From assembly GCA_028708865.1 (NCBI GenBank), contig JAQVYA010000005.1:1-49458 (forward strand): DNA of 49,458 nucleotides. Reading direction: 5' to 3'. This DNA is from Desulfovibrio sp. (lineage in GTDB: Bacteria > Desulfobacterota > Desulfovibrionia > Desulfovibrionales > Desulfovibrionaceae). The translations under genes were made by a program, and so were the position numbers. Shown piece after piece: positions 1 to 49,458 of the stretch. The notes below the pieces were generated by a model. That model ran no database searches, was not told the origin of the DNA, and saw only the letters and a list, made by a program, of their open reading frames with translations. Every line of letters begins with the position of its first letter. The stretch's first letter is position 1.

Positions 1-2
1 TC

Positions 3-425
3 ATCAACTATGAGACCACCACCAGTGAAGGACGCATGCTCAAGTCGTCTACCTGTTTTTTGCGCACGGATACCGGCGAGGTGGTGGGCGCGCTGTGCGT
101 GAACTTCGACGTCACGGACTTTGCCAACTCCATCGCCCTGATGGAAAATCTCGTGCAGTTCGGGGATCGGGACAAGCACCGCCCCGAGACCTTTGCCGCC
201 AGCCTGGTGGAGACCAACGACGCGCTCATGGAGCAGGCCATCCGCGAGGTGGGCAAGACGCCTTCCCTGATGAACAAGGAAGAGCGCATCCGCTGCGTGA
301 GCATTCTTGAGGAAAACGGCGCTTTTTTGATCAAAGGCGCCGTGGAGTACGTCGCCCAGTACATGGGCGTGTCAAAATACACGATCTACAACTACTTGAA
401 GCTCATCCGCTCCCACCAGGGATAA
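3..425 (+). CDS. DauR/YheO-like transcriptional regulator, 5' end outside window
   Basis: The frame is open from the window edge, so the N-terminus is missing. The visible part reads as the second half of a YheO-like PAS domain (NYETTTSEGRMLKSS, then a beta-strand segment GALCVNFDVTDF). It is followed by a C-terminal HTH_22-type DNA-binding domain, with helix-turn-helix around VAQYMGVSKYTIYNYLKLI. The family includes DauR, a repressor of D-arginine catabolism, and generally senses a small ligand through the PAS-like domain. ridA begins 37 bp downstream on the same strand, so this is probably the local regulator of the ridA / PLP enzyme / symporter group. The ligand cannot be told from sequence. 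Confidence 0.8.
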   Translation: MNYETTTSEGRMLKSSTCFLRTDTGEVVGALCVNFDVTDFANSIALMENLVQFGDRDKHRPETFAASLVETNDALMEQAIREVGKTPSLMNKEERIRCVSILEENGAFLIKGAVEYVAQYMGVSKYTIYNYLKLIRSHQG

Positions 426-462
426 CGCTCTCCCGGGGGCCGGAGCTTCGACAGGAGGACTT

Positions 463-846
463 ATGACCAAAGAATTCGTGCAGACCGATGCGGCTCCTGC
501 TGCCATCGGCCCCTACTCCCAAGCCGTGAAGGCCAACGGGTTTGTTTTCGCGTCCGGCCAGATTCCGCTGGACCCCGCCACCGGCAAAGTCGCTGAGGGC
601 GGCGTGGGCGCGCAGACCCGCCAGGCCATGACCAACCTGAAGAACGTGCTGGAAGCCGCCGGCAGTTCTCTGGAACAGGTCGTTAAAACCACCATCTTTA
701 TCCGCGACATGGGCGGCTTTGGCGAAGTCAACGAGATTTACGCCGAGTTTGTTGGCGCTTCGCTGCCTGCGCGGAGTTGTGTCGAGGTAGCGCGCCTTCC
801 TAAGGACGTGCTCGTGGAAGTCGAAGCCATTGCTTTGATCAGCTAA
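463..846 (+). CDS. ridA: RidA family reactive enamine/imine deaminase
   Basis: This 127-residue protein has the full length of the RidA (YjgF/YER057c/UK114) family. It carries the hallmark blocks IGPYSQAV near the N-terminus, FASGQIPLDP, and the C-terminal PARSCVEVARLPKD segment with the substrate-binding arginine. RidA is a trimeric cytosolic enzyme that hydrolyses reactive 2-aminoacrylate-type enamines released by PLP-dependent dehydratases. The ATG follows AGGAGGACTT, a strong ribosome binding site. It lies 14 bp before the PLP enzyme gene, which suggests that its partner enzyme releases enamines. Confidence 0.95.
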   Translation: MTKEFVQTDAAPAAIGPYSQAVKANGFVFASGQIPLDPATGKVAEGGVGAQTRQAMTNLKNVLEAAGSSLEQVVKTTIFIRDMGGFGEVNEIYAEFVGASLPARSCVEVARLPKDVLVEVEAIALIS

Positions 847-860
847 CCCGGGAGAGAATC

Positions 861-2057
861 ATGTTTGTCACCCATCTGGAATGCCCCAAGTGCAAGAAGA
901 CCTATGAAAGCGAACAGATTATCCAGCTCTGCGAGTGCGGCGCTCCGCTGATCGTTCGTTACGACCTGAAGAAAGTCGCGGCTTCCGTGACCAAGCAGGA
1001 CCTGCTGTCCCGTCCGGCCACCCTGTGGCGCTATAAGGAACTGCTGCCCGTGCGCGACGAGAAGAACGTCGTGTCCCTGGGCGAAGGCATGACCCCGCTC
1101 TGCCGCATGGACCGCCTGGGCGCCAAAAAGGGCTTCAAGAATCTCTACATGAAGGACGAGGGCATCATCCCCACCGGCACCTTCAAGGCTCGCGGCGCCA
1201 CCGTGGGCGTGTCCCGCGCCAAGGAGCTGGGCATCGACACCCTGGCCATGCCCACCAACGGCAACGCGGGCGGCTCCTGGGCCGCGTACTGCGCCGCCGC
1301 CGGCATTCGCTCCTGCATCATCATGCCCCAGGACGCTCCGGACATTAACCGCCGCGAAGTGGCCATCACCGGTGCGGACGTCTACCTGGTGGACGGCCTG
1401 ATCAGCGACGCCGGCAAGATCGTTGCTCGTGCCGTGCAGAAGTACGGCTGGTTCGACGCCTCCACCCTGAAGGAGCCGTACCGCATCGAAGGCAAGAAAA
1501 CCATGGGCCTGGAACTGGCCGAACAGTTCGGCTGGGACGTGCCCGACGTGATCCTCTATCCCACGGGCGGCGGTGTCGGCATCATCGGCATCTACAAGGC
1601 TCTGCGCGAGTTGCAGGAGATGGGCTGGATCGGCGAGAAAATGCCGCGTCTGGTGGCTGTGCAGGCTTCGGGCTGCGCCCCCATCGTCAAGGCCTGGGAA
1701 GAAGGCCGCAAGGAATCCGATTTCTGGGAAGGCGCGCACACCCTGGCGTTCGGCATCACCGTGCCCAAGGCCCTGGGCGACTTCCTGGTGCTCGACGCGG
1801 TCTACAAGACCGACGGCTGCGCCATCAGCATTGACGACGACGAAGTGCTGGCCGCGCAAAAGGAACTGGCCGAGCTGGAGGGCGACTTCATCTGCCCCGA
1901 AGGCGCCGCCACCTTTGCCGCCGCTGAAAAGCTCTTGAAAAAGGGCTGGATCCGTCCCGAAGAAAAGGTTGTGGCTCTGAATACGGGCACCGGCCTCAAG
2001 TACCCTGACACCGTGAACGTGGACATCCCGGTGATGGCTCCGAGCGACGACCTCTAG
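861..2057 (+). CDS. thrC: Threonine synthase-like PLP enzyme with N-terminal zinc ribbon
   Basis: The 398-residue fold type II PLP enzyme starts with a zinc-ribbon-like segment (C8, C11, C24, C26). Next comes the Schiff-base lysine K109 in PTGTFKARGA, the NGNAGGSWAAY substrate loop and the phosphate-binding PTGGGVGIIG loop around residue 240. The best family match is the archaeal/deltaproteobacterial threonine synthase type, which converts O-phosphohomoserine to threonine. Its neighbours (a DauR-like regulator, ridA and a carboxylate/amino-acid symporter) look more like an amino-acid uptake and degradation unit than threonine biosynthesis, so a dehydratase or diaminopropionate-lyase type activity is a real alternative. 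The ATG is preceded by GGGAGAGAATC. Confidence 0.8.
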   Translation: MFVTHLECPKCKKTYESEQIIQLCECGAPLIVRYDLKKVAASVTKQDLLSRPATLWRYKELLPVRDEKNVVSLGEGMTPLCRMDRLGAKKGFKNLYMKDEGIIPTGTFKARGATVGVSRAKELGIDTLAMPTNGNAGGSWAAYCAAAGIRSCIIMPQDAPDINRREVAITGADVYLVDGLISDAGKIVARAVQKYGWFDASTLKEPYRIEGKKTMGLELAEQFGWDVPDVILYPTGGGVGIIGIYKALRELQEMGWIGEKMPRLVAVQASGCAPIVKAWEEGRKESDFWEGAHTLAFGITVPKALGDFLVLDAVYKTDGCAISIDDDEVLAAQKELAELEGDFICPEGAATFAAAEKLLKKGWIRPEEKVVALNTGTGLKYPDTVNVDIPVMAPSDDL

Positions 2058-2105
2058 GTCGGCCCGGCTCCATTCGCAAGGACTGTTCGCACAGAGGAGG
2101 ATCGA

Positions 2106-3341
2106 ATGTCTAAGGGAAAGAGATTGGGATTGCCCGCCCAGATGGGCATCGGTATGGCGCTCGGCATCGTGCTGGGCATGATCTGGCAGGCCACAGGGCT
2201 GGATTCGAGCATGTTCAAACCGCTGGGTGACCTGTTCATCCGGCTGATCCGCATGATCGTTGTTCCCCTGGTGTTCGTGTCCCTGGTTTCCGGGGCCGCG
2301 GGCATGGGCAACGCCGCCAAGCTGGGCCGCATCGCGGTCAAGACCATTGCCTACTACGTGGGAACCACAGGCGTGGCGGTCGCACTGGGCCTGCTCTTCG
2401 CCAACTTCTTCGACCCGGGCCTTGGCGTGGACATCGCCGCCGGTGCCGCCCAGGTCAAGAAGGTCGTGCCGCCGAGCATCGTGGACACGATGCTGAACAT
2501 CGTACCCCTGAACCCCATTGCCGCCTTTGCCGAGGGCAACCTGTTGCAGATCATCTTCTTCGCCGTCATGGTGGGATTCTGCATGAGCGCCCTGGGCGAT
2601 ACGGTCAAGCCCTTGCTGAACCTCTTTGAGCTGGGCAACAGCGTGATGATCAAGATGACCGAAAAGGTCATGGGTTACGCTCCCATCGGCGTGGCCGCCC
2701 TGATCGCCTATACCGTGGGCTCCTACGGCCTCGGCATCCTGCTGCCCCTCATCAAGGTTATTCTGGTCATGTACTTGGTCTGCCTCGTGCACATCTGCGT
2801 CACCTACCTGCCCCTGGTGGTGGGTGTGGCCCGCGTGCCGCTGAAGACCTTCCTCCGCGTGATGTTGGAACCGCTGCTCGTGGCTTTCACCACCTGCTCC
2901 AGCGCCGCTGCCCTGCCTGTGAACATCCGCAGCGTGCAGCGCCTGGGCGTGCCCAAGAGCATCTCCCGGTTCACCATTCCCCTGGGGACCACGCTGAACA
3001 TGGACGGTGCCGCCATCTACCTCGGCATCGCGGCCGTGTTCGTCTCCCAGGTGTACGGCATCCCGCTGTCGATCAACGCCCAGGTCACCGTGCTCTTCAT
3101 GGCTGTGCTCGCCTCCATCGGTTCGGTTGGCGTGCCCTCCATGGCCCTGGTGGTCATGACCATGGTGTTCACCCAGGTGGGCCTGCCCATGGAAGGCATT
3201 GCCCTGGTGGCCGGCGTCGACCGTATTCTGGACATGGCCCGTACCACGCTCAACGTGCTGGGTGACGGAACCGGCGCGGTGATCGTGTCCAAGCTTGAGA
3301 ATGATTTGGCAGAGCCGGAACAGGAGAGCGTACCTGCATAA
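2106..3341 (+). CDS. Dicarboxylate/amino acid:cation symporter (DAACS family)
   Basis: This 411-residue inner membrane transporter has the GltP/DctA/SstT (DAACS) layout: about eight hydrophobic segments, the serine-rich hairpin TTCSSAAALPVNI near residue 265, the conserved TTLNMDGAA near residue 297, and the C-terminal DRILDMARTTLNVLGD. Members co-transport glutamate, aspartate, C4-dicarboxylates or serine/threonine with Na+ or H+. The ATG follows GAGGAGGATCGA. It is the last gene of the regulator-ridA-PLP enzyme group and is followed by a strong terminator at 3476-3515. Together they suggest import of an amino acid that the PLP enzyme then degrades. Confidence 0.9.
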   Translation: MSKGKRLGLPAQMGIGMALGIVLGMIWQATGLDSSMFKPLGDLFIRLIRMIVVPLVFVSLVSGAAGMGNAAKLGRIAVKTIAYYVGTTGVAVALGLLFANFFDPGLGVDIAAGAAQVKKVVPPSIVDTMLNIVPLNPIAAFAEGNLLQIIFFAVMVGFCMSALGDTVKPLLNLFELGNSVMIKMTEKVMGYAPIGVAALIAYTVGSYGLGILLPLIKVILVMYLVCLVHICVTYLPLVVGVARVPLKTFLRVMLEPLLVAFTTCSSAAALPVNIRSVQRLGVPKSISRFTIPLGTTLNMDGAAIYLGIAAVFVSQVYGIPLSINAQVTVLFMAVLASIGSVGVPSMALVVMTMVFTQVGLPMEGIALVAGVDRILDMARTTLNVLGDGTGAVIVSKLENDLAEPEQESVPA

Positions 3342-3383
3342 CCCCGTGCAACTGCGACAATAAAATCGCACTCCTGCTTCCAT

Positions 3384-3409
3384 GGCCCCGGCATTCCCGT
3401 GCCGGGGCC
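3384..3409 (+). terminator. GC hairpin without U-tract downstream of the symporter
   Basis: GGCCCCGGCA and TGCCGGGGCC form a perfect 10-bp stem with a 6-nt loop. No T-run follows, so it is more likely an mRNA 3' stabilising or attenuating hairpin ahead of the true terminator about 70 bp further on. Confidence 0.5.
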
Positions 3410-3475
3410 TTCCAGGTTCGGACCGAGATCCTCCCCTTGCGTGCAGTCTGCCGCTGCGTGCGAACGGTCCACCCC

Positions 3476-3515
3476 AAGCGCCCCGGTATCCTCCTTCCGG
3501 GGCGCTTTTCTTTTT
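3476..3515 (+). terminator. Rho-independent terminator of the ridA-symporter unit
   Basis: AAGCGCCCCGG pairs with CCGGGGCGCTT around a 10-nt loop and runs into TTTTCTTTTT. This is a textbook intrinsic terminator on the plus strand, 135 bp after the symporter stop. Confidence 0.9.
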
Positions 3516-3577
3516 CCTGCCCAATGACCGCTTACCGGCTCCGGGCCATCTCTTGTAACGGCTCGAGCCAGGCCCAT

Positions 3578-3606
3578 AAAAAAAACGGGCCCCCACGGGG
3601 ACCCGC
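3578..3606 (-). terminator. Rho-independent terminator of the minus-strand secreted-protein gene
   Basis: Read on the minus strand, CGGGTCCCC and GGGGGCCCG pair (one G-T wobble) around a 2-nt loop and are followed by eight T residues. It lies 36 bp past the stop of the gene at 3642, converging with the plus-strand terminator. Confidence 0.85.
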
Positions 3607-3641
3607 ACTGTGGGCTCAACGCCAAAGGCAAAACCAAGCGG

Positions 3642-4151
3642 TCACTCCTGGGGAGCGTGTTCCAGGGTAAAAGTCAGGGCGTGCAGATCGGAGTCGGGCA
3701 GCGGCCCGAGACTCACGGAAAAGGAATCCCAGGTCCAGCCGTAGAGCGGCCCCACCTGCCGGCCCGGCCCAAACCGGGCAATGAGTTCATCCTTGACCAA
3801 AAAGGCGTTCACGTCGCCCCGGCAGGTCAGCACCACGGAGCGCAGCCGGTCATTGCGAAAATAATAGGCCACGGAAACAACAGCCGCCTCCCCAAAGGTT
3901 TCCGGCTCCCCTTCGCGGTAATACACGCCCTTGTACCGGGAGGCCGGGCCAGGCAGACGCTCGGTCACGGGATGCAGACCGGCAATGTCTTCCAGAGGCG
4001 CGCCAAACACGGCCCCACGGAAGTCCCGGGGGGGCGGAGACTCGGGGTAGCCCGGGCTCCCGGCCTGCGCGGCTGCGGGCAAGAGCCCCAATCCCAACAG
4101 GAGGGCCAGCCCCCAGAAAAGATGTTTTGCGGCAAGGCCGTTGAACTGCAC
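3642..4151 (-). CDS. Hypothetical secreted protein
   Basis: The 169-residue product begins at a GTG preceded by AGGAGG at 5-nt spacing. The frame is open further upstream, but that extension overlaps the HD-GYP gene. The first ~31 residues form a Sec signal peptide (hydrophobic WGLALLLGLGLLPAAAQA, cleavage after AQA). The mature part has a PESPPPRDFRGAVFGAP segment followed by a domain with alternating aromatic strands (VVSVAYYFRNDRLRSVVLT) and a DELIARFGPG helix. That layout resembles small periplasmic beta/alpha proteins, but I do not recognise the family. It lies downstream of the HD-GYP gene and may be cotranscribed with it. Confidence 0.7.
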   Translation of the reverse strand: MQFNGLAAKHLFWGLALLLGLGLLPAAAQAGSPGYPESPPPRDFRGAVFGAPLEDIAGLHPVTERLPGPASRYKGVYYREGEPETFGEAAVVSVAYYFRNDRLRSVVLTCRGDVNAFLVKDELIARFGPGRQVGPLYGWTWDSFSVSLGPLPDSDLHALTFTLEHAPQE

Positions 4152-4239
4152 TCTCTCCTCCTTTGGCGCTGCGCCAACCATGTGGGGTCCTGCCTCAGAT
4201 GCGGAGCCACAATCCGGCAGCGCACCCTCCGGGCCGACC

Positions 4240-5220
4240 CTACACCATGTTGGCACCGCTGAGCAATTTGATGAACCGCTTGTAAGCCTCAAGATCAATG
4301 GCCGTGGCCATTTCATTGCGCATCAGAATCAGGGCGTCATACGGCCGCATGGCCGGAGCATAGGGTCTGTTGGAGGTCAGGGCGTCGTAGATATCGGCAA
4401 TGGTGATGCAGCGCACGGCCAAGGGGATGTCCTCCCCACCGATGCCCGAGGGGTAGCCCTTGCCGTCCATGCGCTCATGATGAAACAGGATGCTGTTAAA
4501 GGTGCGCTGACTAATATCCAACCCGGCGCACATGGCCACGCCCTGGACGGAATGGGTCTGTACCAGGGTCCGCTCCTCCCGGGTCAAGGCTCCCCGCTTG
4601 TTCAAAATCTTGGACGGGATACGGGTTTTCCCGATGTCATGAAGCATGGCCCCGAGCCCGTACTCGTACATCTCCTCCTCATCCAGCTCAAACGTGGCCA
4701 GCAACGAAACCGAATAGACAAACACCTGCAAGCTGTGGGTATAGCTTTTGTAGTCGTGGTGAATGAACGGAGCCACGGTACGCAGGGCGCGCTCGTCCCG
4801 AAAAAAGGCGGTGCTCTGGCGCACCACCGCCCGAACCCTGTTGAATTTTTCCTCCACGAGCCGGGGCGGCAGCTTCTCGTTGAAGGCGTCGCGGATCACG
4901 CCGGCCGAAGTATCGTAAAACAGGCGAGACCGCTCCTCCACGGGCAGGCTCTCGTCCCCGAGAATATCGCCGAGGTTCTCCTCCAGATATTCATCAAAGC
5001 AGGGCTTTTCCACGGTCTGCACATACACCTCGTCCACCCCGCTCTCAAACAGCTTGACCCGCTGGTGCTGGGTGAACTTTTCTCCGGAGCGCGAATACAG
5101 CACAAACTCCCGGCCCTGCCGCAGGTACACGGAAAAATCGCCCAACGCCTCGGGCACAAGAATGAGCGGGGATACCGGGAAAAACGACGCCGGTATCCAC
5201 GGTTGCTGTGATGACTGCAT
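4240..5220 (-). CDS. HD-GYP domain protein, putative cyclic-di-GMP phosphodiesterase
   Basis: The 326-residue cytosolic protein has an N-terminal DUF3391-like region (about residues 10-110; SFFPVSPLILVPEALGDFS) and a C-terminal HD-GYP phosphodiesterase domain. The metal and catalytic motifs are intact: MLHDIGKTRIP (HD), THSVQG, FHHERMDGKGYPSG (GYP) and ITIADIYDALTS. HD-GYP enzymes hydrolyse c-di-GMP to pGpG/GMP and control motility and biofilm. There is no receiver domain, so input would come through the N-terminal region. I chose the ATG at 5220 because the open frame upstream would overlap the permease gene. It follows the permease by about 26 bp. Confidence 0.88.
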   Translation of the reverse strand: MQSSQQPWIPASFFPVSPLILVPEALGDFSVYLRQGREFVLYSRSGEKFTQHQRVKLFESGVDEVYVQTVEKPCFDEYLEENLGDILGDESLPVEERSRLFYDTSAGVIRDAFNEKLPPRLVEEKFNRVRAVVRQSTAFFRDERALRTVAPFIHHDYKSYTHSLQVFVYSVSLLATFELDEEEMYEYGLGAMLHDIGKTRIPSKILNKRGALTREERTLVQTHSVQGVAMCAGLDISQRTFNSILFHHERMDGKGYPSGIGGEDIPLAVRCITIADIYDALTSNRPYAPAMRPYDALILMRNEMATAIDLEAYKRFIKLLSGANMV

Positions 5221-5246
5221 GCCCTTTGCGCGGTCCTGCTCGCCCC

Positions 5247-6560
5247 TCAGTGCGGATAAAAGATGAAAAAAAGCAAGGAAAGAAGGGATAAAACCCACAT
5301 TCCGGCCGGAACTTCGCCCGGACGACCCGACAATATCTTCATGGCAGGATAGGCCACGAATCCGGCAGTCATACCAATGCCCATGTTGTACGTGAAGCTC
5401 ATGAGAACAACGGTCACGAAGGCGGGCAGGACTTCATCCAGCCTGCCGAAATCCATGCTCCCCGCGCCGGACATCATCAGCATGCCCACCACGATGAGGC
5501 TTGGTCCATAGGCGCAGGGCGGAATTGCCATAAACAAGGGGGCCAGAAACAGGGCCGAAAGGAACAAAAGTCCCGTGACCACCGCAGTCAACCCGGTGCG
5601 CCCGCCGGATTCGATGCCCGTGGCCGACTCCACATACGCGCCCGTGCTGGTGGTTCCCAGGCAGGCGGCCAGCACTGTGGCCACGGCGTCCACCATGAGG
5701 GGCTTGTGGATTTCGGGCAGGTCCCCGTTCTCGTCCAGCAGCCCGCCCCGGTCCGACACCGCGTACAGTGTTCCCATGGTATCCACAAAATCCATGACAA
5801 ACACCGTAAGAATCACTGAAAAGAAGCCCCAGGTGAGCGCGCCGCCCACGTCCATGGCCAGGAAGGTGGCGTCCAGGGAAGGGGGCATGCTCACGAAACT
5901 TTCCGGCACGGGCGCGGCGCCCACGCCGTAGGCCATTCCAGCCACCACCAGAATGCCGATGATAATGGCTCCGGGAACCCGCCAGGCCATGAGCGCGGAC
6001 ATGAGCACAAATCCGAACATGGCCAGGAACACGGAGATATCTCTGAAGTCCCCCAGGGAGACCGGTACCGTAGGGGCTGGGTTCTTGGTGACGATGCCCG
6101 TGGTCACTAGGCCGATGAAGGTCAGAAACAGGCCGATGCCAATGGTGAAACCCTGCTTAAGGCTGCCGGGAATGGCCCGTATCAGCCATTGCCGGATGCC
6201 GCAGGCCGTGAAGAGCACAAACAGTACGCCACTGATGAAAATGGCGCCCAGGGCCGTTTGCCAGGAATAGCCCAAAACCCCGCAGACCGTATAGGCCACA
6301 AAGGCGTTTTCGCCCATGTACGGAGCCACGGCAATGGGCCGGTTGGCATACACGCCCATGGCAAAGGTCCCGAAAAACGCGGAAAGAATCGTGGCCACCA
6401 TGCTGGCCTCGATGGGAATCCCGGCATCCCTGAGGATCAACGGGTTCACGATAATGATGTAGGCCATGGTCACGAAGGTGGTCAGGCCCGCCACCATTTC
6501 ACGCCCCACGGTGCTGCCCGCGCGTTCAATGCCGAAATACCGGTTCAACATGCCGACCAT
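5247..6560 (-). CDS. NCS2/AzgA-type purine permease
   Basis: The 437-residue polytopic protein starts MVGMLNRYFGIERAGST, the characteristic N-terminus of AzgA/GhxP-like adenine/guanine/hypoxanthine:H+ symporters. Family blocks follow: TMAYIIIVNPLIL, APYMGENAFVAYT, IGLFLTFIGL, VMDFVDTMGT and TSTGAYVESATGIESGGRTG. It imports purine bases across the inner membrane. The frame runs open upstream into the kinase gene region, but AAAAAGGAGGAGATTC sits directly before the ATG at 6560, which fixes the start. It lies between a hybrid kinase and an HD-GYP gene on the same strand. Confidence 0.93.
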   Translation of the reverse strand: MVGMLNRYFGIERAGSTVGREMVAGLTTFVTMAYIIIVNPLILRDAGIPIEASMVATILSAFFGTFAMGVYANRPIAVAPYMGENAFVAYTVCGVLGYSWQTALGAIFISGVLFVLFTACGIRQWLIRAIPGSLKQGFTIGIGLFLTFIGLVTTGIVTKNPAPTVPVSLGDFRDISVFLAMFGFVLMSALMAWRVPGAIIIGILVVAGMAYGVGAAPVPESFVSMPPSLDATFLAMDVGGALTWGFFSVILTVFVMDFVDTMGTLYAVSDRGGLLDENGDLPEIHKPLMVDAVATVLAACLGTTSTGAYVESATGIESGGRTGLTAVVTGLLFLSALFLAPLFMAIPPCAYGPSLIVVGMLMMSGAGSMDFGRLDEVLPAFVTVVLMSFTYNMGIGMTAGFVAYPAMKILSGRPGEVPAGMWVLSLLSLLFFIFYPH

Positions 6561-6633
6561 GAATCTCCTCCTTTTTCCCGGTACAATGCCCGGCCCGAAA
6601 GGCCGCGCTTTTTCGTCGCGTTGCCGCGCCTGA

Positions 6634-9600
6634 TCACGCGGTTTGCGGCGCGCCCTGCTCCGAATCATCCCCGGCCGGGAACAATTCGCGCAGAAGATCG
6701 GCAAATATCGTAAAATCAAGGGGCTTGGCAAGATAGCCGTCCATGCCCAATTCCAAAAAACGCTCCATGTCCCCTTCCATGGCATGGGCCGTGAGCGCCA
6801 CCACCGGCACATCCCCGGGCACATTGCCCCAACCTTCCCGAATGCAGCGCACTGCTTCGATGCCGTCCATTTCCGGCATTTGGATATCCATGAGCACCAG
6901 ATTAAACGGCTCGCCCTGCTGCTGGGCCCGGGAAAGCGCCTCCAGAGCCTGCCGCCCGTTCTCCACGCTGGTAGGCAGGTGCCCGAGTTTATGCAAAAAC
7001 CGCTCCGCAAGGACCCGGTTCACGCGGTTGTCTTCGGCCACCAGCACGCGCAATCCCGGCCGCCCCATTGCCTCTGCCACGACCGGAGACGCCGACATCT
7101 CCGGCTCTACCGGGCCAACCACGGCCCGGACAAAGGCCGTAAAGCAGACCGTGGTGCCCATGCCCTCCTGGCTGACGACGCACAGGCTGCCGCCCAGAAG
7201 GGCCACCAGCCGACGCACGATTCCCAGGCCCAAACCCGTCCCCTGGTAACGGCGGGAGCGGGACCCTTCCGCCTGGACAAAGGGTTCGAACACGGTTTGC
7301 AGGTCCTGGTCCGCTATGCCGATGCCCGTGTCGCGCACTTCGAAATACAGTTGCAGCTTTCCGGGAGCCGGTCCTCCGGAAGCAGGCTTGCGGTCAAAGG
7401 CGTGCACCTCCACCTGGACCTCGCCTTGGTCCGTAAATTTCACGGCATTGCCCACCAGGTTGAAAAGCACCTGGCGCAGTCGGGCCTCGGGAGCTTCCAC
7501 CCATTCGGGCACCACGTCCCCCAGATGAAAATCCAGGCCGACCCCCTTGCTCCGCGCCTGCTCGGACAAGGAGCGCTGCACGGTTTCCAACACGGCATGC
7601 AGCGAAAAACGGCTGCACGAGGTATCCATGTTGCCGGATTCGATCTTGGAAAAGTCCAGAATGTCGTTGATCACCGCCAGCAATCCCTGAGCCGAACTCT
7701 GGGCCGTGCGGGCGTATTCGCTCTGTTCGCGGTTCAGTTCCGTGAGGTTCATGAGCTGGAGCATGCCGATAACCCCGTTGAGCGGCGTGCGGATTTCATG
7801 ACTCATGTTGGCCAGAAAGGCGCTCTTGGATTCGGCCAGGTACTCGGCACGCTCCTTGGCTCGGCGAAATTCCTCCTGCATACGCCGTGCTCCGGTGACG
7901 TCGCGAATGACCGCCACCAGAAAACGCTGACCGTCCCGGTCCGTGAACACGGCTTTGTTGGAGGCCAGCAGTCGCCAGACTCCGGAAGGATCCCAGTAAT
8001 CCTCCTCCTCGATGACGGGGCAGTCCCCGGCCAGGACGCGGGCATCGGTTTCCCCGAAACGGCGTCCCTGCCCGGGCTCGTAGACCTGTTCGGCCGTGGA
8101 GCCGAGCATCTCCTCCCGGGAGCGGCCCGTCAGGGTGCACATGGCGCGGTTCACAAGCACATAGCGCAACGCCGCGTCCTTGACGTACACCGGATCGGGC
8201 ATGGCATCGATGATGGCACGCAGAAATTCCCTGGCGCTCTGAAGCTCGGCCTCGGCGGCCATGCGCAGGGTCACGTCGTGCAGCGTGCCCACCACTTTAA
8301 GATCGCCCCGCTCATCCGCGATCAACTGCGCGTTGATCGAAAAATGCCGCTGCGTGCCGTCCTTATCCAGAAACTCCATGGGCAAATCCGAGACATGGCC
8401 CTGCCGGTCCAGCAGGCCGAACAGGCGTTCCCGGCCCTCGGAGCCGGCCAGCAACGGCAGGACGCCCAGCTCCAACACCTCCGCACGGGTGTAAAAACTG
8501 ACCCGCTCCACGGCCGGGCTGACCTCCAGAATCCGGCCCCGGCCATCGGTCTCAAAATACACTTCCTGGACATTTTCAAAAATATTCCTGTACCGGCGTT
8601 CACTGCGGGCCAGGGCCTCTTCCGCGCTTTTGCGCTGGGAGATGTTGGTCATGCGACCTGCCGCCCCCATGTAGCGGCCCTGTTCCTTGAGGGCGCGCAA
8701 GGCCAGCCGGACCCATATGGGCGTGCCGTCCCGGGCCAGCACCCGGCATTCGGTCACAGTCTCGCCCGCTTCGGGCAGGGCGGCCAAATCCTCCTGGATC
8801 CCCTGCCGGTCCTCGGCGTGGACCAGTTCCTCCAGGTCGCGATGTTGCACGGCCGCCACATCCAGGCCCAACAAGCGTTCCACGGCCGGACTCACATACG
8901 TCAGCCGCCGCCGGTCATCCAACGTAAGGATCACGTCGCTGATGCTTTCCACCACCTGACGGAACCGCGCATCCGCGCGCCGGGTGCTCTGCTCCGCCAG
9001 CTTGCGCCGGGTCAGATCGCGGGTGACCACCACGGCATGCGTCACGCCCAGCCCGTCCTCGCGATACGGCGTGTAGGTCACCTCGTAATACCCTTCGGTA
9101 CGGCCGGGAAATGCGAACCACGCCTCGTAATTCACTTCCCGTCCCTGAAGGCACTCATCCAGCGCAGGCCGAATGATCCGCGTGAACACCCGCTCGCCCC
9201 AAACCTCGACCACATGCCGGTTCAACGGCGTGCGGCAAACCTCCTCCACCGCGTTCACAAAGGCGCGGTTGGCAGCTTTGTAGAGATAATCTCGCCCGAT
9301 AAGGCTCATGGGGTCGCGGGTGGAGTCGGTCATGAAGCGGTGGCGCTGGAGCACGCTCTGGCCATGCCGGATTGCGGTCACGTCCCGGGCCACGCCCTCC
9401 ACATGGGTGGGGCGTCCATCCTTGCGCACCAGGGCGGTACGCAGCAGCAGGCGACGCTCCTCCCCGGTCCGCGTGAGCACGGCGATCTCGTACTCCCCTT
9501 CGTTGCGGCCCGCCCGCAGCCCTTCCAGGACGTCCTCCACGTAGGAAAGCCAACGCGGATGCACCACAAGGCGGTGGATGTGCTCTTGACCGCAAAATTC

Positions 9601-9870
9601 CTTGCGCAGGTAGCCGGTCATGGCCTCCAAGGCCGGGTTCACATACTCGAAGCGGCCGTCGTCCAGGCGCATGCGGAACAGCCCGTCCGGCACGCCCTCG
9701 GCCAGACGCCGAAACAAGCGGCGCTCCTCGGGAACGCTGCCGCCAATTTCCCGGGTCAGCTTCAGCAATTCCCGAACCTCGGCGGCATGGGCGCCGCCGT
9801 CCGCATCATGGGAAAGACGCTCCAGGCGGTGGGTCAACCTGTCGAGCAGAACGGTAAATCGGGACGGCAT
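6634..9870 (-). CDS. Five-PAS hybrid sensor histidine kinase with C-terminal receiver
   Basis: This is a 1078-residue soluble kinase with no clear membrane segment. Five PAS/PAC modules lie at roughly 50-175, 180-300, 300-425, 425-545 and 550-660. A HisKA domain follows with the phospho-acceptor His near 691 (NMSHEIRTPLNGVIG). The HATPase_c domain has an N-box (LVGNAVKFTDQG) and GTGLGLGIVRRLV, and a receiver domain (940-1060) has LVLMDIQMPEMDG. A cognate output regulator is not adjacent, as is common for hybrid kinases. The start is ambiguous: ATG at 9870 has GGAGAACCC before it, while an in-frame ATG at 9906 has GGGGAGGGG at 9-nt spacing. I prefer 9870. Confidence 0.92.
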   Translation of the reverse strand: MPSRFTVLLDRLTHRLERLSHDADGGAHAAEVRELLKLTREIGGSVPEERRLFRRLAEGVPDGLFRMRLDDGRFEYVNPALEAMTGYLRKEFCGQEHIHRLVVHPRWLSYVEDVLEGLRAGRNEGEYEIAVLTRTGEERRLLLRTALVRKDGRPTHVEGVARDVTAIRHGQSVLQRHRFMTDSTRDPMSLIGRDYLYKAANRAFVNAVEEVCRTPLNRHVVEVWGERVFTRIIRPALDECLQGREVNYEAWFAFPGRTEGYYEVTYTPYREDGLGVTHAVVVTRDLTRRKLAEQSTRRADARFRQVVESISDVILTLDDRRRLTYVSPAVERLLGLDVAAVQHRDLEELVHAEDRQGIQEDLAALPEAGETVTECRVLARDGTPIWVRLALRALKEQGRYMGAAGRMTNISQRKSAEEALARSERRYRNIFENVQEVYFETDGRGRILEVSPAVERVSFYTRAEVLELGVLPLLAGSEGRERLFGLLDRQGHVSDLPMEFLDKDGTQRHFSINAQLIADERGDLKVVGTLHDVTLRMAAEAELQSAREFLRAIIDAMPDPVYVKDAALRYVLVNRAMCTLTGRSREEMLGSTAEQVYEPGQGRRFGETDARVLAGDCPVIEEEDYWDPSGVWRLLASNKAVFTDRDGQRFLVAVIRDVTGARRMQEEFRRAKERAEYLAESKSAFLANMSHEIRTPLNGVIGMLQLMNLTELNREQSEYARTAQSSAQGLLAVINDILDFSKIESGNMDTSCSRFSLHAVLETVQRSLSEQARSKGVGLDFHLGDVVPEWVEAPEARLRQVLFNLVGNAVKFTDQGEVQVEVHAFDRKPASGGPAPGKLQLYFEVRDTGIGIADQDLQTVFEPFVQAEGSRSRRYQGTGLGLGIVRRLVALLGGSLCVVSQEGMGTTVCFTAFVRAVVGPVEPEMSASPVVAEAMGRPGLRVLVAEDNRVNRVLAERFLHKLGHLPTSVENGRQALEALSRAQQQGEPFNLVLMDIQMPEMDGIEAVRCIREGWGNVPGDVPVVALTAHAMEGDMERFLELGMDGYLAKPLDFTIFADLLRELFPAGDDSEQGAPQTA

Positions 9871-9947
9871 GGGTTCTCCGGGATCATGTTGCGACCTGCG
9901 GACCATACCCCAAAGCCCCTCCCCTTTCAATCAAGCCGGGGCCAGGG

Positions 9948-11186
9948 TCATTGCTCCACCAGCAGCCGCTGGCCGGGCTGGATCACACTCTCCCGGCACA
10001 GCCCGTTGAGTTGCAGCACCGACTCCAGAGAAACCCCCAGACGGCGGGCAATGCCGTCCAGATTGTCGCCCCGCCGGACCACATAGACGCTCAACTCGGA
10101 CCGACCCTCGGCCACGCTGGGCATAGGAGCGGAAAGCACGGGGCCACTGCGGGCCGCATCCGCTGCGGCGCGGCCAGCCGGGGTCGGGGACGAGACCGGC
10201 TTGAGCCCGAGCCGCGCCTCAAACCCTTTGGCCGCCCCCCGGGGCAGCAGGAGCACATGCGTGCCCCGCACCAGGTCGTTGCCCAGAATCTGCGGGTTCA
10301 ATTCCTTAATGGCCCGAAAAAACGTCCCGGCCGCTGTCGCGATGTCGGCCACGGGCATATCCTTTTCGAGCGTCACGGTGACCCGGTCGAACTCGGTCGG
10401 GATGTAATAATCCCCTTTCTGGAAATGAAAGCCGAACCGGGCAGGATTTGTGAACACCATTTTGGTGGCAATGGCCCGGAAGATGTAAAACATGGTCTCG
10501 CGCGGCAGATAGAGGCGGTAATAATCATCCAGCCCCTGGGTGCGGATGCGCTTGCGCATGCCGTTTTCTCCCATGTTGTAGGCGGCGCAGGCCACGGTCC
10601 AGGAGTCGAATTCCTCGTGTAGTACGGTCAGATAGTCCAGGGCCGCGGCCGTGGACGTAAAGATATTGCGCCGTTCGTCGATGTCGCCGTCAACACGCAG
10701 TCCGTACTTCAATGCCGTGGGCCGGATGAACTGCCAGTACCCCACCGCCCCCTTGTGGGACCCCGCATGGGGCCGCAGGGCGCTTTCGATCACGGAAATA
10801 TATTTCAGGTCGTCAGGCATGCCGCGTTCGCGCAACTGTTCTTCAATGTAGGGAAAATAACGTCCGGAACGCTTGACGTTCAAAATAACCTGGTCTCTGT
10901 TCCAAAGCAGCACCAGGAGCGCCTTTTCCAGCCCCTCGCGCACCCAGGGGATTTCCAGGGGCACGACCTCGCCGCAAAAGGAAAGCGGACCAGACACACG
11001 CAAACAGGAAAGCAATGAAGGAAATTCAGCGGGTTCATCACTGTCTTGCGTTGCCGCGTGGGCCGGAGCCACCCAGAGCAGCAACAACGTCAATGCCAGC
11101 ACAGGCCAGGCTGAAATGCTGACCCGCCCTATTGGGCCATCCCCCTGCAACCCTTGCCGTTGGGAAAAAAACATCTTCTCAAGCAT
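9948..11186 (-). CDS. MltD-like lytic transglycosylase with C-terminal LysM
   Basis: The 412-residue exported protein has a signal peptide ending about residue 44 (LALTLLLLWVAPAHA). A family 1 SLT domain follows with the catalytic glutamate near residue 130 (KYISVIESALRPH), then GAVGYWQFIRPTAL and the AAYNMGENG motif. A LysM domain closes the protein (VVRRGDNLDGIARRLGVS; about 365-410). It would cleave peptidoglycan glycosidic bonds in the periplasm. Start choice is weakly supported: the ATG at 11186 lacks a clear ribosome binding site and an in-frame ATG at 11174 is possible. It lies downstream of the phage tail genes on the same strand but is separated from them by a terminator, and it is a common host gene. 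Confidence 0.9.
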   Translation of the reverse strand: MLEKMFFSQRQGLQGDGPIGRVSISAWPVLALTLLLLWVAPAHAATQDSDEPAEFPSLLSCLRVSGPLSFCGEVVPLEIPWVREGLEKALLVLLWNRDQVILNVKRSGRYFPYIEEQLRERGMPDDLKYISVIESALRPHAGSHKGAVGYWQFIRPTALKYGLRVDGDIDERRNIFTSTAAALDYLTVLHEEFDSWTVACAAYNMGENGMRKRIRTQGLDDYYRLYLPRETMFYIFRAIATKMVFTNPARFGFHFQKGDYYIPTEFDRVTVTLEKDMPVADIATAAGTFFRAIKELNPQILGNDLVRGTHVLLLPRGAAKGFEARLGLKPVSSPTPAGRAAADAARSGPVLSAPMPSVAEGRSELSVYVVRRGDNLDGIARRLGVSLESVLQLNGLCRESVIQPGQRLLVEQ

Positions 11187-11273
11187 AGGACGAGCATAGC
11201 CCACGAAAACAGGGCCGGGCAAGGCATACCGGGTCTTTTCCCGCCCCAGGGTGCGGATTTGACGCAATCGGCA

Positions 11274-11307
11274 CAAAAAAGCGGAGCGGCCCATCTAAGG
11301 CCGCCCC
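11274..11307 (-). terminator. Terminator closing the tail-gene transcription unit
   Basis: On the minus strand GGGGCGGCC and GGGCCGCTCC pair around a short loop and are followed by GCTTTTTT. It is 43 bp after the fibre-accessory stop, so it separates the phage-derived unit from the transglycosylase gene. Confidence 0.75.
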
Positions 11308-11349
11308 ATTGTCCGAGATTCGTTACCACTGCTTTTCCCGGCTATTTTT

Positions 11350-11700
11350 TCACTTTTCGTCCGAATCTCCGCCCAACCCGGTCAACTCGTCCCGCAGGGC
11401 CAGGGCGTTAGCTTCAATCTGCGCGATCATGTCCGTGTCCTCCGGCGTGGCTGTTCCCGCAGCCACGGCTCTCAACGGCCGCACAGCGGCCCGATCCAGC
11501 AATTCCAGTTCTTCTAGAATCGCTTGCCGCCTGGCCTGGGCTGCTTCAGCCGTTTCCGCAGCTTCATTCCGAGGCCACGGCTTGCCCACGACCATACCTT
11601 CCGCATACTCCACCCAGTCCTGCATCCAGTCCGGCACGTTGTTTTCTGCAACTTCCGCTATATTCCGCACCATGCCGCCCATTATTTGTACACGTTGCAT
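11350..11700 (-). CDS. Putative phage tail-fibre accessory/assembly protein
   Basis: The 116-residue product is acidic and mostly helical. Its centre (AILEELELLDRAAVRPLRAV) and C-terminus resemble the helical segment found in small proteins encoded just after phage tail fibres, several of which are fibre chaperones. I do not recognise a firmly named family. TTAGGAGGTGAAG precedes the ATG at 11700, 9 bp after the fibre stop, so it is translationally linked to the fibre gene. It is the last gene of the minus-strand tail unit, before the terminator at 11274-11307. Confidence 0.6.
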   Translation of the reverse strand: MQRVQIMGGMVRNIAEVAENNVPDWMQDWVEYAEGMVVGKPWPRNEAAETAEAAQARRQAILEELELLDRAAVRPLRAVAAGTATPEDTDMIAQIEANALALRDELTGLGGDSDEK

Positions 11701-11709
11701 CTTCACCTC

Positions 11710-13062
11710 CTAATACAATACAGTGATCGCGCCAGGCGTTGCATTCGATCCTCCAGCCGCACCAATCGTGACGGGGTAATTTCCTGCATCGAGCCAAATA
11801 TCCCGCACACCGAAAAAGCCTGTTCCAACCCGTCTGAAAGCGTTGCTTCCAGCTCCAACGTAATCGTATGAAGTCCCTGGTTTGACCTCAGCCCAGGATG
11901 CCGGGATACAATCATGCTGTTCAAAAGAAACGATTCTACTTGTTGCGACTGTAGGAGACATTTTCCACTCCGCGATGGCCACTTGAAGGCCTCGTTCCGT
12001 CGCGACAACTAAATACGGCAAATACTCTGAGCTTGTGAGAGCACCCGGGAAGAAAAGAACCGTCCCAAGGGAGCTCTCTCCACCCATCACGTTGCGGCTC
12101 CTTCCGCCGCCGATGCCGATAACCCGGCACCAACGCCCCCCAGCCGGAATCTCCAATGTCCCGGATTCAAAAAACGTTTCTCCATGCTCTTGGAAAGGAA
12201 TACTACGGACTTTGGGCAGGACCCCCTCAGCCAGCTTGCCCTCCGCATCCAGCACAGGCACGCTGTCCGGGGCCGTCCCCACGTCCCGAGTGGCGGCGGT
12301 GCCCGCGTTCGTGATCTGCGCCACAGTATGCGTGTGCCCGGTGGCGGACTTGCCGTTCAAGGCGGCTTGCAGGCCCGCAATGGCGGCAATGGGATGACTG
12401 TCCAATGCGTCGCGGTTGGTCAGTAGGGCATGCTCATGAACAGCGGCGGCCTGAGCCTGGTCCCGGGCCGTTTCCGCTGCCTCCCGGGCAAAGAGGGCTG
12501 CGTCCCGGGCGGCCTGCGAATCCCCTGCCGCGTCCAGGGCGGTCTGCGCCGCTCCCTGGGCCGCGCCCACCGCTTCAACACTGGGACCGTTTTCCAGGCC
12601 CGTACCGTCCGGGCTCCACACCAACGTCCGCCGGGCCTCGGGCTCGGGCAGGATCAGGCCCTTGTGGGTGGAGGAAACCGGCAACATCAGCGCCCGGTCA
12701 ACGCGTTCGCGGTTGGCTTGGGCGATCATGGTTAAAAGATCCAACGCGTTTTCCCTGGCCCGAGCCGAAAGGGGCACGCCTTCTTCGTAGGCGGTTTCCT
12801 GCAAAATGGGCGGATCGCGCCGCACGGACAGCGCTTCGCCGGGCTGGGGAGCCGTTCCGAGTACGCATGTCCCGCCGTATTCATCCTCGCCCTGCTGCAT
12901 GACGTATTCCGAGCCGTGGAGCAGTATCCGCTCGGTCCCGTCCTCTCCCCGCAGGACCACCTCCAGGTCCTCGGTCCGCGTGTAGTGAAACGGCACCACA
13001 AACTCCCGGGTGCTTCCGTTCCCCTGGTAAACCACCTTGGAACGTTCCGATGCTATGGTCAT
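11710..13062 (-). CDS. Podovirus-type tail fibre protein
   Basis: The 450-residue protein has a T7-like fibre N-terminal domain (residues 1-115; STREFVVPFHYTR, GSEYVMQQG, PILQETAYEEGVPL) that in podoviruses docks the fibre on the tail. A short alpha-helical coiled-coil rod rich in Ala and Gln follows (about 160-210). Next is a segment typical of phage fibres (GKSATGHTHTVAQI) and a variable glycine-rich C-terminal domain that would bind the host surface. The ATG follows GGAGAGACA. It is intact, with no stops or frameshift, and lies between the internal protein and a fibre-accessory gene. Confidence 0.88.
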   Translation of the reverse strand: MTIASERSKVVYQGNGSTREFVVPFHYTRTEDLEVVLRGEDGTERILLHGSEYVMQQGEDEYGGTCVLGTAPQPGEALSVRRDPPILQETAYEEGVPLSARARENALDLLTMIAQANRERVDRALMLPVSSTHKGLILPEPEARRTLVWSPDGTGLENGPSVEAVGAAQGAAQTALDAAGDSQAARDAALFAREAAETARDQAQAAAVHEHALLTNRDALDSHPIAAIAGLQAALNGKSATGHTHTVAQITNAGTAATRDVGTAPDSVPVLDAEGKLAEGVLPKVRSIPFQEHGETFFESGTLEIPAGGRWCRVIGIGGGRSRNVMGGESSLGTVLFFPGALTSSEYLPYLVVATERGLQVAIAEWKMSPTVATSRIVSFEQHDCIPASWAEVKPGTSYDYVGAGSNAFRRVGTGFFGVRDIWLDAGNYPVTIGAAGGSNATPGAITVLY

Positions 13063-13109
13063 TGTCTCTCCATTCCTTTCATCCCGTTGTTTCCCTGTAA
13101 TATTTCGGC

Positions 13110-13613
13110 TTACCAATCCTCAAACAAGCCGGCCCCGGTCTGTAACAAGGACCCGGCAAACGGCACGCCAAATCCCGCCATGGCGGGTCCGGCAACACCC
13201 CGGGCCCGACCCCGGTATTGTCCGGCGCGATTCCGCCCGGCCAGCAAGGCCCGGGACGCGGCCCGCTCCCCTTGATCCAAAAGCTCCAGCCGTTCCTTGG
13301 CATCCTCGGCGGCCCGGCCCTCCATCACGGCCAGGGGCGACCCCGACCCCAGCACCACTCCGGCATTGCCCCAGGCGGCCCGCTTCCGGGCCTGCTCCTT
13401 GCGCTGGCGTTCGCGCAACTTGTCCCGCTGGTCCCGGGCCTGATCCCGGGCCGAATCCGCCCGTTGCCGGGCCTCCTGCTCGGCCAGGTCGGCCAGATGT
13501 TCGTTTTCCCGTTGTTTACGCCGTGCCGCGCCCGACGCCTGCTGTGACCGCCCCACCACGTTGACGGTCTGCCCGGCCAATGAAACCAGTGCCGTGGCTG
13601 CTTCCGCCTGCAT
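13110..13613 (-). CDS. Putative podovirus internal virion protein (T7 gp14-like position)
   Basis: The 167-residue protein has a short N-terminal hydrophobic helix (ATALVSLAGQTVNVVG), a long highly charged coiled coil (about residues 30-85) and a glycine/alanine-rich C-terminal part with AGPAMAGFGVPFAGSLL. Position (between tail tube B and fibre), size and architecture match the small internal core proteins of podoviruses. Sequence alone does not prove the family. AGGAGG precedes two in-frame ATGs. I chose 13613 because its 9-nt spacing is better than the 3 nt of the ATG at 13619. The large internal proteins (gp15/gp16-like) normally found here are absent. Confidence 0.6.
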   Translation of the reverse strand: MQAEAATALVSLAGQTVNVVGRSQQASGAARRKQRENEHLADLAEQEARQRADSARDQARDQRDKLRERQRKEQARKRAAWGNAGVVLGSGSPLAVMEGRAAEDAKERLELLDQGERAASRALLAGRNRAGQYRGRARGVAGPAMAGFGVPFAGSLLQTGAGLFEDW

Positions 13614-13711
13614 GCCCATGGGCCTCCTCCTGCTTTTTTGCTGCATTTTGATTTGCAAACTTATTATATTTTCTTATTTTTAATTAATAATTTAAAGTTA
13701 CTAATACTATC
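13614..13711 (-). promoter_or_regulatory. AT-rich spacer with exact TATAAT upstream of internal protein gene
   Basis: About 70 bp of nearly pure A/T lies in this GC-rich region between the stop of tail tube B and the internal protein start. On the minus strand an exact TATAAT occupies 13663-13668, about 50 bp before the start codon. No good -35 hexamer is at 17 bp (ATTATT only). It may be a second promoter for the internal protein-fibre genes or simply a junction scar. Confidence 0.4.
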
Positions 13712-16024
13712 TTAAGTGTTGACGACAATCTCAGGGACAATCAGCAGCACGCTCATGGGCAACGGCTGAGACTGCACCACGGTAAGCCGCCCGTCCCTGG
13801 ACCAGCCACGGGCGAATTTAACGGTCTTATCCCCGGACCAGAGCGGCAGAGCCCGGCCCTGGTTCGCGGCAGAGGTAAGGTATTGCACGGGCTCCAGGTT
13901 CGCGGCATCGGGTCCGATGCCGCCTCCGAGCGTATTGTGAAACCGCACGGACACCTGCACGATGCGCCGCTGTTTGGTCTGGGCCGTGCCCCGACCCGAG
14001 CCCCCTTCGCAGTGCATGGGTCGCAGCACGGATTCATACTCCAGGCCCACGTGCACCTGGTGCGCGGGTTGCGGCAGGTCCAGGCCGCCTGCGGCATCCA
14101 CCTCCCGGTCGCGGTAGACCAATCCGTCCGCCACTACGCTGACCCGCTCCCCGGCCAAGTGCTCCAGCCCAGCAAGGTGTTGCAACGGCGTCCCCGCATA
14201 GGAAACCCCGGAATCCAAAAAAAATCCGTCCGCGGTTTCCCCGCCCTCAAACGTGCATTCCAGGTACTCCACAAAACGTTTCCGGTGGCCGTTCACGTTC
14301 CGACAAACCACGATCCAAAGCTCGTCAGTGAGTGTTTCGCGGTTGTAGACCGTGCAGATGCGTTCCACCTGGCCGGAGGTCTCGTGCCGGGCCCAGGCCA
14401 ACACCTCCTGCTCCGGCTTGTAAGTCAGGGAAAGCAGACGTCCGTCGCGCCGCAGGCACCAGACCAGCGAGTCCGGTTCCTGGGCATAGGCCAGCTGCAA
14501 CAGCCCGGGGGCGGTAATGTGTTCCGACAAAATGGTCAGGTCCCGGGAGCCGTAGGCGTCCGAATCAAAACGGTACTGCATCTCGCGCACCTTGCGTCCG
14601 GCCCGCTGGATGAACAGGCTGGCCGTGGCCACGGACTCCGGCCGGGCACCGGACGCTCCACAGGTGCCTTCCTGACCGGCCTTGACATTTTCGGGGCTGA
14701 GGGCCTCTCCGGCCGTGGCCCCGCCCACGGTCCACTCTCCGCCGCTGGTTCCCACCCAGAGGCGGGACTTGGGCACCAAAAATTCAATGGCATTGGCCTG
14801 GGCCGCGCTCAGGGTGATCTCCAGTCCGTCGTCGGCCAGCGGTTCTCCGGCTTCGGGGTTCTCAATGCGGTCGCCCACGCTCAGGGATTCCCAAAAATCC
14901 CCGTTGAGCGCGCCCTCGGCGTCATGCACCAATTCCACTTCGCCGCTTCCCGGTGTTTCGGCAAAAAGCACCTTCTGGTCCGCCCCGTTGGGCAGGAATT
15001 CCACCTCGCCTTTGTAGCGGAAGAACCGTTTTTCCTTGTCCGGGCTTTGGCCGCGCACAACAGACTGTTTTTCAAACCGGCCGCCGTCCAAAACGGTAAA
15101 GCTCTGACCCGCCCTTCCGTCACGCGGATCCTCCCCACTGGACTTGACCTCCATGTCGTCCCAATCCTCCAGCGGGACCTCCCGGGTATTGGTCCGAAAA
15201 TCGAAGTATTCCCCGGTGCGGGAAAACCACAGCGTATTGGGCTGGGCCGGAGTGGCCGCCATGACCAGACGCTGTTCAAAAAAGCAGGCCACAGCAGGCC
15301 AGTTGTCCTCTTTCCATTGCTCCGGCTGGCCCACAAAGCGCAGCTCCTCCAATGTCCAGGAGTGGTGGTCCGTACAGGTCAGCTTTCGCGGGGCATGCCG
15401 GGGGTGGGTGAGGATCAGGGTGTCGTTGGACTGCACATAGCCGAGCCGTTCCAGGTCCTGGGCCTTGTAGGGCGTGACCAGCCGCACCTCCTCCCCGGGT
15501 TCTCCCGTGCTCTCGGTCTTGTCCGGCGAGGCGTCCTCCCCGGAATCGTTGCCGCCAGAATTTTCCGCTTCCGGATTTTCCCCGGGGGAGTCATTTCCCC
15601 CGCCTTCTTCGGCAGCAGTGCCCGGCCCGGAGTCCGGAGCCTTCTCCCCGGAAGCGGATTCCCCTGCTCCTTCCCCGGGAGGGTCTTCTTCCGGCTGCGG
15701 CACCACGACCCGGCCCCGATCCATGAACACGCGCATGCATCCCTGGCCCTGTTCATCCTCCCCGAACTCCAGCACATAGGATTGCTCTGCATTGTATTCG
15801 AACGGCACCAGCAGGGACGGCTTTTCCTGGTTGCCGTCCGGGCACAGGGCCGCGCTCACGAACCGGAAGCCGCTGCGCCGTGTGGCTCCGCCGTGGGGGT
15901 GCACGATGAAATTGAGCAGCGTATCGCAACCATTGTAGTATTTGGAGAGGTCCACCCGTCCGGCCAGGCGGGGGCTCAGTTCTCCGGCGGTAAAGTTGGT
16001 CAGGGCCGGTGTGGCAATGCTCAT
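13712..16024 (-). CDS. Podovirus tail tubular protein B (T7 gp12-like)
   Basis: The 770-residue protein opens with the family signature: TNFTAGELSPRLAGRVDLSKYYNG, then HPHGGATRRSGFRFV. These typify the tail nozzle/tube protein B of short-tailed phages. Later segments (EQRLVMAATPAQPNTLWFS, SRLWVGTSGGEWTVGG and a FIQRAGRKVREM block) also match the family. It would form the distal short tail. Residues about 111-179 are an acidic, low-complexity Pro/Gly/Glu/Ser insert. The ATG at 16024 has AAGGAGAAAGCGC before it; the open frame further upstream runs through a conserved promoter-like element. It heads the tail transcription unit and is separated from tail tube A by four host-type genes on the other strand. 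Confidence 0.9.
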   Translation of the reverse strand: MSIATPALTNFTAGELSPRLAGRVDLSKYYNGCDTLLNFIVHPHGGATRRSGFRFVSAALCPDGNQEKPSLLVPFEYNAEQSYVLEFGEDEQGQGCMRVFMDRGRVVVPQPEEDPPGEGAGESASGEKAPDSGPGTAAEEGGGNDSPGENPEAENSGGNDSGEDASPDKTESTGEPGEEVRLVTPYKAQDLERLGYVQSNDTLILTHPRHAPRKLTCTDHHSWTLEELRFVGQPEQWKEDNWPAVACFFEQRLVMAATPAQPNTLWFSRTGEYFDFRTNTREVPLEDWDDMEVKSSGEDPRDGRAGQSFTVLDGGRFEKQSVVRGQSPDKEKRFFRYKGEVEFLPNGADQKVLFAETPGSGEVELVHDAEGALNGDFWESLSVGDRIENPEAGEPLADDGLEITLSAAQANAIEFLVPKSRLWVGTSGGEWTVGGATAGEALSPENVKAGQEGTCGASGARPESVATASLFIQRAGRKVREMQYRFDSDAYGSRDLTILSEHITAPGLLQLAYAQEPDSLVWCLRRDGRLLSLTYKPEQEVLAWARHETSGQVERICTVYNRETLTDELWIVVCRNVNGHRKRFVEYLECTFEGGETADGFFLDSGVSYAGTPLQHLAGLEHLAGERVSVVADGLVYRDREVDAAGGLDLPQPAHQVHVGLEYESVLRPMHCEGGSGRGTAQTKQRRIVQVSVRFHNTLGGGIGPDAANLEPVQYLTSAANQGRALPLWSGDKTVKFARGWSRDGRLTVVQSQPLPMSVLLIVPEIVVNT

Positions 16025-16083
16025 GCGCTTTCTCCTTGCGCCGTCCTGCGGGGCGGCGCTTGCTCTGCGTTGTCTTTCCGGGA

Positions 16084-16162
16084 AGAATACCCCCGGTTTG
16101 GAGCGCGGGATGAAAACGGAAAGCAAAAGCCAAGCAAAAGGATGAAAATACCCTCTTGACAG
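16084..16162 (-). promoter_or_regulatory. Conserved promoter-like element, copy A, upstream of tail tube B
   Basis: Positions 16091-16162 match 24271-24342 at 54 of 72 aligned bases with no gap. On the minus strand it contains CTGTCAA, then TTTTCATCC at 16140-16148, a second TTTTCATCC at 16108-16116 exactly 32 bp later (about three helical turns), then ACCGGGG. A -10-like TATTCT lies at 16084-16089. The inner repeat falls at the -35 position with an 18-nt spacer, as for an activator-dependent promoter. The -10 box is 60 bp before the tail tube B start. Confidence 0.7.
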
Positions 16163-16272
16163 CCTGTGCCGCGCCGGGTTCCCGGGAGGGGGAGCCCCTT
16201 TTCGACCGGGCGCGGGTCTGCTACCATTGCCGGTGGTAACGCATCCCCGTTTTTCAGGCACAAGGAGTGGCC

Positions 16273-16797
16273 ATGCCCAACACGCTGCCGGATCAGGCCC
16301 GGGAGATCATCAATGCCCTGAACCTGACGCCCCATCCCGAGGAAGGAGGCTATTTCGCCGAGACGTACCGCAGCCCGGACAGGCTGGATGCGGCTGCCCT
16401 GCCTGGCCGCTACAGCGCGCACCGCTGCCTGGGCACGGCCATTTATTACCTGCTCGCTCCGGGTATGTTTTCCGCCATGCACCGCCTGCAAAGCGACGAA
16501 ATATTCCACCTCTACGCCGGGGGGCCGGTACGCATGCTCCAACTGGGACCGGAGCCGGGCCAGGGGCGGGAGGTGATCCTGGGCACGGACCTTACCTTGG
16601 GCCAACGCCCTCAAGTGCTGGTGCAGAGCGGGGTTTGGCAAGGCAGCATCCTGGAATCGGGCGCTTCCTTCGCCCTCCTGGGCTGCACCGTGTGTCCGGG
16701 GTTTGAATACGCGGACTACGAACACGGCCGCCGGAGCGAACTGCTGCGCCATTGGCCCGGCCACGCCGATCTGCTGCGCAAGTTGACCCAGGAATGA
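16273..16797 (+). CDS. DUF985 cupin family protein
   Basis: The 174-residue protein is a single small beta-barrel cupin of the DUF985 type. Diagnostic blocks are LNLTPHPEEGGYFAETYRS near the N-terminus, TAIYYLLAPGMFSAMHRLQSDE with a conserved His and Glu, and the C-terminal CTVCPGFEYADYEH. The biochemical function is unknown; some relatives are annotated as sugar epimerase-like. AAGGAG precedes the ATG at 5-nt spacing, and a GTG two codons earlier is less likely. It is a chromosomal-type gene and the first of four plus-strand genes lying between two podovirus tail genes. Confidence 0.88.
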   Translation: MPNTLPDQAREIINALNLTPHPEEGGYFAETYRSPDRLDAAALPGRYSAHRCLGTAIYYLLAPGMFSAMHRLQSDEIFHLYAGGPVRMLQLGPEPGQGREVILGTDLTLGQRPQVLVQSGVWQGSILESGASFALLGCTVCPGFEYADYEHGRRSELLRHWPGHADLLRKLTQE

Positions 16798-16925
16798 GCC
16801 GGATGTCCGCGCCTGTTTTCACCACGGCCGTCTTGCCTGATGGCGAGGCGCCGCGCCGACCCCTTCACGCAACCCCGGACGCCGACGTTGACCGCGCCCT
16901 GTTCCCGATCCCGCAAGGAGAGTCC

Positions 16926-17807
16926 ATGATGCACCAACCCCGCCCCATTTCCCTGCTGGCAGTGCTTGCCGCCGCCACCCTGGTTCTGGGCGCGGCCCTG
17001 CCCGCCCGGGCAGCCAGCTTCCTCTGGCGGGTGGAGGACCAAGGGCGCAAGGTTTACCTGGCCGGTTCCATGCACTTTGCCACCAAGGACATGTACCCCC
17101 TGGATCCGGCCTTTGAAAAAGCCTTCCAGGAAAGCCGCGGCCTGGTGGTGGAGGTGGACGTGGCGTCCGAGCCGCAAAAAATGGCCCGGCTGCTGCTGGA
17201 GCTGGCGGTCTGGCCCGAGGGAAAAAGCCTGAACAGCGAGCTTTCGGACGCGGCCAAGGACGCCTTTGAACGGGCCGGACTGGACTGGACCCGCTACGAC
17301 CGTTTCCGGCCCTGGTACGCGCTCTTGAGCATGCAGGCCCAGGCCCTGGTCAAGGCCGGATTCCGCCCGGAAATGGGCATTGACATGCATTTCCTTGGCC
17401 GGGCTCATGAACAGGACATGCCCGTATACGAGCTGGAAAGCCTAGAAGAGCAGTTCCGGCTCCTGGCCGGGCTGGAGGAGATGGATCAGGATGAATACCT
17501 GCGTTTTTCCCTGCTGCAACAGCGCACCATGGAAAAGCAGGCCCATCGAATGGCAAAGCTTTGGACCCAGGGGGACACGGGCAAAATGGAGCAGCTCCTT
17601 TTTGGCAGTCCGCTCTTCAATGCCGCGTTCCGGCCCATCAATGAGAAATTATTTTTCGACCGCAACCAACGCATGGCCGCCCAGGTGCTGGAATACCTGC
17701 ACCGGGACGAGCCCGTGCTGATCATCGTGGGGGCAGGCCATCTGCTGGGCCCCCAAGGAATGCTGGAGCTGCTGCGCGAGCACGGTTGCAGCCTGACCCA
17801 AATGTAA
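16926..17807 (+). CDS. TraB/GumN family protein, exported
   Basis: The 293-residue protein has a signal peptide (LLAVLAAATLVLGAALPARA) followed by the TraB/GumN domain. That domain shows the GSMHFATKDMYPL motif, a GIDMHFLGRAHEQDMPVYELES segment and the C-terminal GAGHLLGPQGMLELL motif. The family is structurally related to TIKI/erythromycin-esterase-like metalloproteases, and bacterial roles are poorly defined. The ATG at 16926 follows AAGGAGAGTCC. About 130 bp separate it from the cupin gene; it is followed after 10 bp by the cyclase, so the two are probably one unit. Confidence 0.9.
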   Translation: MMHQPRPISLLAVLAAATLVLGAALPARAASFLWRVEDQGRKVYLAGSMHFATKDMYPLDPAFEKAFQESRGLVVEVDVASEPQKMARLLLELAVWPEGKSLNSELSDAAKDAFERAGLDWTRYDRFRPWYALLSMQAQALVKAGFRPEMGIDMHFLGRAHEQDMPVYELESLEEQFRLLAGLEEMDQDEYLRFSLLQQRTMEKQAHRMAKLWTQGDTGKMEQLLFGSPLFNAAFRPINEKLFFDRNQRMAAQVLEYLHRDEPVLIIVGAGHLLGPQGMLELLREHGCSLTQM

Positions 17808-17817
17808 CGGAGCCTTC

Positions 17818-18465
17818 ATGCAAACCCTGGATCTCACCCGCCCCCTGCGCACCGGCATGCCAAGCTACCCAGGCACGCCCGGTCCCCAATGCACCCCTCT
17901 GACCGACCTGCCCGACCATGGCTTCCGGGAGCAATCCCTCAGCCTGACCACGCACACCGGCACCCATTGCGATGCCCCGGCCCACGTCTTGCCCACCGGC
18001 CCCACCCTGGACCAGCTCCCCCCGGAAACCTGGACCGGCCCGGGCGTCCGCCTGGACCTGCGCCCCCTGAAGCCGGGACAATCCGTCACGCCGGAAATGC
18101 TCCGCCCCCTGCTGCCTCCGCCGGAAGTATTATCCGGGGCCTGGCTGCTCCTCTGCACGGGCTGGGCAAGCCAGTGGGGCGCGGACGATTATTTTGCAGA
18201 TCAGCCGGAGATCACGCCCGAAGCCGCGGCCCTGCTGGGCCGGTGCGAATTGCGCGGCCTGGGCCTGGACATGGCCTCCCTGGAAGGACCGCACCGGGAT
18301 GGACTCCCGGCCCACCACGCCCTGCTGGAATCGGGCTGCGTGCTTGCGGAAAATCTCTGCCGCCTGGAAGATTTGCCCGCCGCGGGCTTTACCTTCATTT
18401 GCGCGCCCCTGTCCCTGCTGCACGCGGATGGCGCGCCCTGCCGGGCCCTGGCCCTGTTGCCCTGA
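17818..18465 (+). CDS. Cyclase/kynurenine formamidase-like metal hydrolase
   Basis: The 215-residue protein belongs to the 'cyclase' fold used by KynB formamidase and bacterial polyketide cyclases. The metal-binding signature HTGTHCDAPAH is intact near residue 45. LDLTRPLRTGMPSYPG at the N-terminus and a later GLGLDMASLEGP segment also fit. It probably hydrolyses an amide or lactone of a small carboxylic acid in the cytosol. No other tryptophan catabolism genes are nearby, so the kynB name is not justified. It starts 10 bp after the TraB/GumN gene. Confidence 0.82.
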   Translation: MQTLDLTRPLRTGMPSYPGTPGPQCTPLTDLPDHGFREQSLSLTTHTGTHCDAPAHVLPTGPTLDQLPPETWTGPGVRLDLRPLKPGQSVTPEMLRPLLPPPEVLSGAWLLLCTGWASQWGADDYFADQPEITPEAAALLGRCELRGLGLDMASLEGPHRDGLPAHHALLESGCVLAENLCRLEDLPAAGFTFICAPLSLLHADGAPCRALALLP

Positions 18466-18501
18466 ACCACCAATGTACAAAATCAAAGGAACCGGCACGC
18501 C

Positions 18502-18735
18502 ATGACGCCCCCCATTGAGGAACGCCTGACCCGGCTGGAAGAGGAACAAGCCCTGCGCGACAGGGAAGTGGAACAGCTCAATGCCGTGGTCACCGAGCAG
18601 CAAAAAGAACTGGCCGAGCTTCGCAAGCGGCTGGATCTGCTGGCCGGACGCTACCGCGCCCTGCGCGAATCCATGGCCGACAACGAAAGCGACCAGGGCG
18701 AGGACCCGCTTCCTCCGCACTATCTGCCCCGCTGA
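18502..18735 (+). CDS. slyX: SlyX family protein
   Basis: The 77-residue protein is almost entirely one coiled coil (MTPPIEERLTRLEEE to about residue 55) and ends with the family's typical short C-terminal PPHYLPR. SlyX proteins are small conserved proteins of unknown function. It follows the cyclase by 36 bp and is the last gene of the four-gene plus-strand block before the 18758-18793 hairpin. Confidence 0.88.
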   Translation: MTPPIEERLTRLEEEQALRDREVEQLNAVVTEQQKELAELRKRLDLLAGRYRALRESMADNESDQGEDPLPPHYLPR

Positions 18736-18757
18736 CCAGCCCCCGCTCCGCAGCGGC

Positions 18758-18793
18758 AGGGCCGGGCACCTCCGTTTCCGGGTGCCCGGCCCT
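18758..18793 (+). terminator. Strong hairpin after slyX
   Basis: AGGGCCGGGCACC and GGTGCCCGGCCCT form a perfect 13-bp stem with a 10-nt loop, 22 bp after the slyX stop. A short T-run (CTTTT) follows only 7 bp downstream. It probably ends the plus-strand block and may also protect the converging tail tube A transcript. Confidence 0.65.
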
Positions 18794-18834
18794 GCTCCGG
18801 CTTTTGCCGCCCTTCCCTGCTCAATCCCGGCGGC

Positions 18835-19419
18835 TCAGCGCCGGTTCAACTTTGCGGAAAGCCAGGCATTGGGCATCACGGACTCGGGCACACCTTCCCG
18901 GGCATCCACGCCTCGCGCCTCCAGCAGTTTGCGGCCATACGTTTCCCAGTGGGCCTGGGCCAGCGAGGTGGACCCGGTGAGCGGATACGCCAGAGCCGAA
19001 GCCAAGCGCGATGCCAGGGCCTCGGTGAGCAGGGCGTCGTATCGCTGGGGGTCGGTTTCACGGCGCACATAAGAGATGAACAGGGGCGCTCCCGCATCGC
19101 ACAGAATATGCCGACCCTGAATCTCCCATTTTTCCACCACGTCCTGCCGGGAATCCACCACCGTGACAATACGCAGAAAATCCGCGGGCAGTTCATAACG
19201 GCAGGTCCACTTCCAGACCGGCGCCCCCAGGTTGGCGGCCAGGTCGGCCTGGGTCATGGCGCAGTTCCACGGGTGGGAGCGCAGCACCGCATCCCGGATG
19301 GAGGGCCAGCGCTGGTTGCAGAGCCGGGCCGCTTTGGTCCCTTCCGTAAGCGAGACAATGGGCTCCTCGCCCAGGTCCTGCAACGCGTTGTTGCAGATTT
19401 CAATCACACTCGTTGCCAT
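18835..19419 (-). CDS. Podovirus tail tubular protein A (T7 gp11-like)
   Basis: The 194-residue product matches the tail tube A family over its full length: EICNNALQDLGEEPIVSL, AARLCNQRWPSIRDAVLRSHPWN, ELPADFLRIV, LCDAGAPLFISYVRRETDP and a C-terminal alpha-helical part with ALASRLASALAYPLTGS. In T7 the equivalent forms the upper ring of the short tail, next to the portal. AAAGGGGATAGCAA precedes the ATG. In phages this gene lies directly before tail tube B; here 2.8 kb with four opposing host-type genes separate them, and it appears to be transcribed alone. Confidence 0.9.
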   Translation of the reverse strand: MATSVIEICNNALQDLGEEPIVSLTEGTKAARLCNQRWPSIRDAVLRSHPWNCAMTQADLAANLGAPVWKWTCRYELPADFLRIVTVVDSRQDVVEKWEIQGRHILCDAGAPLFISYVRRETDPQRYDALLTEALASRLASALAYPLTGSTSLAQAHWETYGRKLLEARGVDAREGVPESVMPNAWLSAKLNRR

Positions 19420-19521
19420 TTGCTATCCCCTTTCGTACCATTCACTGGTCGGTTGGTGGTTTCCCCTCTGCCGGGAGCAGGCTGCACAGCGGCCCGGCCC
19501 ACTCCTTTGTCCGGAAGAGCG

Positions 19522-20166
19522 ATGAATAACGCGGAAAAAGCCCTGGTCCGGGACGTGCTCGGCTGGTTCCGGAACGATCTGGGCCTGCCTTCCCCCGGGT
19601 TGAAGCGCGGCCAACTCAAATTCCGCCTGCCCCGGACCGAGGAAGCTTTGTTGGAGGACCCGGACCCGGGACCACGGCTCACGGCCTCGCGCTGGCGACG
19701 CTGCCTGCTCTACGCCCTGCTGGGCGGACTGCTGGTGGCCGGGGCGGTTTTTCTCTGGGCCCGCTGGTTTCACCCCGGTGTTTTCTTTTTCACGGCGTTC
19801 ATGGTGGCCCTGGTCTATTTCCTGCCCATCCTGGCGGCCATTGTCCCGGATCGGCCCGTCGTCCTTGAGCACGGCCCCCTGGTGGAACAAGAGCTGGTCC
19901 GCGCCCTGGCCCTGGCCTACCTGAACCGCCACCCCCTGCGCGAGGCCGCGCACTGCCTGCTGGACGCGCTGCTCGCGCCGCTCCTGCTTTCCTGGCAGGA
20001 AGGACTGGCCTTCTGGTTCACCCGGCAATACTTCCGGGAGCGGGGACGGGCCGGGTTCCAACCGGGCCAGATGTCCCTGCGGGGCCGCATCACTGCGGAC
20101 CTCCTGCGCCTGCCGGGCCGGATCGGACGCGGCCGCGTGTTGCGCTGGTTCCTCCTGCATTCCTGA
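19522..20166 (+). CDS. Hypothetical membrane protein
   Basis: This 214-residue protein of unrecognised family has a ~65-residue polar N-terminus. Two adjacent transmembrane helices follow (about 67-87, LLYALLGGLLVAGAVFLWA; and 92-115, VFFFTAFMVALVYFLPILAAI). The cytoplasmic C-terminal half contains an amphipathic LLDALLAPLLLSW segment and is rich in Arg. The ATG has GGAAGAG shortly before it. It is divergent from tail tube A with about 100 bp between starts, and it occupies the place where a podovirus would carry its major capsid gene. Confidence 0.75.
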   Translation: MNNAEKALVRDVLGWFRNDLGLPSPGLKRGQLKFRLPRTEEALLEDPDPGPRLTASRWRRCLLYALLGGLLVAGAVFLWARWFHPGVFFFTAFMVALVYFLPILAAIVPDRPVVLEHGPLVEQELVRALALAYLNRHPLREAAHCLLDALLAPLLLSWQEGLAFWFTRQYFRERGRAGFQPGQMSLRGRITADLLRLPGRIGRGRVLRWFLLHS

Positions 20167-20544
20167 GACCGCCCCACCATATGGCTTGCCTTTTTGTGAA
20201 ACATGACTATTCATATGTTGTTGAGGCCCTAAACCAGCCCGGGGATTCGCGGCTGAGGCCCATGCAAAAGTACTGACAATGTTTTTCAAAAAAATATATT
20301 TTCATCATTCAATCCAATGAAGTAGACTTTCATTTTCTGCCGCCTCTTTAACTTTTATAACCGAAAACAACACGACGCACTGCTCCCGGGTTCCGTCCCG
20401 TCCCCCGCCAACAGCCACATCCTGCCGGGCGGGGCATAACGATTTTCCTTGCGGCGCGTGTTCATATCTTCTATCCAGACCACTTCCCGGACCGCGCACC
20501 CCCTATGGTCCCCGTGCCTGCTCCCGGAAGATCGAGGTTGATTT
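20167..20544 (+). promoter_or_regulatory. Non-coding AT-rich stretch with candidate promoter (20273-20300) and long leader
   Basis: No credible gene lies in these 378 bp. The stretch 20270-20370 is strikingly AT-rich. A sigma-70-like promoter is visible: CTGACA at 20273-20278, 16-nt spacer, TATATT at 20295-20300. It would give a leader of about 240 nt before the small exported-protein gene at 20545. A second, weaker pair closer to the gene is TTGCGG, 17 nt, TATCCA. I see no recognisable riboswitch fold. Confidence 0.45.
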
Positions 20545-20802
20545 ATGTATAAGACGCTTTGCCTTATGGTCCTGGCCCTTGTGGTCGTCGTCTTCGGTGC
20601 CGTCATTTCCAACGAACTCCAGCACGGTCCTGTACCCGTCACCGACGATGCGGTACGCGTGGCCGGCCCCGTCAGCGAAGAATACCCGGACACTCCCATG
20701 CAGCCCCTGCGTCCCAGGGCGCCGGAAGGGGAACAGGAAGGCTCCCTTTCCTGGAACCGCGCTGCCGCGCTGCTCTTCATGGGCGCCTACCGCGACAATT
20801 GA
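20545..20802 (+). CDS. Small hypothetical membrane-anchored or exported protein
   Basis: The 85-residue product starts with a hydrophobic segment (LCLMVLALVVVVFGAVI) that could be a signal anchor. An acidic, proline-rich linker follows (PDTPMQPLRPRAPEGEQEG), then a short hydrophobic C-terminus (AAALLFMGAYRDN). GAGGTTGATTT precedes the ATG. No family is recognised. It is isolated on the plus strand between podovirus scaffold and tail tube A genes and has its own long AT-rich upstream region. Confidence 0.6.
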   Translation: MYKTLCLMVLALVVVVFGAVISNELQHGPVPVTDDAVRVAGPVSEEYPDTPMQPLRPRAPEGEQEGSLSWNRAAALLFMGAYRDN

Positions 20803-20904
20803 TGGCCCACACCCCGCCGCTATTGCAAACAGGGAAAACAATGCCTGCGGCGGCCCGGCCCGAAGCGGCCCCGGCCACAACCGGGACCGCCTTTCCACCC
20901 GAAC

Positions 20905-21759
20905 CTAAGCCCGGGTTCCGGGCTCGTATTTTCCCGGGTAGAGCATCTCAAACCCCCGGGACACCTTGGCCACAAATTCCGGATCACGCTGCATGGAATC
21001 GTGGTAGCGCGGGTCGCGCATCATTTCCTTGAGCTTGGCCGGGGTCAGGCCCTGGGCTGCATCCTCCCCACGGAACCGGAATCGCCCCTCCAGCAGCACC
21101 GGAGCCAGCCGGGCCAGCGCATTGATGACCACGGCCCTGTCCGAGGCCCCGGTATCGTCCAAAACCTCCATGAGGTCCTCGCCGCCCAGGGCCAGTGCTG
21201 CCCGCCGCGCCGCCTCCAGCACGGAACGCGTCTCTCCACGGTGCACGCTGCGCAGGTTCTCCAGCTCCCTGCCCCGTTGCTGTTCGCGGTCCCGGTCCTG
21301 GTTCACGAAGGCTTCCACATTGAGCGGTAAAAACCATTCGTAGAGCCCCTGCACCTGTTCCGGGGTCATTCCAAGGGCATGAGCTTTTTTCAAGAACCCA
21401 TTGATCAACTCCTCCTGCAACTCAAAACCTTCCGGCAGGTCCACCTCCGGCAGGGAATAGCCCTCCGGCCCCTCGGGCAACCCCAGCGCGGTCCGGAATT
21501 CCTCCATCTCCTCGGGAGCGGCCGCACCGCGCGGCACGCGCACATAGCCCTCGGGGCGGCGGCCCAGCATCCGCTGGGCATGCACCAAAGCCTTGACCGC
21601 CTCATCCTTGCTGCCGTATTTGCGCAGGGCCGGATGCTCCCGCAGGGGAATCTGCGCTTCATTGCCATCCTCCCCACGCACGGGCACGGTCCACTCCGCC
21701 GGCAGGTCCATCCACCAGCCCTGCTCCCCGCCAACACGTTCCACTCGCTGTTCCTTCAT
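20905..21759 (-). CDS. Podovirus capsid assembly (scaffolding) protein
   Basis: The 284-residue acidic helical protein resembles phage scaffolding proteins. Its central part (FRTALGLPEGPEGYSLPE, LINGFLKKAHALGMTPEQVQGLYEWF) is the conserved LGLP...GY...LP block followed by helices, and a C-terminal helical region includes LKEMMRDPRYHDSMQRDPEF. Such proteins guide procapsid assembly and are normally followed directly by the major capsid gene, which is missing here. I chose ATG 21759 because of TGGAGAAATCA before it; an in-frame ATG at 21810 with AAGGGG is an alternative. It lies 146 bp after the Bbp19-like gene. Confidence 0.75.
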   Translation of the reverse strand: MKEQRVERVGGEQGWWMDLPAEWTVPVRGEDGNEAQIPLREHPALRKYGSKDEAVKALVHAQRMLGRRPEGYVRVPRGAAAPEEMEEFRTALGLPEGPEGYSLPEVDLPEGFELQEELINGFLKKAHALGMTPEQVQGLYEWFLPLNVEAFVNQDRDREQQRGRELENLRSVHRGETRSVLEAARRAALALGGEDLMEVLDDTGASDRAVVINALARLAPVLLEGRFRFRGEDAAQGLTPAKLKEMMRDPRYHDSMQRDPEFVAKVSRGFEMLYPGKYEPGTRA

Positions 21760-21887
21760 TGATTTCTCCATTTTTTCTAGAGTTTTTCTCTCAGCTTCCC
21801 ATGTCCCCATGGCACACCCCTTGCTTCTCTCCCGGGCAGTCACCGCATCGGGCAGACCTTGCCCGGTACCCAATTCAAGGAGGCTTC

Positions 21888-22004
21888 ATGCGACGTCTTC
21901 GCTCACTATTGCGCGTGACCCTGCTTGGGGTGGCGGCTTATGCCCTGACCCTGGCCCTGAGCACCTGGGTCACTCATTTGAACACCCTGCACGCGCTCCA
22001 GTAG
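21888..22004 (+). CDS. Short plus-strand ORF encoding a single-span membrane peptide
   Basis: The 38-residue product MRRLRSLLRVTLLGVAAYAL... has a basic N-terminus and one hydrophobic helix of about 18 residues. It is preceded by a perfect ribosome binding site, AAGGAGG with a 4-nt spacer. It overlaps the 3' end of the Bbp19-like gene in antisense by about 100 bp. The strong start signal argues for translation, but size and overlap leave it uncertain. If real, it could be a small toxin- or holin-like peptide or a regulatory micropeptide; no family is recognised. Confidence 0.4.
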   Translation: MRRLRSLLRVTLLGVAAYALTLALSTWVTHLNTLHALQ

Positions 22005-22298
22005 CCGGGCCGTGGCCGTAACCTCGGCCAGGGCGTGGGCCGCGCCTCCGGTTGGACCACCTTCCGGTCCGCTGCTGCGCGCTGCGCCGTGGCCCCGGCG
22101 GCCCTGCCGGACCATTTCCAGCACCTGGAGCACCAGGGACCGCCGCCCCTCGGCATGGGCCATTTCCAGTGCATCCGGGGAAAACAGCGGTTTTTCGTAT
22201 CGGCCACGAAAAAGCAGATCCGCGAGCACGCGCTCGCCGTCCGGTCCGCTAAAAACCCGTGCATACGCGGCCTGCAATTCTTCAATATTCCAGATCAT
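21906..22298 (-). CDS. Bbp19-like phage structural-region protein
   Basis: The 130-residue product has the compact N-terminal motif of Bbp19-like phage proteins (LQAAYARVFSGPDGERVLADLLFRG), the family named after Bordetella phage BPP-1. It is usually encoded between portal and scaffold genes, exactly as here; the function is unknown. Its ATG overlaps the portal stop (ATGA), so it is translationally coupled. The last ~35 residues are low complexity and lie opposite a small plus-strand ORF with a strong ribosome binding site. Confidence 0.72.
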   Translation of the reverse strand: MIWNIEELQAAYARVFSGPDGERVLADLLFRGRYEKPLFSPDALEMAHAEGRRSLVLQVLEMVRQGRRGHGAARSSGPEGGPTGGAAHALAEVTATARLLERVQGVQMSDPGAQGQGQGISRHPKQGHAQ

Positions 22299-23908
22299 AC
22301 AATCTCCTGCGCTGCCGGGTCTTGCTCCGGCGTCTCGGCCTGCTCCGGGGCCTGTGTTGCGGCCTGGGCCTGAATTGGCGCCTGGGCCTGGCGCGCGGCC
22401 TGCACCTCTTCCTCGGGCCGGAGGTAGTCTCCCGGCGTGCCGAACATTTCCGCAGCATGCCGGGCAATGCGATCCGTTTCGAAGTTGTCCATGATGCGGA
22501 ACACATCCCCGCCCTGCAAAAACGGACCGAGATATTCCATCATCTGCAACAGTGACTGCGCCTCGTATTGCTTTTGTGCCCGGGCCACGGGCGAAAGGTA
22601 TTCCACTTCCAGGTCCCGCGGGCGGATGTCCGGGGGCAGGGGCGGCAGCTCGCCGGCCCGGAGCAGAATATTGAAGACCCGGCGGATCAACGGACTGAGG
22701 AATTCGGTTTGCATGCGGCCCAGAACAGGCCCCAGCAGCCGCATTTTTTCGCTCTGCCGAATCACGGCCTCGGTGGCCGTGGTGCCCGGGCCTTCCGGAG
22801 CGAGCTGGTCCGTGAGAAAGATGCGGGCTACGCTCTGCCTGCGGGTGAGCATCATCTCCTCGGCGGCCCGAAGGTCCACGGCCACGGGCAGCGCCTCGAT
22901 GCGGTCCCGGCTTCCGGCGCGGTAGTAGGAGAGCCCGCCCGGTCCGGTGTGCACCGGTCCCAGAAAACCGTCGTCCGGCACCATCAGCGGAGGGTCGCTC
23001 ATCTTTTCCGCTGCCATGAGCGCGGTACGGGCCATGGCGTTGAGCACGCGCACATCCGAAAGGGCCGTGAGCCCGGGTCCGCGCCCATAGGTCTCCCCCG
23101 CGGCCTTGGACCAGCGCGGCACCATGTAGGGCATTTCCAGGTACCCGCCCTCTTCCAGGATGTGCCCTCCCTCGGACTCCAGATACACGCAGGCCCAGGG
23201 GAAGTCCGCGCAGGTGAAGCCCGCGGGGTCCCTGTCCGCTCGGGGAAAGACCGCATGCACGATCTCCACCGTATCCTCGGGCCGGTCCGCGGCCAGGTTG
23301 CGCACCCGTTCGGAGCAATCCGCCCCCCATTCCTGCACCACCTGCCGGGCGGTCAGCTCGTAGCGGCGGTACACGGTGTCCACCACGCCCCGCACATTCT
23401 CGGCCACATAGACCTCGCCCAACGGGCGGGTGGAAAAGCGCACCACGCTGTCCGGGTCGGCCTCCACGTACATGACGGCCGTGCCCAGCAGCACGATGTC
23501 CAGATACAGTTCGTGCACATGGGCCTGGAACCCCGAAGCCTCGGTATTGAACAGCCGGACCATGCGTTCGCGGGCCTTTTGCAAAAATCCGCGCACATCC
23601 CGGCGGTCCATGGCCTGTTCCCCGCGTACGCGGATGTCGAACCAGGGCAGGGCCGGGTTGGTCAGCAGGCCGCCCAGGCCCGAGGCCAGTTGCTCCAGGG
23701 CGTGGGTAGGGGAAGAATCAAAAATCAATTCATCCCCGGCATCCCCACGGCGGCCTCCCTTTTCAAAGGAGTTCTTGCGCGGCAGCATGTAGTCGCTGAT
23801 GTCGCGCCACAGCGGTTCCCAGGCTGACCGGGCCGTTTCCATGGCCTCCAGCCGACCCTTGACGCGGCCGGCCAGTTCCAATTCATATTCCGGATTGACC
23901 TGTCTCAT
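22295..23908 (-). CDS. Podovirus portal (head-to-tail connector) protein
   Basis: The 537-residue protein matches the T7 gp8/BPP-1-type portal family. An N-terminal helix is followed by WRDISDYMLPRKNSF, the conserved LIFDSSPTHALEQLASGLGG and LTNPALPWFDI blocks, YLDIVLLGTAVMYVE, and a region with helices running through TEAVIRQSEKMRLLGPVLGRM. It ends in a Gln/Ala/Pro-rich tail. Portals form the dodecameric ring through which DNA enters and leaves the capsid. Both flanking genes overlap it by 4 bp. No internal stop or frameshift is seen, so the gene looks maintained by selection. Confidence 0.92.
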   Translation of the reverse strand: MRQVNPEYELELAGRVKGRLEAMETARSAWEPLWRDISDYMLPRKNSFEKGGRRGDAGDELIFDSSPTHALEQLASGLGGLLTNPALPWFDIRVRGEQAMDRRDVRGFLQKARERMVRLFNTEASGFQAHVHELYLDIVLLGTAVMYVEADPDSVVRFSTRPLGEVYVAENVRGVVDTVYRRYELTARQVVQEWGADCSERVRNLAADRPEDTVEIVHAVFPRADRDPAGFTCADFPWACVYLESEGGHILEEGGYLEMPYMVPRWSKAAGETYGRGPGLTALSDVRVLNAMARTALMAAEKMSDPPLMVPDDGFLGPVHTGPGGLSYYRAGSRDRIEALPVAVDLRAAEEMMLTRRQSVARIFLTDQLAPEGPGTTATEAVIRQSEKMRLLGPVLGRMQTEFLSPLIRRVFNILLRAGELPPLPPDIRPRDLEVEYLSPVARAQKQYEAQSLLQMMEYLGPFLQGGDVFRIMDNFETDRIARHAAEMFGTPGDYLRPEEEVQAARQAQAPIQAQAATQAPEQAETPEQDPAAQEIV

Positions 23909-24216
23909 TGTCCCAGCTTCCCCTTAAGGCCGCCCTGAAGCACCTCGGCCTCACCCAGGCTTTCCAAAGTCCCACCGGCGAGCAGCGTCCCGGCTCCGGC
24001 ACGCTTTTTCTTTCGCACCTCGGCCAGTTCCCGGGCCTCTTCCTTTCGCTCCCGTTCCTTGCGTCGCTCTTCAGCCTCTCGCTTGCGCTGCTCCTCCAGC
24101 TCCCTGGCCCGCTGGTCCGCCGCGCTCGGGGATCCCCCCCGGCCCGACGACGAAGCGCCGCCGGAGAGCAGCCCCACGGCTGTACCAATCACAGCGCTTC
24201 CTACGGATCCTCCCAT
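23905..24216 (-). CDS. Small phage-cluster protein, hydrophobic helix plus charged coiled coil
   Basis: The 103-residue protein begins with a glycine-rich hydrophobic stretch (MGGSVGSAVIGTAVGLLSGG). A strongly charged coiled coil follows (about residues 35-72), then a GAGTLLAGG-containing C-terminus. The layout and the basic-to-glycine junction resemble the internal virion-like protein at 13110-13613, so the two could be paralogues. AAGGAGGAATGCC precedes the ATG. Its stop overlaps the portal start by 4 bp (ATGA), which makes it the first gene of the head unit driven by promoter element B. Confidence 0.6.
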   Translation of the reverse strand: MGGSVGSAVIGTAVGLLSGGASSSGRGGSPSAADQRARELEEQRKREAEERRKERERKEEARELAEVRKKKRAGAGTLLAGGTLESLGEAEVLQGGLKGKLGQ

Positions 24217-24263
24217 GGCATTCCTCCTTGCGTTTGCGCACCGGTTCGGCCCGGCGCAACGCC

Positions 24264-24342
24264 ATGCTAGCCCCGGTTTTCCGCGTCGGATGAAAAAGGA
24301 AAGTCTTTGGAGGGCAAAAGGATGAAAGTTCCCTATTGACAG
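24264..24342 (-). promoter_or_regulatory. Conserved promoter-like element, copy B, upstream of the head genes
   Basis: Positions 24271-24342 are 75% identical, gap-free, to copy A at 16091-16162. Read on the minus strand: CTGTCAA, TTTCATCC (24320-24327), a second TTTTCATCC (24288-24296) exactly 32 bp away, then ACCGGGG. A -10-like TAGCAT at 24264-24269 has the same 1-bp offset from that GC block as in copy A. It is 48 bp before the first head gene. Sharing of spacing and the -10 position suggests one regulator for both phage-derived units. Confidence 0.7.
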
Positions 24343-24452
24343 GATTCCGCATGGCCCGACCTTGACAGCAGCGGGCAATCGTGGTGCACTGAGATACGGA
24401 TTAGAATTGGGGTAAGGTGCGCAGAAAGCGCCGCAGGCAAAGGGGAACCAGC

Positions 24453-25553
24453 ATGTCCATGACGGGCGTTACCGACTTCATCGTGGCGGGTCCACCGGGC
24501 CAGACCACTGCCGGACCTGCCGGGCATTTCACGGCCGGACCGGCCGGAGAGGTGCGTCCCGGGCCAGCGGCGTCCGTTCCCGTCACTCCGGCGGGCCACG
24601 TGCCCATCGACACCTCCCAGGCCCGGGTGCCCATCGACACCACCCCCGGCTGGATTCCGCTGCATGGCCCGGGAATGGGAACCGCGTTCGGCGGGGGCGG
24701 TAGTCCGGGCGCCAGCGGCGGCGGAGGCCTGGCCACAAGCAGTACCATGGTTTCCCTGGCCCTCAATGCCCCCTCCACCGGCGGGGACAACCACTTCACC
24801 CCGGCGGGGCAAACCCCGGTGCACAGCACCACCGGCGGCGTGTTCACTCCGGCGGGAAATGTGCCCATCAGCACGGCCGTGGGTGGTCAGTTCACTCCGG
24901 GTGGCGACGTGCGCCCCACACCCGGCTATTTTCATTTCACCCCCGGCGGAGATGTGCGCCCCACGCCCGGCACCAGCCACTTCACCCCGGGCGGCAGCGT
25001 GGCCATCGGCCTGGGCGGCAGCCACTACGTGCCCGGCGGGCATGTGCCCATCGCGCCCAAGCTGGGCATCGATCCCAACACGCCTCCGGCCCGCGTGAAT
25101 CCGCCCAGCCCGGGCCGCGTTTTCCCGCACCAGATGAGCAACTTCCACGGGCCCCGGATGCAGCACAACCAGAACTGGCCCAGTGACGAGTTCCAGCATG
25201 TCATGAATACCCGGGCCTGGGAGCCGCTGGATTCACGCAGCACCTGGGAGCCGCCGGAAAAGATGAATTTTGTGCTCAGCACGGACTTGGTGGACACTGG
25301 CGCGCTGCTGGATCTTCTGGACACGCGTGTGCCCCCGGATCCGACCCGGCCCGCCGTGGAGCACAAGAGCTTCGACTTCTCGCAGCAGACGAGCCACACC
25401 CATCGCACCACCGTCAATGAGGTGGACGCCTCCAGCGTGAGCTACAACGAGCAGCACCTGCCCACGTATCTCTTTGAGGACAACCGCACCAACACCTACA
25501 TTCTGGCCGCGCCCGAACGGACCAGCGGCAGCCTGCTCACCCAAAGCGGGTAG
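24453..25553 (+). CDS. PGG-repeat protein of unknown function
   Basis: The 366-residue protein has no signal peptide. Residues up to about 225 are low-complexity Gly/Pro/Thr sequence, including six tandem 15-16-residue units of consensus [FY]-[TV]-P-[AG]-G-x-[VT]-x-x, such as HFTPGGDVRPTPG (about nt 24790-25070). A glycine linker (GGGGSPGASGGGG) interrupts the first part. The C-terminal ~140 residues are non-repetitive and polar, with SFDFSQQTSHTHRTT and YLFEDNRTNTYI. It could be a beta-solenoid or adhesin-like structural protein. AGGGGA with 6-nt spacing precedes the ATG at 24453. It is divergent from the phage head unit; a link to that unit is possible but unproven. Confidence 0.72.
   Translation: MSMTGVTDFIVAGPPGQTTAGPAGHFTAGPAGEVRPGPAASVPVTPAGHVPIDTSQARVPIDTTPGWIPLHGPGMGTAFGGGGSPGASGGGGLATSSTMVSLALNAPSTGGDNHFTPAGQTPVHSTTGGVFTPAGNVPISTAVGGQFTPGGDVRPTPGYFHFTPGGDVRPTPGTSHFTPGGSVAIGLGGSHYVPGGHVPIAPKLGIDPNTPPARVNPPSPGRVFPHQMSNFHGPRMQHNQNWPSDEFQHVMNTRAWEPLDSRSTWEPPEKMNFVLSTDLVDTGALLDLLDTRVPPDPTRPAVEHKSFDFSQQTSHTHRTTVNEVDASSVSYNEQHLPTYLFEDNRTNTYILAAPERTSGSLLTQSG
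24787..25072 (+). repeat. Coding tandem repeat, six ~46-bp units
   Basis: Within the PGG-repeat gene, units beginning CACTTCACCCC / TTCACTCC recur every 45-48 bp. They encode FTPAGQTPV, FTPAGNVPI, FTPGGDVRP, FTPGGDVRP, FTPGGSVAI and YVPGGHVPI. The third and fourth units are nearly identical at DNA level, which suggests recent duplication. Confidence 0.75.
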
Positions 25554-25661
25554 ACCCGCAACGGTCCGCCAGGCCGACGCTCTTTTGAAGAGCCATTGCC
25601 CGGGCCAAGGCGGTCGGCCCGCGCCATGCCCTTGACCCGGGCAACAAGCCCAAACCAACGA

Positions 25662-25958
25662 TCAGATCATTTCCCGCATGCCCGAGAAAAACGCTTCGCG
25701 GTCAAAAGCGGCATGTTGGGCCTCCAATTCCGGCAAGGCCTGGAAAAAGGCTTCCCATCCGCTGAGTTCCGCCAGCTTTTTCTTGTCCGCATAGGGCTTG
25801 AACGTGGTGCCCCGGGGGCATTTGGTCATGATGATTTCAAACACTCCCTCTGCATTCTGGTCGGACCAAAACGCGGACCAGGCGGTCCGGTCGCCCTCCG
25901 TCTTTTTATATTTTTCAAAAAATCGCTCGAACGTTGCCTGAATTTCCTGATCTTTCAT
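25662..25958 (-). CDS. Hypothetical small cytosolic protein
   Basis: The 98-residue helical protein with many aromatic and charged residues starts MKDQEIQATFERFFEKYKK and contains WSAFWSDQNAEGVFEII followed by KCPRGTTFKPY. I do not recognise a family. CAGGAGGACTTTCC gives the ATG at 25958 a strong ribosome binding site, which supports expression. It stands alone between the PGG-repeat gene and a chemoreceptor, convergent with the former. Confidence 0.65.
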   Translation of the reverse strand: MKDQEIQATFERFFEKYKKTEGDRTAWSAFWSDQNAEGVFEIIMTKCPRGTTFKPYADKKKLAELSGWEAFFQALPELEAQHAAFDREAFFSGMREMI

Positions 25959-26142
25959 GGAAAGTCCTCCTGCCTGGGAACATTCTGGGGCATTTTTAGC
26001 AATAATCATGCCCACGTGCAAAACCATGTTTCAACGCTTGTGCCATGCCTCACATTACAGTGGAAGTGTTTCTCTTTCAAACCTGCCATGCTATTGGTGG
26101 GAGTAATATGTCCTTCCACCAATGCCGACCATGGAGGTTGCC

Positions 26143-28371
26143 ATGAGGCTGAACCGCATCAGCATCCGCTGGAAAATGATCATCCCGTTCACAGCCAGCG
26201 TACTCATCCTGGGCCTGGTCGCCATGCTCATCGTCCGCAGCGAGCTGGACGACCTGCACGGCGCTTCCATCCGCTCCCGGGCCGAAGCCAAGGCCGAAGC
26301 CATCCGCGAGGAAATCGACCTGGCATCCAGACTGGCCCGGGATTCCGCAGCGCTGTTCAGCTCCCGCCCTGTTGTGGTTCAGGCCTTTGAGATGGCGCGC
26401 AGCGGCGACATAGACAATGAAACCGACTCCATGGCCCAGGCCGCACGCGAAATGCTCCGGCGTGAGCTGGCCCAAGAAATGGCGGGCTTCAAAAATGTGA
26501 GCGGCGGCGCGCTCAAGCTGCACTTCCACCTGCCCAACGGCCGCAGCCTCCTGCGCATCTGGCGGCAAAAACAAACCCAGCGCAACGGCCAGTGGGTGGA
26601 TGTTTCCGACGACCTTTCCTCCTTCCGGCAAACCGTGCTGGACGTGAACCGAACCGGCCAGCCCGTGCAGGGAATCGAACTGGGCCGGGGCGGATTCGTG
26701 ATCCGCGGCCTGGCTCCGGTGCGCACCCCTCAGGGCGGTCAACTCGGCTCCGTGGAAGTGTTGCTGGATTTCCAGCCCATCCTGGACGCGGCCCAGGACC
26801 AGGACGGCTCCACCGTGTTCCTGTTCATGAATGCGGAAATGCTCACCATCACCAAACGGCTTCAGGACCCGCAAAAATTCCCGCTACTCAAGGACTTCGT
26901 ACTGGTGGCCGGAGACATGGGCCAGGCCCTTGCGGAAGGCGTGTCCCCCGAGTTTCTGGCCCAGGGCAGGGAAGGACTCCAGGTTCACTGGAACGCGGAC
27001 CACGCTCTGAGCGTTTTTCCGGTGCGCGACTACCAGGGCGAACAGATCGGCGTCATGGCCTACGCCATCAACGCCAAGGTGCAACAGGCAGGCATGGATG
27101 CGCTCTGGTTCACCCTCACCGGCGTCTTCCTGCTGGTGCTGCTCCTGCCCGGCGCGCTCCTGCTGCTGGCGCTCAATTTTGCGGTCATCCGCCCGGTCCG
27201 GGCCCTGCAAGGAACCATCTGTGAAGTCTCCCGCGGCGACCTGAGCTGCGGAATGTACCTTGAGACCGGGGACGAAATGGAGGAAATGGGCAAGGCCCTG
27301 CAACAACTGGTGCAGGCCCAGGAAGGACGCGCCGCCCTTGCTTCCCGCATTGCCCAGGGCGATCTCACGGATACCGTGACCCTGGCTTCGGAACAAGACA
27401 CCCTGGGGAAATCCCTGGCCGACATGAGCGAAAACCTGAACAAGCTCGTCCAGCAGGTCCAGTCCTCCTCGGACCAAATCGCGGCCGGAGCCAACCAGGT
27501 TTCGGACTCCAGTCAGACCCTGTCCCAGGGAGCCACCCAGCAGGCCTCCTCCCTGGAAGAAATCACCAGTTCCGTCACGGAAATAACCAACCGCACACGC
27601 GTCAACGCGGAAAACGCGGGCGAAGCCACGCGCCTGGCCGGGGAAGCTCGGGACCAGGCAGGCAATGGTCAGAAAAGCATGGAGCAGATGCTGCAAGCCA
27701 TGGAAGCCATTAACGAGTCCAGCCAGTCCGTGGCCAAAATCATCAAAGTCATTGACGAAATAGCCTTCCAGACCAACCTGCTGGCCCTGAACGCCGCCGT
27801 GGAAGCGGCCCGGGCCGGAAGGCATGGCAAGGGATTCGCCGTAGTGGCCGAGGAGGTTCGCAACCTGGCCTCCCGCAGCGCCAAGGCAGCCAGGGAAACC
27901 GCCCAGCTCATCGAAGATTCCGTGGTCAAGGTGGATGCAGGCGCGGGAATCGCGGCCCAGACCAGTGAAGCCCTGGCCGGAATCGTACAGTCCGCGGCCA
28001 AGGCCGCCGAGCTGGTGGACGAAATCGCCCACGCCAACCGGGAGCAGGCCGAGGCCGTCAGCCAGGTGAACCAGGGTTTGACCCAGGTGGAACAAGTCAC
28101 CCAGGCCAATACGGCCAGCGCAGAGCAGACCGCGTCCGCCGCCGAGCAGCTCTCATCCCAGGCCGCCTGGCTGCGTAACGTGTTGACCCGCTTCCGCACC
28201 AAATCCCTGCAAGATGAGTCCGCCTCCGCAGAAGACAGCTCCAATTCGCGGCCTCGCCGCCGCTCCGCAGCGCCAGAACGTCAGCAGCTCCCGCAGGGCC
28301 AACCCCGTTCAAAGGATCAGGCAGAAAACCAGGACGGTGAAACCTGGCCCCGGGAATTGGATTCCTTCTAA
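26143..28371 (+). CDS. Methyl-accepting chemotaxis protein with large periplasmic sensor
   Basis: The 742-residue chemoreceptor has TM1 at about residues 13-33, a ~280-residue periplasmic ligand domain (probably double-Cache-like) and TM2 near 320-345 ([22 protein letters not shown]). A HAMP domain follows, and a cytoplasmic signalling domain contains the hairpin tip region [24 protein letters not shown]. No C-terminal CheR/CheB tether pentapeptide is present; the protein ends in a polar tail. It would signal through CheA/CheW to the flagellar motor. GGAGG at 26133-26137 fixes the ATG. The ligand cannot be inferred. Confidence 0.93.
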
Positions 28372-28390
28372 CAAAAAAGACATCCCAAAA

Positions 28391-28436
28391 GACAAACTGC
28401 CGAAGCACCGCCAACACGGTTCTTCGGCAGTTTGTC
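28391..28436. terminator. Bidirectional terminator between chemoreceptor and MocR gene
   Basis: GACAAACTGCCGAAG and its exact complement CTTCGGCAGTTTGTC form a 15-bp stem with a 16-nt loop between two convergent genes. On the minus strand it is followed by TTTTGGG and then a TTTTTT run. It begins 19 bp after the chemoreceptor stop. Confidence 0.8.
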
Positions 28437-28437
28437 G

Positions 28438-29874
28438 TCAGCCCACGGCCAGCTCCGAGGCCAGTTCCCCCAGGGTGTGCAGGGCCTGCTCCAACTGCTG
28501 GGACCAGACCCCGCCGCAACTCAACCGCAGGCAGTTATCGAACCCCTCCTGCGTGGTGAAGATCGGTCCCGGCGCAATGCCGATGCCCTGCTCCTGGGCA
28601 CGGTAAAACAGCTCCACCGCATCCACCCCGCCAGGCAGTTCCACCCAAAGCACAATGCCCCCGCGCGGCTCGGTAATCCGCGTGCCGGACGGAAAACACC
28701 GCCCCACCTGGGAGCGCATCAGCCGCATCTGTTTTTCCACGGCCGTACGCAGGCGCTTCAACTGCCGCTCATACTGCCCCGCAGCCAGATATTCCGCCAT
28801 GGCCATCTGATTGGGGCTCGCGGTGCAGACGTTGGTCGTGGCCTTGACTTCCAAGGCCCTGTCCCGGAAGCGGCCCGGCGCAAGCCAGCCCACGCGCCAG
28901 CCCGGGCACACGGTCTTGGAAAAAGACGAACAGAGCATGACCAGCCCCTTGTCATCCAAAGCCTTGAAACTGCCGGGACGCGGCCCTGCAAAATGCAGAT
29001 CCGTGTAGACATCGTCCTCCACCAGCGGAATGTCCCGGGCCTCCAGCAAACGCAAAATTTCCTTCTTGGCCCACTCAGGGGTCAAGGCCCCGTCCGGATT
29101 ATTGAAATTCGGGCAAAGAATGCACACCTTGACCTGGTATTTGTCCAAAGCCGAGGCCACATCCAACGGGTCCACGCCCGACCCCGGGCAGGAAGGAATC
29201 TCCACGGCTCGAAGTCCCAAATTTTCAATCAGCTGCAAAAAGCAATAATACGTGGGCGATTGGATGAGCACATTATCGCCCGGCCGGGTCAAGGCGCGCA
29301 GGCAAATGGAAAGCCCCTCCATGGCTCCGCAGGTGATGATCAGATCATCAGGGCCGATTCCGGCTTCAGGATCGGTACAGCGGAACGCGATCTGCCGCCG
29401 AAGCTCCTCGTTGCCCGGAATGGTTTCATAGCTCATGGCCCGGGTGGGATGCTCCCGCAGGGCACGGCCCAAGAACCGGGCCAACGCCTTGGTGGGCAAC
29501 AGTTCCTCCGTAGGGCAGATCACCCCCAGCGGGGCGAGCAACGGACTGCCCACGGCGCCAAGCACGGTCTGAATCAACTGGCCACGGTTCACGGCGCGCG
29601 GAGCCGGATCCGAAGCCCGGGCCCGGGGCGGCTCCAATGCACGGAACGAACGGCGAACAAAAAAACCCGAGCGGGGCCGGGACTCGATCACCCCTTTGCT
29701 CTCCAGTTCCATATAGGCCTGGTTCACCGTGGAAAGGGACAGCCCGGTACGCACGCGCATGGCGCGCAGGGACGGCAACTTGTCACCCCGGCCCAAGGTC
29801 CCGGATTCGATCATTTCCAATATTTGCCGTTCAACGGCCTGATAAAGGTACGGTTCTTGCCAAGATGGCTGCAT
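28438..29874 (-). CDS. MocR/PdxR-type GntR regulator with aminotransferase domain
   Basis: The 478-residue protein has an N-terminal winged-helix GntR domain (residues 10-75; LPSLRAMRVRTGLSLSTVNQAYMELE) fused to a fold type I aminotransferase domain. The PLP lysine lies in SSFSKTVCPGWRVGW, and NFNNPDGALTP and the YTDLHF region are also visible. MocR proteins use PLP-bound substrate as effector and often control a divergent transporter. Here that is azlCD, 240 bp away, with operator-like repeats between. The ATG at 29874 follows GGAGTTCCC. Confidence 0.93.
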   Translation of the reverse strand: MQPSWQEPYLYQAVERQILEMIESGTLGRGDKLPSLRAMRVRTGLSLSTVNQAYMELESKGVIESRPRSGFFVRRSFRALEPPRARASDPAPRAVNRGQLIQTVLGAVGSPLLAPLGVICPTEELLPTKALARFLGRALREHPTRAMSYETIPGNEELRRQIAFRCTDPEAGIGPDDLIITCGAMEGLSICLRALTRPGDNVLIQSPTYYCFLQLIENLGLRAVEIPSCPGSGVDPLDVASALDKYQVKVCILCPNFNNPDGALTPEWAKKEILRLLEARDIPLVEDDVYTDLHFAGPRPGSFKALDDKGLVMLCSSFSKTVCPGWRVGWLAPGRFRDRALEVKATTNVCTASPNQMAMAEYLAAGQYERQLKRLRTAVEKQMRLMRSQVGRCFPSGTRITEPRGGIVLWVELPGGVDAVELFYRAQEQGIGIAPGPIFTTQEGFDNCLRLSCGGVWSQQLEQALHTLGELASELAVG

Positions 29875-29886
29875 GGGAACTCCGAA

Positions 29887-29947
29887 CTGTATCCGTCGAA
29901 TCAAAAGTAAACTGTATCTGTACTGGTGACAGAATATCTGGTTTACT
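29887..29947. promoter_or_regulatory. Operator-like repeats between the MocR gene and azlC
   Basis: CTGTATCCGT (29887-29896) and CTGTATCTGT (29912-29921) form direct repeats 25 bp apart. AGTAAAC (29906-29912) and GTTTACT (29941-29947) form an inverted pair. MocR regulators commonly bind combined direct and inverted repeats in such divergent regions, so this is the likely control site for both genes. Confidence 0.55.
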
Positions 29948-30113
29948 GCTCCTTAGCAAACAAGAACCCATTCGACCCGCGCCCAAAGTCCAACGGCAAT
30001 TTCCACTCGTCGGTTCGCCTCCACGCTCCCCTCCTCATGTGATCGCCCTGCGCGATCCTCCCGGAAGACGACCCGACGAGTTTCTTTTCCGCTGGCACGC
30101 GCATGGAGCCAGC

Positions 30114-30866
30114 ATGCATTCAACCGACAACGCCGCCACAACATCAGACATGCCCGGCCAGGCCTCCCGCCAAGAGAAAATAGCTTCCGGCGTCCGCCAG
30201 GCTCTGCCCGTGGTGCTGGGGTACATTCCCGTGGGCTTTGCCTTTGGCGTGCTCGGGGCCAAGGTGGGGGCCAGCGTGTTCAACGTGGTGCTCATGTCCG
30301 TGTTGGTCTACGCCGGGTCGGCCCAGCTCATCGCTGCGGGATTGCTCGCGGCCGGGGCCGCCCCCCTGACCATCATTGTGACCACCTTCATCGTCAACCT
30401 GCGGCACATGCTCATGTCCGCTTCTCTGGCGCCGCACCTGCGCAACATGAGCAAGTGGGAACAAGCCCTGTTCAGCTTTCAGCTCACGGACGAAAGCTTT
30501 GCCCTGCATTCTGGGCGTTTTCAGGATCCGCACGGGCCCGCCGCCAAAGCCGAAACCTTTGCCCTCAACGTTACGGCCCACTGCGCCTGGGTCTTCGGTT
30601 CCTGGCTCGGGGTCACGGCCAGCACACTCATCGCCGACGTCCGACCCGTGGGGCTGGACTTTGCCCTGCCCGCCATGTTCATCGCCCTGCTCGTGGCCCA
30701 GACCCACAGCCGCCTGCAACTTTGCATCGGCCTGGGGGCCGGACTCCTGTCCACGGGGCTGCTGCTGGCCGGCGTGAACCAATGGAACGTAATCTTAGCC
30801 ACCGTGATTGCCGCGGCCCTGGGCGCCTACCTGGAGGAACGATGGACCAACGAACGCTGCTGCTGA
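30114..30866 (+). CDS. azlC: AzlC, large subunit of branched-chain amino acid exporter
   Basis: The 250-residue inner membrane protein carries the AzlC hallmarks: LPVVLGYIPVGFAFGVLG near the N-terminus, YAGSAQLIAAGLLAAGA, VNLRHMLMSASLAPHL and LTDESFAL. AzlC with AzlD exports branched-chain amino acids or analogues. The ATG at 30114 has GGAGCCAGC just upstream; the frame is open further upstream, but that would cross the operator region. azlD overlaps its 3' end by 25 bp. It is divergent from a MocR-type regulator. Confidence 0.93.
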   Translation: MHSTDNAATTSDMPGQASRQEKIASGVRQALPVVLGYIPVGFAFGVLGAKVGASVFNVVLMSVLVYAGSAQLIAAGLLAAGAAPLTIIVTTFIVNLRHMLMSASLAPHLRNMSKWEQALFSFQLTDESFALHSGRFQDPHGPAAKAETFALNVTAHCAWVFGSWLGVTASTLIADVRPVGLDFALPAMFIALLVAQTHSRLQLCIGLGAGLLSTGLLLAGVNQWNVILATVIAAALGAYLEERWTNERCC

Positions 30867-31171
30867 CCATCCTCGGGATGGCCCTCGTAACCTACATTCC
30901 CCGCGCCCTGCCCGCGCTGACCCTTTCATCCCGCAGCCTGCCCGGACCCGTGCGGCGCTTCCTCTCCTTCGTCCCCGTGGCCGTACTGTCCGCCCTGCTG
31001 TTGCCCTCGCTGCTGGCTCCCAATGCCCAGCTCGACTTTTCCGGGTCCAATATCTTCCTCTGGGTCAGCCTGATCCTGCTGCCCATCTGCATCAAAACAC
31101 GAAGCTTTTTCGGTACCGTGGCCATGGGAATGGGGCTTGTGGCCCTGGCCCGCTGGCTGTTTGGAGTATAA
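30842..31171 (+). CDS. azlD: AzlD, small subunit of branched-chain amino acid exporter
   Basis: The 109-residue protein has four hydrophobic helices and the AzlD signature LGMALVTYIPRALPAL at the N-terminus, followed by LSFVPVAVLSALLLPSLL. It partners AzlC in the membrane. Its ATG lies within the last codons of azlC and has GGAGGAACG just before it, so the pair is translationally coupled. Confidence 0.92.
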   Translation: MDQRTLLLTILGMALVTYIPRALPALTLSSRSLPGPVRRFLSFVPVAVLSALLLPSLLAPNAQLDFSGSNIFLWVSLILLPICIKTRSFFGTVAMGMGLVALARWLFGV

Positions 31172-31191
31172 CCGCAACTAAGACCACGAAG

Positions 31192-31778
31192 GCCTCCGGC
31201 GGCCAAAGGGCCCGCGGCCCTTTGGAATCCCGTTTACCGGACGCGCTCACGCGCGCCCGGGGGCATGGCCATAACCCCGAGCGGCGACAGCCGCGAGCAA
31301 TGAAAGTCTTTGGAAAGGGGGTCCGGGGGAAGAACCTTTCTTCAGAAAGGTTTGCCCCCGGAAAGAAAGCTTGCCAATAAAATCAAGATAAAAGCAATGC
31401 CTCCGGCGGCCAAAGGGCCCGCGGCCCTTTGGAATCCCATTTACCGGACGCGCTCACGCGCGCCCGGGGGCATGGCCATAATCCCGAGCGGCGACAGCCG
31501 CGAGCAATGAAAGTCTTTGGAAAGGGGGCCCGGGGGAAGAACCTTTCTTCAGAAAGGTTTGCCCCCGGAAAGCAAGCTTGCCAATAAAATCAAGATAAAA
31601 GCAATGCCTCCGGCGGCCAAAGGGCCCGCGGCCCTTTGGAATCCCATTTACCGGACGCGCTCACGCGCGCCCGGGGGCATGGCCATAATCCCGAGCGGCG
31701 ACAGCCGCGAGCAATGAAAGTCTTTGGAAAGGGGGCCTGGGGGAAGAACCTTTCTTCAGAAAGGTTTGCCCCTGGAGA
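31192..31778. repeat. Tandem repeat, 207-bp unit, two full copies and one truncated
   Basis: Copies begin GCCTCCGGCGGCCAAAG at 31192, 31399 and 31606; the third diverges after about 172 bp. Copies 2 and 3 share variants (ATCCCATTTACC, CATAATCCC) that differ from copy 1. Each unit holds a perfect palindrome (CCAAAGGGCC-CGC-GGCCCTTTGG; 31203-31225 in copy 1). Each also has a long hairpin, 31324-31360 in copy 1, with AACCTTTC/GAAAGGTT and a CGGGGG/CCCCCG base. No real gene is inside. It lies between azlD and a convergent gene and could act as a terminator or decoy array. Confidence 0.92.
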
Positions 31779-31814
31779 GCATCTTCTATTAGACAGTTAC
31801 CGATAGCATGTCGA

Positions 31815-32258
31815 TCAATGCGCCTCGCTATGCAGCGCAACGCGAACGCGCCCGGAATCGCAGGCAAAGCGTATGCTTTCCGGACGTTTGCTTTCGGAGA
31901 CGCTTTCCGTGCGAAAATGCTTTTGCACGCTCATGCGTTGGTCGCGCACCAGGGTATGGCTTGTCTCGAGCAGCACTCCCCCTTCTGGGCCGAGGAACTG
32001 CGTGTTGACGGTGACGAACATGTCCCCGTCCAGATAATCAATGCGGTAGGCGTACTTGCCCGAGGCAAGGGGGTGCTCCCAGGAATCGCCCTGGCCGAGT
32101 ACAGTTTCCCCTGGAGCGTCGCCCATGAGGGCCGAAGCCGTTCCGCAGACGAGCAACAGGGTGCAAAGGGCTACGACCCGAATCAGACGCCGCACCATCC
32201 GCCCGGGCCGTAGCCGGGACGCTTGCGCCGCTAAATTGTGTTTGTAATTTGTATGCAT
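31815..32258 (-). CDS. Hypothetical exported protein
   Basis: The product is 147 residues from the ATG at 32258. Alternatively it is 127 residues from the ATG at 32198, which would place the hydrophobic signal sequence (LIRVVALCTLLLVCGTASA) directly at the N-terminus. Neither start has a convincing ribosome binding site. The mature part (GETVLGQGDSWEHPLASGKYAYRIDYLDGDMFVTVN) looks like a small beta-rich periplasmic domain of unrecognised family. It abuts the 207-bp tandem repeat on its 3' side. Confidence 0.65.
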   Translation of the reverse strand: MHTNYKHNLAAQASRLRPGRMVRRLIRVVALCTLLLVCGTASALMGDAPGETVLGQGDSWEHPLASGKYAYRIDYLDGDMFVTVNTQFLGPEGGVLLETSHTLVRDQRMSVQKHFRTESVSESKRPESIRFACDSGRVRVALHSEAH

Positions 32259-32409
32259 AGGTTTCGATTTCCCGCAGCGTGCCCTGCGGAAGTTCGATAG
32301 GTATTCCATTTACAAGGAAATGTCCACACTTTCAGCACGCCCGCTGCATGGTCTTTCACCGCGGAAATGCTGCATGGGCGGCCAGGTCGGACGTCTGGGA
32401 GGGACATGG

Positions 32410-35223
32410 TTAGGCTGTTCTGAGATCAACACACAATTTCATGCGGGTTCCGCCTTGAGGGCTTTCTCCCACGATCAACTCGGCCTTGAGGCAGACCGCC
32501 AGTTGCCTGGCAATGCCCAGGCCCAGGCCGGTGCCGCCGTAGCGGCGGGTATAGGAGCCATCAATCTGCGTAAAGGGTTCGAACACGGTTTCCCGCATTT
32601 CATTGGGAATACCAGGCCCGGCGTCGTCCACAATGAAGCAGGTGAACAGGGTGTCGTGGTCGGTCTCCTCCTGGGAAACATGCACCACCACTTGGCCTTC
32701 GGACGTAAACTTCACTGCGTTTTCAACCAGTTGATCCAAAATACGACGCAGTTTGGTTCCGTCGCCACGCAAGTCTTTCAGGCTCGGCTCTATCTGGACT
32801 TCCAGACCGATGCCTTTGGCCTCGGCCATGTCGCCATAGGTGGACTTCAACCCGCGCAACACGTCACGCACGCTGAAGGGATAGGTCTCGATTTCCGTAA
32901 CGCAAGTTTCCAGGGACACGAATTCCAGAAGTCGCTCCAAGAGGCGCTGCAATGCCCGGGCACTGTGCTCCGCCTCCTTGAGGCGCTCCCGGCGGGTCTC
33001 CGGGTCCTGTCCTTCCAGGGCCAGAAGTTGCAGCATGCCCAGCACCCCGTTGAGCGGGGTCCGAAATTCATGGCCCATCCGCGCCAGGAATTCGCTTTTG
33101 ACCCGGTTGCTTTTTTCGGCCAGCTCTTTGGCGGCGCGCTGTTTTTGCACGGCTTCGGTGTAGGCGGTCACGTCCTGGGCCACGCCGGCCGTACGCACCA
33201 CCCGGCCGTCCCGCACCACCGGGAACGTCCGCGCCCGAACATGGCGTACGCTGCCGCCGGGTGAAAGCACCCGCAGCGTCACATCCTGAATGGACCCGGT
33301 ATCGTCCTGCCCGCCCAAAAGGCTGCGGGCGATGGCCTGGTCTTCGGGGTGCACCACCTGCATGAGCCGGGCAGGCTCGTCCTGCAACTCCCGACCGGGC
33401 AGACCAAATACCGGCTCGAACCCGGGGCTGACGTAGACCAGCCGTCCCCCTTCCTGCAACCAGTAGGCTTCTTCAATGGCCCTGACCAGTTCCCGAAACC
33501 GTTCACGGCTTTCTTCCAGCTCGTTGGTAATGCGGCGGTGTTCGGTCATGTCCCGCACCACGCCCACGATCTGGTGCAATGCTCCGTTCTCGCCAAGAAT
33601 GCAGGAAATGTTCACCACCAGCCAGATGGTGGCCCCGTCCTTACGCAGGCCCCGAACTTCCAGGCTGCGGCCCGAAGTGTCTCCTTCGGAAATTTCCTCC
33701 AGCACTTTGCGGGCGCGGGTCATGTCGTCGGCATGGGTGAGAAACGACATGTGCCTTCCTTCCACCTCGGACGGGGAATACCCGAACATGGTCCGCAACG
33801 CCGGGGAAACGTAGGTAAAGCGTCCCTGCGGATCCAGGCTGAAGACGATGTCATGGATATTGTCCATGATCACCTTGAGCCGCTTCCGGCCCTGCTCCAG
33901 ATCCGCCAGCAGGCGCTTGCGCTCGCTGACGTCCACGGCCATGACCACCAGCCCGTCCGGCTCATGGGAGGGGCCGCGCAGCAGGGTCACGGAGGTAAGC
34001 GCGTCGAACGTTCTGGAATCAGAGGTTACATGCCGCATTTCCTCCTGATGCACGCCCTGGGCCAGCACGCGTTCCAGGATCGCTTCCAACGGAGGATCTT
34101 CCGGGGAAACTACAAAGAAATCCTTAATATTTTGGATTCTTCCGGAAGTAACTTCGTTCTGTCCGTGCATCTGCACCCAGGCCGGATTGATGTACCGTAT
34201 CTTGCCGTCCAGGTCGGTCACGGCCATGCCATACCCGGCCTGGTCCAGGGCCAGGCGAAGCCCTTCAAGTTCCTGGCGGCTTTTCCGCAAGGGGGTAATG
34301 TCGTGCCCGATGCTCAAAATTTCGGTGATCCGGCCGCGCTCGTCCCGCAGGGCCCGGTTGCTCCAAAGAATCCAGGCCCGTTCCCCGTTATTGCGCACGT
34401 TTTCATTCTGATTCAGGGCAAACCGGTCCACATCCTTGACAACATCTTTCCACATTTTTCGAAGGTTGCGGCCTTCGGAATCGGTTTCCGGGAGAATAAG
34501 CCCCAGCACGTGGCGATGCTTGATCTCTTCTTCCGCGTAACCGAAGAAGCGTTGCCCGTAGCTGTTCATGAACGTGACATAACCGTCCGGAGTCATGCGC
34601 AGGATGATGCTGTTGGCGCTTTCCACCAAGGTCCCGTACAGGGTTTCCCGTTCCCGCAGGGCGGTCTCGGCCTGCACCCGCCGGGTTACGTCCTGGAGAA
34701 AAATAGCCGCGTGCGTGACCCGGCCGCGCTGAAATACCGGACTGTACCCCACTTCCACGTTGCGTCCCTGGAGCGAGGGGATGGGCACCACCAGCTTGTC
34801 CCGCACCTTGCGACCCCGGAAACATTCTTCCAGATTTTTCCGGATGACCTGCTCATAGAGGTCCACGCCCCAAACCTGGCCCACGCTGCGTCCCGTAAGA
34901 TCGCCCGGGTCCAGGTCCAGCATCCGGGCGTAGGCGTCGTTCACGGCGCGGTACGTATGGTTCCGGTCCATAATGGCTACGGCGTCGCCCGAAGCGTCCA
35001 GAGCCAGACTCAGGAAGCGGGCCCGTCGCAGGCGCTGGATCGTCAGGACCGCGGCCCAGAGCCCCAGGACGGCCACCGGAGCCAGAATCAACAGGGCCCA
35101 GCCCAGTTGTTGGCCGTTTGCAAACGGCCAGAAGCCATGAGCATGGGCCGGGGCGGGCAGCAGCCCCACTAAAACGGCGCAGCTCGCGCCCCGAAGAATG
35201 GAAAACCAGTGGCTCGTTCGCAT
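32410..35223 (-). CDS. Membrane-anchored multi-PAS sensor histidine kinase
   Basis: The 937-residue protein has an N-terminal signal-like segment (SCAVLVGLLPAPAHAHG) and one TM helix (about 40-62, WALLILAPVAVLGLWAAVL). Five PAS/PAC modules follow, spanning roughly 70-695. A HisKA domain has its His near 715 (ARMGHEFRTPLNGVLG), and the HATPase_c domain has LVENAVKFTSEG, DDAGPGIP and GTGLGLGIARQLA. There is no receiver domain and no adjacent response regulator. The kinase core closely resembles that of the hybrid kinase at 6634-9870 (both RTPLNGVxGMLQL...). The start lacks a strong ribosome binding site. Confidence 0.9.
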   Translation of the reverse strand: MRTSHWFSILRGASCAVLVGLLPAPAHAHGFWPFANGQQLGWALLILAPVAVLGLWAAVLTIQRLRRARFLSLALDASGDAVAIMDRNHTYRAVNDAYARMLDLDPGDLTGRSVGQVWGVDLYEQVIRKNLEECFRGRKVRDKLVVPIPSLQGRNVEVGYSPVFQRGRVTHAAIFLQDVTRRVQAETALRERETLYGTLVESANSIILRMTPDGYVTFMNSYGQRFFGYAEEEIKHRHVLGLILPETDSEGRNLRKMWKDVVKDVDRFALNQNENVRNNGERAWILWSNRALRDERGRITEILSIGHDITPLRKSRQELEGLRLALDQAGYGMAVTDLDGKIRYINPAWVQMHGQNEVTSGRIQNIKDFFVVSPEDPPLEAILERVLAQGVHQEEMRHVTSDSRTFDALTSVTLLRGPSHEPDGLVVMAVDVSERKRLLADLEQGRKRLKVIMDNIHDIVFSLDPQGRFTYVSPALRTMFGYSPSEVEGRHMSFLTHADDMTRARKVLEEISEGDTSGRSLEVRGLRKDGATIWLVVNISCILGENGALHQIVGVVRDMTEHRRITNELEESRERFRELVRAIEEAYWLQEGGRLVYVSPGFEPVFGLPGRELQDEPARLMQVVHPEDQAIARSLLGGQDDTGSIQDVTLRVLSPGGSVRHVRARTFPVVRDGRVVRTAGVAQDVTAYTEAVQKQRAAKELAEKSNRVKSEFLARMGHEFRTPLNGVLGMLQLLALEGQDPETRRERLKEAEHSARALQRLLERLLEFVSLETCVTEIETYPFSVRDVLRGLKSTYGDMAEAKGIGLEVQIEPSLKDLRGDGTKLRRILDQLVENAVKFTSEGQVVVHVSQEETDHDTLFTCFIVDDAGPGIPNEMRETVFEPFTQIDGSYTRRYGGTGLGLGIARQLAVCLKAELIVGESPQGGTRMKLCVDLRTA

Positions 35224-35330
35224 ACGGTACCGGTACGTTGTCGTGTTTCCGGCGGACTTGGCCGCCCATCTCCGATTGTATACGCCATTCCGGCCCGCTC
35301 GTCAGCCATTGCGTGACGCCTCAAAATGAC

Positions 35331-35358
35331 ACTGCCCGGCCAAACGCTGCCGGGCAGT
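35331..35358 (-). terminator. Probable terminator of the CBS-domain gene
   Basis: ACTGCCCGGC and GCCGGGCAGT form a 10-bp stem with an 8-nt loop. On the minus strand it is followed by GTCATTTTGAGG. It lies between the CBS gene stop and the kinase start; the remaining ~230 bp there hold nothing else that I can recognise. Confidence 0.55.
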
Positions 35359-35490
35359 ACGAAGAAGGACAAAGTCGGCGAAGGCCGCCCTCACCATAGG
35401 AAAGAAGGCACGGGAAAGCTCTTCCCTCCGAAGGCTGTCCATGCCCCCCTTGAGTAGGGCCCGGGCGCCATCGGCTGGCAGGACACGGCA

Positions 35491-36174
35491 TCAGTCGTCC
35501 AGAAACGTCACTTCCCCGTCCAAAATATAATACAACAGTTCATGCTCGGCGCTAAGGTAAGCCACCAGCGAACCCAGGCTGTGATCCCCGAGATGCTCCA
35601 CGCGGATGTAGGCATGCCGGTACCCGGCCTGGGAAAGGTCATGTGAGGTCAATACGCTGGAAAAATGGACATTCTGCGTTCGCAGGTCTTCCAGCAAGGC
35701 GGCCAGGGGGCCGGGCTTGGCCTCCAGGCGGAAAGCGAATTGGGCGCCGCCACGAGCCAGGCCGGTAGCTGAAGCCAGGAATCGGAAAACGTCTACTTCC
35801 GTAATGATGCCGAGCAGCTTCTTGTCCTTGTCCGCCACGGGCAGGCCGCCCACCTTGTGCCGGGCCAGCAGGCTGGCCACCGTGTCCATGGCCGTATCCG
35901 GCCCCACGCACACCGGTTCCTCGGTCATGATGCTCTTGATCTTCAGCTCGGCCAGGCCCCGGCCCTGCTCCTCCAAGGCCCCGCCCGGCAGATACTTGGA
36001 CGGCATGGCGTCGCGAATATCACGGTCCGACACAATGCCCACAACCAGCCCCTGCTCATCCACCACAGGGAATTGCCGCACTCCCTGGGCGCGCATCACC
36101 TCGGCCGCGGCCACCACATTTTCCTCCGGGCCGAGCGTCATGGCCCCCTCGGACATCCAATAGCGAACCAGCAT
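35491..36174 (-). CDS. AcuB-like CBS-pair protein with C-terminal ACT-like domain
   Basis: The 227-residue cytosolic protein has two CBS domains: the first runs from WMSEGAMTLGPEENVVAA to GIVSDRDIRDAMPSKYLPGG, and the second from IMTEEPVCVGPDTAMDTV to GIITEVDVFRFL. A C-terminal ~80-residue ACT-like region follows (FRLEAKPGPLAALLEDLRTQ). CBS pairs bind adenosine nucleotides, and the layout is that of AcuB-type regulators of acetate/acetoin metabolism. CAGGAGTGGTATC precedes the ATG. The upstream region is unusually AT-rich, with palindromic operator-like elements. Confidence 0.88.
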   Translation of the reverse strand: MLVRYWMSEGAMTLGPEENVVAAAEVMRAQGVRQFPVVDEQGLVVGIVSDRDIRDAMPSKYLPGGALEEQGRGLAELKIKSIMTEEPVCVGPDTAMDTVASLLARHKVGGLPVADKDKKLLGIITEVDVFRFLASATGLARGGAQFAFRLEAKPGPLAALLEDLRTQNVHFSSVLTSHDLSQAGYRHAYIRVEHLGDHSLGSLVAYLSAEHELLYYILDGEVTFLDD

Positions 36175-36304
36175 GATACCACTCCTGTTGTTTTATGTAC
36201 CCTTGGGGGCATTGCAGCCCCTGATGCTCCGGCATGCCGTCAGGCGGTGACACGGCCGCAGGGCCGTGTGTCCGCCCCATTTTCACCGGGCTTCGGACTC
36301 CGCC

Positions 36305-36440
36305 CTTGAAAGTACAACACATTCCCGCACATTTCCATAGCACAGAGTAACGGGGAAACAATTTTGCATGGTGTTCCAGCATATTATATACTATGCACAA
36401 TGCGTTGTACGTACAATTGTATCGCTTTCTTGTTGTACCG
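36305..36440 (-). promoter_or_regulatory. AT-rich control region of the CBS gene with GTACAA palindromes
   Basis: The 425-bp gap before the plus-strand gene holds no other gene. On the minus strand an exact TATAAT lies at 36383-36388. A perfect 12-bp palindrome TTGTACGTACAA at 36405-36416 sits at the -35 side. Related GTACAA half-sites occur near 36311 and 36434, and ACAATTGT overlaps the palindrome. This looks like a regulator-bound promoter. A GGCCGCAGGGCC hairpin lies closer to the gene (about 36250-36270). Confidence 0.5.
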
Positions 36441-36525
36441 TAAAAAATGAAAAAACTTTTATTTTATTTAATCCGCTTAGCAAACTCAAACCCTTGTAAT
36501 AGCATACAAAATATAGAATTAATGG

Positions 36526-36554
36526 TTGACACACTGTCTATACATCCGTACATA
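36526..36554 (+). promoter_or_regulatory. Sigma-70-type promoter
   Basis: A consensus TTGACA (36526-36531) is followed, after a 17-bp spacer, by TACATA (36549-36554). It points at the small gene starting at 36600 and the EAL/HDOD gene behind it, about 40 bp before the first start codon. Confidence 0.7.
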
Positions 36555-36599
36555 TCGCTCATTCGACTCTTCCTTTAATTGAAACAATGGGAATACAGC

Positions 36600-36899
36600 A
36601 TGAACGGTATGCTTTTACTTCGAGATCAACATGGACGCTGCATCAGTGCCGAAGATCTACGCGAACTAGGATTTCATATCTCTGAAGCCTGTGCCCCGAG
36701 CGAAGAATCCCGGCCGAACCCCAAGGCCCCGACCCCGGACCGGCCGGCCCAGGTTCCCTGCACAAACACAGATGCCCGCTCTGGTGATGTCTCTGGTGTC
36801 GCCCCTGATGAAGAAACCTCGACAGCCTGCCCGGACCGGCCCAAACCCTTGTCAGGCACGGCGTTGACAGAAGGAACGCCAGAGCATAACTGGTCATGA
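36600..36899 (+). CDS. Small hypothetical protein upstream of the EAL/HDOD gene
   Basis: The 99-residue product has a short folded-looking N-terminus (MNGMLLLRDQHGRCISAEDLRELGFHISEAC). A long Pro/Ser/Thr/Asp-rich disordered tail follows. No family is recognised. GGGAATA lies upstream of the ATG and a consensus promoter is 45 bp away. Its stop overlaps an ATG (ATGA) that opens only a 30-codon frame, not the EAL/HDOD frame, which begins 24 bp downstream. Confidence 0.6.
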   Translation: MNGMLLLRDQHGRCISAEDLRELGFHISEACAPSEESRPNPKAPTPDRPAQVPCTNTDARSGDVSGVAPDEETSTACPDRPKPLSGTALTEGTPEHNWS

Positions 36900-36923
36900 A
36901 AGAGAACCCGAATTCACCGGCAG

Positions 36924-38174
36924 TTGGCTACAGTGGAACACACCGCGCACTACACCAGCACGTTTCTGGCCCGGCAGCCCATCTTTGATTCCATGCTCAA
37001 CACATGGGGATACATGGTGCTGTTCCGCGCCTGCCAGGACGACGTATGCGCCGAAATCACGGACCCGAACCAAGCCACGGCCGAAGTTCTGGCCACCTTG
37101 CCCATGGTGGCCCGGAATATTCCCCGGCACGCCAAGGCCATGATCCGCTTTCCCGGCCAGGCCATCCGCGAGGAACTGCCCGTGGTGCTCCAGCCCGAAC
37201 GAACAGCCATGATCACTGCTCGCATGGGTTGCGCCGGCCCGGATGACCTGGACATGATCCGCTGCCTCAAGGAACAGGGATACCTCGTGGCCGTGGACGA
37301 CCTGGCTCCGGGCTGCGAACTGGACGAATTGGTCCGGCTGGCAGACATTCTGGTACTGGATTTTGAATCCCAAAATGAGCAGGACTTGCGACAGCTTTCA
37401 CGCCTGGCCGTGAGCAGCGGTCTCACCCTGATGGGCAAAAAGGTGGAATCCCTTCAGGCTGCGGAACTGGCCAAGGAGCTGGGTGTCACCCTGTTCCACG
37501 GTTATTTTTATCAAAAGCCTGTAGTGCGCATGGGCAAACGCCTGCCTGCCACCCATACCGCCCGGATGCGCCTGTTCGAGGTGCTCAACCAGGAAGAACC
37601 GGACTTCAAGGCCATTGCCCGGGCCGTGGAGCCTGATCCCGGCATCAGCTTCCGGCTGCTCAACTTTCTGAATTCACCGTATTTCGGCTTTTCGCAGCCC
37701 ATCCAGTCCGTGCACCACGCCGTGGTGCTGGCCGGGTGGACCAAGGTGCGCAACTGGCTGCGCCTGATCCTGCTGACGGACATGGCGCCCAAGGACAAAA
37801 CCGGGGAGCTGGTCTACCTTTCCACGCACCGGGCTCGGTTCCTGGAGCAGCTGGCCCTGGCCTCGGGCCATGGCGAAGACGCCTCCCGGCTTTTTCTTAT
37901 TGGACTTTTTTCCCTGCTGGACGCCCTGCTGGACATGCCCATGCACCAGGTGGTCTCCCTGGTCTGCCTGGAGCCCGACGTGGAAGCCGCGCTCTGCGGC
38001 CAGGACAGCCCCTTCGGCCCATGGCTGGCCCTGGCCCGCACCATTGAACACGGCGACTGGGACGCCATGGGGCACTTGGCATTGAACCTGCGCTTGCCCA
38101 CGGGTTCCGTGTCCCGGGCCTATGCCGAAGCCTATGCCTGGACCGACCAGTTCTTTTCGCTTACCAAAGACTGA
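36924..38174 (+). CDS. YuxH-like degenerate EAL plus HDOD signalling protein
   Basis: The 416-residue protein has an N-terminal EAL-like domain (residues 12-200; FLARQPIFDSMLNTWGYMVLFRA) and a C-terminal HDOD domain (about 210-400; IARAVEPDPGISFRLLNFLNSPYFGF). In YuxH-type proteins the EAL glutamate lies in YELL; here it is YMVL, and other catalytic acids are missing, so c-di-GMP hydrolysis is unlikely. Such proteins act as binding or scaffolding regulators. The start is a TTG at 36924 (GTG at 36933 is possible) without a good ribosome binding site, so translation may depend on the upstream small gene. Confidence 0.85.
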   Translation: MATVEHTAHYTSTFLARQPIFDSMLNTWGYMVLFRACQDDVCAEITDPNQATAEVLATLPMVARNIPRHAKAMIRFPGQAIREELPVVLQPERTAMITARMGCAGPDDLDMIRCLKEQGYLVAVDDLAPGCELDELVRLADILVLDFESQNEQDLRQLSRLAVSSGLTLMGKKVESLQAAELAKELGVTLFHGYFYQKPVVRMGKRLPATHTARMRLFEVLNQEEPDFKAIARAVEPDPGISFRLLNFLNSPYFGFSQPIQSVHHAVVLAGWTKVRNWLRLILLTDMAPKDKTGELVYLSTHRARFLEQLALASGHGEDASRLFLIGLFSLLDALLDMPMHQVVSLVCLEPDVEAALCGQDSPFGPWLALARTIEHGDWDAMGHLALNLRLPTGSVSRAYAEAYAWTDQFFSLTKD

Positions 38175-38224
38175 CCGGCCCGACATTGCAACCCCCTCAT
38201 CTTCAGCACACAGCGGAGCAGACC

Positions 38225-38803
38225 ATGTTCCATCTTCGGTTTTCTCGTTTCCTGTCCACTCCGGCCCTTTCTCCCATACGTTCGGTGCGGGGCCCTTCGG
38301 CCCTTGGCCGGCTGGCGCTTGGCAGCCTGATCCTTGGCGGTCTGACTCTGGGAGGGCTGCTTTGGGCTCCGCCCTCCTCGGCGCAGTGCATCCAGGGCGA
38401 CTGCATCAACGGGTCCGGCACCAAGGTTACCCGGGGCCACAAATACGCAGGGGACTTCAAAAACAATCACCGCCACGGATACGGAGCCTACGAATTCCCC
38501 AATGGTGATTCCTACCGCGGGGAATTTGTGGAAGGCGACATGGAAGGCCAAGGCACCTACCACTACGCCAACGGCGACGTATACAAAGGGGAATTCAAGG
38601 ACAATCTGCCCCACGGAGTGGGGGAATTCCGCTACACGGACGGCACCGTGGTGCGCGGCGTGTTTCACGCCGGGATTCTCGTGGGCCCGGATCAAGAAGT
38701 GGTCTCCGAAGACCTGCCCGAACCAGGAGAGCCCCAAGGGGACACGGACAGCGTGGGCGTGCGCGCCTGGGGAACCGGAGGTCCCACGGTTTCCGACCAC
38801 TGA
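38225..38803 (+). CDS. Exported MORN-repeat protein
   Basis: The 192-residue protein has a hydrophobic signal-like region (about residues 27-53; LGSLILGGLTLGGLLW). At least four MORN repeats follow between residues 68 and 150 (YAGDFKNNHRHGYGAYEFPNG, YRGEFVEGDMEGQGTYHYANG, YKGEFKDNLPHGVGEF and a final VVRGVFHAG). It ends in an acidic tail. MORN repeats form extended beta hairpins that bind membranes or proteins; no enzymatic role is evident. GGAG lies 9 nt before the ATG at 38225. Confidence 0.88.
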   Translation: MFHLRFSRFLSTPALSPIRSVRGPSALGRLALGSLILGGLTLGGLLWAPPSSAQCIQGDCINGSGTKVTRGHKYAGDFKNNHRHGYGAYEFPNGDSYRGEFVEGDMEGQGTYHYANGDVYKGEFKDNLPHGVGEFRYTDGTVVRGVFHAGILVGPDQEVVSEDLPEPGEPQGDTDSVGVRAWGTGGPTVSDH

Positions 38804-38874
38804 CCGACCAGCCCCCGAACCGCTCCTGGGACGGCTCCTGAAAACGCGGTCGGGGCGCGCGATTGAGCGTCGGC

Positions 38875-39915
38875 CTATTGGCCCATGCCCGCGTCCAGGG
38901 ACATGCGGGTCAAACGGCGCACCATCTCCTGCGGCAGGTCCGCATCCCAGTGCCCGGTGGCACGGCCCCAAAAATAAAACAAGAACAGTACGCCCACGGC
39001 TCCAGCCCCCACAACCCAGAATCGCACACGCCGGGACCCGGCCCGCATGCTCAGGCAATCCGGCACAGGGCACGCCCCCACGCACTCGCCGCACCCCACG
39101 CATTCCGGAGTGTTGACCCGACCGGCCCTGTGCACGGAAATACCGTTGGGGCACGCCCGGGAACAGCGCTCACATTGGACGCAGGCGTCTGGATTCCGCT
39201 GCACGGCCACGGGCGAGAGCAATCCCGCCAGCCCGAGCAGCGCCCCGTACGGACAGAGGAACCGGCACCAGAAGTTGCGCACCACCAGGGAAAACCCCAC
39301 CAGCAAGGCCAGAACAAGCAGCACGAGTCCCGAAGGCTGGGCAAAGAACTGGAACATGCGCGCCTGAGCCGCCACATAATACGGCATGGAGCGGAACTGT
39401 TCGATGGCGGGCAGGCTGAGCAGCAGCACAAAAGCCGTCAGCACGCCCACCAGTAGCAGATACTTGGGAACCCAGAGCACATAACGCCAGCGGCCGGACA
39501 CGCGCCAGGACAGCCCCAGCCGCCGCCCCACCCGGTCCAGCCCGTTGGACAACCCGCCCAAAGGGCAAATCCATCCGCAAAAGCCTCGCCGAAAAATGGC
39601 GCACATGGCCAGAAGCGCCAAAAAGATGGTCAGGCTGGCGGGATGCACGCCGTCCCATTGGCCTGTCAGCAGCCAGCGTTTCAGGCTCATGAGCGAGACA
39701 ATGGGAAGCCAGCCGTCCACGGCCGCAGGCGCGGCCACATGCTGCTCGGCGCGACCCAAAACCCAGGCAACATGCCGGGCCAGCTGCCAGACCAGAAACA
39801 CATGGAACAGGGCAAAGCATGCCTGCACGGTCAGACGTAAAGGAACCGGAGAGAACACCCGGGACCAGATGCCGAATTCTGTTCTTTTTCGAGGCAATGG
39901 AGAATCGGAAAGCAT
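38875..39915 (-). CDS. NapH/NosR-type membrane polyferredoxin
   Basis: The 346-residue protein has about five membrane helices. Two NapH-type CxxxCP motifs are present (FCGWICPLGG, WCRFLCPYGA). Two 4Fe-4S ferredoxin motifs lie in the C-terminal half (CVQCERCSRACP and CVGCGECVGACP), and a last TM helix follows (FWVVGAGAVGVLFLFYFWG). It should pass electrons between the quinone pool and a soluble or periplasmic partner. No nap, nos or other obvious partner gene is adjacent. AAAGG precedes the ATG by 7 nt. Confidence 0.9.
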   Translation of the reverse strand: MLSDSPLPRKRTEFGIWSRVFSPVPLRLTVQACFALFHVFLVWQLARHVAWVLGRAEQHVAAPAAVDGWLPIVSLMSLKRWLLTGQWDGVHPASLTIFLALLAMCAIFRRGFCGWICPLGGLSNGLDRVGRRLGLSWRVSGRWRYVLWVPKYLLLVGVLTAFVLLLSLPAIEQFRSMPYYVAAQARMFQFFAQPSGLVLLVLALLVGFSLVVRNFWCRFLCPYGALLGLAGLLSPVAVQRNPDACVQCERCSRACPNGISVHRAGRVNTPECVGCGECVGACPVPDCLSMRAGSRRVRFWVVGAGAVGVLFLFYFWGRATGHWDADLPQEMVRRLTRMSLDAGMGQ

Positions 39916-40189
39916 TCGATAGCCTTTCGGTCAGGAGCCTTTTGCGCTTCGGGCTTGGGGCAAAGTGGGGAGCGCATCATGCGCGTGTCCGGCAGGAAAG
40001 GCAAGGGCCGGCTTCGCGGCTTTGAAGTAACGGCTTTGAAATTACGGCCCTGTGGTCCCGGGCAAGGTTGCGGCCCCGAGGTTACGATCTGATATGAGCG
40101 GGTTCCGGCGCCTCCGAGTCGGCCAACGCCACGCCCCACGCGCCCTGCCCCCAGGTGGTCGCACGTATGCAGCAAACGCGAATCCTGAG
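39916..40189. other. Non-coding gap with a 14-bp tandem duplication
   Basis: No gene is supported here. The only feature seen is GGCTTTGAAGTAAC followed directly by GGCTTTGAAATTAC (40018-40045), a local tandem duplication. Long open frames across it are shadows caused by high GC. Confidence 0.5.
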
Positions 40190-40234
40190 AAAAAAGGGGC
40201 CGCACCGGGCGTCCTTGTGAGTGCCCCCGGCCCC
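40190..40234 (-). terminator. Terminator of the amino-acid ABC transporter operon
   Basis: On the minus strand GGGGCCG (40234-40228) and CGGCCCC (40202-40196) pair, with further internal pairing (GGGC/GCCC), and are followed by TTTTTT. It is about 20 bp past the ATPase stop. Confidence 0.75.
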
Positions 40235-40254
40235 TACCCAGGCCGTGGCCCGGA

Positions 40255-41019
40255 TCAAAGCATTTTATCCAGAAAGGAACGAATACGCTCGTTGTCCGCC
40301 CCTTCGGAAAAGAACTGGGAGGGCGAGCCCTGCGCCAGGAACCGGCCGGTTTCCATAAAGATGACCGTGTCCGCCACTTCGCGGGCAAAACCCATGTTAT
40401 GCGTAACAATGACCATGGTCATGCCTTCGTCCGCCAGGGAACGGATGGTATCGAACACCTCGCCCACCAGCTCCGGGTCCAGGGCCGAGGTGGGTTCGTC
40501 GAACAGCATCAGCTTGGGCTGCATGGCCAGGGCCCTGGCAATGGCCACACGCTGTTTCTGCCCGCCGGAGAGCATGGCCGGGTAATGGTCCTTGCGGTCC
40601 ACCATGCCCACCTTTTCCAGCATGGCCAGGGCGATTTCCCTACACAGGGCGCGGGGCTTGCCCTGCACGGTGAGGGGCCCTTCCATGACGTTGCCCAGGG
40701 CGGTCATGTGCGGGAAAAGATTGAACTGCTGAAAGACCATGCCGATTTCGGCCCGCAAAGCGCAAAGCCGGGACTGGGGCGCGGGCACGCGCTGGCCCTT
40801 GCGCTCGGTCCAGCCGCAGCCGCGGCCTTCAAAGATCAGTTCCCCCTCGTCCATGGTTTCCAGGAAATTCATAGTCCGCAGCAGGGTGGACTTGCCCGAG
40901 CCGGACGGCCCCACGATGACCACTTTTTCGCCCCGTTCAATGTCCAGGTCGATATGGTCCACGGCCAGCGTGCTGCCAAAACATTTGACCACGCCCCGCA
41001 ATTGCAGAATGGGCTGCAT
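40255..41019 (-). CDS. Polar amino acid ABC transporter ATP-binding protein (GlnQ-like)
   Basis: The 254-residue ATPase has Walker A (GPSGSGKST), a Q-loop (GMVFQQFNLFPHMTALGN), signature LSGGQKQRVA, Walker B LMLFDEPTSALDP and H-loop VTHN. The FQQFNLFPH block is typical of the PAAT family that imports polar amino acids. An unusual short insert lies between Walker A and the Q-loop (residues about 65-85, EGRGCGWTERKG). AAGGAG precedes the ATG by 9 nt. It is the last gene of a three-gene importer operon. Confidence 0.95.
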   Translation of the reverse strand: MQPILQLRGVVKCFGSTLAVDHIDLDIERGEKVVIVGPSGSGKSTLLRTMNFLETMDEGELIFEGRGCGWTERKGQRVPAPQSRLCALRAEIGMVFQQFNLFPHMTALGNVMEGPLTVQGKPRALCREIALAMLEKVGMVDRKDHYPAMLSGGQKQRVAIARALAMQPKLMLFDEPTSALDPELVGEVFDTIRSLADEGMTMVIVTHNMGFAREVADTVIFMETGRFLAQGSPSQFFSEGADNERIRSFLDKML

Positions 41020-41051
41020 AAAACAAGACTCCTTGCCGGATTAAGGCGGCC

Positions 41052-42104
41052 TTAGCGCCGCTCGTACACGCCCACGCGCCGCTCCACCCACTCAAAGGTC
41101 ACGGTGAACACCGTGGTGATGGCCAGGTAGATGAGCGCTGCGAAGAACAGCACGCTGACGTTGAAGTAGGCGTTGAACATCTGGTCCGCCGCGCGCATGA
41201 GCTCCACCATGGCAATGGTGGAAACCAGGGCCGTGTCCTTGATCAAGGCAATGAACTCGTTGGCAAAGGGCGGGATGATGCGCTTGTAGGTCTGGGGAAT
41301 GATGACCCGGCGCATGGTCTGGCGGTAGGTCATGCCCAGGGCCTTGGCCGCCTCGGTCTGACCGGCGTCGATGGATTCGATGCCTGCACGAATAATCTCG
41401 GCCAGATAGGCCGAATAGTTCAGGCACAGCCCCAGGAGCGCGGCTGTGAGCGGGTCCAGGGTAATACCCACGGCGGGCAGGCCGTAATAGATGAAGAAGA
41501 GTTGCAGCAGCAGAGGCGTACCGCGAAAAACCCAAATGACCAGCCAGCAGGCCGAGGAAAACACCTTGAATCGCGAGAGCCGCCCCAAGGCGATGAACAG
41601 CCCCCCCACAGGGGACACCAGCATAGTCACAAAAACCAGCAGCAAAGTCATGAGGGTGCCGTGCAGCAGGGACGGCATAAAGCGCTGCGCGTCCTGAAGC
41701 AGCTTTTTCCAGGCCGGGAGGCGGGCCTCTTCAATGGAGCGCAGCAGGGTCTTGGCTTCGATGTTGTCGGGGAAGATGACCAGCACGTCGCGAACGTAGC
41801 CTTCGGCCGCATCCAGGTTCTGATCGGCCCAGGCCATGCGCGCCAGCTGCATGCGGGCGTAGAGGTATGTGCCCCCCCGGGCGCCGTCCTCAGGCGCGGG
41901 CACGCTGGAAAAAAGCTCCCGCGCCGCATCCATGTCGCCCTGGTTGAGTGCCGTCTTGGCCTGCCCCACCAGCTGGGCGGGATTGGCCGGAGCCTTTGCC
42001 GTATTGGCTGCCAGGGGCAGCGCCCACCAGAGAAACACGATCAGGAGCGGAACCAAAACGGCTCCGCTCCGTTTCATCGCGTCGCGTTTCGCGCGCGTTT
42101 GCAT
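41052..42104 (-). CDS. Amino acid ABC permease with fused N-terminal periplasmic TPR-like domain
   Basis: The 350-residue protein is much longer than the usual 215-240-residue HisM/GlnP permease. Residues about 12-35 are a signal anchor (VLVPLLIVFLWWALPLAA). Residues 40-135 form a helical TPR-like domain (AKTALNQGDMDAARELF...YARMQLARMAWADQNLDAAEGYV), presumably periplasmic. Residues 145-350 are a standard permease with the EAA loop (EAAKALGMTYRQTMRRVIIPQ). The ATG at 42104 has AGGCGG upstream; an ATG at 42077 is possible. It starts 12 bp after the binding-protein stop. Confidence 0.9.
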   Translation of the reverse strand: MQTRAKRDAMKRSGAVLVPLLIVFLWWALPLAANTAKAPANPAQLVGQAKTALNQGDMDAARELFSSVPAPEDGARGGTYLYARMQLARMAWADQNLDAAEGYVRDVLVIFPDNIEAKTLLRSIEEARLPAWKKLLQDAQRFMPSLLHGTLMTLLLVFVTMLVSPVGGLFIALGRLSRFKVFSSACWLVIWVFRGTPLLLQLFFIYYGLPAVGITLDPLTAALLGLCLNYSAYLAEIIRAGIESIDAGQTEAAKALGMTYRQTMRRVIIPQTYKRIIPPFANEFIALIKDTALVSTIAMVELMRAADQMFNAYFNVSVLFFAALIYLAITTVFTVTFEWVERRVGVYERR

Positions 42105-42116
42105 CAAAACAGCCGC

Positions 42117-42905
42117 CTAAAAGGTCTCGGGGTTGGTGATGTCCTCGCCAAACCACTTGATGGAGATTTCTCCCATGGTTCCGTCGGCCACCATGGCATC
42201 GAGGGCTTCTTGCACCTTGTCGCGCAGGTTCACGTCCGCCTTGCGGAAGGCCACGCCAAACGGTTCCTTCGTGATGAAGCCGGGCAGGGACTTGTATTTA
42301 CCGGGCTGGGCCGCGGTGAAGTACAGGCCGGAGAGGTTGTCCACCACCACGGAGTCCAGACGACCGGATTCCAGGTCCAGGAAGGCCTTGGGGTTGTCGT
42401 CGTATTCGCGGATCTGGGCCGGAGCCATGGGCAGGGACTTGGCCGCTTCCAGAGCCGGGGAACCGGCCTGCACGCCCACGTTCTTGCCGCCCAGGTCCTC
42501 CAGGGCCTTGATGGCGCTCTCGTCCATGCGCACCACAGCGATCTGGCCGTCCATCATGTACGGCTGGGTGAAGAGCACCTGCGCGGCGCGCTCCTCGGTA
42601 ATGGTCATGCCGTTCCAGATGGCGTCGAACTTATTGCTGTTCAGGGAGTTGATCACGCCCTTCCAGGCCGTGGGCTGCCAGACGACCTTCACGCCCAGGC
42701 GGCGGCCCACCTCTTCGGCGGCGTCGATGTCAAACCCGACGAGCTTGCCGTCGTCGGTACGAAAGCCCATGGGCGGAAAGGCGTCGTCAAGGCCGATGAC
42801 CAGTTCGCCCTTGGCCTGGACCTTTTCCCAGGAATCATCGGCCTGGGCCGTCACGGCCGCACACAGGGCCGCCAGCACGATCAACAGGGTCAGGATACGT
42901 TTCAT
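42117..42905 (-). CDS. Amino acid ABC transporter periplasmic binding protein
   Basis: The 262-residue protein has a clear signal peptide (LTLLIVLAALCAAVTAQA) and a type II periplasmic binding fold of the PAAT type: GLDDAFPPMGFRTDDGKLVGFDIDAAEEVGRRLG, WKGVINSLNSNKFDAIWNGMTITEER, GVQAGSPALEA and the C-terminal EISIKWFGEDIT. It captures a polar amino acid for the downstream permease and ATPase. GGAGGGAGAGCT precedes the ATG. It is the first gene of the importer operon. Confidence 0.95.
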   Translation of the reverse strand: MKRILTLLIVLAALCAAVTAQADDSWEKVQAKGELVIGLDDAFPPMGFRTDDGKLVGFDIDAAEEVGRRLGVKVVWQPTAWKGVINSLNSNKFDAIWNGMTITEERAAQVLFTQPYMMDGQIAVVRMDESAIKALEDLGGKNVGVQAGSPALEAAKSLPMAPAQIREYDDNPKAFLDLESGRLDSVVVDNLSGLYFTAAQPGKYKSLPGFITKEPFGVAFRKADVNLRDKVQEALDAMVADGTMGEISIKWFGEDITNPETF

Positions 42906-43330
42906 AGCTCTCCCTCCGGTCTCCTACATATTGTGTTGTAACTGATACGCCCTAGCCCATGGCCCCGCAACATGCAAGGCCGCAGGCCTTGCGGACCGCG
43001 ACGTGCGCTCCGTTTCGTCCAGGGCCGGCAACTTTTCAAACCGCTGCAACCCACCGAAATTGCAGAGGCCATTTTTTCAAATTTCGCCACGGCAATCGCA
43101 AAATCCCCTTGACGAACGGCAAACCGTGCTTATTTCTTACTCAAGGGCAGAGGGAAACAACCACAACGGAGGGTAAGCCAAAATAAAAGCCGAGCAGAAC
43201 AGAATGGCGGATGGAGCCGCCCCAGAACACAAGTAGAGCGCAGCATCAAGTCCCCAAGGCATCAGCCGGGGAACCGCCGGATAGCCCGGCAAGCTGCGCA
43301 ACTCTTTTTTGTACCGCCTTTTCCCGCCCG
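42906..43330. other. Non-coding gap between importer operon and CheY-like gene
   Basis: No gene is supported. A GCAAGGCC-GCA-GGCCTTGC hairpin (42974-42992) lies in the probable leader of the binding-protein mRNA, about 70 bp before its start. TTGACG near 43109 on the plus strand has no good -10 partner. The importer promoter could not be identified. Confidence 0.45.
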
Positions 43331-43708
43331 CTACCGCAGCACCTGCAAAATTTTGCGCCCCAGGGCGTCCGCTTTGAACGGCTTGACGATATAGCCGCTG
43401 ACGCCTTTTTGCACCGCCTCCACCACGGCCTCCTTCTGGGCCTCGGCCGTGACCATGATGAACGGCGTAGCGCGGTATTTCTCGCTGGCCCGTACTTTTT
43501 CCAGCAATTCCATTCCCGACATTCTCGGCATCTTGTAGTCGCTGAGGATCAGTTGTACACTCTCCCCCTGCAACACTTCCCAAGCCAGTTTGCCGTCCGC
43601 CGCCTCAACCACGTTCCGAAATCCAATCTGGCGCAAGGCCCCGGTCACGATCCGCCGGATGGCGCTGGAGTCGTCCACCACCAGGATGCGGATTTTTTTG
43701 TCCACCAT
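43331..43708 (-). CDS. CheY-like stand-alone receiver protein
   Basis: The 125-residue protein is a single receiver domain with all active-site residues: acidic pair VVDDSS, phospho-Asp in LILSDYKMPRMSG, the Thr in MVTAEA and the Lys in IVKPFKADALG. It resembles CheY and could serve chemotaxis or one of the orphan kinases in the window; no che genes are adjacent. AGGAG precedes the ATG. It is divergent from the exported protein at 43729, with 20 bp between starts. Confidence 0.93.
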   Translation of the reverse strand: MVDKKIRILVVDDSSAIRRIVTGALRQIGFRNVVEAADGKLAWEVLQGESVQLILSDYKMPRMSGMELLEKVRASEKYRATPFIMVTAEAQKEAVVEAVQKGVSGYIVKPFKADALGRKILQVLR

Positions 43709-43728
43709 TATGCAGGCTCCTGATCTCC

Positions 43729-44919
43729 ATGAAGAACAGACGTATTTCTCAAAGGAATGTTTCCCCTCTACTGCATCCGTACGTTCTTCGCAATCGTCTT
43801 TGGAGGCTTGGAGCGGTTCGCCGGCCAGGCCTGGGCCGATTGCTGGCCTGTTTGGCCCTGATGGCGTTGCTCCTGCTGGCGGCCACTTCGGGCCGGGCCG
43901 CCCACGCCGCCCCGCCGGAAACCTACCCGGAATTGGTCCGCCGGGCCGAACGGCGCGCTGCCGCGCTTGCTGCCGAGGAGTTTACCCGGGCCCTGGACGC
44001 GGTGACCGCCATGTACGGTCCCCAGGACCTGCGCTCCTTCACTGCAAAAGAGGCAGCCCAGCGACTCGTGGACAACGGATTCACCGATCCGTATTTGCCG
44101 TTTTCGTTTGACTCGGCCCCGCTGGACCTGGACGGGCGGCAACGCTTCCGACCCGCAGCCAATTCCGCGCTCATGCCCGAAGATGTCCCCACCGTGCCCC
44201 TGCCCCGCCAACTCTGGGAAAAAGCTCTGGCCGACCCGCGCTACCCTGTGCGCTGGTACGCGCTGCAATGCTTGGCCCGATTCCCCGGCCAGGGAGAGCA
44301 CGCCCGGCCCGCCCTGCTGGCCCTGGCCCGCGAGCCACTGCCCGCCCTGGTCCGGGCCTATGCCCGAGCCCTGTGCGCCGTACCGGTGCAAGCTCCCCTG
44401 GCGGAGATAAACGACTTTCCCGGGCGGAATGCGCTGGTGGACCGGCTCTGGGTCTCCCCCGGCCTGGAAGAACGCTGCCTGGCCCTGCTCCTGGCCTCCA
44501 CCTTGCCGCCATCCCGGGCCGGGTTCGCTGCCGCGACCCAACAGGGCCTTCGGGATGCAGGGCTTTGCGCGGATTTGCTCCTGGCCCAACTGGACCGGAC
44601 CTACCCGGTGCAGACCGTGGAACAGGAGGTGCGCGCCCTGGGGCCGGAGGTGCTGGACCGGCTGGCCCACGGGCTGCGCCACGCCTGGGCCGCTCCCCAG
44701 GACCGGCTGGCCGCGCTGTTGGCCCGGTTCCCGGATCATGGCCCGGCTCTGGAAGCCCTGGCCCACGCTCTGCTGAACCGCAACCACGCCGACTACGAGC
44801 CGTCGCACCGCGCCCTGATACAAATCTGGGAGCAGCTCACAGGTATTGCTTTTCAGGGAACAGCCGAGCCCTTTCTCCAATGGTACCATGCGCACAAGCC
44901 CATGCCCGCGCAGCCCTGA
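43729..44919 (+). CDS. Hypothetical exported helical-repeat protein
   Basis: The 396-residue product starts with a long basic N-terminus and a hydrophobic segment (about 38-58, LLACLALMALLLLAATSG) consistent with a signal sequence. The rest is alanine/leucine/arginine-rich helical sequence with HEAT-like spacing (YPVRWYALQCLARFPGQGEHARPALLALAREPLPALVRAYARALCAVP). The family is not recognised. The ATG at 43729 lacks a ribosome binding site and is only 20 bp from the divergent CheY-like start, so the true start may lie further in. Confidence 0.65.
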   Translation: MKNRRISQRNVSPLLHPYVLRNRLWRLGAVRRPGLGRLLACLALMALLLLAATSGRAAHAAPPETYPELVRRAERRAAALAAEEFTRALDAVTAMYGPQDLRSFTAKEAAQRLVDNGFTDPYLPFSFDSAPLDLDGRQRFRPAANSALMPEDVPTVPLPRQLWEKALADPRYPVRWYALQCLARFPGQGEHARPALLALAREPLPALVRAYARALCAVPVQAPLAEINDFPGRNALVDRLWVSPGLEERCLALLLASTLPPSRAGFAAATQQGLRDAGLCADLLLAQLDRTYPVQTVEQEVRALGPEVLDRLAHGLRHAWAAPQDRLAALLARFPDHGPALEALAHALLNRNHADYEPSHRALIQIWEQLTGIAFQGTAEPFLQWYHAHKPMPAQP

Positions 44920-45133
44920 CCACGTGAAGCGCCTTGAAGCGTCCTGAAGCGCCGACTTTCTCAGCGCCCGCTTTGCGGCGCCATTGCAGGAAAGGCTCAA
45001 CCGGACGCTACTCCGGCCCTTCTCCCGCAATGCCCGGACTCCCTGCACAGTGCCATCTTGACAGCTCACATAGCACGGTCTATTCTACTTCACACTTGGA
45101 ATGATGTAATTACGACAGGATAGGTGGTGCAAA

Positions 45134-46213
45134 ATGGATCGCGAAAAAAAATTCTCCACACATTTCGACCCTGTGGAGGTCCTGCCCCTGGCAGGACAGG
45201 TGCGCGGCCTGTGCAAAGCCCTGAACGCGCTTCCTGTGCAGCCCTCCCTGGTTCGTGGTCTGGAACAGGAGCTGGTGGAGCAGTCCATCCACGCCAGCGC
45301 GGCCATGGCCGGCAACCCCATGCGGCTGGATGAAGTGCGGGAGTGCCTCTCTGAACAGGGAGCCCAGCCCGAAGACCCGGCAGGCCCCACCGTGGCCCGC
45401 GCCCGGCGCGAAATCGCCAACCTGGGGCTCGCCTACGCCCCCCTGCCCAAAGAACGCACCAAAACCGGAGTGTTCGGCGTTTCCGACGGTTTTTTGCGCA
45501 AGGTGCACGCGGTCATGGTCCAGGGCACGGTCCCGGGCGGCATGGGGGAATTCGTGCCGGACGCGGAAAACCCGGTCCTGGCCCTGGTCACGCGCATCAA
45601 TGGCCAGGACATGTCCGGACTGGAACAGGCCGTACGGGCCGGAATTTTCCACTTCCATCTCTATCGGTTGCAACCCTTTGCCACGGGCACGGGCCGCGTG
45701 GCCCGGTTTTTTGAAAGCTCCATCCTTGCCGTAGGAGGCTACCGTTTCGCCTGCCTGATGCAGCCCCTGTACTATCGGCGGCATATGGACGAATATCTCC
45801 GCTATTTCCCGTCTCCGGACCAGCAGCCCCCTCTCAAGGACTCGCTCACGGAATTTCTCGTCTTCATGCTTCAGGGCCTGCGGGAAAATCTGGAACAAAT
45901 TCGGGAGCAGCTCCATTCCCCCCTGCGGCGCCTGGCCCTGGCCGACCGGTTCCGGGTCCTGGCCGAGGACCGGCGCATCAACCGGCGCACACACGACCTG
46001 CTCCTGCTCCTGCTGGACCGGGAGACCGACCCGGAAACAGGCGCGCCCCTACCCTTCCTGCTCAAGGACCTCTTCCTCAAGCAGCCTTACAAGCTGCTCT
46101 ACAACGATGTCAGCGAGCACACGGCCCGGCGCGACCTGAACCGCCTCCTGGAACTGGGTTTGCTCACCAAGGACGGCACCAGCTACTTTTTCCAGCACCG
46201 CTGCCTGGGGTAA
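45134..46213 (+). CDS. Fic-fold protein with degenerate active site and C-terminal winged helix
   Basis: The 359-residue protein has the Fic layout: an N-terminal helix with HASAAMAGNPMRLDEVRE (aligned to the inhibitory SxxxEGN motif), then IRxLH-like FLRKVHAVMVQGTVPGGMGEF. The core is FHLYRLQPFATGTGRVARFFE, followed by PLYYRRHMDEYLRYF. The catalytic HPFxxGNGR is QPFATGTGR: catalytic His is Gln, the metal-binding acid is Thr and Asn is Thr. The inhibitory Glu is Ala. AMP transfer is therefore unlikely. The C-terminus is a winged helix (SEHTARRDLNRLLELGLL), so it may be a DNA-binding regulator. AGGTGG precedes the ATG. Confidence 0.82.
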   Translation: MDREKKFSTHFDPVEVLPLAGQVRGLCKALNALPVQPSLVRGLEQELVEQSIHASAAMAGNPMRLDEVRECLSEQGAQPEDPAGPTVARARREIANLGLAYAPLPKERTKTGVFGVSDGFLRKVHAVMVQGTVPGGMGEFVPDAENPVLALVTRINGQDMSGLEQAVRAGIFHFHLYRLQPFATGTGRVARFFESSILAVGGYRFACLMQPLYYRRHMDEYLRYFPSPDQQPPLKDSLTEFLVFMLQGLRENLEQIREQLHSPLRRLALADRFRVLAEDRRINRRTHDLLLLLLDRETDPETGAPLPFLLKDLFLKQPYKLLYNDVSEHTARRDLNRLLELGLLTKDGTSYFFQHRCLG

Positions 46214-46382
46214 AGCGGCCCTCCAGCAATGCAGCCCGGCCTTCAGACTGCGGCCCCATACAATGCCCAATGCGCTTCAGCATATTGGGATCCGTGGCAT
46301 TCCGCCCCTCCAGCCCCTCGTCACCGAGGCTTCGGACCAGGAATGTTGGTCCCTACGGCAAGGGCCGACGTGGCCCGCGTTG

Positions 46383-47039
46383 TCAGCGGTCTTCTTCGGT
46401 ACGCAGGGCGCGCACCCGGGGGCCGTGCTCATCGTCGGGAATCAATTCCAAAATCCGGTCCGCGGCTGTGGAAAATTTGTCCACCGGGTGATGCGAAATG
46501 ACCAGCAATTGCAACCCAAGCCGCTCCGCGATCTGGGCGATGAGCTTCATGAACCGGGGCACCAGCTCGGGCTTGAGCCAGCAGTCCTGTTCGTCCAGGA
46601 CAAGAAAGGGCCGGTGCCGGAACGGGTCCAGCTGGGACAGGGCAATGAGCCGCAGGCCCACGGAAAGGATATTGGCCACGGAACCGCCCTGGCCGGAGAG
46701 GATGTCTTCGCGCTGTTCCGGGTCCGGTCCGCTGTGGATGGAAAAATGCACCTGTAGCTTGTTGCTTTTGGTGCTCCGTTCGCTGATCACGGTACGATCC
46801 TGGCCCAGGACTTCGCGCACCGCGTGGGTCAGGTTGGTTTCTATCTCGTCCAGCAGCTCGCCGAACAGCGTGGACGAAAGCTGATCCAGCGTTTGGGAGG
46901 CTTTGGGGGCCAGTTCCAAAAAACGCCCGATCTCGTCATGTTCCCGACGGGAGCTCAAATACTGTTCATGGCGGCTGCGCGCCAGGCCCCCCAGCTGGGC
47001 CACCCGTTCCGAAAGTTCGTCCAGCGCGCTGAAGTCCAT
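46383..47039 (-). CDS. C-terminal ATPase half of a split Rad50/SbcC-like protein
   Basis: The 218-residue protein corresponds to the C-terminal lobe of an SMC/Rad50-type ATPase. A coiled-coil stump (1-60) is followed by an ABC signature motif (DILSGQGGSVANILSVGLRL), Walker B with catalytic Glu (FLVLDEQDCWL), a D-loop region and the H-loop (LLVISHHPVDKF). Walker A is absent, so it must pair with another chain. The natural partner is the gene at 48392, whose N-terminal part is cut by the window end. It begins 3 bp after the small coiled-coil gene and is the last of a four-gene coupled operon. Confidence 0.85.
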   Translation of the reverse strand: MDFSALDELSERVAQLGGLARSRHEQYLSSRREHDEIGRFLELAPKASQTLDQLSSTLFGELLDEIETNLTHAVREVLGQDRTVISERSTKSNKLQVHFSIHSGPDPEQREDILSGQGGSVANILSVGLRLIALSQLDPFRHRPFLVLDEQDCWLKPELVPRFMKLIAQIAERLGLQLLVISHHPVDKFSTAADRILELIPDDEHGPRVRALRTEEDR

Positions 47040-47042
47040 CGC

Positions 47043-47390
47043 CTACAACGCCCCCTGGCGGCCCTGGTCAGGTTCTCCGGCGCGGGCCTCGGCCTGTTCC
47101 ACGGCCTCCAGGCCGCTGCGCACCGCCTCCAAATGCCGACGGTATTCGGCCACGAGACGCTCGTTTTCCTTGCGCCGCTGCTCCAACAAAGCCCGAAGCT
47201 CCTGCGGATCGGAGCTGCCGTACTCCTGCTCGGCCTGGGCCCGGCAATCCTCCAACTGGCGGTTTAGGGTTTCCACGTCCCGGTCCGCCCGGACCTTCTC
47301 ATCGCGCAGCCGTTCATATTCGCGCTTCAACTCGTTCAGTTCAAGCTGCAATACCTGATCCGCGTCCTGCCTTCCGTTATTGATCGCCAT
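47043..47390 (-). CDS. Stand-alone coiled-coil subunit of the split Rad50-like operon
   Basis: The 115-residue protein is nearly all heptad-type coiled coil (LELNELKREYERLRDEKVRADRD to VRSGLEAVEQAEARAG). It has one break around YGSSDPQELRALL and no other domain. Its start overlaps the end of the nuclease gene by 14 bp and it sits immediately before the C-terminal ATPase half. It may therefore supply the returning strand of the Rad50-like arm or act as a clamp between subunits. No named family is recognised. Confidence 0.75.
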   Translation of the reverse strand: MAINNGRQDADQVLQLELNELKREYERLRDEKVRADRDVETLNRQLEDCRAQAEQEYGSSDPQELRALLEQRRKENERLVAEYRRHLEAVRSGLEAVEQAEARAGEPDQGRQGAL

Positions 47391-48402
47391 CCACCACCTC
47401 CTGGTACAAGTCCCAAATCAATCCGCTCTCAGGCGCATCGCCGCACAGATTGGCGGACAAAAAATCCTTTAGCCCGGTACCCTCCCGGCTGCGCCGCATG
47501 GCCAGGCGCTCCAGCCCCTCCAAAAAGCGGGACTCCCCCTGCTGCTCCTGCTCTTCGGGAGGGAATTCCTGGCGGGGAAACACCGTATAAAAATCCTGAT
47601 GCGGCACAGGCCAACGCTCCAGTTCCTCACAACCCGGAGTCCACACCGCTGCCGCGGGCACACGCTCGCGGGACAGGCGCGTAAAGGTCAGCCGGGTGAT
47701 GTTGCCGGGGTTGGCCCACAGGGTGTTCCCGGCCCGCACTTGGGGCTGGACCCGGTGGATGTGCCCGTTCACGAGCCAGTCAATGCCGGGCAGTTCCCGA
47801 ATGCGTCCGGCCCGGTCCAGAAAGTCCGGGAAGCTGATGTTGTGGTGCGTACACCAGACCACGGTGTCCACCTGGGAGCGATCCGGGCCCTGGTCCTTGC
47901 CGGGACCGGGGTAGCCGCGGGGCAGGCGGAACCCGTCCGGCGTGGCCCCCACCAGGACCCGGCCTTGGGGCGATTCAAGCACAAATTGCGGCCCAGGCTC
48001 GTGCATGAGCCGCACCACTCCGGCCTCGCGCAGCACAGCCAGAGAAACATCCCGGGTCCAGCGGGCCTGATATTTGTCGTGATTGCCCACAAGCACAAAA
48101 GGCTGGTGCGGACGGAACAATTCCATGAGTGAAACCAGCAGAGTATTGGAATTATCGCGTGGCCAGTGGAATAGATCGCCCAGGAGCACCAGAGGCATTT
48201 CCCGGCGGCTGGCCTCCTCCAGGCAGGCGGCCAGCTTGTCCAGAACCTGCTCCCGATAGCCGGGCAGCCGCTGACCGGGGGGCACGTCCGCCACGTGCGG
48301 ATCAGCCACGAAAAACAGCCCCTGCCCGGTCACGCAGGGCAGGTCCACTTCGGGCCGGGGCCCCACGGAGAGCGTTTGTGTGACGCTGGATTCATCGGTC
48401 AT
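47377..48402 (-). CDS. Mre11/SbcD-like metallophosphoesterase
   Basis: The 341-residue protein has the calcineurin-type motifs of DNA-repair nucleases in order: FVADPHVAD (DxH), LLGDLFHW (GD motif, with His in place of the usual second Asp), LVGNHDKY (GNHD), CTHHN and NGHIHR (GHxH). A C-terminal extension includes an acidic EFPPEEQEQQGE linker and a helical tail, as in the Rad50-binding part of Mre11. It should be a metal-dependent DNA nuclease. AAGGAGGGCGGCC fixes the ATG at 48402, inside the last codons of the upstream Rad50-N gene. Confidence 0.87.
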   Translation of the reverse strand: MTDESSVTQTLSVGPRPEVDLPCVTGQGLFFVADPHVADVPPGQRLPGYREQVLDKLAACLEEASRREMPLVLLGDLFHWPRDNSNTLLVSLMELFRPHQPFVLVGNHDKYQARWTRDVSLAVLREAGVVRLMHEPGPQFVLESPQGRVLVGATPDGFRLPRGYPGPGKDQGPDRSQVDTVVWCTHHNISFPDFLDRAGRIRELPGIDWLVNGHIHRVQPQVRAGNTLWANPGNITRLTFTRLSRERVPAAAVWTPGCEELERWPVPHQDFYTVFPRQEFPPEEQEQQGESRFLEGLERLAMRRSREGTGLKDFLSANLCGDAPESGLIWDLYQEVVDGDQ

Positions 48403-49456
48403 GGCCGCCCTCCTTGGGAGCCGCTGGTCCGCGCTCCGTTGAGCCCTCGCAGACATGCCCCGCCACTTCCCCGCCGCCGGTAAAGGTATCGGCCTGGAGC
48501 CTTCCACCGCACAGGGGGCAGGTGCCCACAGCTTCCAGGCGGTCTTGAATCTGCCGGCGCAGGTCCTCCAATTGCCGGGCGCGGCCTTTGGCCGCCTCGC
48601 GAGCCGCAGCCAACCGGCTGTCCAGACTGGTCAGTTCCTGAAGTAGTCCGCCCAATGGCTGGACATTGTAGACTTCGGGCACGTATTGCATATTTTGCAG
48701 TGCTTCGGCCTTGGAACGTATAAATTTTGTCTTCTGTTTCAGATGGTTCAATTCAAGAATACAGGTGTTGAGGTCGGTTGTGGTCTGGAGCTGTGGCACA
48801 GGCTGCAACGGTTCCAGCGCCCTGGAGACGCCCATGGCCCGGGCACGGCAACGGGACGTTTCAGCCAGTCGGGCCAAAGCGTTGCGCAGCCGGTCCGTTT
48901 CACGCAGTTCCGGCAGGGCGGCCAGGGAACGCAGAGCGCGGGAACGCTTTTGCGCATGGCCTGCCTGTTGTTCCAGCTCTTGACGCCGGGCCAGGGCCTG
49001 TTCCAGGCCAGGCAGGGATTGCTCCACGGACTGGGCCGCGTTTCCAGCCTCCCGGGCCAGTCTCCCGCGGTGGGTGATCTCCGGCAGGGCGGCCAGCCGG
49101 TCCAGACCGCACTGCAATTCCTCCATGCGCCGGGCCACGCTGCGCTCCCGGATGCGCGCCTCTCGCACCCGGGCATGCAGGGCCTTCTGCATGGCCAACA
49201 GGTGCGCCCCTTCGCTCGATGCAGCAAAAAATTCGGCCAGCCGCGCATCCGCTCCATCCACGTCCAACAAAAAAATAGGTTTTTTCTGGTCCCCAATGTG
49301 CACATCCACCTGGGAACCGTTTTCCAGCAGCACTTCGTCCAGACGCAGGGCATCGCGCACTTCGTCCGGCACCATGCCCCGCCCCAGCTTGCGGAAGTAT
49401 TCCGGTTCATCCTGGCCAGGAAGCCACAGCTCGTACCACGCCGTGTTTTTCTTACG
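48392..49456 (-). CDS. N-terminal half of a split Rad50/SbcC-like ATPase (gene runs off the window)
   Basis: At least 354 residues are visible; the 5' end, where Walker A should be, lies outside the window. The visible start (AWYELWLPGQDEPEYFRKL, then LLENGSQVDVHIGDQKKPIFLLD) looks like the part of a RecF/Rad50-type ATPase head following Walker A. About 250 residues of coiled coil follow. The protein ends just after a zinc-hook-like CPLCGG motif, with a short Gly-rich tail. Rad50 normally continues through a second coil to a C-terminal ATPase lobe; here that lobe is a separate gene at 46383. The stop overlaps the nuclease start by 11 bp. Confidence 0.8.
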   Translation of the reverse strand, partial: RKKNTAWYELWLPGQDEPEYFRKLGRGMVPDEVRDALRLDEVLLENGSQVDVHIGDQKKPIFLLDVDGADARLAEFFAASSEGAHLLAMQKALHARVREARIRERSVARRMEELQCGLDRLAALPEITHRGRLAREAGNAAQSVEQSLPGLEQALARRQELEQQAGHAQKRSRALRSLAALPELRETDRLRNALARLAETSRCRARAMGVSRALEPLQPVPQLQTTTDLNTCILELNHLKQKTKFIRSKAEALQNMQYVPEVYNVQPLGGLLQELTSLDSRLAAAREAAKGRARQLEDLRRQIQDRLEAVGTCPLCGGRLQADTFTGGGEVAGHVCEGSTERGPAAPKEGGHDR

Positions 49457-49458
49457 GT

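Follow-up and report, generated by a model that had tools for sequence, protein, structure and literature searches.

A probable Mre11-Rad50-type DNA-end processing complex of Desulfovibrio with the Rad50 chain opened at the zinc hook

A four-gene locus of Desulfovibrio sp. probably encodes an Mre11-Rad50-type (SbcCD-like) DNA-end processing complex with a Rad50 chain that is open at its zinc hook. Rad50 is usually regarded as one continuous chain that turns back on itself at the hook; here, as read from the sequence, its parts are on separate chains and the break falls exactly at the hook. The fusion of B to A and of D to A in relatives, together with the co-retention of the genes, strongly implies that the separate parts assemble into one ATPase. 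We infer that the complex hydrolyses ATP, acts as a nuclease and binds zinc, and likewise the position of C and a role in repair. On chromosomes it is likely to replace canonical SbcCD in the repair of DNA ends.

Results

Organization of the locus

The window, i.e. the whole analysed stretch of 49,458 nucleotides of contig JAQVYA010000005.1, carries the genes in the order A, B, C, D on the minus strand, reaching position 46383. The 3' part of gene A (48392..49456, 354 codons in the window) encodes a putative Rad50-type N-lobe, a segmented helical shaft and a zinc-hook motif at the chain end. Gene B (47377..48402) encodes a Mre11/SbcD-type calcineurin-like phosphoesterase of 341 aa, counted from ATG 48402; gene C (47043..47390) a 115-aa helical protein, the candidate descending strand of the shaft; and gene D (46383..47039) a 218-aa ABC ATPase C-lobe that follows a helix of ~75 residues and lacks Walker A. 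A and B overlap by 11 bp (A stop 48392, B ATG 48402) and B and C by 14 bp (B stop 47377, C start 47390), while a 3-bp gap separates C from D (C end 47043, D start 47039). These coordinates agree exactly with the four genes, two overlaps and gap described in the initial annotation.

The start codon and Walker A of gene A, which had been expected upstream, lie beyond the window on contig C215 of the same genome (L004:3684-4037). The end of the window (contig G000:C27) and the end of C215 share an exact 127-bp match found at no other place in the genome; an exact short repeat shared by contig ends is the usual trace of assemblers. C215 supplies MIQRIILEQFQAHKHTELELGPGVNVLTGLNNTGKSAVV to gene A, which gives a full-length protein of 431 aa with Walker A. 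Since the window ends within A, one might suspect an assembly error or a normal sbcC gene that broke recently. We regard this as almost certainly wrong: the same breaks occur in 26 independent assemblies, isolates included, in 35 genomes of the class and in phages, and the catalytic motifs are conserved. An assembly artefact was thus rejected on the strength of the 26 relatives and the exact contig overlap. Nor is the locus a product of chance, as alignments A1, A2 and A4 show no variation in its motifs and third codon positions are the most variable ones in B, C and D.

Chain A ends at the hook

In full-length A, Walker A (GLNNTGKS) is close to the protein start, and the end of the chain in the window reads ...GTCPLCGG. 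The zinc-hook-like motif CPLCGG, noticed earlier at the end of the coil, occupies 48503..48520 (minus strand); its first Cys is residue 390, and 38 residues remain after the CxxC. A full-length A is available for 22 relatives, and in each of them one ORF holds both Walker A and the hook. Walker A, the Q-loop and CPxC are invariant across A proteins (alignment A4), and CPxC lies close to the C-terminus in every full-length A protein (23/23, our own included) and every phage A protein (28/28).

The affiliation of A with Rad50 is further indicated by an AAA_23 domain match (1.2e-14) in one relative, by matches of its N-terminal part to Rad50 and Smc6 head structures, and by a match of positions 366-437 to 6zff and 1l8d, structures of the Rad50 hook of P. 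furiosus. The structure model of A has moderate confidence (pLDDT 71), with the ATP site modelled poorly. In a fold search it matched Rad50 N-lobe chains, and both chains of 1f2u, a Rad50 head built from two, are among the structure matches; the model predicts a segmented shaft with helices of ~28 residues. Depending on the species, the hook Cys of A is found at 387-394, 426-429, 467-470 or 502-506, corresponding to steps of ~40 residues. The lengths of C and D do not track this growth, so A cannot simply pair over its whole length with C plus D; the additional modules of A must either fold back on themselves or go unpaired.

Nuclease B, shaft piece C and C-lobe D

B matches PF00149 (2.5e-9), and its nearest solved structures are those of T. 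maritima SbcD/Mre11 (1e-5). Besides the Mre11-type phosphoesterase motifs GNHD and GHIH pointed out initially, we recognized DPH, GDLFH and HH. All five metal-site motifs are invariant in the chromosomal family (alignment A2): motif I, D34-P-H36 (48295..48303, D and H invariant); motif II, GDLFHW, residues 75-80 (48163..48180, GDLF invariant); motif III, GNHD, residues 106-109 (48076..48087); motif IV, HH (47842-47847); and motif V, GHIH, residues 213-216 (47755..47766), all on the minus strand. In a tree of B, which is unrooted and has very long branches, the split B proteins stand apart from SbcD. A longer B with an alternative start at GTG 48507 is also possible.

The third gene had been described as a coiled coil only, and C is indeed a helical coil: inspection of its sequence suggests two helical stretches of ~45 residues flanking a break of the G-T/S-x-DP type. 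C is conserved in the 26 loci described below (alignment A3), and C proteins of similar shape occur in phages and megaplasmids.

For D, the initial annotation listed the ABC signature, Walker B and an H-loop without Walker A. The latter three points stand, with Walker B (FLVLDE) at residues 145-150 (46590..46607, minus strand) and the H-loop (SHH) at residues 182-184 (46488..46496, minus strand), but the signature is divergent, reading GQGGSV instead of LSGGE (GQGGS, residues 116-120, 46680..46694, minus strand). GQGGS, LDEQD and SHH are invariant among 18 sequences (alignment A1). The AlphaFold model of D (pLDDT 84) predicts a long helix followed by the C-lobe, and its best Foldseek matches are the SMC/Rad50 C-lobe chains 5h66_B, 9a9j_B and 1f2u_B. 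Profile alignment of C or D against canonical SbcC of four relatives gave no significant match.

Chromosomal relatives

A B-based scan yielded 26 loci in Desulfovibrionales and Desulfacinum. In 26/26, wherever the contig extends far enough, A, B, C and D are separate, mostly overlapping ORFs and A ends just after CPxC, which bears out the earlier proposal of separate chains broken at the hook. A membrane-protein-like ORF (L015) or an RNase R-like gene (G277) intervenes between C and D, and in two genomes (G106, G073) A is unlinked from B-C-D, on another contig, yet retained.

Among 80 genomes of the class, 35 carry B, 34 carry D and 32 carry A, while the 45 genomes without B had neither A (0) nor D (0). 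Of the three genomes with B and no A, two (G330, G355) have B <300 bp from a contig end, while in G306 B is the only one of the genes. A genus has the set either throughout or not at all: it occurs in 35/35 genomes from 10 genera and in 0/45 from the remaining 13. The neighbours conserved upstream of A, in 8-13 loci, are mutM, murJ and a gene for a small-domain methyltransferase. Inheritance of the cassette within the class thus looks vertical and of a housekeeping kind.

As to other repair genes, we found no match to canonical sbcC or sbcD in the Desulfovibrio genome itself (89.5% complete), a check that the initial annotation had suggested; the genome does encode RecB/AddA-like proteins. The split genes gave no match above cut-offs to the curated sbcC/sbcD models (TIGR00618, TIGR00619). 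The split set (35 genomes) and canonical SbcC (12 genomes) are anti-correlated and occur together in one genome (Fisher p 0.0097, kinship ignored).

Phages and megaplasmids

Profiles of the Desulfovibrio genes retrieved the whole cassette, in the order A-B-C-D, from Microcystis phage Mvi-JY20 (A 5e-19, B 4e-7, D 5e-9; C only 0.012). In Bacillus phage vB_BboS-125 an AP2-domain gene follows A and precedes C, D and B, and all 27 viral contigs found with its D (27/27) have separate A-C-D-B, each A ending at the hook. In large phages A, B and D are scattered across several kb. The phage A profile scores 1e-22 to 1e-28 on Desulfovibrio A as against 0.12 on canonical SbcC, indicating that the split A proteins form one family. 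The Desulfovibrio locus and the phage set share an A ending at the hook, a separate C, a C-lobe and a phosphoesterase, the likeness of C being one of shape and a weak profile match only. Viral scans with Desulfovibrio D, with Mvi-JY20 B and A and with the permuted protein described below gave no further finds, and the viral scan with the B profile returned three weak phosphoesterase matches, none with a hook-ended A.

Megaplasmids bear fused forms. Those of Bacillota are of the B-A type: Paenibacillus polymyxa pSC2 encodes a protein of 841 aa that combines B and A, followed by separate C and D and, directly after (BA)-C-D, by a HerA-type ATPase (PF01935 1.7e-11); most of this type of B-A fusion is present in eight plasmid records. 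In the proteobacterial megaplasmids of Pseudomonas, Vibrio and Variovorax, D and A are fused into a circularly permuted protein of 632-663 aa, C-lobe first and hook last, with separate C upstream and separate B downstream; 21 plasmid records match this protein. B-A and D-A are the only multi-part ORFs of the split family among 123 loci, and no ORF there connects A with D by way of the hook. A single fused gene in relatives, named at the outset as the case that would speak against a split machine, was accordingly not encountered. The four-part set is conserved, and a nuclease gene sitting in the break holds only for Desulfovibrionales and phage Mvi-JY20; elsewhere the order varies (A-C-D-B in phages of the Bacillales type, C-(DA)-B or (BA)-C-D in megaplasmids), and we rejected nuclease-in-break as an essential feature.

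The fusions bear on whether A and D work together. They could be two ATPase-like proteins without a common ATP site, D being a regulator or pseudo-enzyme, as their genes are separate, the D signature is divergent and D is sometimes located away from A-B-C. We consider this very unlikely, given that the half-sites of A and D are complementary, co-retention is near-perfect and D-A is fused in three megaplasmid lineages. Equally, the long modular shaft with its hook would suit a tethering or DNA-clamping machine with a structural phosphoesterase, and B of the Pseudomonas and Vibrio megaplasmids has lost GNHD/GHIH, from which it follows that not every lineage depends on nuclease activity. With the metal-site motifs of B invariant in the chromosomal family and intact in Variovorax, such a machine seems highly improbable.

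Occurrence on mobile elements also fits a third alternative, in which the complex, like Lamassu, uses a Rad50-like ATPase for defence against phages or plasmids instead of serving housekeeping repair. SMC/Rad50-like ATPases with short coils and hooks are known in defence (LmuB, PMC10586767), and A and D gave weak PADLOC matches to LmuB, GajA and AriA. No PADLOC model was matched strongly, however, and phages and plasmids bear the whole set themselves, near replication and recombination genes. Patchy, strain-variable presence among defence genes was not found in the class genomes and neighbourhoods; the all-or-none presence by genus and the conserved housekeeping neighbours disfavour the anti-phage option that had been raised at first. 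We therefore judge defence unlikely and favour DNA-end processing by a split Mre11-Rad50-type complex.

Discussion

In Mre11-Rad50, two heads close on ATP, the nuclease at the base processes the end, and hooks pair through zinc. By analogy, we propose that A contributes the N-lobe with Walker A and Q-loop, the ascending shaft and, close to its own C-terminus, the CPxC hook, that D would provide the C-lobe (signature, Walker B, H-loop) and the base of the returning helix, and that C could be the detached remainder of the returning shaft. The placement of C rests on two considerations: C was never found joined to A, and C together with the D helix would complete the shaft. B, the putative Mre11-type nuclease, would dock at the shaft base. 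Two A+D heads may close in trans on ATP around DNA, upon which B would cut the DNA end or hairpin, and one zinc shared by two A hooks could tether two complexes.

A bolder and rather doubtful extension would hold for the family as a whole, permuted Rad50 included: the hook would be a free chain end, the returning strand a separate, exchangeable protein whose release could act as a regulated shaft gate, and the shaft would change its length in evolution by modules of ~40 residues. If this is true, a shaft opened by the release of C would be a gate without counterpart in canonical Rad50. A naturally hook-open family also offers a test of whether tethering or coil signalling depends on a covalent turn at the hook.

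The split may explain Rad50-like proteins that seemingly lack half of their ATPase. It also puts right labels like "ParA", "exonuclease" or "hypothetical" that such genes carry in sulfate reducers, phages and megaplasmids. Plasmid D, for instance, is annotated as "chromosome partitioning protein ParA" or "hypothetical". In PHROG, phrog_16465 ("exonuclease"), phrog_18563 and phrog_15167 ("ATPase") are the phage A, C and D proteins, with A of the Pseudodesulfovibrio relative L013 matching phrog_16465 at 1.1e-27 and D matching phrog_15167 at 7.5e-8; these are the same proteins named piecemeal, the split Rad50 being unrecognised. We found no description of a split Rad50 in openly accessible papers, although an earlier notice is possible.

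With SbcCD/Mre11-Rad50 the family has in common the Mre11-type nuclease motifs, Rad50-type half-sites, a helical shaft and the CPxC hook. Specifically, we found the five-motif phosphoesterase, the N-lobe Walker A/Q-loop, the C-lobe motifs (with a divergent signature) and the CxxC hook. In contrast to SbcCD, Rad50 is present as A, C and D and is always hook-open. We tested for both lobes on one polypeptide joined via the hook, a feature absent in the 123 loci of the split family, and for this reason do not file the family as SbcC/Rad50.

Mre11/Rad50 fusion proteins on plasmids and phages were reported by Yoshida et al. 2011 (PMC3175470), and one NTPase segment was not observed in the fusions of Anaerostipes and Bacillus phage 0305phi8-36 (PMC3175470). 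These two are possibly B-A fusions of the pSC2 kind. Whereas the missing C-lobe was not located and no permuted form was described in that work, here the C-lobe is the separate gene D. Phage T4 gp46 is one polypeptide. Together with gp47 it forms a phage-borne MR complex (PMC3175470), like the split sets, but its single chain is unlike the split Rad50. Archaeal Mre11-Rad50-HerA-NurA operons resemble the pSC2 set in the HerA-type ATPase beside it; next to the Desulfovibrio cassette we saw no HerA, and in archaea Rad50 is a single chain. Lamassu LmuB, finally, is a small Rad50-like ATPase with a hook (PMC10586767); it is a single chain of ~650 aa belonging to defence systems, and it matches the split proteins at an E-value of 1e-3 only.

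Shaft length and domain order of the Rad50-like ATPase

In an alignment of the gene A proteins, which carry the Rad50-type N-lobe, shaft and CPxC hook, the hook cysteine lies at positions 387-394, 426-429, 467-470 or 502-506. Shaft length is quantised, the step being a PP-containing module of about 40 residues, and neither coil protein C nor C-lobe protein D changes in length to match.

A natural, circularly permuted Rad50-like protein is encoded on Pseudomonas, Vibrio and Variovorax megaplasmids (loci L119, NZ_CP031226.1, and L121, L122 and L123). Its C-lobe is followed by the N-lobe, the shaft and a C-terminal CPxC hook; a separate coil gene C is located 5' of the permuted gene, with the phosphoesterase gene B 3' of it (L119:7823-8731, L122:4944-5816, L123:4892-5794). 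The metal-site motifs GNHD and GHIH are gone from the Pseudomonas and Vibrio B, whose nuclease is probably dead, whereas the Variovorax B is intact.

Dispersed copies and neighbouring genes

Among the sampled genomes, only G346 has the split set alongside a canonical SbcC-like protein that is divided between two ORFs. Genome G306 encodes a B-like protein (contig C7, 9123-9881; E 2e-97) without detectable A or D. G313 has a degenerate second D fragment with two stops (contig C3, 305730-305975). D-like C-lobe genes also occur in Tunturiibacter phage Tunturi_5 (L049:5983-6648) and Microbacterium phage Magritte (L050:284-934), with no partner A within either fetched stretch.

In the window, positions 45134-46213 (plus strand) encode a Fic-like protein whose motif, LQPFATGTGR, is degenerate and whose C-terminal part weakly matches a DeoR-type HTH. 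On Paenibacillus polymyxa pSC2, a HerA-type ATPase gene (PF01935; L120:6687-8534) lies 3' of a set comprising a B-A fusion and separate C and D, a layout that recalls the archaeal HerA-NurA-Mre11-Rad50 operons.
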